Origin: a virus
Length of the DNA stretch: 33,901 nt
Strand: one strand, 5' to 3'
IMG/VR virus record: IMGVR_UViG_3300046836_000513
Location: 1-33,901 of that record
The notes beneath the pieces are model-generated. The model did not search any database. It was not told where the DNA came from and worked only from the letters and a program-made list of their open reading frames with translations. Position numbers and translations under genes: made by a program. This document shows, piece by piece, positions 1 to 33,901 of this stretch. How positions within the stretch are numbered: the first letter of the stretch is position 1; every line of letters begins with the position of its first letter.

Positions 1-127
1 ATCACGATTTAACCGGAGCGCACACATGTTAAATTTTAATATTAAAGATTATATGACTGTATTGTTACCAACTGGCAGTTATCGTGTAATTGTTAAAGCA
101 ATTGAATTAAAAGAAGATAAGGGTTTT
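1..127. repeat. Terminal direct repeat, copy 1 (circle-closing overlap)
   Basis: These 127 bases are identical to 33775-33901. The repeat starts inside the RecT-like gene (its last codons and stop lie at 1-32) and runs into the DUF669 gene. An exact 127-base end overlap is what a de Bruijn assembler with k=127 leaves on a circular contig, so I read it as an assembly join and not a biological terminal repeat. The unit genome is then 33,774 bp, circular or circularly permuted, as expected for headful packaging. Confidence 0.93.
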
Positions 128-481
128 CTCCTTGTAAAATTTGAAATCATCAGCGACTTTAAAAAAGGCAAGCGCTTAGTAGATGTTTTTAATATTTTCC
201 ATGTTAAAGATGACGTTAAAGAGCTTGCTCGAGAAAAATTAGCAAAGCTTGCTGTCGCGGCTAAACTTGAAGATTTAAAAAATATCCATGAATTAATTGA
301 TAAAATTGTCGAAGTTGATGTTAGCGACTATTATAAAAACGGAGAATCAAAAAACAAAATTGATAAATATAAGATATGTCCATTAGAAAACTTACATCCA
401 GATGCAGACTATGGGACAGTAGCCGATGGATACAGCCAGTTAATGAGCAATTCTGCACCAGAAGACGGCGTTCCATTTTAG
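26..481 (+). CDS. DUF669-family protein, probable ssDNA-binding recombination partner
   Basis: This 151-residue protein resembles the phage DUF669 family. A conserved strand pattern near residues 14-60 (LPTGSYRVIVKAIE, then FEIISDFKKGKRLVDVFNI) leads into a helical segment and a later K-Y-K-I-C-P-L motif. The C-terminus is acidic and ends DGVPF, closely resembling the DDDIPF tip by which SSB proteins recruit partners. Family knowledge: DUF669 genes commonly sit beside RecT/Erf genes, and here the ATG overlaps the RecT-like stop by 7 nt (ATGTTAA) across the circle junction. I infer an SSB-like role in recombination or replication. The fold call is fairly safe; the biochemical role is inferred. 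Confidence 0.82.
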   Translation: MLNFNIKDYMTVLLPTGSYRVIVKAIELKEDKGFLLVKFEIISDFKKGKRLVDVFNIFHVKDDVKELAREKLAKLAVAAKLEDLKNIHELIDKIVEVDVSDYYKNGESKNKIDKYKICPLENLHPDADYGTVADGYSQLMSNSAPEDGVPF

Positions 482-492
482 GGAGAAATGAA

Positions 493-723
493 ATGATGAT
501 GGAGATAAAAGATTCTGTAAAGAATTGGCATTCATTTATTAATATACATCAAATAGTCGCCATTACATTTATAATGTCAACTCCGAAGGCCATGAAATTT
601 CATATGGTCTCTGGAAAAGAATTTAGTGCTGACATTATATTTTACGATGTATTCAGTAAACTTATGGGAGAAGATTTGATAGACATTAGTAAAATGAACA
701 GAATTGGGCATAAAATTAATTAA
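493..723 (+). CDS. Small hypothetical protein in the early rightward operon
   Basis: This 76-residue protein begins MMMEIKDSVKNWHSF. The start at 493 follows a GGGAGA ribosome site 6 nt upstream and lies 11 bp after the DUF669 stop; the longer open frame upstream overlaps DUF669 and has no ribosome site. The middle has a short hydrophobic stretch (IVAITFIM) and a segment FHMVSGKEFSADIIFYDVF that could form a small beta-alpha domain. I do not recognise the family. Its place next to the RecT/DUF669 pair suggests an accessory early function. Confidence 0.7.
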   Translation: MMMEIKDSVKNWHSFINIHQIVAITFIMSTPKAMKFHMVSGKEFSADIIFYDVFSKLMGEDLIDISKMNRIGHKIN

Positions 724-735
724 TTGGAGAAAGTC

Positions 736-912
736 ATGAGTGAGAAAATTATATTAATATTTCTAGTTTCTGCTTTTATTACATTATTAATTATACTTTT
801 ATGCAACTTCATGATTAAGCTTTTTTTCGTAATCGATTGTAATCAAAAGCCCAAATGTAACTTGAAACGTACTAATAACTTAATGAGGAATAATAATGAG
901 AACATTAAATGA
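736..912 (+). CDS. Small single-pass membrane protein
   Basis: This 58-residue protein has one strong hydrophobic helix near residues 5-31 (ILIFLVSAFITLLIILLCNF) followed by a basic, Asn-rich cytoplasmic-like tail. The ATG at 736 has GGAGA 5 nt upstream; an in-frame TTG at 724 is possible but less likely. Its 3' end overlaps the next gene by 17 nt. The function is unknown. Size and topology fit a holin, antiholin or superinfection-exclusion protein, but nothing decides between them. Confidence 0.65.
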   Translation: MSEKIILIFLVSAFITLLIILLCNFMIKLFFVIDCNQKPKCNLKRTNNLMRNNNENIK

Positions 913-1066
913 TATAGAACTTCGTTTGTATAGACTAAAAGAGAATGAAGAAGAGATGCAAAAGAAAATCGGTATGCTTGAATTAAAAGTGGCTGCACTT
1001 ATTTTAGGCGCTGATTTGTCTAGAAACTATGTATTAGAGATGGCAAGAAAGCAATTAAAAAATTAA
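896..1066 (+). CDS. Small coiled-coil protein, last gene of the rightward operon
   Basis: This 56-residue protein, MRTLNDIELRLYRLKENEEE onward, is predicted to be almost wholly helical, with heptad-like Leu/Ile spacing over residues 8-36. A GAGG ribosome site lies 8 nt before the ATG, and the start overlaps the preceding gene. It ends about 20 bp before the bidirectional terminator. No family is recognised. Confidence 0.65.
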   Translation: MRTLNDIELRLYRLKENEEEMQKKIGMLELKVAALILGADLSRNYVLEMARKQLKN

Positions 1067-1086
1067 TTGCATCATACTACGGAGTA

Positions 1087-1118
1087 AAAACAGGCGCTAA
1101 ATGCGCCTGTTTTGTTTT
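1087..1118. terminator. Bidirectional rho-independent terminator
   Basis: An 11-bp perfect stem (1087-1097 with 1103-1113, core ACAGGCGC/GCGCCTGT) encloses the 5-base loop TAAAT. It is flanked by a T tract on the + strand (TTTTGTTTT) and by an A tract that reads as T5 on the - strand. It sits exactly between the convergent rightward early operon and the leftward fibre genes and should stop both. Confidence 0.92.
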
Positions 1119-1124
1119 CAGCTA

Positions 1125-2219
1125 TTATGCATTATTAAATGATAATGAAATGGTACCAGTCCCAGCCGTTCCAGCATTAGTAAACTGGTTTTGGGTAGCG
1201 CTTGCAAAAATTGTTATTACACCAGCCGTTGTTATTATGAACGAGCCAACAGCAAATGCGCTATTGTCCGTCACTAAACAAATACCGCTAACGTCTGCAA
1301 GTGGTCTAAAATCAGCGGGCAATGCCGTTGCAGTAGTAATATTGGCAGTATTAGTCGCTGCAGCCGCAGGAATAGCAGTAATAGTAATAAATGTTACTTT
1401 ATCAGTAGGATTTAATCCTTCAAATCGTTGCACATGAACACGCCCCGCTTGAGAAGCAGTGAATGGGCCAGTCCAACTAACGACTAAATCCGCATTTTCA
1501 TATTGGGTGATAAAGCCGCCACCGACAGGCCAGAAAAGACCACTAGGTATGCGCACAGGCGCGCCGGCAATATCGCCTAGCTGAACATAAGATGTTTGGG
1601 TCGGAATAGATCCTATACGTACAGGTACCGCCCCACTTCCAGCATCAATACCATCAATATATGATATTAGAGCGCCGCCACCGACACTAGTAACGCCAAT
1701 CTGAGTAAATCCAAGAACATCAGCGCCTATAAATAATCTATCATTAGTATTTTTCCTATTGATAACATCAGTTATAACACTATTATTAAATAATTTATCA
1801 CCAGTAAATTGTTGAGCTGCTACACTTACAATTCCTGGATTAGTCGCATCAGCAAATTCTAAAGTTGCTACGCCACCACTAATAATCAAGCCGTTAGCGT
1901 CCGTTGCTGCTACCGGTGCGGCAACAGTAATACTAGAACTTGAACCTAAGTATAAATCGGTACCGGTAGTGAATGGGTCTAAAGCAGTAATCCGGACCAT
2001 CGAGGTACCGTCAGATGCAACAATCGATAATAAATCGTTGATGAAAACTTTATCAGTTGCGCCATCAATATTATTTGGGAAATACGATGCACCACCAATC
2101 GTAGCTAATGTATCGGTCAAGCTTTTATAGGTATGGATAACCGAAGTTACACCAGCACCTTGCGCGTTCGCGGTTGTAACACCACGATTAAATTGAAAAC
2201 CTCTTAAATCAAATGCCAT
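1125..2219 (-). CDS. Tail fibre / receptor-binding protein, paralogue B
   Basis: This 364-residue, Ala/Thr/Gly-rich protein is probably all beta. Residues 1-150 match the N-terminus of the upstream 467-residue protein, with shared RGxxTxNAQG, HTYK, LxPFTxGxxL, GAPVAATDxN-like and NPGIVxxxAQxF motifs. The last 65 residues are also related (LPADFRP, an FxxG turn, then GTISLSF). The NPGIV-AQ-F segment recurs in many phage fibre proteins. It is the last gene of the late operon, with a GAGG site 8 nt before the ATG. The N-terminus probably attaches to the virion and the C-terminus contacts the host. The fibre role is inferred from position and composition. Confidence 0.72.
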   Translation of the reverse strand: MAFDLRGFQFNRGVTTANAQGAGVTSVIHTYKSLTDTLATIGGASYFPNNIDGATDKVFINDLLSIVASDGTSMVRITALDPFTTGTDLYLGSSSSITVAAPVAATDANGLIISGGVATLEFADATNPGIVSVAAQQFTGDKLFNNSVITDVINRKNTNDRLFIGADVLGFTQIGVTSVGGGALISYIDGIDAGSGAVPVRIGSIPTQTSYVQLGDIAGAPVRIPSGLFWPVGGGFITQYENADLVVSWTGPFTASQAGRVHVQRFEGLNPTDKVTFITITAIPAAAATNTANITTATALPADFRPLADVSGICLVTDNSAFAVGSFIITTAGVITIFASATQNQFTNAGTAGTGTISLSFNNA

Positions 2220-2249
2220 GTCTATATCCTCAATATGTAAAAATAATTC

Positions 2250-3653
2250 TTATTCAAGCGTGTAACTTATCGATCCCTTATCGAACCCAATAGGAACCAG
2301 TGCTGTAAATGCCGATGTACCGTCAGAGTCATTGTGTATATGTATTTGGCCTGCGTTATCAACCTCAACCAAAGCTCCTTTAAAAACACCATTATTTTGA
2401 ACACGCCAATAACCAAAGACCCCATTTGCTGGAATAAAATTAGATGGTAAATTAGTATTAGATGTAAATTCTTCAGAAGGAGCTGCTTGTGCCGCTGCCG
2501 TACCATCATTCCTTGATTTAATCGTTACTAACTTCCCAACCCGGACTAAGGTAAAATTAATATCCCCCGTAGTCTCTGTATTATTTGTAAATGTTGTTGT
2601 AAATGCTTTTTCACTGTAATCCTCTATGAGGGACTGGTCGGGATCTGGATTTAAACTAAATCTCAATCCACTAACTAAATGAAGTGGAGGCGCAATTTCA
2701 CATGCAGCGCTGAAAATTGTAAAAATTCCTGTTCCTCCTGCTACATAGGTCAAACCTCCCATAATTTTATCGTAATATAACCTGTCAGGAGATGCCGCAA
2801 AATTAAATATAATTTTATTCGGATCCACTATTCCATCATCAATATAAACATTCGTATTTTGGAATGTAATTGTAGTGGGTTTCATGTTAATGCCATTTAC
2901 AACAACACCATTCGCAGTTGTTTTTTCGGTCACTGTATCGGTTAATAATGTATCGGTAAAGGTTGCTGTTTTATTTGCAGAATTTAAAACTATTCCAGTT
3001 GTTCCAGAACCACCAGCGCCAGCAACTAAAAATAATTCTGGGTTTGCCGTTAAAAAACCTTGCTGACTAAATACCATCCCGAAAAGTGAATTTGGAGCGC
3101 CTGTAAATTGAAAAACAACACCATTCATTGAAGTTGTATCACTCGTAATTATTTCTACTCCAATGCTTCCTGTTGCTTTTTGAATAATTAATCCATTAGT
3201 CGGTTCAGTTATTAAAACATTTTCATGAAATGTTTTTACACCGCCAAAATCTTGCGCTACTGCCGTTACAATTCCAGGGTGTGTTTGGTCGGCTATTTCA
3301 GTACGCAATGTATTTGCTGCAAAGGTTAATGCATTTCCGTCTGTTGCCGCAACCGGTGCACCAATACTAAAGGCAACACTCGCTTCAAAAAGGTTCGCAC
3401 CTAATGTAAATGGCGCTAACGATAACACTTGGGCAAAGATGGACGTATCGGAGCCTTCAACAACAAAATAATCACCCACATACATTAAATCTTGGTTGCT
3501 TCCTTGATTTAAATAATCTGGAAAATAAATTCGAATAGCCGCGATGGTTGAAAGTGGATCCTTATAGGTATGCACAATCGCAACTTGGCTTGTGCCCTGC
3601 GCATTAGAAGTCCCTATACCACGGTTTATCTGTAAATTTTGTATATTAAACAT
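2250..3653 (-). CDS. Tail fibre / receptor-binding protein, paralogue A
   Basis: This 467-residue probable structural protein shares its N-terminal 150 residues and C-terminal 65 residues with the neighbouring 364-residue protein. It carries a distinct insert of about 200 residues (160-360) containing GFLTANPELFLVAGAGGSG and repeated short hydrophobic strands. The C-terminus (LPSNFIPANGVFGYWRV, then GSISYTLE) looks like a trimerising or receptor-contact beta domain. It starts 1 bp before the stop of the upstream 114-residue gene region and is probably co-translated. The enzyme or ligand is unknown. A fibre is inferred from position after the ejection genes and from composition. Confidence 0.72.
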   Translation of the reverse strand: MFNIQNLQINRGIGTSNAQGTSQVAIVHTYKDPLSTIAAIRIYFPDYLNQGSNQDLMYVGDYFVVEGSDTSIFAQVLSLAPFTLGANLFEASVAFSIGAPVAATDGNALTFAANTLRTEIADQTHPGIVTAVAQDFGGVKTFHENVLITEPTNGLIIQKATGSIGVEIITSDTTSMNGVVFQFTGAPNSLFGMVFSQQGFLTANPELFLVAGAGGSGTTGIVLNSANKTATFTDTLLTDTVTEKTTANGVVVNGINMKPTTITFQNTNVYIDDGIVDPNKIIFNFAASPDRLYYDKIMGGLTYVAGGTGIFTIFSAACEIAPPLHLVSGLRFSLNPDPDQSLIEDYSEKAFTTTFTNNTETTGDINFTLVRVGKLVTIKSRNDGTAAAQAAPSEEFTSNTNLPSNFIPANGVFGYWRVQNNGVFKGALVEVDNAGQIHIHNDSDGTSAFTALVPIGFDKGSISYTLE

Positions 3654-3654
3654 T

Positions 3655-3999
3655 TTATTGTCCGCTCATCCACGTTAAATTACTTGCTGTGGTATTTCCC
3701 AATGCGCTAGTTGATAAAACACGTTTAAATGTGCCGTATAGCTTCGTACCTGCTATCACATTACTAATAAAAGAAATGACCGGGACTTCATTTAATGTAT
3801 GCGCCATTTCAATTGCTAAGTTTCCACCGGTACCTACATAAATTTCTTTTGCAGTTATTTTATCAATCACAACGCCGTTTTGATTAATGAGGAAATAAGA
3901 ATCAATGACTACAGGAAGCATAATCGCAACAGCACGACCAAGTTCTCGCATATGCGATGCTTCATTCGTGAGGTGCATTCTTAAATCTACACTAGACAT
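3655..3999 (-). CDS. Small hypothetical protein between the fibre genes
   Basis: This 114-residue protein has an N-terminal amphipathic helix (DLRMHLTNEASHMRELGRAV) followed by beta-rich sequence (IDSYFLINQNGVVIDKITA) and a Ser/Thr-rich C-terminus. It lies between the 360-residue fibre and the 467-residue fibre, with a 72-bp AT-rich gap upstream (4000-4071). It may be a fibre linker or chaperone. I do not recognise a family. Confidence 0.65.
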   Translation of the reverse strand: MSSVDLRMHLTNEASHMRELGRAVAIMLPVVIDSYFLINQNGVVIDKITAKEIYVGTGGNLAIEMAHTLNEVPVISFISNVIAGTKLYGTFKRVLSTSALGNTTASNLTWMSGQ

Positions 4000-4071
4000 T
4001 TTTTATACCTTTTTAATAAATTTTAAAATAATTGTATCATCTTTTTTATAACTTTACATACAAATAAATCT

Positions 4072-5154
4072 TTAGGGTACTTTAGTTAATATATCAATTA
4101 ATATCTTGCCCTGGTCTTGGTTATAGGTTTGGTAAATGTATGGCGATAATGGAATATTTCCGCGCTGGACTTGGCAACAATCTAAATTAAATTTACCTAT
4201 TACGTCCAACGGGAAGTTCCATCTCACGCTTAAATAATCATTATTATTTGTCCCTAATACTTTAGTTGCTACTGAAGGCGCTGTAATTTGAATTGATTGC
4301 CTCGCCCATCCGCCAACAGCAAAGTTAAAAATTTGAGAGATTGAAGTTGATGCAGAAGGGGTGCCGCCCGTCCCGTAAAATTGGAATATTTCTAAACTTC
4401 CAATTCCTGCAACAGAAGCATTAGTATCAAATGAAATGGTCAGTAATTCATTCGAGAAGGATTCAACATTAGGTATCACTTGTTCAAAAAAAGCTGCTGT
4501 TTGTGGAGCACCGGCGATTACTAATTCATATTCAAAATATACCGGCGCATTTGCACTCGGTGAATTAGGGAAGCCTTCGCCAATCGCTGTTACATCGACA
4601 AATTTAATTGTACTTGTTTCCCCAGCTCCCCCTTCTTTACGGAAAATCCAGCCGCAATCCGAACCATGTAAGCTCTTAACATAATTACCAGCCTGATCTT
4701 TAAAGAAGCCTGCAGCAGGCGCCATTCGATGATTAACGCCGGCTGTTGGATGTATTTCTGAATCAGCGGCAGATTTTGCTTCAATAAATGCAAACTGGCC
4801 GTTCACAATGTGGTTTTCAATGTCCAACGTAGTTGTTATAGGAGTAACACCCCCACTACCAGAAATTGGAAATTTGTCCAGAGTGAAAATAATGTTCCCT
4901 TGCGCATCTTTGACAACCATGTAATAAAGTCCTGCAGTTGTCACATCAAAATACATCGGGACTGGTGAACCGCCCGTTGCATCAAGAATAATAGGGTCAG
5001 TATAAGGAAAAAGTCCTGCCGGATCGGAAAATACAAATTTAGGCGTTGTATGATCGAGTGTACTTGTAAAATACATTGAACCACCCGCAGCAGGTCGCCC
5101 CGTTAAATCTAAAAAATACCACTTTGGACTTGGAGCAATTGCAAATGTTAGCAT
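4072..5154 (-). CDS. Tail fibre/spike with virion-binding N-terminus and jelly-roll-like C-terminus
   Basis: This 360-residue protein begins with a segment I recognise from many phage tail fibres: PKWYFLDLTGRPAAGGSMYF, then TPKFVFSDPAGLFPYTDPIILDATG, then YYMVVKDAQGNIIFTLD. This is typically the virion-attachment domain. After a Gly-rich hinge (SGSGG near residue 100), residues 110-345 read like a carbohydrate-binding jelly roll, with alternating strands and a CGWIF and NFPLDV segment. It follows the ejection genes, at the place of the P22 tailspike. No catalytic pectate-lyase-like repeats are seen, so binding is more likely than cleavage of surface glycan. Confidence 0.78.
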   Translation of the reverse strand: MLTFAIAPSPKWYFLDLTGRPAAGGSMYFTSTLDHTTPKFVFSDPAGLFPYTDPIILDATGGSPVPMYFDVTTAGLYYMVVKDAQGNIIFTLDKFPISGSGGVTPITTTLDIENHIVNGQFAFIEAKSAADSEIHPTAGVNHRMAPAAGFFKDQAGNYVKSLHGSDCGWIFRKEGGAGETSTIKFVDVTAIGEGFPNSPSANAPVYFEYELVIAGAPQTAAFFEQVIPNVESFSNELLTISFDTNASVAGIGSLEIFQFYGTGGTPSASTSISQIFNFAVGGWARQSIQITAPSVATKVLGTNNNDYLSVRWNFPLDVIGKFNLDCCQVQRGNIPLSPYIYQTYNQDQGKILIDILTKVP

Positions 5155-5164
5155 AACTATTTCC

Positions 5165-6643
5165 CTAAAAAAGATGGTGATAAATAGGTGCGCCTAAAAG
5201 CGATACACCAGCAATCGGACCGCCTACACCTGCAGCCCATTTAGCTACACGCTGTCTTGATAAATTATTCATAATGTCTGCAATCTGAGCCGCTGACTCA
5301 GGCGTCCTTAAATAGCCCAGTCCTTGATTGTCTAAATTACCGTAGGCATTAACGAGCGCCGTTGGATCGACATTTCGTTGAAACCCCTGCGCGCCTGGTA
5401 AATCTTGAACAGCCCCTTTTAATTTAGTGGCTAATAATAAATTCTTTGATGGATCCGATAAATTCTGACGCACTAAATCAACGGCTTGATCATTACTTTT
5501 TAATAAATTCGCAATGTTACTCGGATTAATTTGTAGCCCTTTTTTTAATACCATTTTCCTTAATGTAGGATTTTCTAAAAATGGAGCAACGGTATTTTTA
5601 TAATTTTGTCCTGCAGCCGCATATTGATTGGCTAAATCTGTATCGCCATTATTTGCTAATGAATTTGTAATATCGTTATTTAAAAGAGAACGGCCTTGTA
5701 ATAATTGACCGCCTAATTGACGAATACTGCCGTCAGGATTGGTTGCTAATTTCGCGCCTGTTTTTCCTAATTCAGACTGCAAATCATGCGCATTTGCAAA
5801 ACTTGGACTGTCTAAAAAATCACTAATGGAATCATTAATTGTTTTACTGTGTTCGCCTAAATCAATATTACTTAGAAAGTTTTGAAAGCCTTCAGGATTA
5901 ATTGCTTTTTGTGGAGTAATAGTTGAAATCCCAGGGAATTGTTTTTCAATTTCATCCGGATATCCAGATTGGCTTGCTTGATTTAATATATCTGTGTATT
6001 GCGAATTTGCCGTTTGTTTTGCAGCTTGATAATTTCCTTTAAGTTCTTCTGCCACTGGTTTTGTCGCAGATGACATTGATTGGTCGCCCAATAAATCATT
6101 TACAAAGCTCGTTGCTTTTTTACTTGCAGACAGCCCTAATTTATTTTGTAATGCATCTAAACTTCCTTTTAAACCAGCTCCGCCTAATTTAGAAAGGTCT
6201 TTAAGTGCACTTCCAACCGGTAAGTTTTCTAAACTTTCTGCAGATGGAACCACCATTGCTGCGGTTGATAAAAGATTACTGACTTGTGGTGAAGTCGTTG
6301 GAACAGCTTGTGATTCTTGAGGTAATATCTGAGACAATGGAGAAAATGGTGCCGCAACTCCACTTAAACCAGCTGCCGTTTGTGTAACAGCGCGAGGAAT
6401 TGCACCTAACACACCTTCTGCTCCAGATAATAAAATTCTCGGATTTTGTGCAACGGCAGCCGCTAAATTTCCTAATTGGGGCGCCAATATATTTAATCCA
6501 GATTGCAGCATAGAACCAAAACCAGTACTTGAGGGTTGTTCTGATTGCATCTGTGTCATTTCATCTTCTGGAATAAAATGTAATCCAGTCCCGCTTCCAG
6601 ATGGAGGTGTCATCTGATTTTCAGGAATAAAATTCATGGGCAT
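5165..6643 (-). CDS. Ejection (DNA-transfer) protein, gp16 position
   Basis: This 492-residue protein is mostly helical. It opens with two copies of a short motif, NFIPENQMT and HFIPEDEMT, seen at the N-termini of internal virion proteins. An Ala/Leu-rich stretch follows, then a long Gln/Asn-rich helical region (residues 170-440). A hydrophobic C-terminal segment (WAAGVGGPIAGVSLLGAPIY) could insert in a membrane. Its ATG shares one base with the stop of the preceding gene (TAATG). Third in a run of three such genes before the fibres, it sits where P22 has gp16. The ejection role is inferred from synteny and composition. Confidence 0.66.
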   Translation of the reverse strand: MPMNFIPENQMTPPSGSGTGLHFIPEDEMTQMQSEQPSSTGFGSMLQSGLNILAPQLGNLAAAVAQNPRILLSGAEGVLGAIPRAVTQTAAGLSGVAAPFSPLSQILPQESQAVPTTSPQVSNLLSTAAMVVPSAESLENLPVGSALKDLSKLGGAGLKGSLDALQNKLGLSASKKATSFVNDLLGDQSMSSATKPVAEELKGNYQAAKQTANSQYTDILNQASQSGYPDEIEKQFPGISTITPQKAINPEGFQNFLSNIDLGEHSKTINDSISDFLDSPSFANAHDLQSELGKTGAKLATNPDGSIRQLGGQLLQGRSLLNNDITNSLANNGDTDLANQYAAAGQNYKNTVAPFLENPTLRKMVLKKGLQINPSNIANLLKSNDQAVDLVRQNLSDPSKNLLLATKLKGAVQDLPGAQGFQRNVDPTALVNAYGNLDNQGLGYLRTPESAAQIADIMNNLSRQRVAKWAAGVGGPIAGVSLLGAPIYHHLF

Positions 6644-8085
6644 TATCCAATCCTCTTATATTGAGATTGTTCTTGGGGCGTTGAATTACTCCACTCATTT
6701 TGGCTGATATATCCTTTGTTCCCTTGAGAATCTTGGACATAAATAAAGCCTGGACGGGATGACTTAATATAATCAGATAAATTATTTGCGCTTGGAGGAG
6801 GCAACCCAAGCATCTTTTCTCTAACACCTGGATAAAGAGGTTGCGCCGCAATACTAGTAGCGCCTGCAACGTCTTTTAATTGAGCCATGGCTCGATTATA
6901 TTGGTCTAATGCGCGTGCTGGGTTACTTGACCATTCATCAAAAGATTTCCTAAAATTACCAATGATTTCTTGACGTTGTGAGGGCTGAATACTTAAATTT
7001 TCAATATTTTTAATTTGATTACTTATATTAGATGTAAAACTATTTCCAAATTGAAGGTAATTTTCATAATCTTTAGGATTAGTCGTTTTCCACTGATCAA
7101 TAAACGCTTGTCCCTTTCCTAAAATTCCAGCATATTTTGCGGCACTCTCAGCTAATGTTTGAGTTGCGGGAGATGCTAAAAATTTCTCTATTTCAATAGA
7201 ATTATCTAATTTCTTTGTAATATAGGGAGAAACCGCACCTTTATTTGCAAGAATTTGGTTAGCAAACTGCTGTTGATTAACGCTTTGTTGTTGATTAGGC
7301 GCTCCCATTCCAGAGGGAATTGGTGGTGAAGCTGGCGCCATCGGAGCAACTGGGGCTACAGGAGGCAAATTAGGCACTGATTGGGCATTCTGACCACCAA
7401 GCGATGCTCCCATCGGAACAATTCCAGCTCCAGCAGGTGGCATTTGCGATTGCGCTCCAGGAGAAATACCCACAGGAGTTTGGACTGCTTGGTTAGCTTG
7501 GTTTAATGTATTAACCATTAAATTATTTAATGCGTCTTGGTTATTAGCTATGAAGGTATCTTTAGCGGAACCACTTTGCATCTTTACAAATTTAGGTAAA
7601 TTATATAAAGCGCTTCTATAAAATGCATCTTGCTTTGCTTTCTCGGCCATTTGCTGAGGTAACGCTGTTACTTGCGCATTAATAAGATTAAGTTTTGCTT
7701 GTTGAAGCTTTAATGCGGCTTGTTGCGACGCTGGCAAATTTTGAAAGGTTTGGCTTTGTACTGCATTATCAAGAGCTGCTTTTTGTACTGCTAACTGTTT
7801 TAATTGTGGCGCATATTGATTGCTTATAGCTTGACCTTGATTGCGCAAATCGAGTCCTTGCAAAGTTGCTTGGCTCACTTGCGGAGCATATTGCGCTGTG
7901 TTCCCCAATATTTGGTTATTTAAATTAAGTTTCTGCAAATTAGCCGCACTCATCTGGGGCGCATATTGAGCTTGGTTCGCTAGTATTTGATTTATTAGCT
8001 GATTTCGTTGCATGTTGCTATAGTCACTCGCAACTGTTTGCGGAGCGCCTGCAAATAAATTTTCCCACAATCCACCGAACGGCAT
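6643..8085 (-). CDS. Ejection (DNA-transfer) protein with QYAPQ repeats
   Basis: This 480-residue, Gln/Asn/Ala-rich helical protein sits in the gp20-like position. Residues 30-105 carry three imperfect repeats of about 26 residues, each centred on QYAPQ (QAQYAPQM, TAQYAPQV, SNQYAPQL). A Pro/Gly/Met-rich linker follows near residues 210-275, then a helical C-terminal half. It lies between a Gly-rich 203-residue protein and the gp16-position protein and is coupled to the latter through TAATG. The role in forming the DNA-delivery channel is inferred from P22 synteny. Confidence 0.64.
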   Translation of the reverse strand: MPFGGLWENLFAGAPQTVASDYSNMQRNQLINQILANQAQYAPQMSAANLQKLNLNNQILGNTAQYAPQVSQATLQGLDLRNQGQAISNQYAPQLKQLAVQKAALDNAVQSQTFQNLPASQQAALKLQQAKLNLINAQVTALPQQMAEKAKQDAFYRSALYNLPKFVKMQSGSAKDTFIANNQDALNNLMVNTLNQANQAVQTPVGISPGAQSQMPPAGAGIVPMGASLGGQNAQSVPNLPPVAPVAPMAPASPPIPSGMGAPNQQQSVNQQQFANQILANKGAVSPYITKKLDNSIEIEKFLASPATQTLAESAAKYAGILGKGQAFIDQWKTTNPKDYENYLQFGNSFTSNISNQIKNIENLSIQPSQRQEIIGNFRKSFDEWSSNPARALDQYNRAMAQLKDVAGATSIAAQPLYPGVREKMLGLPPPSANNLSDYIKSSRPGFIYVQDSQGNKGYISQNEWSNSTPQEQSQYKRIG

Positions 8086-8095
8086 ATGTCACCTA

Positions 8096-8707
8096 TTATA
8101 AAAAGTTACCTAACATGCTAAGAAGGCCACCAAGACCGCCCATTTGACCCATTCCACCGTAGCCACCCATGCTGTGGCCTAACATCCCAAGTCCACTCGC
8201 TAATGCGCCAGATAGCCCTTGAGACTGTCCGACATCTCGGGCACCTTGTGAATTTGCCATGTCTTCAAAGTATTTAAGCAGTCCTTGTCCAGCTTGCCCT
8301 TCTAAATTAGCGCCGCCCATAGCAGCTTGAAAACCTTGCTGTCTTGTTCCATAAAGCCTATTTAAATAATCATTCACATCTTGTCCACGCACGGCTTCAG
8401 CCATTCCGGCTGCTTGTTTTTGGGCATCTCCTGACCCTAACATTCCTGATGCTGCGGCAGCTTGATTAGCGCCTTTTTCACCTTGGGCTAATTGCGCTTG
8501 CGCAGCTCCAGACATTTGATAATTTTTCATGAACTGGTTATAAAGCGTTGATGGATCCATTCCTTGTTGCATATAGGGGTTTAACATCCCTAGTCCTTGA
8601 TTATAATAATTCTGATAATTTCCAAGCCCTGACTGCATTTGGTTATACATGTCTTGACCAGCTTGTGCTCGGCCACCACCAAATAGTTCATCCAAAATAT
8701 TCATCAT
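8096..8707 (-). CDS. Gly/Gln/Met-rich ejection protein, gp7 position
   Basis: This 203-residue protein has low sequence complexity. Residues 10-60 are rich in Tyr, Asn and Gln. Residues 65-105 form an Ala-rich helix (AQAQLAQGEKGANQAAAASG), and the C-terminus is a Gly/Met-rich hydrophobic tail (MGGYGGMGQMGGLGGLLSML). These are features of proteins packaged in the capsid and ejected with the DNA. GAGG lies 8 nt before the first of two adjacent ATGs. The P22 order (gp7, gp20, gp16) supports the call, but sequence identity to gp7 is not evident. Confidence 0.62.
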   Translation of the reverse strand: MMNILDELFGGGRAQAGQDMYNQMQSGLGNYQNYYNQGLGMLNPYMQQGMDPSTLYNQFMKNYQMSGAAQAQLAQGEKGANQAAAASGMLGSGDAQKQAAGMAEAVRGQDVNDYLNRLYGTRQQGFQAAMGGANLEGQAGQGLLKYFEDMANSQGARDVGQSQGLSGALASGLGMLGHSMGGYGGMGQMGGLGGLLSMLGNFL

Positions 8708-8720
8708 AAAATTGTCCTCG

Positions 8721-9038
8721 TTACGCTGCTACTGGCGTAAAAGTTACCCAAGCGCCGTTTTCTCTAAAATTAAACCTGTCTGTATCGGTGTTATACCAAA
8801 TCGTCCCATTAGGGGCGTTTTGTAATTGGTCACGTCTTGCTTGTGTACCACTTATCACACGAATAATTGCCGTCTCTTGTTTCGTGTCATTAAACCTATC
8901 GTGACTAACAATGTATCCAAGGTTTTCAACCACATTGTTTACCCAGGTTTCCCATGGATCCGTTAATTTATTATTTGTTTTAATAACATCATCATAAATC
9001 GGCGCGTCAGATAAATAAGCTGAAGTTTGTAACACCAT
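8721..9038 (-). CDS. Small tail-tip or needle-position protein
   Basis: This 105-residue protein lies directly after the gp10-like gene (start and stop share a base) and before the ejection proteins, the slot occupied by tail needle gp26 in P22. The N-terminal half is helical (NNKLTDPWETWVNNVVENLG). The C-terminal half, NAPNGTIWYNTDTDRFNFRE followed by NGAWVTF, resembles a small beta domain common at the tips of phage fibres. It lacks the long coiled coil of gp26, so tail-tip protein is the safest description. Confidence 0.62.
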   Translation of the reverse strand: MVLQTSAYLSDAPIYDDVIKTNNKLTDPWETWVNNVVENLGYIVSHDRFNDTKQETAIIRVISGTQARRDQLQNAPNGTIWYNTDTDRFNFRENGAWVTFTPVAA

Positions 9039-10525
9039 TATTGCGGTTCCTTTTCATAATCAATTGCACCGCCTAATATATAAACGGGCACATCATTAAA
9101 TATTTCTATTTTAAATATCGCATCTCGATAAGCACCGAGCCTGTCCCAAATAATTCTAATTAATCTATCACCGGCTCTCCCAAAACTAGAAGTTCCAAAA
9201 CTAAAATATGTAATTCCACCGTCTTCTGACACGCTTAAAAAAATAACCGGATCAACATCCGATGCACTTTGAGGTGGCAATATCGTTGGAGGAAATGAAT
9301 TAAGTCCTTTTGTATTTATTAAACCCACCCCTTTTAACATGTCAATCTGCAACCTGGCATATGTAATTCTTTCATACGTTGGCGCGCTTAATAATCTCAT
9401 AATACGTGTGTGTTTTATTTTCTCGCCGTCATTGTCTAAATATGCTGGGCTTACGTGATAAAGTTTATTTATGTTGTATGCCGTGACATAACTATTGTTC
9501 TCAAAAAATGAATGTGTATTCGAAATGTCTCTCGTTCCATCGAGCGCTGTCATTTCTGACCAAGACTCAGAATTAACATTGTATAAATAAGTGTGATCGT
9601 CTTCTGTAAAATTAATTTGATAAAATATTTGTCCATTCACTTTATAAACAAAACCTGTTGCATCTTCTGGCTTTATAAATGTTTGTATAAATTCATCCAT
9701 TTGTGGTGTACTAATTGGAACAGGCGTTGTTCCTCGCACCATCATAATTGAACCCACACCGTCATTATCACCGGACAAATAAAACATCATCTCAAATCCT
9801 TGAGTAATTGAAGACGTTGCCCTTACGCCGTGTTCTAATAATAAATTGTTGTCGCGCCGAAATGGAAAATCAGAATCTCCAGCATCACCCCAAAGTTCAG
9901 ATTTAGTTTCACCAAAAAAGAACACACGTCGCTTTAATAATTTAACTCCATTTAAAACAGTCGGCCTTGAATTAATTAATGCAAAATCTAAAACAGGCCA
10001 CGTTGTACCATCATTTAATGCGCTAATATGAAATCTGTTTTCAAACGTTAATGCTTTACTTATTAATAAAAAATACCCATCCATCATGTCTACATCGTAC
10101 GGAGAAAACCCTGCTGGTAAGTTAGGCGTTACGTCCGTACTTGTATTTGTTAATGTGTGCCATAAAAAAGCCTTGTCACCATCAACAAATAATATTTGGT
10201 TTTCATTCGCCGCTACACCAACATGTCCTGATGCAGTTAAGAAAAAATTAAGTCCAATAATGCTTACAACTAATGTGCTGTCCATCCGATAAATCGTGTC
10301 ACCAACTACAAAATAAACAAACCCTTTAAATGTAATTGAAGCTCTACCCGCTGCACCTTCGCTAAATGTTGCAATAGAACGTTTCCCAGGTATTGGATGT
10401 AAATATTGTGGTTTTTTACCTTGAGGAAAATTCACCACATAACTATTAATTGTTCGCTCGGCATTTATTTTTGTGACCACATCTTCATGTAATCCACCAA
10501 CAACCGGTAAATCTGCTCTTTGCAT
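9038..10525 (-). CDS. P22 gp10-like packaged-DNA stabilisation / tail hub protein
   Basis: At 495 residues it is close to P22 gp10 (472). It reads as a beta-propeller-like protein, with recurring strand-turn units such as GFVYFVVGDTIYRMD, NQILFVDGDKAFLW, MDGYFLLISK, RVFFFGETKSELW, and EMMFYLSGDNDGVG. The phrase SELWGDAGDSDFPFRR and the HGV-A-SI segment are typical of this family. In P22, gp10 plugs the portal/gp4 assembly and forms the tail hub that keeps DNA inside. It shares a base (TAATG) with both neighbours, as in a tightly coupled head-completion operon. Confidence 0.86.
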   Translation of the reverse strand: MQRADLPVVGGLHEDVVTKINAERTINSYVVNFPQGKKPQYLHPIPGKRSIATFSEGAAGRASITFKGFVYFVVGDTIYRMDSTLVVSIIGLNFFLTASGHVGVAANENQILFVDGDKAFLWHTLTNTSTDVTPNLPAGFSPYDVDMMDGYFLLISKALTFENRFHISALNDGTTWPVLDFALINSRPTVLNGVKLLKRRVFFFGETKSELWGDAGDSDFPFRRDNNLLLEHGVRATSSITQGFEMMFYLSGDNDGVGSIMMVRGTTPVPISTPQMDEFIQTFIKPEDATGFVYKVNGQIFYQINFTEDDHTYLYNVNSESWSEMTALDGTRDISNTHSFFENNSYVTAYNINKLYHVSPAYLDNDGEKIKHTRIMRLLSAPTYERITYARLQIDMLKGVGLINTKGLNSFPPTILPPQSASDVDPVIFLSVSEDGGITYFSFGTSSFGRAGDRLIRIIWDRLGAYRDAIFKIEIFNDVPVYILGGAIDYEKEPQ

Positions 10526-11250
10526 TAAATAATCCCAAAATTATAATAATATCCCCTGAAAAATGGCGTCATTAATATATTGTCTGGATCTATTAATAAA
10601 TTAACTTCCGAGCCGGCTTGGATATGTCGAAGCATCATTTGATATTCATTTTCTTTTACTTCATCCCATTGTGCAGATGGATAATAAGAACGAAGTTCTC
10701 TGGCTAATGAATATCTCAAAAATTTATAATAATCAGGCGGCACTTCATTAATCACCTGATACAGCGATAAGCGATTAAACATAAATTTAGCGCTTATCGT
10801 TGTTACATAAGCAAGTTGTGGCGTTGGATAAAAAGAAAGACGACTATAAAGTTCTTGCTTGTCTAAAAATACTTTATCTGGCATTGCTTGAGACGCTTCA
10901 AAACGCACCGCATTTTGAATGACCGCCCTATCCACAACACGCACAGGATAAATAATAGATTGCTCATTTATTCTTACAAAATCTAATTCTACAATTCGAT
11001 TAAAATTAAAATCTGCTGGGACAATATTTGAAACAATATAGTCTGCCTTACCAGGTGTTAGCGTCACGACAATGTCTTTAATCGTCGGTATCATGACGCC
11101 AATGACTGAAAATGAATCAAGTAAATCATTCAATAAATAAAGTCCCGTATTCACATCCGACGCTGTGGGTATCCTATCGGGAGTTATTGCCCCAATAAGG
11201 AAAAATGCATTATTAATAATGTCATTAACGGTTCTTGAATCTTGAGCCAT
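10525..11250 (-). CDS. P22 gp4-like head-completion / tail accessory protein
   Basis: This 241-residue protein starts with a helix-rich region (VNDIINNAFFLIGAITPDRI then LNDLLDSFSVIGVMIPT) characteristic of portal-adaptor proteins. A central beta portion follows, then a C-terminal helical stretch, PDYYKFLRYSLARELRSYYP, seen in gp4 relatives. P22 gp4 (166 residues) binds under the portal ring and closes the head; this version is longer. The gp4-gp10 order matches P22. Some gp4 family members have a muramidase-like activity; I see no certain active site here. Confidence 0.78.
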   Translation of the reverse strand: MAQDSRTVNDIINNAFFLIGAITPDRIPTASDVNTGLYLLNDLLDSFSVIGVMIPTIKDIVVTLTPGKADYIVSNIVPADFNFNRIVELDFVRINEQSIIYPVRVVDRAVIQNAVRFEASQAMPDKVFLDKQELYSRLSFYPTPQLAYVTTISAKFMFNRLSLYQVINEVPPDYYKFLRYSLARELRSYYPSAQWDEVKENEYQMMLRHIQAGSEVNLLIDPDNILMTPFFRGYYYNFGII

Positions 11251-11709
11251 TTATTTCACCTGTTTTGGCCGTCCACGTTTTCTTTTTACTTCGCTACGTT
11301 GCGACCCTGACCGAACGGTTTGCAATAGATGTTCTTTTCCGGCATCGTTGCAGACGTTGGGGTGATATTGTTCGTGTCTGGGTTTATCCCGCTCACTACT
11401 CGTGTCACATCGGCCGCTTTTTTCTTCATGCTGTTTACCGGTGCTACATGCGTTTTCGCTGGTTTGCCTGGGGCGCCATGCGATAATTGGGTTTGTTTCT
11501 TGCCCATATTTTGTATTGCCATAACTTAATACCTCTTCATTAGGTTGATAGTGTGTTTTGTCATACCAGCCATCTTTTAAAAGCTCACGTGCTTCTCCAA
11601 GATAGCGGGTCTTATAAAGCCCATTGCGATACATCGTATACATTTTATATCCCCCTGAACTAGCCCGTGGGCAGTCCAGGGTATATAAATTAGGTAATAA
11701 AGAACTCAT
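11251..11709 (-). CDS. Small virion-operon protein with basic GRP-type C-terminus
   Basis: This 152-residue protein lies between coat and gp4-like genes. The ATG at 11709 overlaps the coat stop (ATGA), so I prefer it to in-frame ATGs further upstream inside coat. The motif MYRNGLYKTRYLGEARELLK then DGWYD is typical of short phage proteins with an xGWYD turn. The end, KRKRGRPKQVK, is an AT-hook-like basic tail common in such proteins. The middle (residues 70-140) is rich in Cys, His, Arg and Glu and coincides with a local rise in GC to about 49%. The same DNA is also open in another frame (11286-11522). A neck or head-decoration role is possible; the exact function is unknown. Confidence 0.7.
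   Translation of the reverse strand: MSSLLPNLYTLDCPRASSGGYKMYTMYRNGLYKTRYLGEARELLKDGWYDKTHYQPNEEVLSYGNTKYGQETNPIIAWRPRQTSENACSTGKQHEEKSGRCDTSSERDKPRHEQYHPNVCNDAGKEHLLQTVRSGSQRSEVKRKRGRPKQVK
11286..11522 (-). CDS. Candidate overprinted gene inside the 152-residue protein gene
   Basis: A 78-residue frame starts at an ATG with GAGG 8 nt upstream and a stop (TAA) just before it in its own frame, and lies wholly inside the larger gene. The product, MAIQNMGKKQTQLSHGAPGK onward, is basic and Thr/Pro-rich. It has a believable composition (no excess Cys or Arg), unlike the host frame over the same bases. GC is about 49% here against 35-38% elsewhere. It may be a real nested gene or a by-product of the GC-rich stretch; I give it less than even odds. 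Confidence 0.4.
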   Translation of the reverse strand: MAIQNMGKKQTQLSHGAPGKPAKTHVAPVNSMKKKAADVTRVVSGINPDTNNITPTSATMPEKNIYCKPFGQGRNVAK

Positions 11710-12932
11710 AAAGAGTGTACCCGTATACCGTATTGTTGGTGCCATTTCCAACCGCATAGAATGTCTACACGGAGCATGTTCACGTCATTCAATAAGTTAC
11801 CTTGACGTCCTACCCGCAAAGAAATATTTAAGTCTTTGTCAGTAACCACCGAGGTATCCACATTGTTTAATACTTCCATTGGAGGAATAACAATATCAAG
11901 GCCACGGGGCGGATAAGCTAAGTTCACGGTATAAGTAGAACCAGGCGTACCTTCAAGCGTTACAGGCATCGTAGCAACCACAGGGATTGATACGTTGCGA
12001 TAAGGGCTTGCTGGATCAGAAATAATGGCTGGCGAAATCGTCACAGTTGCATTTCCTGCACCATCCGAATTAACTTGGGACTGAACAGTAAATGACATTA
12101 ATCGGCGAGTATCGCGTCTGTCGAGAGGGTTAACACTATTTACAGAATCAAAATAAATAATGTCACCGGCATTATAAACACCCGTTACAGTCGCACCCAA
12201 GCCAGTTAAGTTAACAGTAGTTGCGCCACTTAATGGGGTCGAAGCAACCGTTGCGCCCACTGCGCCAACGCCAACAGTTTGGGTAGGTATAGATTGGTTA
12301 GAAAACACATCAAATACACTCATGTGTCCTAAACGCGATGCAAAAGAAATATCGGTATTTAAAATAGAGTTAAATGCATTTTGGTTTGTATCACGAAGTG
12401 CTGCTGCTTGGAACGGATCCAACGCCAAATACGCATCATTGTTTACTTGAATGGCTAACGACTGCATTTTTGCATACGTTAAATCAAGTACTGAAAATGA
12501 ATTTACTGGGGCTGATGGGTTACCAGAAACGTAATTCAATTGCAGTTTCGCATCTTCCGCAATTGCACTTTCGAACTGTTTACTGATGTTTTGGATAATA
12601 GGACGAACGTATCTTTCGTTAAATGGTCCTGCTCCAGTGTCAACAAACATAGTCAGTTCTTTAGAACTGTATTCGATTTCAGAGTGGAACTGGTGAGCAA
12701 TTGTTAAAGGTTCAGTAGTTTCAATAACAGGCTGGATAACACCGACCCGACCGTCACTTACTAAAAATTGATTTTGTCTACGAATTTGGATCGTGTCACC
12801 TGTTCTGTATGCAGGCAATGGCATGTCGGACTCATAAGTACGTGCGCCAGTTAAAATCAATGAATTGTTAGTGGAAAATTCAGCAAGAAGCGCATTTGCC
12901 ACTAAATTCGTAACAGAAATTTGGTTAGCCAT
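11706..12932 (-). CDS. Major capsid (coat) protein, P22 gp5 family
   Basis: This 408-residue protein is close to P22 coat (430). The N-arm MANQISVTNLVANALLAEF, an early beta segment (PAYRTGDTIQIRRQNQF) and the HKVEYSSKEL-like phrase HSEIEYSSKELTMF are typical. Residues 220-330 form the inserted I-domain (GDIIYFDSVNSVNPLDRRDT, then TVTISPAII). The C-terminal P-domain end has DKDLNISLRVGRQGNLLNDV. It self-assembles with the scaffold into the procapsid. AGGTG lies 5 nt before the ATG. The ribosome site and first base of the ATG are within one arm of an inverted repeat (12932-12979), which may limit translation. The scaffold gene is upstream, as in P22. Confidence 0.93.
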   Translation of the reverse strand: MANQISVTNLVANALLAEFSTNNSLILTGARTYESDMPLPAYRTGDTIQIRRQNQFLVSDGRVGVIQPVIETTEPLTIAHQFHSEIEYSSKELTMFVDTGAGPFNERYVRPIIQNISKQFESAIAEDAKLQLNYVSGNPSAPVNSFSVLDLTYAKMQSLAIQVNNDAYLALDPFQAAALRDTNQNAFNSILNTDISFASRLGHMSVFDVFSNQSIPTQTVGVGAVGATVASTPLSGATTVNLTGLGATVTGVYNAGDIIYFDSVNSVNPLDRRDTRRLMSFTVQSQVNSDGAGNATVTISPAIISDPASPYRNVSIPVVATMPVTLEGTPGSTYTVNLAYPPRGLDIVIPPMEVLNNVDTSVVTDKDLNISLRVGRQGNLLNDVNMLRVDILCGWKWHQQYGIRVHSL

Positions 12933-12979
12933 GGTTCACCTATAATTAATAAATTAATATTAGAATTAAAAGTGAACCA
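12932..12979 (-). promoter_or_regulatory. Inverted repeat covering the coat ribosome-binding site
   Basis: In the scaffold-coat gap, TGGTTCAC (complement of 12972-12979) can pair perfectly over 8 bp with GTGAACCA (complement of 12932-12939). The second arm contains most of the AGGTG ribosome site and the first base of the coat ATG. The 32-nt loop is almost entirely A/T and can form a weak inner stem. On the mRNA this would hide the coat start, a plausible translational operator. Confidence 0.5.
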
Positions 12980-13006
12980 AAAAGCGTAAATGATAATTAA
13001 TGCGTC

Positions 13007-13852
13007 TTATCGACGGCCTTCATAATGCGCTTTACGTTCTGCTTTTAATTCAGCTAGAGTTTTGTGCGCGAAATGTTTAGCAGGCGTCCCTCCCGTAGCT
13101 CCTAATGGAGAAACAGGTGGAGGAGATTTCGTAACATTATTTCTTGAAACCATATCTGCCAGGTGCTTTGCTAATTCTCGCCTCATTTCATATGCCGGCA
13201 GTCGTTGTATGCGATCAACTTCTCTGGGGTTTGCGCCTATAAAATAGGCAAGCTCAGCAGGGTTAGGGAAATATGCAAATTCCCTCGCAATTTCAGGCCT
13301 AAAATTCGCGGTGTTTATCACCTGATCGTAGTCTGAATGCTTTTGTCTTGCTTCATACTGAGAGTCCTCAACATGATCAGCAAGACGATGAATTTCTTCT
13401 TGCGCCAAACGTTGTTGTTGCTCTTTTTCTTGTTGAGCTAACGTTTGCGACAATTGCTGCTGATAACCGTAAATAGCAGCGCCTTCTGGTGTATTTACAT
13501 CGACTTGCATCCCTGTATAGGGGTCTCGATATACACCTTGTTGTTGAAACTGGGGCTGACTTTGCATTTGAGCATTTCTGCTCCGCTCTTGGTCTAACTC
13601 CGCTTTCAACCTTGCTGTTTCACGCTCAAATTTCTTTTGCTCTTTTCCCAATCTTCTCTTAGCATACTCAGGAAGTTCTCCATCCGTATTACTGTCGAGT
13701 GATTTTTCAGGTTCAGTCGGCTTAGTTTCTGGGGCTGCTGCGACAGGCGCAGTTGCATCAGGGACTTGGACTGTTTCTGGGGAAGTTGGCTCAAAAGAAC
13801 TTTGTGCGCTTACATTGGGCGCGTTACTTTTCTCCAAAGATTGTTCTGACAT
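13007..13852 (-). CDS. Scaffolding protein
   Basis: This 281-residue acidic, highly charged, low-complexity protein lies directly upstream of coat. The first 70 residues are Pro/Ala/Glu/Thr-rich and probably disordered. Residues 65-105 and 130-175 are Gln/Glu/Lys-rich coiled coil (KFERETARLKAELDQERSRN; QQEKEQQQRLAQEEIHRL). Residues 180-240 contain FRPEIAREFAYFPN then AYFIGANPREVDRIQRLPAY, a phrase typical of phage scaffolds. The C-terminal basic helical tail (LAELKAERKAHYEGRR) is expected to bind coat. It acts inside the procapsid and leaves on packaging. AAGG lies 8-9 nt before the ATG. Confidence 0.82.
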   Translation of the reverse strand: MSEQSLEKSNAPNVSAQSSFEPTSPETVQVPDATAPVAAAPETKPTEPEKSLDSNTDGELPEYAKRRLGKEQKKFERETARLKAELDQERSRNAQMQSQPQFQQQGVYRDPYTGMQVDVNTPEGAAIYGYQQQLSQTLAQQEKEQQQRLAQEEIHRLADHVEDSQYEARQKHSDYDQVINTANFRPEIAREFAYFPNPAELAYFIGANPREVDRIQRLPAYEMRRELAKHLADMVSRNNVTKSPPPVSPLGATGGTPAKHFAHKTLAELKAERKAHYEGRR

Positions 13853-13952
13853 AAATTTCTACCTTAAGTTTATGGTTGACTCTTAACCCTATGCGTACGG
13901 CAGCATATTAGCCCTATACATTTGAAAGCTGCATATTCGCTTATTACCGATT

Positions 13953-13982
13953 ATGTTATCACGACGATAAATATAATTACAA
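13953..13982 (-). promoter_or_regulatory. Possible promoter for scaffold and coat
   Basis: In the 173-bp gap after portal (13853-14025) the - strand has TTGTAA (13977-13982) and TAACAT (13953-13958) separated by 18 bp, each matching 4 of 6 consensus bases. It would give a leader of about 95 nt before the scaffold ATG. The gap is the longest in the virion module. No hairpin terminator is seen in it. Confidence 0.33.
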
Positions 13983-14025
13983 TAAGATATTTATACTTTT
14001 AGATAATTTTTTTTTAAATTATTGT

Positions 14026-16344
14026 CTAAGAAGAAGATGTAGGATTATTTTCTTGATTATTTTGATTATTGCTCTGAGAATTATCTTCAGGCGTCATAAG
14101 CCCAGTGATATTTTTAATCGCTTCGAAGTGTTGAGAAGAGATTTGTTGGTGCGCAGTTGCTACTTTAGCCATGGTTGTTGCTACATCGCCCTTATATTGA
14201 AGGTTGGCCTTTTCTACTTCGGCCATTGGCTTTAACCGATCAACCTCTATTTGAAGTAAATCTCGCTGATGTTGCAGCGCATTTAATTCAGCTTTCATTT
14301 GGATTTCTTGTTGCTGAACATCTATTTTTTTGCCATCCAGCATGAGCTTAGCTTGCATCATTTGCTGTTGCTGCTGCATCATCTGTTGTTGCATTTGTTG
14401 CTGAGGATTGGGTGGTTGAGGAGGCATCGGCTTCCCTTCCGATTGCGCCAATATATCAGGTGGCACCATTGTTTTCAAGCGGTTGACAAGCTCTACGCTG
14501 TCTTCAATTTCAATGTTCTTACCGATAATGTCAGCAATGACTGGGAAGACAGCCGGGTTAACGCCAACGATTTGCATCAAGATAGACATCGCTGCTTCTT
14601 TTTGTGCAACAAAGTTCGGACCAGGCACGACCATTACATCAAAGTCACCTTTAGTGATGTCGTTAATTACTCCACCAGCTATTTTTTTATTAATTTCTAT
14701 GTCTTTTGGTTTGCCGCTTACATCATGGCCGACCACGGTACGCTGGGTATCATAAATTTTTGGAAGCATCGAGAGGATGGCCTTACCAATTTGTTCTTGG
14801 GCGCGCTTTAAATTATCAAAGAATATTAAATTAGAAGAGTTGCCTATTTTCGCGCGTTCCTTCATCGCCGACCCAGACATATTATTAATTAGCATTTTAT
14901 CGTAGACATTCTCATCCGCACCCATGATGCTTTTTAAATCAGCGCTGGCCTGGATTAAATTATTTGTCAATGATGCTGGAAGTTCTGGAGTAGGCAACCG
15001 AATAGGTGCTTGCTGAGTAATTTTATCAGGATTATAAGGAAGTGCGCCCGCTTGGTTCGCTGGGTTTTTCCAAAACTTTTCAAATCCCGCAATGTTCTCA
15101 GGCGTAACAAGAAATTGCTCACGACGGTTGTTTTTTGCAGCTTGGGCAATATCACTCGCAAGGAAATTTAAAAACCGTTGCGGGTCTTTTGCATACCGCG
15201 TCAATGAAATCATCACTAATTCACCATCAATCGGTATTTCATCACCTAAGCTGATAGCAAAAGGAAATTCCTTACTCGGCCATTCAAATTCTTCTAATAT
15301 ATGCCCGAACACGGCTTTGTAGCACATTATTTTATAGTTTCTAGACTTTCTCCTAGAAACAATTTGTGGCAGCCGAGGAACACCGGCCATTGGTTGCGGC
15401 TCCGCTGGAGAAACCGGTGGTGGCGCTTCTGTTCCCATCATTTGTGGCGTATGTAGTCCTTGGTTCGCTGCTTCTTGATCAGATAAAGTATTTTCAGGTG
15501 GTGGTTGAAGCGTCCCCTCTTCATGCTCTCTTTGCATCTTTTTATAATCTTTCCGAGACATCGTCGTCCCGTCATCTAATTGGTATAAGGTAAAGTTATA
15601 CCATTTCTTTTCATAGTACTCGCAAATAGTAATGCTCTTCTTATCTCCCCAATTAAAATAACGCGTATTATAATTAACTGGGAAAGAAATCGGATACGGG
15701 ACATCTGGATATTTGTTTTCGAAGTCGTCCCTGTCCATTTGGTCGTAAATGCCCATAAAGTTTCCATCAGTCTTGGTTGCGTCCATAGCTAATGGATCCC
15801 AAAATATCCTTTCAGGAAATTTTACTGCTTCAATAATAATATCTTGCTTAAATTCAGTTGGGCTTATATAGTCCGTCCTTAAACGGATTGCCCCCATCCC
15901 TCCACTCACTGCATTAGCAAATGCAGTCTGATAAGCAATTTGCGCCCTCGATTTGTACTCTATTCCTCGAAGAATATCAGCACGTAACGTAATTGCATCT
16001 TGGTTTGTTTTGTCATTTAAACTGCGGACTTCAATACTCGAAGTGTTAAAACGCTGCTCACCAACCAATTTACGATAAAAATCATAAAGTTTATTATAAG
16101 TAAAAATGGGCTTATTTAAATCTTTAAATCCTTGGCGTTCTGGTTGTGACCATTGATCATAAAATAAAAAATAACGGTCGTTTCTGAAGCGGTTAATATT
16201 ATTTTCATTAAACCTAAAATAACGATTAATATTTACGTATATCCGATGCAATACGTCCGTACTTTGTGGATCGGATGACATCGAACCAGCATCAAGCTTG
16301 CCGTTGCGCTTTTTAATAGCGTTATTACTGTCTTGGTAGTCCAC
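14026..16344 (-). CDS. Portal protein, P22 gp1 type
   Basis: At 772 residues it is similar to P22 portal (725). The N-terminal half has the family pattern: RFRNDRYFLFYDQWSQ, FTYNKLYDFYRKLVGEQR, GGMGAIRLRTDY, and PERIFWDPLAMDATKTDG. Central residues near 500 carry GADENVYDKMLINNMSG then the ERAKIGNSS-like helix of the stem. The C-terminal 130 residues (Gln/Met-rich near 650-680, then long charged helices) match the barrel extension of P22 portals. The twelve-subunit ring is the DNA entry and exit pore and docks terminase and gp4. It lies 8 bp downstream of terL. Confidence 0.92.
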   Translation of the reverse strand: MDYQDSNNAIKKRNGKLDAGSMSSDPQSTDVLHRIYVNINRYFRFNENNINRFRNDRYFLFYDQWSQPERQGFKDLNKPIFTYNKLYDFYRKLVGEQRFNTSSIEVRSLNDKTNQDAITLRADILRGIEYKSRAQIAYQTAFANAVSGGMGAIRLRTDYISPTEFKQDIIIEAVKFPERIFWDPLAMDATKTDGNFMGIYDQMDRDDFENKYPDVPYPISFPVNYNTRYFNWGDKKSITICEYYEKKWYNFTLYQLDDGTTMSRKDYKKMQREHEEGTLQPPPENTLSDQEAANQGLHTPQMMGTEAPPPVSPAEPQPMAGVPRLPQIVSRRKSRNYKIMCYKAVFGHILEEFEWPSKEFPFAISLGDEIPIDGELVMISLTRYAKDPQRFLNFLASDIAQAAKNNRREQFLVTPENIAGFEKFWKNPANQAGALPYNPDKITQQAPIRLPTPELPASLTNNLIQASADLKSIMGADENVYDKMLINNMSGSAMKERAKIGNSSNLIFFDNLKRAQEQIGKAILSMLPKIYDTQRTVVGHDVSGKPKDIEINKKIAGGVINDITKGDFDVMVVPGPNFVAQKEAAMSILMQIVGVNPAVFPVIADIIGKNIEIEDSVELVNRLKTMVPPDILAQSEGKPMPPQPPNPQQQMQQQMMQQQQQMMQAKLMLDGKKIDVQQQEIQMKAELNALQHQRDLLQIEVDRLKPMAEVEKANLQYKGDVATTMAKVATAHQQISSQHFEAIKNITGLMTPEDNSQSNNQNNQENNPTSSS

Positions 16345-16352
16345 GGGTATAC

Positions 16353-17876
16353 TTAAATTCTAATATTAGGTGTAAAGATATTATCTATATTAGCATTTTT
16401 TCTAGCGCCAGGGAAAGAAAAAGTTAATGCAAGCGCATCTCCTTCATCTGGACTGCGTACACCACGATTAGACTTCATGTCCTCTTTACTTTCAAGTTGA
16501 ATACGTCCTTGAGAATCGTTCTTAAAGAATGGGGCGCATAAATCAGCATGGAGAGAATTAGAATTTGGGATTTGGACTGGCGGCTCTTGTAGCCAAAGAC
16601 CCATGAGCGACCACATTTCAGCGCGAAGGTTATGATATCTATCTGAGTTATAAGCTTTGCGCGAACAATTAATGCATTGAACAATGTTGCCGTAGCCAAG
16701 TTCTATTAATCTATCTCCAATGCCTGCACCATAACCAATCGTATCAACACACACGTAATCAGGGCCTTCATCTTGGATGATACGAACAATCAAACCAACA
16801 ATTTGCATCGTGTCTAGGTTTTTATATGTCTGTAAATTATAAGCCACGCGTCCTTGTCGTCTAATAATCGATGTTCTATCTTTGCCCCGTCCTGCTGGAT
16901 CAACTCCGACAAATTTGACCCCAGCTGCCATTGCTTCGCAACTTCTTGCTGCTTGTACTTCTAGGTTTCCAATTAGTGACTTATCACCTGTAGTTATAAA
17001 TGCTTCTTCTGCATTGGATGGATATTCTTGTTTAAATGAAAGCTCATCGCAGACGTCATCCTCATCGTCAGCTAAAAGCCCATTGATTTTATATCTTCTC
17101 CATGCCATTTGTTCTTTAGTCAAGCCATAAATTCGTTGGTATGAAGCTTCTTCAGTAGATAAAGAAAATCCTTCTGGGACTGGTAATTTATATCCTGCGT
17201 CCCAATACCACGGGATAAAGATAGGAATAAACCCATTTCTACCTTTCATGGCCGATTCCCATACTCTATAAAAATAATTCCCCTTACCGTTAGCAGTACT
17301 TTCTAAAATTATTTCTGTGTTATCAATTAATGGGACCGCCTCGAGAATACCTTTGGAGTGGGCATTTGCATTTGCCCAGAGCGCCACTTCCGAACCATGA
17401 AATAATTGGATTGTGCTTGATCGACCAACTTCTTTAGTCTCAGCTGATCCGACCTTATATCCTGATTCGGGAGAAATGAAATTAAACTCTTTAACATTAT
17501 TTCTACCTTCAATTGGCTTTATCTGAATCGGGCAATAATCATGATAGCGCTTTACAATTTCAAATAAGTTATCTGTTGCACCTTGTAGATGCGCCATAAT
17601 AAATGCACGATATCCTGTTCTATGTGAAACAATATGATAAAAGCGCGCTGCTACATAAGTAGAAATTCCTTGTTGACGTCCTTTTAAAATAATTGCTCTA
17701 ACTTTACCAGTTTTAAGCTTTTGTTCTTCGAGTTGTTTATGTAAATAAAGTTGCGCAGCATTAAAAGCGAAAGGAACAATCTTGGCATCTTTCGTTCTGA
17801 TATATAGGCATTTATAAGCGTAGTGTGTTAAGTCCCTCTTTAACTTTAAACGTACTGTAATTTCTTCAGGTGTCAT
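16353..17876 (-). CDS. terL: Terminase large subunit (packaging ATPase and nuclease)
   Basis: A full-length 507-residue protein. The ATPase domain has a Walker-A-like loop KGRQQGIS at residues 65-72. A FHGSEVALW segment near 160-168 carries the acidic Walker-B partner, and ILESTANG near 190-197 is the coupling motif. The RNase-H-like nuclease domain has VGVDPAGRGKD (D326), CVDTIGYG (D378) and DEGDALALT (D480). It drives DNA into the procapsid and cuts headfuls. The small subunit is not adjacent; it lies about 4.4 kb upstream (22303-22686). The ATG shares a base with the stop of the preceding gene (TAATG). Confidence 0.95.
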   Translation of the reverse strand: MTPEEITVRLKLKRDLTHYAYKCLYIRTKDAKIVPFAFNAAQLYLHKQLEEQKLKTGKVRAIILKGRQQGISTYVAARFYHIVSHRTGYRAFIMAHLQGATDNLFEIVKRYHDYCPIQIKPIEGRNNVKEFNFISPESGYKVGSAETKEVGRSSTIQLFHGSEVALWANANAHSKGILEAVPLIDNTEIILESTANGKGNYFYRVWESAMKGRNGFIPIFIPWYWDAGYKLPVPEGFSLSTEEASYQRIYGLTKEQMAWRRYKINGLLADDEDDVCDELSFKQEYPSNAEEAFITTGDKSLIGNLEVQAARSCEAMAAGVKFVGVDPAGRGKDRTSIIRRQGRVAYNLQTYKNLDTMQIVGLIVRIIQDEGPDYVCVDTIGYGAGIGDRLIELGYGNIVQCINCSRKAYNSDRYHNLRAEMWSLMGLWLQEPPVQIPNSNSLHADLCAPFFKNDSQGRIQLESKEDMKSNRGVRSPDEGDALALTFSFPGARKNANIDNIFTPNIRI

Positions 17877-18202
17877 TATTCATGCTCAACGGCCTTCTTA
17901 GATAATTTATACTCAATCATTTTACATCCAAACATAAAGCTAATAATGTAATTCCCGTCATCATCAAAGTTTAACAATGAATTTAAAATAGCTTCTCTTG
18001 TATGCTGCTGAACATTTAATGATGCAATTAGCATGTCTAGATTATTTGCATAACCTACAGAATGGTCTTTCTGGAAATATTCCATCAACTTTTCATTCTT
18101 TTTAACCATATTATTTTCATGGTCAATCGATAAGTCTTGCATAACTTCACCTTCTAATTTTTTAGCCCTTAGTAATCGTCGTTCCCATCGTTCGTTCATC
18201 AT
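17876..18202 (-). CDS. Hypothetical protein immediately upstream of terL
   Basis: This 108-residue protein is predicted helical in its first 90 residues (RWERRLLRAKKLEGEVMQDL, then a Leu/Asn-rich region) with a short C-terminal strand pair (GNYIISFMFGCKMIEYKLS). It overlaps its upstream neighbour (ATGA) and terL (TAATG), so translation is probably coupled to packaging genes. No family is recognised. Confidence 0.7.
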   Translation of the reverse strand: MMNERWERRLLRAKKLEGEVMQDLSIDHENNMVKKNEKLMEYFQKDHSVGYANNLDMLIASLNVQQHTREAILNSLLNFDDDGNYIISFMFGCKMIEYKLSKKAVEHE

Positions 18203-18411
18203 AATAAGTTCCCAGATAACATCATCGCTTTAATCTGACGCTCCGCAAGCGGATGTAATGCCCGAACAGAAGCGACAAACTTAAATGCTAAATCAATAGC
18301 TGTATGTAAATCTTCCTGCGCATTTCTTTCTAATCTTGCATCAGGCGCAATTTCATTTCTCTCTGAAATTCCAGTATAACCCTCTGAAATAATAACATCT
18401 TGAGACATCAT
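18199..18411 (-). CDS. Small hypothetical helical protein
   Basis: This 70-residue protein has a polar N-terminus followed by two helices (EDLHTAIDLAFKFVASVRAL, then AERQIKAMMLS). The two ATGs at the start overlap the upstream stop. The size and two-helix layout recall small phage nucleotide-sponge or anti-defence proteins, but I see no diagnostic residues and make no assignment. Confidence 0.65.
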   Translation of the reverse strand: MMSQDVIISEGYTGISERNEIAPDARLERNAQEDLHTAIDLAFKFVASVRALHPLAERQIKAMMLSGNLL

Positions 18412-18686
18412 ACTTTTTCTTCTCCTAATAATTTGTCTCGTATTGGGTCTAGCAAATGCTTTCTAATTCTAGCTTTTTGTTGCTCAATGCTTTCATAAAT
18501 GCTCATTATTAAGCTAAGCTCAGATGTCTTAATTTCACCGTTGAATCTAAATTTAATTATACCAACAACATCATTACCAAGCTGCGGATAAACTCCCAAG
18601 CATTCAATCCCAGCGATGCCATACTCTGCATTTACCCATTCTTTAAATGCGTCCCAACGCATCCAATCGTTTTTAATTTCGCCCAT
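18408..18686 (-). CDS. Hypothetical protein
   Basis: This 92-residue protein has a compact alpha/beta look. It has a Trp-rich first helix (NDWMRWDAFKEWVNAEYG), a strand region (VVGIIKFRFNGEIKTSEL) and a charged C-terminal helix (QQKARIRKHLLDPIRDKL). It overlaps the next gene by 4 nt. No family is recognised. Confidence 0.66.
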   Translation of the reverse strand: MGEIKNDWMRWDAFKEWVNAEYGIAGIECLGVYPQLGNDVVGIIKFRFNGEIKTSELSLIMSIYESIEQQKARIRKHLLDPIRDKLLGEEKV

Positions 18687-18688
18687 AG

Positions 18689-18889
18689 TTAATCCTCAGT
18701 TTTAAATAATGAATCTTTATGATGGCCGATTATTACCCTATTCGGTAATAATCGGCATGATGATACCCAATAATATTTCTTCTTTTCATCAGAATAACAG
18801 CATATCTCTACTTGCCTATCGCCATACAGTTCATACGCTGTTTCTAAGTTATGGATGAGTTCCAATATCTTCATGCATCTACTTACCAT
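18689..18889 (-). CDS. Small hypothetical protein containing a perfect inverted repeat in its gene
   Basis: This 66-residue protein could start at the ATG at 18889 (AGG 5 nt upstream, 11-nt overlap with the upstream gene) or at a second in-frame ATG at 18874 (MKILELIHNLETAYELYGDR). The sequence is alpha then beta (QVEICCYSDEKKKYYWVSSC). The last third of the gene holds a 13-bp perfect inverted repeat (18725-18756). The opening resembles short phage proteins with a KILELI..L start, but I cannot name a family. Confidence 0.62.
   Translation of the reverse strand: MVSRCMKILELIHNLETAYELYGDRQVEICCYSDEKKKYYWVSSCRLLPNRVIIGHHKDSLFKTED
18725..18756. repeat. Perfect 13-bp inverted repeat, 6-nt loop
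   Basis: GCCGATTATTACC (18725-18737) and its exact complement (18744-18756) flank CTATTC. It lies inside a coding sequence and neither strand has a following T tract, so it is not a standard terminator. It could be an mRNA hairpin that affects processing or a protein-binding palindrome. Confidence 0.8.
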
Positions 18890-19562
18890 GATAACCTATA
18901 GATACACCCACACTGTCTTTTCCATCCTCTCTACTTTCAGCTTCATTGCCTTTTGGATGTTCGCTACTTGGAGTGCTCGAAGTAGATGTCGTCGTATCTT
19001 GGATAGATGAGTGCGTACTAGAAACAAAAAATGTTTCCTTCTTTCCCCATATAATCGACGAAGCATCCCCTGAATGTGATAATGCTGCTTCTTCACCATC
19101 AGTTTCTTTTTTACGACACGAACGTTTAAAAATTCCAAAGCTATCTAATGCCCTATAAATTCCATAACCTGTAGCTGCAGATACAAATACCGGATGAATA
19201 ATATTTAATGCGTTTTGATGGAAAATATCTCGAATACGATACATAACATCCAATACAATCGCTGGGAATATAATTTCAGTGGTAGCTCCAATTCCTTTAA
19301 ATCCAGCATCAATGCTACGCGCTATAATATGATATTCTTCTTCCTTCAAATCGGGATTAGCTTCTTTATAGCGGTGCAACATCTCTTTTGCTGCAAACGA
19401 TAAAACACTTCCGCAAATATAAGCATAACTGAATGTGGATGGATGACTAAAGATGGTTTCATTGAACCATGTACTATATACGAAAGGAATGACCGCCAAA
19501 TCCATGACGCTTGTATACATCCGTTTTGCACTTCCAGCCATACTATTTGCTGTATCTAACAT
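18879..19562 (-). CDS. Multi-pass membrane protein with long polar tail
   Basis: This 227-residue protein has three or four hydrophobic segments in the first 140 residues (LAVIPFVYSTWF; YAYICGSVLSFAAKEML; IIFPAIVLDVMYRI; IIHPVFVSAATGYGIYRAL). A hydrophilic Ser/Thr/Glu-rich tail of about 85 residues follows, probably disordered. The ATG at 19562 follows GAGG by 9 nt; an upstream TTG would add five residues. It is the largest gene between terS and terL. A holin, an injection channel or an exclusion protein are all conceivable; no family is recognised. Confidence 0.68.
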   Translation of the reverse strand: MLDTANSMAGSAKRMYTSVMDLAVIPFVYSTWFNETIFSHPSTFSYAYICGSVLSFAAKEMLHRYKEANPDLKEEEYHIIARSIDAGFKGIGATTEIIFPAIVLDVMYRIRDIFHQNALNIIHPVFVSAATGYGIYRALDSFGIFKRSCRKKETDGEEAALSHSGDASSIIWGKKETFFVSSTHSSIQDTTTSTSSTPSSEHPKGNEAESREDGKDSVGVSIGYHGK

Positions 19563-19582
19563 ATTAATTTTCCTCAACGTTA

Positions 19583-19774
19583 TTAAAAAATCATTACCTT
19601 ACAAAATCCCGTCTTATTATTAACCTTATCTATACACTTAGACTCTAATTCACGCTTAATAACTTGGACAAAATCAAACGCCTCTTCGTGTGTAGATATT
19701 TTAGCTGCAATGCTAAGGCAATTAGTGTACTCAAATATATTTATGTCGTAATTTATTTTATTTTCATTTTCCAT
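19583..19774 (-). CDS. Small hypothetical protein
   Basis: This 63-residue acidic protein, with a helical centre (IAAKISTHEEAFDFVQVIKR) and a Cys-Lys-rich end, overlaps the upstream lipoprotein gene by 11 nt. It lies just before the membrane-protein gene. Function unknown. Confidence 0.58.
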   Translation of the reverse strand: MENENKINYDINIFEYTNCLSIAAKISTHEEAFDFVQVIKRELESKCIDKVNNKTGFCKVMIF

Positions 19775-19919
19775 GATTACTGCAATGCTCCATTAAAATT
19801 TGTTGCCCATTCATTGTGAGCGGATAGTAATAACACCTTGGCGGTATTTTATCTAAGTTGTCAGCTATGCAACCGCACAACATTAGCGTCAATGGAACTA
19901 TATAAATTAATCTAATCAT
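19764..19919 (-). CDS. Small lipoprotein (possible outer-membrane spanin or exclusion protein)
   Basis: This 51-residue protein has a signal sequence MIRLIYIVPLTLMLCGC with a lipobox LCGC, putting the modified Cys at position 17 and leaving a mature peptide of about 35 residues. GAGG lies 7 nt before the ATG, which overlaps the upstream stop (ATGA). The preceding gene encodes a 53-residue single-pass membrane protein. The pair has the arrangement of inner and outer spanins but is short, so the lysis role is only a suggestion. A lipoprotein implies a Gram-negative host envelope. Confidence 0.72.
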   Translation of the reverse strand: MIRLIYIVPLTLMLCGCIADNLDKIPPRCYYYPLTMNGQQILMEHCSNHGK

Positions 19920-20077
19920 TTCTTGACCTCATTTGAAGAGCCAACCGAAACTACAGGTTGAGCACCTAGAATTAAACTCATCACTGGCATTTTAAAATAA
20001 TGCGCTTGGAACAATACAAAACCCATGGCGAAGATAATTACTAATGGAAATAGCCACAACGGCGTATCATCATTCAT
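19916..20077 (-). CDS. Small single-pass membrane protein
   Basis: This 53-residue protein has one membrane helix (LWLFPLVIIFAMGFVLFQ) near residues 7-24 after a short acidic N-terminus, then a Val/Ser-rich tail. Its start shares a base with the stop of the MPSKSK gene (TAATG), and its end overlaps the lipoprotein start (ATGA). It could be the membrane partner of that lipoprotein, or a holin-like peptide. Confidence 0.66.
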   Translation of the reverse strand: MNDDTPLWLFPLVIIFAMGFVLFQAHYFKMPVMSLILGAQPVVSVGSSNEVKK

Positions 20078-20235
20078 TATTTCTTTTTCCTCTTGCCTTT
20101 TAATATTCCGGTACCAGCATCAGCTTTATTAAACTCTTTACCAACTTTAACTGGTATTCCAACTTTCTTTGCAAAGCCCTTATCATGTGCAACTGCGGCC
20201 ATTAATTTTGCTTGAGCTTTTGACTTACTTGGCAT
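20077..20235 (-). CDS. Small basic phage protein of the MPSKSxAQ type
   Basis: This 52-residue Lys-rich protein, MPSKSKAQAKLMAAVAHDKG, then FAKKVGIPVKVGKEF and NKADAG, closes with a basic tail. I recognise this pattern from small conserved proteins in many podo- and siphophages of Gram-negative hosts; their role is not known to me. The start overlaps the upstream gene by 11 nt with the junction ATGCCAAGTAA. Confidence 0.8.
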   Translation of the reverse strand: MPSKSKAQAKLMAAVAHDKGFAKKVGIPVKVGKEFNKADAGTGILKGKRKKK

Positions 20236-20551
20236 TATATTCCTCCGGAATGTATATTAAGTCTGTTCTGGAAATAATCTCCCCAGTCATCATGCTTCTC
20301 TGAAATTTCAATGTTATTTTAAATTCAATGCCTTCATCACCACCTACTAAAGGATTTAAAGCATGCGACTTTAGCTCTGTAAAATTAACTATTTCTTGAG
20401 GAAAGTTAGTGGTTTTAGCTAATTCTGAGATTAATGAACTCACATGACTCTGGAAAATGCTTAATGCTTTAACTGAGTCCATATCTGTAAATGGAGAACA
20501 TTTACCGTTATCTACAATTATTTGCTGGTTTTCTTTAATTTTACTTAGCAT
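20225..20551 (-). CDS. Tandem paralogue 2, hypothetical protein
   Basis: This 108-residue protein is clearly related to its upstream neighbour, with a shared end pattern GIEFKI..F........RTDLIYIPEE..AK and a similar helical N-terminal half. The fold looks like alpha helices followed by a three-stranded sheet. Start and stop both use the same 11-nt overlap type (ATGCTAAGTAA and ATGCCAAGTAA), which suggests the duplicated unit included its junction. Function unknown. Confidence 0.7.
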   Translation of the reverse strand: MLSKIKENQQIIVDNGKCSPFTDMDSVKALSIFQSHVSSLISELAKTTNFPQEIVNFTELKSHALNPLVGGDEGIEFKITLKFQRSMMTGEIISRTDLIYIPEEYNAK

Positions 20552-20864
20552 CTTCTTCCTCCGGTTTATATATCAAATCAAATCTTCTGAAAACACCGCC
20601 TTTTTCATTCATATAAAAAGATACCCGAATTTTAAACTCAATTCCTGGAGAGTTAAAAGGACCAACTAAATTCAAATCGCATTCTTCGATACGTAAAAAC
20701 TTTCCAAATTCTTCATGGAACCCAGTCTTATCAGTTAAAGCATTAATTAACATTCTTATACATTCATGAAAATATCCTTTGTCGCGCGACTGATGGTTTT
20801 CTGGGTTAGAACTCACCTCGTATTGAATGTGCAAGTCATAAGGTGTTTTCATTTTACTTGGCAT
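20541..20864 (-). CDS. Tandem paralogue 1, hypothetical protein
   Basis: This 107-residue protein is related to the downstream 108-residue protein. It starts MPSKMKTPYDLHIQYE, and its first four residues repeat the MPSK start of the basic protein two genes on. The C-terminal half (GIEFKIRVSFYMNEKGGVFR, then RFDLIYKPEEEDAK) is the conserved part. No family is recognised; the pair is probably an in-phage duplication that has diverged. Confidence 0.7.
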   Translation of the reverse strand: MPSKMKTPYDLHIQYEVSSNPENHQSRDKGYFHECIRMLINALTDKTGFHEEFGKFLRIEECDLNLVGPFNSPGIEFKIRVSFYMNEKGGVFRRFDLIYKPEEEDAK

Positions 20865-21032
20865 CTATATCTCCGTCGCTGGTTTAATGCACATTAACTT
20901 ATCAGGCTCTACAATCAAAACGCTTACCCTAGCATTGTAATGCGCTTCATGAACAACTTCATATTTGCCACATTCAGTTGAGCATGCAGATAGAGTAGCT
21001 AGCGCTGCAATCATCATTAATAGTTTAATCAT
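20865..21032 (-). CDS. Small lipoprotein (spanin-like partner)
   Basis: This 55-residue protein has the signal MIKLLMMIAALATLSACSTE, lipobox LSAC, lipidated Cys at 17. The mature part (CSTECGKYEVVHEAHYNARV) is short. GGAG lies 8 nt before the ATG, which shares a base with the stop of the upstream membrane-protein gene (TAATG). Second membrane-helix/lipoprotein couple in this block. An outer spanin, or an envelope exclusion lipoprotein, fits the layout. Confidence 0.76.
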   Translation of the reverse strand: MIKLLMMIAALATLSACSTECGKYEVVHEAHYNARVSVLIVEPDKLMCIKPATEI

Positions 21033-21208
21033 TACTTATCTCCCTTTTCTCTATAATGCCAAGGGTTATAGTTATAACCAATGTTCTCTTTAATCTGGCG
21101 CAACTCAACCCATATCTTTCTCAGTAACTCGTCAAGCTTCATATAGATGAATACTAGCGCAACTAAAATACATGAGAGTATCCAAACTTCTAAATCAGGT
21201 GTTGTCAT
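21032..21208 (-). CDS. Small membrane protein with charged helix (inner-spanin-like)
   Basis: From the ATG at 21208 (MTTPDLEVWILSCILVALVF) this is a 58-residue protein with an N-terminal membrane helix, then a charged amphipathic helix (KLDELLRKIWVELRQIKENI). AGAGAA lies about 8 nt upstream; an earlier ATG at 21229 with AAGGTG is an alternative that adds seven residues. A type-II membrane helix plus coiled coil followed directly by a lipoprotein gene is the plan of an i-spanin/o-spanin pair, although both are unusually short. Confidence 0.66.
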   Translation of the reverse strand: MTTPDLEVWILSCILVALVFIYMKLDELLRKIWVELRQIKENIGYNYNPWHYREKGDK

Positions 21209-21533
21209 TATTATTCTCTTGTTTTGCATTCTTCACCTTATCAGTAGCTAAGTTAGCTTCATGGGCTGTAGGCAAACCAATATTCATAGAAATGGCGGGT
21301 CTTGGGTTTTTCCAATCGATGAAATAATCATGCCCACCTGGTTCTATTTCATACCCATGAGAAGTCAGCAGGTCTAGAGTAGTTTGGTTCATAGGTATAT
21401 GAATCAAACATGCTATATATCCTCTCGATACGGCAATATTAATAGAATCAATTAAATACTGCAGCATATAGCTATAATCTGCATTTACTGCGGCGATAAT
21501 ATCTTTAATAGCATTTTCTTTTATAGCACTCAT
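21195..21533 (-). CDS. Hypothetical alpha/beta protein
   Basis: This 112-residue protein has helix 1 (NAIKDIIAAVNADYSYMLQY), the strand YIACLIHIPMN, helix 2 (TLDLLTSHGYEIEPGGHDYF) and a polar tail. The pattern L..S.GYE.....DYFIDW recalls small phage proteins that include a GYxV..G....Y.I.W sheet. GAGGG lies 9 nt before the ATG. No function is assigned. Confidence 0.68.
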   Translation of the reverse strand: MSAIKENAIKDIIAAVNADYSYMLQYLIDSINIAVSRGYIACLIHIPMNQTTLDLLTSHGYEIEPGGHDYFIDWKNPRPAISMNIGLPTAHEANLATDKVKNAKQENNNDNT

Positions 21534-21549
21534 TTAATTACCCTCTAAA

Positions 21550-21828
21550 TTACAATAATAATCCACAAACGCCTTTGTTTTCAATTCGATGAATATAAGA
21601 TTTATCTAACAATGAAACTCCGCAGTATCCACAACGTGGAACTTCTTTGGCTTCGTATTCATCAACTCTTTCTAACAGTTCAATATCTACCAATCTATCA
21701 TCTTTATATTTAGTTTGGTTCCAGTGTCCTAATGCGTTTATAGAATTTTCTGATTTAACTAATGTCAACTGAGGAACTTTCCCCTCGTGTGGGCTGTATG
21801 AAGTATACCTAATCTTGTATATGTTCAT
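21550..21828 (-). CDS. Hypothetical protein with C-terminal half zinc ribbon
   Basis: This 92-residue protein has a small beta domain at the front (IYKIRYTSYSPHEGKVPQL, then SENSINALGHW). A CGYCG knuckle and a late Cys sit near the C-terminus (PRCGYCGVSLLD, GVCGLLL). Two paired cysteines plus one give an incomplete zinc site unless a His (YIHRI) is the fourth ligand. It overlaps the upstream gene by 4 nt. Confidence 0.66.
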   Translation of the reverse strand: MNIYKIRYTSYSPHEGKVPQLTLVKSENSINALGHWNQTKYKDDRLVDIELLERVDEYEAKEVPRCGYCGVSLLDKSYIHRIENKGVCGLLL

Positions 21829-22142
21829 TCTTTACCTTCAGCTACTTGTTTACTTTTTTTCAATAATTCTATTTCTTGTTTAAGCAAGAAATTTTCTTTA
21901 TGAAGCGCAAACGATTCTTTACGAAGCCGTTCTCCTTCATCATAAAAATTTCCTTCATATTGGCTATGATAATAATTAGCCACCGGTATACGTATGCGCT
22001 CAAGCAAAGTACAAACCTCATTTGCTACATATCTTTGGTGCTCGTGATTAGCGTTTATCGTAAATGAGAGACTTCTAAAGGCATTAAGCGGCTCATATTC
22101 CGGCTCCGGATACTTCGCATCAAATTCTTCTCTTGTCATCAT
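21825..22142 (-). CDS. Hypothetical helical protein
   Basis: This 105-residue protein begins MMTREEFDAKYPEPEYEPLN and continues as long helices with a C-terminal coiled coil (RLRKESFALHKENFLLKQEI, ELLKKSKQ). The start overlaps the upstream zinc protein (ATGA). Function unknown. Confidence 0.68.
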   Translation of the reverse strand: MMTREEFDAKYPEPEYEPLNAFRSLSFTINANHEHQRYVANEVCTLLERIRIPVANYYHSQYEGNFYDEGERLRKESFALHKENFLLKQEIELLKKSKQVAEGKE

Positions 22143-22303
22143 TCGTCCTCAATCAGCTTAGGTTTAGGTTTAATTTCAATATCGTATTCTTCCTTGCAGT
22201 CTCCGCATAAAACAACCACGTAACAATCTCTATAATCTACATCCGTATCATAATAAGCTTTATAATTACATTTGTCGCAGAATCTATAATCACACCCAGC
22301 CAT
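22139..22303 (-). CDS. Zinc-ribbon microprotein
   Basis: This 54-residue protein, MAGCDYRFCDKCNYKAYY, then CYVVVLCGDCKEEYDIEIKP, has CDKC and CGDC knuckles spaced for a zinc ribbon. The start shares a base with the terS stop (TAATG) and the end overlaps the next ATG (ATGA). It is one of about ten such proteins scattered through the small-gene blocks. Confidence 0.74.
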   Translation of the reverse strand: MAGCDYRFCDKCNYKAYYDTDVDYRDCYVVVLCGDCKEEYDIEIKPKPKLIEDE

Positions 22304-22686
22304 TATCCCAAATCCTCAATTAGCTTCTGGTTCATTTTATGTTCGACAATTAAATCTCGTTCTGTGTCATGAAATAATTTTAAATGCTTTCCTAAAAGTT
22401 CATTTGCTTTTAATGCAGCGTTCGCAGCTTTCATTTTTTTCTTGCTCGCAAAATGTTTTAAATTACCTAAAACAAACTCTGCATTAATTCCCATTTTTTC
22501 TGCTGTCTCACTCATGGTTTTCTCTATTTTAACCTTTATTTGAGGTTTATTGAGGTTCTCATATGCCATCTCTCCAGCAGTCTTTTTACTGTATCCAGCT
22601 TTGATTGCTGACTGCTTTCCATTTCCTGTTTTAATGTATTCTTTAATAAACTTATCCTGTTTTATTGTTAGCTTTTGTTCTTTCAT
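22303..22686 (-). CDS. terS: Terminase small subunit
   Basis: This 127-residue protein starts MKEQKLTIKQDKFIKEYIKT, followed by GNGKQSAIKAGYSKKTA, the classic helix-turn-helix opening of the Terminase_2 small-subunit family. A helical middle (MSETAEKMGINAEFVLGNLK) and the phrase ANAALKANELLGKHLKLF are also typical. An in-frame ATG at 22722 would add 12 residues but overlaps the upstream gene more; the later start fits the family. TerS recognises the packaging site, often within its own gene, and stimulates TerL. Confidence 0.88.
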   Translation of the reverse strand: MKEQKLTIKQDKFIKEYIKTGNGKQSAIKAGYSKKTAGEMAYENLNKPQIKVKIEKTMSETAEKMGINAEFVLGNLKHFASKKKMKAANAALKANELLGKHLKLFHDTERDLIVEHKMNQKLIEDLG

Positions 22687-22810
22687 ATTTTTTAAATATT
22701 TCTTCAATAGTAAAGCCGCCATAAGATTTGCAATCTCTACCTGGAATAAAAACTCTTTCTATTTCTTTATTCTTATTCTTCATTTTGGTTTTTTGACTTT
22801 CTTTTTTCAT
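22652..22810 (-). CDS. Small hypothetical protein overlapping terS
   Basis: From the ATG at 22810 it is 52 residues (or 43 from 22783). The core RVFIPGRDCKSYGGFTIEEI looks conserved rather than random. It overlaps both its neighbours in other frames: the 50-residue gene by 38 nt and terS by 35 nt. Neither ATG has a strong ribosome site, so coupling is likely. Moderate support. Confidence 0.5.
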   Translation of the reverse strand: MKKESQKTKMKNKNKEIERVFIPGRDCKSYGGFTIEEIFKKYERTKANNKTG

Positions 22811-22925
22811 ATTCTTTTAATAGTTGTTGATAAAGATTGTAGCGTTGAAGTGCATTCCCACATTTAGCAATTCTAATTATATTTTTTCTGCGAATAGCTT
22901 TTTGCTCTTCAGTAAGTTTATTCAT
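22773..22925 (-). CDS. Small basic helical protein
   Basis: This 50-residue Lys/Arg/Gln-rich helix (MNKLTEEQKAIRRKNIIRIA, then LQRYNLYQQLLKEYEKRK) overlaps the upstream zinc protein by 4 nt (ATGA-type). It may bind nucleic acid. Function unknown. Confidence 0.6.
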   Translation of the reverse strand: MNKLTEEQKAIRRKNIIRIAKCGNALQRYNLYQQLLKEYEKRKSKNQNEE

Positions 22926-23185
22926 TTCAATCTCGCTTCTAATATATCTTGTTTTTCTTCTTCGGATAACGATTCAAAATATTTAAAAATCTCATTAACT
23001 TGTTGGTTGCACTCTGGAATTGTATTGGCGTAACTACCAATGCCGATACTCATTCTAAGTCTATCCAGCATGTCACTCATTCCAACTCTAGACTTAGTGC
23101 AATCATAACAGCTCTCAAAATAATACCCATGTTTAACAATATAGATAATTCCACACTCAGAGCATTTTCTAGATTTATTATTCAT
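22922..23185 (-). CDS. Zinc-ribbon protein with helical tail
   Basis: This 87-residue protein has a ribbon in the first 32 residues (KCSECGIIYIVKHGYYFESC then YDCTKSR), with knuckles CSEC and CYDC. A helical remainder follows that contains a further Cys and ends EEEKQDILEARLK. It overlaps its upstream neighbour by 8 nt. Confidence 0.7.
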   Translation of the reverse strand: MNNKSRKCSECGIIYIVKHGYYFESCYDCTKSRVGMSDMLDRLRMSIGIGSYANTIPECNQQVNEIFKYFESLSEEEKQDILEARLK

Positions 23186-23375
23186 TTTTTATCCCGTGCA
23201 CTGTAAAACTAAATTCATTATCATTTTTTGGCGAAGTAAAAAAATCAATTGCAGTTAAACATTCTGGATGTTTGAGTAAAAGTTCACATTCATCTAACCA
23301 TTCACTATCAAAAATTCGTCGTTGCGACTTTATATATTTATCGAATATCTGTTCCCATGTTATTTTATTATTCAT
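23178..23375 (-). CDS. Small hypothetical protein
   Basis: This 65-residue protein, MNNKITWEQIFDKYIKSQRR onward, carries a short helix, then CELLLKHPECLTAIDFF and a C-terminal strand. It begins with the MNNK start also used by the next gene. Function unknown. Confidence 0.6.
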   Translation of the reverse strand: MNNKITWEQIFDKYIKSQRRIFDSEWLDECELLLKHPECLTAIDFFTSPKNDNEFSFTVHGIKNE

Positions 23376-23537
23376 TTATATTCCTGAGTAATAAACTAAT
23401 AAAAATATTGCAATAAATCCAACTAAGTAAGTTACATAAAAAAATACCATTCCATCAGTAGACCATACAGATTTTATTATTAATCCGACTACTAATACTA
23501 TTAGTAGTAATACCGATAAATTTACTAAATGCCTCAT
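23376..23537 (-). CDS. Two-helix small membrane protein
   Basis: This 53-residue protein has two hydrophobic segments (LSVLLLIVLVVGLII and VTYLVGFIAIFLLVYY) joined by a short polar turn, a holin-like topology. It overlaps the upstream two-helix membrane protein gene by 4 nt, so two membrane peptides are made together. Confidence 0.62.
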   Translation of the reverse strand: MRHLVNLSVLLLIVLVVGLIIKSVWSTDGMVFFYVTYLVGFIAIFLLVYYSGI

Positions 23538-23716
23538 TTTTGCTTACCACAAGAACCGCAGAAACTGCATGCCAGCCATCCTAAAAAAAGCACTCCAACA
23601 ACAGAAATCATCGAATAACACAAGGCGACTCCAGGATTAGAAGTCAAACATGCGATTACAAATCCATCTAACATCATTCCTAGTACGCATAATAAAGCCA
23701 TCCAAAAACAATTCAT
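23534..23716 (-). CDS. Two-helix small membrane protein with Cys-rich end
   Basis: This 60-residue protein has two membrane helices (FWMALLCVLGMMLDGFVIAC; LCYSMISVVGVLFLGWLAC) and an end with CSFCGSC. A holin/antiholin pair with the following gene is a reasonable guess from size and coupling, but there is no adjacent lysin gene to support it. Confidence 0.62.
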   Translation of the reverse strand: MNCFWMALLCVLGMMLDGFVIACLTSNPGVALCYSMISVVGVLFLGWLACSFCGSCGKQK

Positions 23717-23722
23717 TTAACC

Positions 23723-23944
23723 TTAATCTCCTAAACTCTTTAGCTGCATTAGCTGCAAACGATAAAACTCTTCATCTCCATCTGCGCATAACATCTTCAC
23801 AAACTCTTCTTCTATTTGAAGACACCCAAGTAAAAACCCGCGCTTAAAATATTCGTCTCCATCTAATTTTCCACGATACTTTTCTTCAAGTCTTAATCTG
23901 CATCGAGTTAATAATGCTCTAATTTCATTTTCAGTGAGGACCAT
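23723..23944 (-). CDS. Small hypothetical helical protein
   Basis: This 73-residue protein from the ATG at 23944, MVLTENEIRALLTRCRLRLE onward, is acidic and helical, with GFLLGCLQIEEEF. The ATG lies one base after the stop of the HD gene; upstream in-frame starts would overlap that gene. The opening resembles the MLTxxE starts found in several genes of the early leftward operon. Confidence 0.64.
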   Translation of the reverse strand: MVLTENEIRALLTRCRLRLEEKYRGKLDGDEYFKRGFLLGCLQIEEEFVKMLCADGDEEFYRLQLMQLKSLGD

Positions 23945-23945
23945 A

Positions 23946-24476
23946 TTAATTAATTCCAGTTGAATAACATTGCTGGCGAGCAATCTCTAATAATCCAGCG
24001 TCTGCTTTCGTTAATACCTCTAGTAACAAATGTTTTTCATGTAAGTAAACATCTGCAAATTTTGGATCATACTTAACAATCGAGTTAGTATTGCTAATTA
24101 AATCGGCAACTTTAATTGTTTGAATATTTCCTTCGCATTTACTTAATCTTTCTCTGGACAAACGCTTTCTAGTTTCTCTATTGCCTTCTTCTAAATCGGA
24201 TAAAGCTAAAACTCCATTAGCAATCCCTGGGGAAAATTTATTCTCTAGTTCTTCAAAAGTTACACCGCAATCTTCTATACAATCATGAAGCCAAGCAATA
24301 GCTATATAACTAGGAAGTCCTGAAAAATAATACTTCTCTGCCTTTCCTATCAAAACAGATGCAGCTATTCCTGCAACTTGAGATAAATGGTCAAAATAAG
24401 GTTCATTAGTATATTTTCTTAAATGATTTTTATGAGCTTCTTTTGCAAAGAGCATAGCTTCATATGCAATATTCAT
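23946..24476 (-). CDS. MESH1/SpoT-type HD hydrolase, probable (p)ppGpp hydrolase
   Basis: At 176 residues it matches the size and motif order of the single-domain alarmone hydrolases (MESH1, 179 residues). Metal ligands and active-site residues are in place: HKNHLRK then PYFDH (H30), AWLHDCIED (H64, D65, E68, D69), and KVADLISN (D125, N129). The spacing equals that of MESH1 (H35, H61-D62, E65-D66, D122, N126). No synthetase domain is present. The likely reaction is removal of the 3'-diphosphate of ppGpp; NADPH phosphatase activity is known for MESH1 as well. For a phage this could blunt the stringent response or neutralise an alarmone-making toxin. Coupled to the next gene by ATGA. Confidence 0.85.
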   Translation of the reverse strand: MNIAYEAMLFAKEAHKNHLRKYTNEPYFDHLSQVAGIAASVLIGKAEKYYFSGLPSYIAIAWLHDCIEDCGVTFEELENKFSPGIANGVLALSDLEEGNRETRKRLSRERLSKCEGNIQTIKVADLISNTNSIVKYDPKFADVYLHEKHLLLEVLTKADAGLLEIARQQCYSTGIN

Positions 24477-24712
24477 TTTTTAGCCTTAGTTAATTTCTTT
24501 TTAAGCTCAACTGCTTTCTTCGCCCTAATCTTTGCAAACTTATTATCAACACCAACTTCCCATTTAGAATCTTTAGCTGATTCTTTTAATCCTGCTTTAC
24601 TCTCTTTCTTCTCACGTTCTTTGGCGCCTTTACCTTCAATCTTAGCTAACGTAGCAAATGTCTTTTCACGCTTTTCTACTTTTTTTAAGTCTTTAATTTT
24701 CTTAAAATTCAT
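24473..24712 (-). CDS. Lysine-rich small protein
   Basis: This 79-residue protein, about one-third Lys, is helical and charged (MNFKKIKDLKKVEKREKTFA, then GKGAKEREKKESKAG). It ends with KKLTKAKK. It overlaps the HD hydrolase gene by 4 nt and follows the upstream gene with no gap. Nucleic-acid or polyanion binding is possible. Confidence 0.62.
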   Translation of the reverse strand: MNFKKIKDLKKVEKREKTFATLAKIEGKGAKEREKKESKAGLKESAKDSKWEVGVDNKFAKIRAKKAVELKKKLTKAKK

Positions 24713-24961
24713 TTACGCAGCTCCAATTTCAAACTTTCTTTTGCAATTTTCAATTTTAATTTTTTTTGTAAATTCATCAATCAAATTGTCCAGGTATTCT
24801 TGAGTAACGTAAAAAGAATCTGTAGGTTTACTGCAAGAATAAAGAAGTTTCAGGTGTTCTAGCGCCCTAAATTCTGCTACAGAATAAGAATTCCCTAAAG
24901 GATGTAAATTTTTCTCTACAATCTTCTTGCAAAGAAATCCTAGTGCTTCTTTATAATCCAC
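24713..24961 (-). CDS. Hypothetical protein, GTG start
   Basis: This 82-residue helical protein begins with GTG at 24961, preceded by GGAG at 6 nt. The sequence contains a hydrophobic helix core (YKEALGFLCKKIVEKNLHPL) and a DSFYVTQEYLDNLIDEFTKK segment. It is the first coding sequence downstream of the tRNA-like element, whose 3' edge is 17 bp away. Function unknown. Confidence 0.62.
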   Translation of the reverse strand: MDYKEALGFLCKKIVEKNLHPLGNSYSVAEFRALEHLKLLYSCSKPTDSFYVTQEYLDNLIDEFTKKIKIENCKRKFEIGAA

Positions 24962-24977
24962 TCTTTACTCCAAAGAT

Positions 24978-25056
24978 GGGCAACGGCAAGATTCGAACTT
25001 CGCGCCTCTACTCTGCCGCTAGGGAAAGTAGTAGTCTACCGCTAACCTACGCTGCC
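24978..25056 (-). tRNA. tRNA-like element, Gly(CCC)-like, with expanded anticodon loop
   Basis: The - strand folds as a tRNA. It has a 7-bp acceptor (GGCAGCG with CGTTGCC, one G-U, extendable by a G-1:C73 pair), TA linker, D-arm (GGTT/GACT, loop AGCGGTA) and 5-bp anticodon stem (CTACT/AGTAG). The T-loop is TTCGAAT, with an imperfect T-stem containing a mismatch or bulge. The anticodon loop is 14 nt, TTCCCTAGCGGCAG, not 7. Removing TAGCGGC leaves TTCCCAG, a normal Gly-CCC loop. TAGCGG followed by YAGA also occurs in the D-arm. The next bases are ATC, so no encoded CCA. It could be a decayed tRNA or a tRNA-mimicking RNA; function is unproven. Confidence 0.6.
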
Positions 25057-25063
25057 CATAGTT

Positions 25064-25492
25064 CTATTTAGTATTAAAATACTCACACGTTGCAGTCATT
25101 GTATCTGTGCCAACATTTTCAACCCCATAAATTCTTATATAAGAGCTATAATTAGGATCGATAGACTTAATATTATATTTAATATAAATAGCTGGGGCTT
25201 TACCTGCCATTGCAAATTTACCGTTAGGCGTGTCATTTGGATTAAAAGCATAATTTGAAGAATCAATATAAAGCGTCCTAATAGGATGGACTGCAACGTT
25301 ATCAAAAACACTGCATTGAATGTTCAAACCTTCATATTGTCCTTTAACACGGTAAGCCGTTAACTGATCGTACGGCTGCAAAATAACACCTGTAAAAGGT
25401 ATTCTCATGCTAAAATCTTTAGCTGCAAATGCATTATCAGCCTGTAATACCAGCGCCAAATAAGCCACAAACATTAAACTTAAACTTTTCAT
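25064..25492 (-). CDS. Secreted/periplasmic protein of unknown function
   Basis: From the ATG at 25492 this is a 142-residue precursor. Its signal peptide is MKSLSLMFVAYLALVLQADN, then AFA with cleavage before AKDF. The mature 119 residues look all-beta (FSMRIPFTGVILQPYDQL, then TAYRVKGQYEGLNIQCSVFD), with two Cys that could form a disulphide. Phage-encoded exported beta proteins often block receptors or DNA entry, but no family is recognised here. It sits just before the tRNA-like element. Confidence 0.7.
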   Translation of the reverse strand: MKSLSLMFVAYLALVLQADNAFAAKDFSMRIPFTGVILQPYDQLTAYRVKGQYEGLNIQCSVFDNVAVHPIRTLYIDSSNYAFNPNDTPNGKFAMAGKAPAIYIKYNIKSIDPNYSSYIRIYGVENVGTDTMTATCEYFNTK

Positions 25493-25522
25493 TTTATGCT
25501 CCAAAATTAAATAACATTTTAT

Positions 25523-25584
25523 GTCCTTCTCCGCTAACTATCTATGGCCTAAGAGGGATGCAACTTTAACCATCGAAGAAGGAC
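25523..25584. repeat. Long-range inverted repeat in an intergenic gap
   Basis: GTCCTTCT (25523-25530) pairs exactly with AGAAGGAC (25577-25584), extendable by one pair outward and, across a mismatch, two pairs inward. The 46-nt interior is not coding on either strand. No T tract follows in either direction, so it is not a terminator. It may mark a structured RNA between the zinc protein and secreted protein genes. Confidence 0.45.
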
Positions 25585-25592
25585 AAAAAATA

Positions 25593-25778
25593 TTATCTAC
25601 TCTTAACTTTACTCTCTTTTGCTTCTTTCCAGCGATATGTTTTACATCCTGGACACGAAACTGGGTTTAACATGCGTGGATACCATGACCAATTGCACTT
25701 CACGCAATTTACTTCTCCAAACCTCTTTCGCAATTCTGTTACAACCATTTCAATTTCAGTTCTTGATTTCGACTTCAT
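25593..25778 (-). CDS. Zinc-ribbon protein behind a strong promoter
   Basis: This 61-residue protein from the ATG at 25778, MKSKSRTEIEMVVTELRKRF, then CVKCNWSWYPRMLNPVSCPG and C, has knuckles CVKC and CPGC, a compact zinc ribbon. A strong promoter lies so close that the predicted transcript starts at this ATG, with no leader; an internal ATG at 25748 is the alternative start. It is the first gene of the long leftward operon leading through terS and terL. Confidence 0.68.
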   Translation of the reverse strand: MKSKSRTEIEMVVTELRKRFGEVNCVKCNWSWYPRMLNPVSCPGCKTYRWKEAKESKVKSR

Positions 25779-25785
25779 GTTAATC

Positions 25786-25814
25786 ATCATAATCATCATA
25801 TTAAACTTTGTCAA
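25786..25814 (-). promoter_or_regulatory. Strong sigma70-like promoter with doubled TATGATGAT
   Basis: On the - strand, TTGACA (25809-25814), a 17-bp spacer and TATGAT (25786-25791), 11 of 12 consensus bases. Two abutting copies of TATGATGAT cover 25783-25800, spanning the spacer end and -10. Transcription would begin 7 nt after the -10, at the ATG at 25778. Probable main promoter for the leftward terS-terL block and perhaps the virion genes. Confidence 0.8.
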
Positions 25815-25822
25815 CACTTTTG

Positions 25823-25851
25823 TTGAAAAAAGTTGAAAATAATTTTATATC
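25823..25851 (+). promoter_or_regulatory. Promoter for the small rightward island
   Basis: TTGAAA (25823-25828), a 17-bp spacer and TATATC (25846-25851) point rightward, giving a leader of about 34 nt to the ATG at 25892. A second -10-like TATAAT (25882-25887) has no partner -35 at a normal distance. The promoter is back to back with the strong leftward promoter, their -35 elements 8 bp apart. Confidence 0.55.
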
Positions 25852-25891
25852 CATTTAGAATAACCAAATGTCCAAATGAGTTATAATCGTT

Positions 25892-26065
25892 ATGAAGAAA
25901 ATTATCGTTAAAAAAACCAACAGCATTCAAAAGGCACGTGAAGAAAGTTTTGAACCTGTGATGAATGATGCAACTAAAGCTGCTCAACGTAACTACAATG
26001 TGACCATGCGTGATAAATATCAACCCGGTGACGAAGTAGACGTAAGCAAGCGACACAAGAGATAG
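25892..26065 (+). CDS. Small basic hypothetical protein, rightward island gene 1
   Basis: This 57-residue protein begins MKKIIVKKTNSIQKAREESF and contains MRDKYQPGDEVDVSKRHKR. The ribosome site is weak (GAG 11 nt upstream). It has a basic start and end and is followed 4 bp later by the next gene. It is encoded against the direction of all surrounding genes. Function unknown. Confidence 0.62.
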   Translation: MKKIIVKKTNSIQKAREESFEPVMNDATKAAQRNYNVTMRDKYQPGDEVDVSKRHKR

Positions 26066-26069
26066 ACCA

Positions 26070-26294
26070 ATGGCAAAATTAAAAGCTGCTGAACGCTATA
26101 AATTACATGCGTCTAGTTTCGGGTTGCCTGCTGAAAGAAAATATCCTATGCCAGATAAATCTCATGCCGCCAATGCAAAAGCACGGGCAACGCAAATGGT
26201 CAACAAAGGCAAATTGTCTTCGTCTTCTAAGGCAAAGATAGATGCAAAAGCAAATAGAATCTTAGGTAAATCTAAAAAGAGTAAAAAGAAATGA
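26070..26294 (+). CDS. Small basic DUF6582-like phage protein
   Basis: This 74-residue protein, MAKLKAAERYKLHASSFGLP then AERKYPMPDKSHAANAKARA and KIDAKANRILGK, matches a small conserved protein I know from many phages and prophages (the ERKYPxxDxxHAxNAxAR phrase). The C-terminus is a Lys/Ser run. The molecular role is unknown to me. It overlaps the next gene by 4 nt. Confidence 0.8.
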   Translation: MAKLKAAERYKLHASSFGLPAERKYPMPDKSHAANAKARATQMVNKGKLSSSSKAKIDAKANRILGKSKKSKKK

Positions 26295-26476
26295 AAAAAG
26301 AACATGAAAAAAAACACGCAACCCCAAAACATCATGCAGAAATAAAAAAACTTGTTGCCCACCACAAAAAACAAGCTGCTCACCATCACAAAGAAGCTAC
26401 TAAATTGATGGGGAAACATGAAAAGAAAGAAAAGAAATTAATCGGTAAATTAAGCAGCATGCATAAAGCATATTAG
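26291..26476 (+). CDS. Histidine/lysine-rich microprotein
   Basis: This 61-residue protein is about half His plus Lys (for example KKHATPKHHAEIKKLVAHHK and AAHHHKEATKLMGKHEKKEK), probably one long helix. It starts within the stop of the previous gene (ATGA). Metal or nucleic-acid binding is plausible. The gene is followed by a terminator, which closes the island. Confidence 0.68.
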   Translation: MKKEHEKKHATPKHHAEIKKLVAHHKKQAAHHHKEATKLMGKHEKKEKKLIGKLSSMHKAY

Positions 26477-26482
26477 GCCTTT

Positions 26483-26542
26483 AAGCTAGTCATTGATAGT
26501 AAAGTCTGTCATAATCTTTATCGTCAATGATTAGCTTTTTTT
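26483..26542 (+). terminator. Terminator of the rightward island
   Basis: AAGCTAGTCATTGA (26483-26496) pairs with TCAATGATTAGCTT (26524-26537), 13 of 14 pairs Watson-Crick plus one G-U, followed by a run of seven T (26536-26542). The 27-nt loop is long, which weakens the call. It overlaps the end of the convergent gene at 26524. Confidence 0.6.
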
Positions 26543-26940
26543 CTTAACCAAATTGACTTTGGGTTTTTTAATTTTATTATGTTTTCTTTCCTTTTGTTTT
26601 CATCGTCCTCTATTTTAACTTGCATTTTAATTTGATTTAATCTACTTTCTATTTCATACCTTTTAGTTTCCTTTACGTCGGACTCATATAACGCAGCATT
26701 AGCTAACGCTTTTTTTCTATAAACCTCTTGTTCTTCTGCAGTCTTTTTTTTATTTAACTCATGCTCCCTTATAAGCGCATAAACTTCTTGCTCATATTGT
26801 GGCTCATAAATAATATATCCTTGATTTAGAGATAATTGAGTCCGTATCAAATCTAGATGAGCATTTAGCCCTCTTTCTTTTTGGTCTTTTTCTAGTTTTT
26901 TAAAAGGCCTACACCAAAATAAATTATTCCACATCCTCAT
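26524..26940 (-). CDS. Charged coiled-coil protein, last gene of the early leftward operon
   Basis: This 138-residue helical protein is rich in Lys, Glu and Gln (FKKLEKDQKERGLNAHLDLI, then YEQEVYALIREHELNKKKTA). AGAGGG lies 4 nt before the ATG. It ends inside the stem of the convergent terminator. No family is recognised. A 25-residue frame (26924-27001) starting in the preceding stop may connect it to the zinc protein upstream. Confidence 0.64.
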   Translation of the reverse strand: MRMWNNLFWCRPFKKLEKDQKERGLNAHLDLIRTQLSLNQGYIIYEPQYEQEVYALIREHELNKKKTAEEQEVYRKKALANAALYESDVKETKRYEIESRLNQIKMQVKIEDDENKRKENIIKLKNPKSIWLRKKANH

Positions 26941-27001
26941 CGTCCCTCTCTTGCCTATTTCCTCTTGCGCTTTTTCTCATTCCTAATACTAGGTCAGCCA
27001 T
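26924..27001 (-). CDS. Possible 25-residue leader/coupling peptide
   Basis: MADLVLGMRKSARGNRQERD, then DEDVE. The ATG overlaps the stop of the zinc protein gene (ATGGCTGA) and the frame runs through the start of the coiled-coil gene. It may only carry ribosomes onward; coding value is uncertain. Confidence 0.3.
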   Translation of the reverse strand: MADLVLGMRKSARGNRQERDDEDVE

Positions 27002-27161
27002 TCTGGTTAGTAAGAAAACGCCACAAGAGACAGTTCAGCTGCTTCTCATCACAATCTATACATACATTGCAACTCCATGCGGAACCCTGCAAAGATATTT
27101 TAATGCAATGTTTTGCAGGAACTTCTTTTTTACACACTTCACAAATATACATTTTATTCAT
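26994..27161 (-). CDS. Zinc-ribbon microprotein beside rusA
   Basis: This 55-residue protein, MNKMYICEVCKKEVPAKHCI, then CNVCIDCDEKQLNC, has knuckles CEVC and CNVC with CIDC close by. The start overlaps the rusA stop (ATGA); an in-frame ATG at 27152 is a weaker option. Likely a compact zinc-binding domain; partner unknown. Confidence 0.72.
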   Translation of the reverse strand: MNKMYICEVCKKEVPAKHCIKISLQGSAWSCNVCIDCDEKQLNCLLWRFLTNQNG

Positions 27162-27529
27162 TCACAAACTCCAATACTAAACACAATACATCCATCTTTA
27201 ACCACGTTCTTAGAGCGAAAGGTAAAGTCCCTACAAATCTGGTTATCATCCTCAAACAATCCTGCATGCTGAAGCGCATCAAATAACGCTTTTTTTGTGT
27301 TATCCATGTCTCGTTTGCGTTTATCAGGAGGAAAGATGGTTATTTGCACCTTTAAATCGCCGTTTAACGGCTCTCCGTCCCAGTTTCCCTCCTTACCAAT
27401 GCATTGGTGAAGGGTGCAATAAATTAATTGCCTGTAGGCCTTCCCACGGTCGTTTATGAAGGTGCGCCTGTTATTGCGCCCGTAGTAGTGATTAACACTA
27501 GGTGGATAAGGCAGCTTGAATGTCAGCAT
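27158..27529 (-). CDS. rusA: RusA-type Holliday junction resolvase
   Basis: This 123-residue protein starts MLTFKLPYPPSVNHYYGRNN, the RusA N-terminal motif. Catalytic acids are conserved in KRDMDNTKKALFDAL (D74, D76) and AGLFEDDNQI (D94 or D95), matching E. coli RusA D70, D72 and D91. It cleaves four-way junctions as a dimer and probably debranches recombination intermediates before packaging. The ATG at 27529 has AAGGA about 7 nt upstream; a longer frame starts at 27553 but overlaps the upstream gene. Confidence 0.93.
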   Translation of the reverse strand: MLTFKLPYPPSVNHYYGRNNRRTFINDRGKAYRQLIYCTLHQCIGKEGNWDGEPLNGDLKVQITIFPPDKRKRDMDNTKKALFDALQHAGLFEDDNQICRDFTFRSKNVVKDGCIVFSIGVCE

Positions 27530-27530
27530 T

Positions 27531-27758
27531 TCATCTTCCTTCTCCGAAAACATAGGGTTCTAATTTCCCTGATTTAAATTCTTCCATCCCAACCAATGTG
27601 TCTTTAATAAAATTTATTGGTAAATCTGGGTTTTGTTCTTTACAGCAATAAAGACATTTCGCATACGCCTCTTCTTCGTAATCCTGATTGATTTCTATTG
27701 AAACCAACCTAAGCTGTTGCCATCCTCGAAACTTCCCGCAAACATCGCATCTGTTCAT
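27531..27758 (-). CDS. Zinc-ribbon protein of the MNRCxxC series, member 1
   Basis: This 75-residue protein, MNRCDVCGKFRGWQQLRLVS, then AKCLYCCKEQNPDLPI, has knuckles CDVC and CLYC, then an acidic tail. It shares the MNRC.SCG.F..W opening with the gene just upstream, showing common descent. GGAG lies about 9 nt before the ATG. Confidence 0.75.
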   Translation of the reverse strand: MNRCDVCGKFRGWQQLRLVSIEINQDYEEEAYAKCLYCCKEQNPDLPINFIKDTLVGMEEFKSGKLEPYVFGEGR

Positions 27759-27760
27759 TT

Positions 27761-27904
27761 TTACTCCCCATATTCCTCAATACATTTTTTACATTCATAC
27801 CAACTGTCAGGTTCTCTTGGATCCAACCGGTCTGAGGGGTGATAAGTTTTATATATTAATTCTTCCCAGCTTTTAAATCTGCCACACGAGGCGCATCTAT
27901 TCAT
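27761..27904 (-). CDS. Zinc-ribbon microprotein of the MNRCxxC series, member 2
   Basis: This 47-residue protein, MNRCASCGRFKSWEELIYKT, then YECKKCIEEYGE, has knuckles CASC and CKKC. GGAGG lies 8 nt before the ATG. It is clearly related to the next gene (CGRFKSWEEL against CGKFRGWQQL). Small treble-clef or ribbon folds like these often mediate protein or RNA contacts. Confidence 0.75.
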   Translation of the reverse strand: MNRCASCGRFKSWEELIYKTYHPSDRLDPREPDSWYECKKCIEEYGE

Positions 27905-27939
27905 TTAATTTCCTCCCGGATATGTGGATCCAATAATTG

Positions 27940-28047
27940 CTAGTTTTTTTCCTCTTCCTCTCGTTGTTGCTGTAGGTGATCATAACAATATTTGCAGATA
28001 GGAAATGTGTTAGGATTTTCTCCGTAACAAGATTCGCATCTATTCAT
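27940..28047 (-). CDS. Zinc-ribbon microprotein of the MNRCxxC series, member 3
   Basis: Only 35 residues: MNRCESCYGENPNTFPICKY, then CYDHLQQQREEEEKN. Knuckles CESC and CKYC are 14 residues apart, followed by an acidic coiled tail. The ATG overlaps the stop of the upstream gene by 8 nt. A strong AGAAG site and a shared MNRC start argue that it is real in spite of its size. Confidence 0.68.
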   Translation of the reverse strand: MNRCESCYGENPNTFPICKYCYDHLQQQREEEEKN

Positions 28048-28246
28048 CTTCTTCTCCAAACGCATCTGCGAAAATATTTAATTTTTCAAATTTCTTTTCT
28101 TTTTCTAAAAATTTGTCATATATGATTTCTAATGTAAAATTTACTCCGTATGCAAAATCTGCGCCATCGTGCGCCTTCCCATCATGTCGATATCTATAAT
28201 CTATCTCAGTTAATAAATCTCTGTATTCTTGGGTAGTTAGCATCAT
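28040..28246 (-). CDS. Small hypothetical protein, MLTxxE start
   Basis: This 68-residue protein, MMLTTQEYRDLLTEIDYRYR, then DGADFAYGVNFTLEIIYDKF, has an acidic end. It overlaps the upstream gene by 4 nt. It resembles other short phage proteins in which MLT.QE is followed by a helix pair. Function unknown. Confidence 0.66.
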   Translation of the reverse strand: MMLTTQEYRDLLTEIDYRYRHDGKAHDGADFAYGVNFTLEIIYDKFLEKEKKFEKLNIFADAFGEEDE

Positions 28247-28746
28247 TCCACCTCCAGCTCAATTTCTTCTACTTCGAACCTACCAAGGTACCCTAATTCT
28301 CTAGCGTCTTCTTTTTCCTGTTCCATATCTGAATATTTCTGCGCTTTTTCTTTATTAAAAAAACATTTATGTATAAATGTCTCTACGCCTTCCCCGGAAG
28401 TAACAAGATAAATTTTATTATTTTCCACCTCCACAAATTTATATCGCTTAGAGAAGTCTAAATCTAAAAAAGAAAGTCCAGACTCATTTTTCCCGTCTAA
28501 AGTGTAATGCTCTATAACTGTCGTATGTCTTTTACACATAAGAGGGTAATTGGCGTCTTTTCTGATATCGAAAATCCCCACAATTTCTTTTTTTCCATTC
28601 TTATAAATGTCTCCAAGCTGAACTTCTCTCTTTGGTTTTTCAGTAAAATCTAAAATAAATGATTCCACAGCGCCAATATTATAAATAGGACCAAGCAAAA
28701 CATTTAATTTTTCAAATAAATTATCAGCTTCTTCTTTACTCAACAT
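28243..28746 (-). CDS. Early-operon paralogue A (KEEAD / GxIY / KRYxFVE family)
   Basis: This 167-residue protein starts MLSKEEADNLFEKLN, then DFTEKPKREVQLGDIYKNGK, with DFSKRYKFVEVE near residue 100. A C-terminal extension (FFNKEKAQKYSDMEQEKEDA) is unique to it. The first 110 residues align by motif with the gene at 30027-30398. The middle looks like a small beta barrel. GGAG lies 7 nt before the ATG. Function unknown. Confidence 0.7.
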   Translation of the reverse strand: MLSKEEADNLFEKLNVLLGPIYNIGAVESFILDFTEKPKREVQLGDIYKNGKKEIVGIFDIRKDANYPLMCKRHTTVIEHYTLDGKNESGLSFLDLDFSKRYKFVEVENNKIYLVTSGEGVETFIHKCFFNKEKAQKYSDMEQEKEDARELGYLGRFEVEEIELEVE

Positions 28747-28900
28747 GGTTCTTCTCCAATAATAATTTTAAATTATTTATTACTTCAGAAATATCATAAT
28801 CTTGAGGCCAGTTATTAGGCGAATGCTTATAATTGATTATGAAAGAAAGTGCATCCACTAACTTAACTAAAATATAATAAATCTCTTGGTCAGTTAACAT
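28736..28900 (-). CDS. Small helical protein, MLTxQE start
   Basis: This 54-residue protein, MLTDQEIYYILVKLVDALSF, then NNWPQDYDISEVINNLKLLL, resembles the front helices of the KEEAD paralogues without the beta domain. It could be a truncated relative. It has 11-nt stop-start overlaps with both neighbours (ATGTTAACTGA and ATGTTGAGTAA). Confidence 0.62.
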   Translation of the reverse strand: MLTDQEIYYILVKLVDALSFIINYKHSPNNWPQDYDISEVINNLKLLLEKNHVE

Positions 28901-29087
28901 AAGTCACCCTATTTAATATTTTCTTCATATTACCCAACCAATTTACCGGCTGAGAGTTCTTTGGTTTTTCACTAATCAATACCTGTAGTATTTCTGGCTT
29001 AGCTTCAATCGTACATGCTTGCGGTTTTTTCCAACCACAAGCACATTCGTTATAAACCATTACAACTTCACATTGGGGACAGTTCAT
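28890..29087 (-). CDS. Zinc-ribbon protein
   Basis: This 65-residue protein begins MNCPQCEVVMVYNECACGWK, with knuckles CPQC and CACG, then a basic tail with KPEILQVLISEKPKNSQP. The start follows the preceding stop directly (TAAATG). It has a close rubredoxin-like ribbon appearance in the first 22 residues. Confidence 0.7.
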   Translation of the reverse strand: MNCPQCEVVMVYNECACGWKKPQACTIEAKPEILQVLISEKPKNSQPVNWLGNMKKILNRVTYVN

Positions 29088-29324
29088 TTATTTATTCTCC
29101 CAAATATACTTGGACTTATATTGTGGATCGTCTTTATCCAATAATTCTGGATAATTACCCGCTCGTAACCATGGTATTAAAATTTCACGGATGCTAAAAG
29201 GTGGGTTCTCCAACAACAATCTAAAATCAAATATGAATCTAGCAGCTTCGGCCATTTTACCATTCATTCTTTGAGATTCTTCTTTTTGTAAATCATTTAA
29301 AGGGACTGTTGCAATAAATTTCAT
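29088..29324 (-). CDS. Small hypothetical helical protein
   Basis: This 78-residue protein is MKFIATVPLNDLQKEESQRM, then NGKMAEAARFIFDFRLLLEN and IREILIPWLRAGNYPELLDK. Helical, with a Trp-rich C-terminus. Start overlaps upstream stop (ATGA). Function unknown. Confidence 0.66.
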   Translation of the reverse strand: MKFIATVPLNDLQKEESQRMNGKMAEAARFIFDFRLLLENPPFSIREILIPWLRAGNYPELLDKDDPQYKSKYIWENK

Positions 29325-29659
29325 TCTTCTTTCACCTTTATAAATTCATATCTTTCAGATAGAATTGGTTTTAATTTATTAATTTTATCTTTATCGATAT
29401 AATCAATATATCGATACTTTCTATCTTCATAGTTAACAAACTGCACTACAACACAATTAATAAAATAACCATCAGAGTCAGGATATCTAAATTCTAACTC
29501 TTGAGAATCTCTCATCCTAGTTACTAGAATAAGATGCTGATCAAGTGTATGCCACTCTACCCCTCTTCCAACTCCATTTATACGTAAAATATCTCCGGAT
29601 TCATTTTTATAATATTCTCCTTTTTTAGGAGATAATTTCTCTGTGGATATTTCAGTCAT
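29321..29659 (-). CDS. Early-operon paralogue C (GxYY / ERYEFI family)
   Basis: This 112-residue protein lacks the N-terminal KEEAD helix but keeps a KKGEYYKNESGDILRINGVG core and the closing LSERYEFIKVKEE. These correspond to GDIYKNG and KRYKFVE in the paralogues at 28243 and 30027. Beta-rich. Translation is coupled to yopX by ATGA. Function unknown. Confidence 0.66.
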   Translation of the reverse strand: MTEISTEKLSPKKGEYYKNESGDILRINGVGRGVEWHTLDQHLILVTRMRDSQELEFRYPDSDGYFINCVVVQFVNYEDRKYRYIDYIDKDKINKLKPILSERYEFIKVKEE

Positions 29660-30030
29660 TCTTCTAACCTCTCTACTAACTCTGGATTTTCATAAATGTT
29701 CCCAACAATCTTCGCGCGACCCGCAGACCAAAGATCAAATTGGCTCTTGTGCAAGTCATTACATAAAACAAAACGTCCATTCATATATTTACACACACAA
29801 ATTTCTAGCGGTGGTTCATCGGGTGTTTTTAAAATGTCCTCCTCATAAATTTCTTCACCGTCAATATCTTTCATTCCTATATATTGCATAACAATGTAAT
29901 CGTTTTTATTTGGATTAAGCCAATCATGCAAGCCACCATATTCTGATGTCCTATAAAATTGGTGATAATAATCTGCATCAAACATCTTTTTATCGCTCAC
30001 GTCCCAAACTCTAAATTTAATCTCTCTCAT
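29656..30030 (-). CDS. YopX-family protein
   Basis: This 124-residue protein opens with MREIKFRVWDVSDKKMF and has the diagnostic middle YIVMQYIGMKDIDGEEIYEE, then DILK, and ends GNIYENPELVERL. This is the full YopX pattern, a beta-barrel domain common in phages and prophages of many hosts. Its function is not established. Coupled to both neighbours by ATGA overlaps. Confidence 0.93.
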   Translation of the reverse strand: MREIKFRVWDVSDKKMFDADYYHQFYRTSEYGGLHDWLNPNKNDYIVMQYIGMKDIDGEEIYEEDILKTPDEPPLEICVCKYMNGRFVLCNDLHKSQFDLWSAGRAKIVGNIYENPELVERLEE

Positions 30031-30398
30031 TCTTTTTTCTCCACAAATTCATAACGTTTATTTAAATCTAAAGTACTTCTATTCTCTCCATGCTTTCCTA
30101 GATAAGTACCGTCGTGTCTTATAAAGTGAGCGGAACCAGTTCTTAAAAATAAAATTCCAGTACAGTTATTTTGTGGATTATCTTTACATAACTCTTCCCG
30201 ATGACTCATGCATCTAACAAACCCATAGTCACTGTCCCAATATATTTCTCCAACTATAATTTCTATCTTTGGCTTCTCAGTTAATTCTATAATAGCTTTA
30301 TGAAGGCGCGGCCAGTTAGTCAAGCATTGACACCTCTTTTCAAAAATGATGCCGTCCATTATTTCATATAACATATCAGCTTCTTCTTTAGTCAACAT
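30027..30398 (-). CDS. Early-operon paralogue B (KEEAD / GxIY / KRYEFVE family)
   Basis: From the ATG at 30398 (GGAG 8 nt upstream) this is a 123-residue protein. Its opening MLTKEEADMLYEIMDG, then LTEKPKIEIIVGEIYW and the end LDLNKRYEFVEKKE, matches paralogue A at 28243. CMSHREELCKDNPQNN adds Cys residues not seen in A. The YopX gene follows immediately. Function unknown. Confidence 0.7.
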   Translation of the reverse strand: MLTKEEADMLYEIMDGIIFEKRCQCLTNWPRLHKAIIELTEKPKIEIIVGEIYWDSDYGFVRCMSHREELCKDNPQNNCTGILFLRTGSAHFIRHDGTYLGKHGENRSTLDLNKRYEFVEKKE

Positions 30399-30594
30399 AT
30401 CTAATCTCCATCGTTTCAAAACGTGCCAATGAAATGCTCTCATAATCTACTTGGCAATCTGCACACACTACCCAATACGCAGTATCCGGTTTAGCTAATA
30501 ATCCAAACACTTCATTTAATTCATTTGTTGATTCATCCATTACTAAATCGCTTACTTCATCACATCTAATTCCACATACGCTACAGTCCGTCAT
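30388..30594 (-). CDS. Zinc-ribbon protein
   Basis: This 68-residue protein begins MTDCSVCGIRCDEVSDLVMD and ends near YWVVCADCQVDYESIS. Knuckles CSVC and CADC bracket an acidic insert. It overlaps the next gene by 11 nt (ATGTTGACTAA) and lies second behind the strong leftward promoter. Confidence 0.72.
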   Translation of the reverse strand: MTDCSVCGIRCDEVSDLVMDESTNELNEVFGLLAKPDTAYWVVCADCQVDYESISLARFETMEIRYVD

Positions 30595-30608
30595 AATAGT
30601 TCTCCAAT

Positions 30609-30773
30609 TTAAAATTTCTCACTCACAATGGTTGCAAGACAAGGGATACATAAATTTACAAAACCTGATTCAGGTTCATTGATTTCTAAATATTCAAACA
30701 ACTCACCAAATTTATTATAGCTTGCGCCAGTAAGAGGGGTCTTTGTTTCTGAACAAACATCACATCCAATCAT
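30609..30773 (-). CDS. Zinc-ribbon microprotein, first gene of the early leftward operon
   Basis: This 54-residue protein is MIGCDVCSETKTPLTGASYN, then VNLCIPCLATIVSEKF. Knuckles CDVC and CIPC enclose a 34-residue acidic loop, close in plan to the next gene. GGAG lies 8 nt before the ATG and the leader from the promoter is about 26 nt. Its first position implies early, high expression. Confidence 0.74.
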   Translation of the reverse strand: MIGCDVCSETKTPLTGASYNKFGELFEYLEINEPESGFVNLCIPCLATIVSEKF

Positions 30774-30805
30774 TATTATTCTCCGTTAGTGTTAAGTACA
30801 TCATC

Positions 30806-30834
30806 ATAATAATCATCATAATCAAGATTGTCAA
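30806..30834 (-). promoter_or_regulatory. Strong sigma70-like early leftward promoter with doubled TATGATGAT
   Basis: On the - strand, TTGACA (30829-30834), a 17-bp spacer and TATTAT (30806-30811), 11 of 12 consensus bases. TATGATGAT occurs at 30812-30820 and again at 30800-30808, 12 bp apart. The -35 overlaps the last codons of the replication gene. The same 9-mer is doubled at the promoter at 25786-25814, so a common regulator is likely. Confidence 0.82.
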
Positions 30835-31580
30835 TCTATTTTCATAATTTTTTTCTTCTCCTCAGTTGTCACTAACTCAGGTAAGTATTTATCGTAGAAA
30901 TTGCTTTTGCTAAACAACGTGGATGGCCTTAAGTATTTCTCCATCTCCGGCTTATGTCCCCACTCCATCTGCTTTCTAGCAATCACCTGTTTACACTGCT
31001 CAACGGTGATGCCTTCGCGCAGTCGGTGGATAATGGGTTTGAGGGTGGTATCTACATACCTGTAATTTCTTCCAGTCTTCAAACGAAGAAAATCAATGAC
31101 CCGTTTTGCGTTACTACGCAAAACAGAGTTGGGGTGTTCCACCGCAGGTGCCGGATTTTTCTTTTGTTTATTTTCTTTAAGATCATTAATAAGATTATTA
31201 ATAGATATATGTGGTATCGCTCCGATACTAGGGTGGTATCGCTCCGATACTAGGGTGGTATCGCTCCGATACCACCCCCCCCTTCGGTTTAAATATGAAT
31301 TAATTATATTTTCGTTTAATTCATAATGGTTATTTGTATAATTACCGTCCTCATTCGTTATTTTATTTACTATAATAAAATTTAATAAACGCAAGCGTTC
31401 TATGTTTTTAATAACATTACATTTTGTTAAGCAGCAAAAATCAGAAATGATTCTATAAGACGGCCAACAGTCTTTTTTATCATCATTGGTATAGTACGCA
31501 ATACATTCTAAAATCATGCGTTGTGGTGAAGTTAAAGGCAGTTTTGTTTTCCCTAAAAGAAGGAGTAACCGAACACTCAT
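30831..31580 (-). CDS. Replication initiator (HTH N-terminus, phage replisome-organiser C-terminus)
   Basis: This 249-residue protein has a winged-helix domain at residues 1-90 (TSPQRMILECIAYYTND, then WPSYRIISDFCCLTKCNVIK). The linker is coded by the iterons (GGWYRSDTTLVSERYHPSIG). Residues 155-235 form the phage replisome-organiser C-terminal domain (RVIDFLRLKTGRNYRYVD, then VIARKQMEWGHKPEMEKYLR, PSTLFSKSNFYDKYL), as in Phg_2220_C proteins that load host helicase. GAGGG lies 8 nt before the ATG. It probably binds the iterons within its own gene and starts theta replication, as lambda O does. No separate helicase or loader gene is seen. Confidence 0.85.
   Translation of the reverse strand: MSVRLLLLLGKTKLPLTSPQRMILECIAYYTNDDKKDCWPSYRIISDFCCLTKCNVIKNIERLRLLNFIIVNKITNEDGNYTNNHYELNENIINSYLNRRGGWYRSDTTLVSERYHPSIGAIPHISINNLINDLKENKQKKNPAPAVEHPNSVLRSNAKRVIDFLRLKTGRNYRYVDTTLKPIIHRLREGITVEQCKQVIARKQMEWGHKPEMEKYLRPSTLFSKSNFYDKYLPELVTTEEKKKIMKID
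31211..31277. repeat. Three 22-bp iterons, probable replication origin
   Basis: The 22-bp unit GTGGTATCGCTCCGATACTA plus GG starts at 31211, 31233 and 31255 without gaps. Each has GGTATCG and CGATAC arms around CTC. The third is a perfect 11-bp palindrome (31253-31263 with 31267-31277) followed by eight C. AT-rich DNA lies on both sides, notably 31290-31400, a candidate unwinding region. A 22-bp period is out of frame, so the gene reads the repeats in three frames. Position inside the initiator gene matches the lambda O origin plan. Confidence 0.86.
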
Positions 31581-31591
31581 TTTATTTCCCT

Positions 31592-31813
31592 CTAAAATGT
31601 AAAAATATCAGGGCGAATTTCTTCTTTTTTAATCCCGTATTCACTCTCTAATAAAATACATAATCTGGCGCCTGGTAAAAATTCTCCATGAATTAATTTA
31701 CTAATTGCCGACTCCGTTATATTTAATTTCTTCCCTAATGATTTTTGTGATCCCTCTTTAAATGAGAGGTTTCTAAAAATCTTCTGTATATTTTTTCTAT
31801 CTATTTTGTTCAT
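31592..31813 (-). CDS. Cro/YdaS-like helix-turn-helix regulator
   Basis: This 73-residue protein has an HTH at SQKSLGKKLNITESAISKLI, and an end, YGIKKEEIRPDIF, typical of Cro/YdaS/DicC-type repressors. It is the first gene left of the divergent control region and is followed 11 bp later by the replication gene. It probably binds operators in 31814-31942 and perhaps the TATGATGAT sites. No second, CI-like repressor is found. Confidence 0.84.
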   Translation of the reverse strand: MNKIDRKNIQKIFRNLSFKEGSQKSLGKKLNITESAISKLIHGEFLPGARLCILLESEYGIKKEEIRPDIFTF

Positions 31814-31942
31814 GACAACTCCGCTTTGTAAGAAAATCCCTAAAGTGAAATATTTATTTGAATTTATTTAAAATAATACTTGCAAATAATAATTGAGTAT
31901 ACTACAGTTCATTTACGGAGACAAAATAAAACAGGGAATATC
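31814..31942. promoter_or_regulatory. Divergent early control region
   Basis: This 129-bp, very AT-rich gap lies between the Cro-like gene and the rightward operon. The + strand has TTGCAA (31880-31885) with TACAGT (31903-31908) at 17 bp. An overlapping TATACT (31898-31903) forms the palindrome AGTATACT (31896-31903). TACTTG and TTGAGTA half-sites around 31878-31899 could be operators. A leftward promoter for the Cro-like gene must also lie here but no single good match stands out. Confidence 0.5.
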
Positions 31943-32185
31943 ATGAAAATTAAAGATCAACTCGAAGATTATGTTGAATACTTAGTAGAACATAATAACG
32001 TCCAATCACTTTCTGATCTGACTAGAGAAGAAAGAACACGATTATCTTTTCTCATTCTACGCGATAATTTTATGTATGTGAAAATGATTAGAATCATGCA
32101 TAAAACCATTAAAGATGCTGTAAAACAGGGACAATTAACAAGAACAGGGAGTTCACATGACGCATTACTACCAAGATATAACTAA
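31943..32185 (+). CDS. Hypothetical helical protein, first gene of the rightward operon
   Basis: This 80-residue protein from the ATG at 31943 has AGGGA about 6 nt upstream. MKIKDQLEDYVEYLVEHNNV, then LTREERTRLSFLILRDNFMY, is mostly helical and charged. It overlaps the next gene by 29 nt in another frame. First position after the control region suggests a regulatory or early takeover role; no family recognised. Confidence 0.7.
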   Translation: MKIKDQLEDYVEYLVEHNNVQSLSDLTREERTRLSFLILRDNFMYVKMIRIMHKTIKDAVKQGQLTRTGSSHDALLPRYN

Positions 32186-32423
32186 CTTACGACACGCACT
32201 TAAAGTGGTTGCAAGTAAAATACCAGAAGTACTAGAAATTGCACAACGTAAATCAATTGAAGAAAAAGATATTGATCTATCGATGGCTGCAATGACTGAC
32301 GCTGAATTCATGTTTATGCAAGAAAAATACGGGTATTTTTCAAAACAAATATATGAGTTCGATCCAAATGACGAATACGGCGCCGTCAAAACTATGTGGC
32401 CGAATGAAATGAACGGAGAATAA
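32157..32423 (+). CDS. Hypothetical early protein
   Basis: This 88-residue protein, MTHYYQDITNLRHALKVVAS, then DIDLSMAAMTDAEFMFMQEK and FDPNDEYGAVKTMWPNEM, has a helical front and an acidic, Met-rich back. The start lies inside the previous gene (29-nt overlap). Function unknown. Confidence 0.68.
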   Translation: MTHYYQDITNLRHALKVVASKIPEVLEIAQRKSIEEKDIDLSMAAMTDAEFMFMQEKYGYFSKQIYEFDPNDEYGAVKTMWPNEMNGE

Positions 32424-32425
32424 TA

Positions 32426-32758
32426 ATGAAAATTAAAGACATGAAAATTAAACGTATAGGTAAAGGAGACTTAGAGCATAACGAAGACCTAAAATTCGTT
32501 GAAGAAAACTTAATTAAAATAATGAAATATATGGAGAAACTTCTGAATAATAAAAATTCTAGCTTAGATAGAATTGATAATATTATTGATGCCCTTTGGA
32601 CATGTATTTTACAGGCGCATTTAATTAATAATATTAGAGAAGAAATGAGAAACCCTTATTTCAATCATAGGGTTTCGAGCTTTATTGAAAAATTAGCCCG
32701 CGTTGCTAATGAACTGGGTCTAGAAATTAATTTTTTTGAAAACAAAACTATTCACTAA
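32426..32758 (+). CDS. Hypothetical helical early protein
   Basis: This 110-residue protein begins MKIKDMKIKRIGKGDLEHNE, with the MKIKD start also used by the first gene of the operon. Long helices follow (LIKIMKYMEKLLNNKNSSLD; DNIIDALWTCILQAHLINNI). GGAG lies 8-9 nt before the ATG. Function unknown. Confidence 0.68.
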   Translation: MKIKDMKIKRIGKGDLEHNEDLKFVEENLIKIMKYMEKLLNNKNSSLDRIDNIIDALWTCILQAHLINNIREEMRNPYFNHRVSSFIEKLARVANELGLEINFFENKTIH

Positions 32759-32770
32759 ACGGAGAATGAA

Positions 32771-32926
32771 ATGAATAATAACAAGTTGGATGTTTTCGAT
32801 AAAGATTTAAAACACTACGGGAGGAAAGATTCAAAAAAGCCTTTATTTATAGCTGCTTTGACAATTGTTGTATACACATTCACTACACTAATAATAAGAG
32901 GGTTCTACTATGGAAAACTATTTTGA
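32771..32926 (+). CDS. Small single-pass membrane protein
   Basis: This 51-residue protein has a polar N-terminus (MNNNKLDVFDKDLKHYGRKD) and one membrane helix (PLFIAALTIVVYTFTTLII). GGAG lies 6 nt before the ATG. It overlaps the next small gene by 17 nt. Confidence 0.6.
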   Translation: MNNNKLDVFDKDLKHYGRKDSKKPLFIAALTIVVYTFTTLIIRGFYYGKLF

Positions 32927-33014
32927 TTGCGATTATGTATTAGAAATATTAGAAAATTTCACAAACGAAGAACTTCGAGAAATTGAAGAAATCTCACAAC
33001 AACTTGGAGAATAA
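32910..33014 (+). CDS. 34-residue acidic microprotein
   Basis: MENYFDCDYVLEILENFTNE, then ELREIEEISQQLGE. Very acidic helix. The start lies inside the preceding gene, preceded by AGAGGG, an excellent ribosome site at 7-8 nt. Acidic microproteins in early phage operons are often inhibitors of host or defence enzymes; no specific match is seen. Confidence 0.55.
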   Translation: MENYFDCDYVLEILENFTNEELREIEEISQQLGE

Positions 33015-33016
33015 TA

Positions 33017-33184
33017 ATGACAGACGACGAATCTCATGTACTAGAGCATTTTATTGGGAATACAAGCGTTTTATTGCATAAACTGCAGGAAAACTTATCT
33101 CAGTTAGACGCACTTTTATCTGGTATTTCATGGTATCATCAAACTAAAAATAAACTTGAGGAGAATAAAAATGTTAGCAAATAA
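33017..33184 (+). CDS. Small coiled-coil protein upstream of recT
   Basis: This 55-residue helical protein is MTDDESHVLEHFIGNTSVLL, then HKLQENLSQLDALLSGISWY. GGAG lies 8-9 nt before the ATG. It overlaps the RecT-like gene by 14 nt, so the two are probably translated together. Function unknown. Confidence 0.6.
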   Translation: MTDDESHVLEHFIGNTSVLLHKLQENLSQLDALLSGISWYHQTKNKLEENKNVSK

Positions 33185-33806
33185 AGAAAATAATTCAATC
33201 GTACTTCTTCCAGAAGTTCAAAAATTTGAACTTCTACAAAGAATATCTAAAGCTTTTTTTGAAAGCGGAATATTTAAAGATGTTGCTTCACACGCACAAG
33301 CTATCGTTAAAGTCATGGCAGGTGCAGAGCTTAATTTAGCGCCATTTGCCAGTATGACAGGTATACATTTAGTCAATGGAAAACCTGTTTTAGGTGCTAA
33401 TTTAATTGCAACATTAATAGGCAACCATCCTCGTTATCGATATGCACTTAAAAAAGCAACCAAAGAAACCTGTGAATTAGAATTTTATGATGACGACGAA
33501 TACTTAGGAGAAAGTATCTTTACCATTCAAGAAGCTCAAGAAGCTGGGTTGTTAGGTAAAGACAACTGGAAGAAATACCCAAGCGACATGCTATTTGCAC
33601 GTGCATTAAGCCGTGGTGCACGTCGATTTACGCCTGGTATATTTGGGGGAAGTACAGTATATACCCCTGAAGAAATAGAAGTTAATCCTGTTCATTTAAA
33701 GCATGATGCTGACGGCGTTATTGATACGGATGAAATTATTATTGAAGAATTTAAAAAAAATAATGTCGTGAGCGATCACGATTTAACCGGAGCGCACACA
33801 TGTTAA
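33171..33806 (+). CDS. RecT-like single-strand annealing protein (probable)
   Basis: This 211-residue protein is MLANKENNSIVLLPEVQKFE, then AQAIVKVMAGAELNLAPFAS and MTGIHLVNGKPVLGANLIAT. It continues with a YDDDEYLGESIFTIQEAQEA strand-helix, KKYPSDMLFARALSRGAR and VYTPEEI. I know this pattern from phage proteins annotated as RecT-type recombinases. It would anneal complementary single strands, working with the DUF669/SSB-like protein whose ATG overlaps its stop by 7 nt. The last 10 codons lie in the terminal repeat and are duplicated at 1-32. GAGGAG lies 7-8 nt before the ATG. Confidence 0.76.
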   Translation: MLANKENNSIVLLPEVQKFELLQRISKAFFESGIFKDVASHAQAIVKVMAGAELNLAPFASMTGIHLVNGKPVLGANLIATLIGNHPRYRYALKKATKETCELEFYDDDEYLGESIFTIQEAQEAGLLGKDNWKKYPSDMLFARALSRGARRFTPGIFGGSTVYTPEEIEVNPVHLKHDADGVIDTDEIIIEEFKKNNVVSDHDLTGAHTC

Positions 33807-33901
33807 ATTTTAATATTAAAGATTATATGACTGTATTGTTACCAACTGGCAGTTATCGTGTAATTGTTAAAGCAATTGAATTAAAAGAAGATAAGGGTTT
33901 T
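33775..33901. repeat. Terminal direct repeat, copy 2
   Basis: Exact copy of 1-127. It contains the end of the RecT-like gene and the first 34 codons of a truncated duplicate of the DUF669 gene (ATG at 33800). The full gene is at 26-481; this copy should not be counted twice. Confidence 0.93.

Follow-up and report, generated by a model that had tools for sequence, protein, structure and literature searches.

The locus and its phage setting

The stretch of DNA that we analysed as a whole (33,901 nt, hereafter the window) corresponds to a 33.9-kb virus record of IMG/VR. It encodes portal and coat proteins of the P22 type and has genes for head closure, terminase, RusA and replication, together with repressor-like and RecT-like genes. 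The gap between the stop codon of the upstream gene (25504-25064) and the GTG of the downstream ORF (24961-24713) measures 102 nt, of which 80 belong to a tRNA-derived element on the minus strand (25057-24978, GGGCAGCGTAGGTTAGCGGTAGACTACTACTTTCCCTAGCGGCAGAGTAGAGGCGCGAAGTTCGAATCTTGCCGTTGCCC; Table 1). The sequence-only reading had described a tRNA-like element tightly placed between two genes, and its coordinates, its sequence and its account of this placement were correct.

Table 1 Features of the element and its surroundings in the window
Feature	Position	Strand	Remark
tRNA-derived element, G-1 to C73, 80 nt	24978..25057	-	Rfam RF00005 42.8 bits; ARAGORN with introns c[24977,25057]
Acceptor stem 5′ side, G-1 + GGCAGCG	25050..25057	-	8/8 pairs with 24985-24978
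D-arm GGTT-AGCGGTA-GACT	25033..25047	-	4 pairs, two G-U; D-loop canonical
Anticodon arm CTACT/AGTAG	25008..25031	-	5 perfect pairs
14-nt anticodon loop TTCCCTAGCGGCAG	25013..25026	-	tip able to lengthen stem as CC-UAGC-GG
T-arm GC(G)AAG-TTCGAAT-CTTGC, G25001 bulged	24986..25003	-	
Acceptor stem 3′ side + C73, CCA not encoded	24978..24985	-	
Upstream gene, signal-peptide-like protein	25064..25504	-	L088 homologue, 31% identity
Downstream 82-aa ORF, GTG start	24713..24961	-	SD GGAG 24971-24968, directly after element
Promoter-like TTGACA-17-TATGAT, upstream of operon	25786..25814	-	11/12 match

The upstream gene probably starts at the ATG at 25492; protein searches with it gave no matches, and the product of its homologue in the related contig L088 starts MKKFKVLLGAALVLAASSVYAG. 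The downstream ORF has no PHROGs match and no counterpart in the contigs L088, L096 and L098. A TTGACA box lies in L088 at the place equivalent to the promoter-like site of the window, and the element would be transcribed together with the operon.

Anatomy of the tRNA-like element

The RF00005 (tRNA) covariance model aligned to the element over its full length (positions 1-71 of 71) and scored 42.8 bits, above the cut-off of 29 (E 6.6e-8; E 1.2e-9 in a search of the whole record). When the entire window was scanned with Rfam defaults the element was not listed, which we read as a loss in the fast filters. ARAGORN likewise called no tRNA in the window by default; the relaxed run that the sequence-only reading had proposed recovered the element once introns were allowed, and at the normal threshold it reported exactly one gene in the window, c[24977,25057], whose anticodon loop contains a 7-nt insertion. 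The full-length Rfam match and this call together make the resemblance to tRNA real and beyond chance.

All 21 cloverleaf pairs (7 acceptor, 4 D, 5 anticodon and 5 T; Watson-Crick or G-U) are formed. The acceptor stem GGCAGCG/CGTTGCC (25056-25050 and 24985-24979) is extended by the extra pair of G-1 (25057) with C73 (24978). U8 and A9 are present, the D-stem GGTT/GACT closes the loop AGCGGTA with A14, G15, G18, G19 and A21, the V-loop is AGGC, and the T-loop TTCGAAT (TTCRA signature) and C61 are as in tRNA. These signature bases, the pairing and the Rfam score bear out the tRNA-derived nature that the sequence-only reading had proposed. The departures from a canonical tRNA amount to two indels: an anticodon loop (25026-25013) of 14 nt in place of the 7 nt that present a triplet after U33, and a bulged G25001 in the T-stem. 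The earlier reading had named both the long loop and a T-stem flaw, as well as the lack of an encoded CCA end, which the sequence confirms. The cloverleaf has a predicted energy of -25.2 kcal/mol with the extended anticodon arm and -18.7 kcal/mol with an open loop, the unconstrained minimum being -28.3 kcal/mol. Against shuffles, the fold energy shows no extra stability (z -0.90), so that the case for a tRNA is one of pattern and pairing, not of energy.

The enlarged loop and amino-acid identity

With seven extra letters in its anticodon loop the element can probably no longer translate, as a 14-nt anticodon loop is not expected to suit ribosomal decoding. The same expectation weighs against a tRNA whose altered anticodon loop evades anticodon nucleases while still decoding, an explanation that we regard as very unlikely. 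It draws on phage tRNAs reported to carry anticodon-loop mutations near nuclease cleavage sites (PMC10264068); in the passages on such changes there and in a second report, these are substitutions in 7-nt loops, and insertions go unmentioned (PMC10264068, PMC12482277). The literature on enlarged anticodon loops offers an 8-nt mitochondrial case (PMC4267643).

Removal of 7 nt restores a normal loop whose anticodon is CCC, CGC or GGC depending on the position of the cut. The sequence-only reading had arrived in this way at Gly-CCC, of which the anticodon is obtainable and the glycine identity finds no support in the acceptor end: bacterial tRNA-Gly has C2:G71 and U73 as acceptor identity, and the element has G2:C71 and C73. 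G-1:C73 is a His-type acceptor end, so that by its sequence the acceptor end is His-like and not Gly-like. The several removals that yield a normal loop are also what speaks for a mini-intron, 7 nt of which would be taken out after transcription to leave an intact tRNA. We consider this the least probable of the explanations weighed here: splicing would leave it ambiguous which anticodon results, by the usual identity rules the acceptor end is neither that of a Gly nor that of an Ala tRNA, self-splicing introns are far longer than 7 nt, and bacteria are not known to have machinery that excises such an insert.

The insert had further been taken for a copy of the element's own D-loop. The insert region TAGCGGCAGA and TAGCGGTAGA of the D-arm are identical at 9 of 10 positions (11 of 15 over 15 nt). 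When these 79 nt are shuffled with their dinucleotides preserved, a direct repeat of 9 in 10 appears in 6% and one of 11 in 15 in 10% of cases, and 10% of random 7-mers come within one mismatch of the element's 5′ half. The match is thus not above chance (shuffle P about 0.06-0.10), and duplication of the D-loop as the source of the insert is unsupported.

Absence from the site in relatives

Relatives in IMG/VR are few, and only L088 (36.6-kb contig; TerL 73% identical to that of the window) and L096 (98.8% identical to L088 across this region) span the site. In both, the upstream gene is followed after 7 nt by the homologue of 24473-24712, and the element and the 82-aa ORF are both absent. 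Window positions 24713-25063 thus appear as a unit, as of a movable cassette, and their joint absence is what would be expected of a dispensable one. The sequence-only reading had suggested that the element is kept and had named its absence from close relatives and drift of its stems as evidence to the contrary. That suggestion is weakened by L088 and L096, which lack the element and so in part supply the contrary evidence that the reading had named. The stems in the window, which have not drifted (all 21 pairs are formed), point the opposite way.

One gene away, L088 and L096 carry an intact tRNA-Asn(GTT) with a GCCA end, followed after 6 nt by a 180-nt RNA-like stretch that we call el2 (L088:2075-2254, plus strand; L096:1264-1443). 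It has an 8-bp acceptor-like stem, a T-arm, a GCCA end and five further hairpins (z -2.64); it belongs to no Rfam family, and ARAGORN labels it a tRNA-Leu with a 78-nt intron. The tip of its central hairpin matches the 14-nt loop of the window element at 17 of 20 positions with one gap (shuffle P 0.03-0.07), a likeness that is suggestive only. The next 220 nt of L088 (2255-2474), between el2 and the gene of the signal-peptide protein, hold no convincing gene.

At the place that tRNA-Asn and el2 occupy in the relatives, the window has a long intergenic hairpin (25505-25592, minus strand) with an 11-bp stem GTCCTTCTTCG/CGGAGAAGGAC (z -4.14). Checked as a second tRNA, it gave no match. With tRNA-Asn and el2 in the relatives and the element and the hairpin in the window, the locus varies in its content of structured RNA.

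Wider searches

The exact 14-nt loop has 77 matches in IMG/VR, none of them in a tRNA context. DNA searches of phages, plasmids and E. coli returned nothing useful for the element, and a pattern of its 5′ half had no matches. A pattern of its 3′ end, run on IMG/VR and genomes, led to RNA-like elements in L084 and in L083/L086 and to two unrelated stretches. The L084 element is a 119-nt tRNA-like RNA with a long third arm (L084:4333-4451, minus strand; z -4.41) in an unrelated 66-kb phage contig, and it went unreported when that record was searched with the Rfam tRNA model. Its acceptor (GGGCAGCG/CGCTGCCC) and T-arm are almost equal to those of the window element, but because the 3′-pattern search was large the match is no evidence of homology, and judged by sequence no significant relation links either el2 or the L084 element to the window element. 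The same phage contig holds a YrlA match (L101:1445-1566, minus strand) that scores 38.7 bits (E 4e-6), short of the cut-off of 69. A 64-nt tRNA-like stretch of 24.2 bits, below the cut-off (L138:240-303; also in L086, to near 6005), occurs in a genome of Alloscardovia and in the IMG/VR copy of it; runs of T9 and G10 lie in its middle, between the acceptor-like and T-arm parts.

In 50 other viral contigs, Rfam gave 51 tRNA matches above the cut-off. Default ARAGORN, compared for 50 of these matches, called 49 and missed one, in a non-random sample whose contigs were drawn by unrelated pattern matches and in which 37 of the 49 calls fall in one contig. The missed tRNA (L136:133-219, minus strand, in L120/L136; 36 bits) has an odd D-arm and the loop CTGTAAA.

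Among 369 genomes of one bacterial class, that of L087 (labelled as a gammaproteobacterial family), we found no tRNA resembling the window element. As a control, the tRNA-Asn of L088 had matches in 280 of the 369 genomes, with up to 89% identity, which validates the search and is suggestive of a host of this broad kind. Set against the control, the null result argues against the element being a tRNA captured recently from that class. The window portal protein had no match in the genome contigs, and the coat protein had matches of only 26-29% in 399 genomes of the phylum.

These data also bear on the tRNA sequence as a relic of the attachment site (attP) of a temperate phage. The repressor-like gene does suggest a temperate ancestor; against this, both tRNA halves are present, no integrase was seen among the large ORFs scanned in a contig that may be incomplete, and the searches turned up no host tRNA whose 3′ half is identical. 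We therefore take a relic of this kind to be extremely unlikely.

Discussion

Most likely, the element is a tRNA that was damaged in the recent past or a left-over RNA of tRNA shape, and not a new kind of machine. On balance, if not comfortably, we think it probable that it is a genuine phage-borne tRNA gene in a movable cassette that was recently inactivated. Under this proposal, an operon of a P22-like phage would have carried the tRNA gene and the small ORF that follows it as a cassette. The anticodon loop would have grown to 14 nt by an insertion of 7 nt, and in the T-stem one nucleotide would have become bulged. With the acceptor stem and T-arm intact, cleavage of the 5′ end of the transcript by RNase P and trimming of its 3′ end are still expected, and the outcome would be a short-lived or inert tRNA-shaped RNA. 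As such a product could hardly decode, the reading that suits the gene best is that of a pseudogene, a tRNA inactivated not long ago. Since all 21 pairs stand, neutral divergence of the stems since the loss of constraint is bounded at roughly 9% (42 stem bases, about 80% of changes breaking a pair, none broken); that the damage is recent is what we infer, because no insert-free sequence is known.

Three points speak against pseudogenization. Phages tend to shed dead DNA, and the element is nevertheless intact in a gap of 102 nt; furthermore, given that no match was found in the class of L087, its stems would appear to have been kept through a long divergence. Lastly, L088 and L096 have an RNA with tRNA-like ends nearby, so that selection in the operon may favour RNAs of tRNA shape. 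On the other side, tRNA pseudogenes have been documented in T4-like phages (PMC1524935) and in phage XacN1 (PMC5852040), so that the kind is already known.

It is possible, although we hold it to be clearly less probable than inactivation, that the element is retained as a non-decoding RNA. Its ends would be cut by RNase P and 3′ maturation enzymes, and it would be a stable RNA with the extended anticodon arm CUACUUU-C-CC-UAGC-GG-C-AGAGUAG, serving as a processing signal of the operon, as a decoy for tRNA-targeting enzymes or as a regulator. The preserved stems and tertiary-signature bases, a loop that can itself lengthen the stem and the tight fit between genes are consistent with retention, as are el2 in the relatives, with its similar tip, and the L084 RNA with tRNA-like ends in an unrelated phage. 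T4 RNA C, a transcribed RNA without a known function (PMC9697503), carries a canonical T-arm close to its 3′ end and may itself be a retained tRNA-like RNA that does not decode. Conversely, no homologue carrying the element was found by which its conservation could be shown, the likeness of its loop to el2 is borderline, its fold energy is ordinary, and it has a canonical D-arm and the size of a tRNA, unlike el2, the L084 element and T4 RNA C. We consider it unlikely that the element and el2 are one kind of phage RNA, in which tRNA ends for maturation would flank a specialised central hairpin with the shared tip UUYCCC(C)UAGSGGCWGA, acting as decoy or regulator and not in decoding.

Like phage class I tRNA genes (RF00005), the element has acceptor, D-, anticodon and T-arms, the signature bases of the D- and T-loops and a compact intergenic placement; it differs from them in its 14-nt instead of 7-nt loop, its T-stem bulge and the insertion that ARAGORN needs to call it. 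YrlA (Y RNA-like, RF02553) shares non-decoding tRNA mimicry, but the order of its T- and D-arms is permuted, and the element gave no match to RF02553 up to E 10. As in the phage tRNA pseudogenes of T4-like phages (PMC1524935) and XacN1 (PMC5852040), the tRNA body is recognisable and the decoding part is spoiled, although here the damage comprises two indels only and every helix is intact. T4 RNA C (species 1 RNA, rnaC) likewise comes from a phage and has a T-arm of the tRNA type towards its 3′ end; it is, however, 139 nt long, lacks a canonical D-arm, lies in a tRNA cluster and has been shown to be transcribed (PMC9697503). El2 (L088/L096) and the L084 element share a tRNA-like acceptor and T-arm around a structured middle, but they span 119-180 nt and lack a canonical D-loop. 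If the element is only a damaged tRNA, it offers a clean example of the death of a phage tRNA, in which the decoding loop goes first and the stems later. If its RNA is made and kept, it would be a tRNA mimic without an anticodon and would bear on why phages carry tRNAs and on the role of RNAs of the T4 RNA C/D type. Of greater value than the element itself may be the longer RNAs with tRNA-like ends that came to light in phages both related and unrelated to this one.
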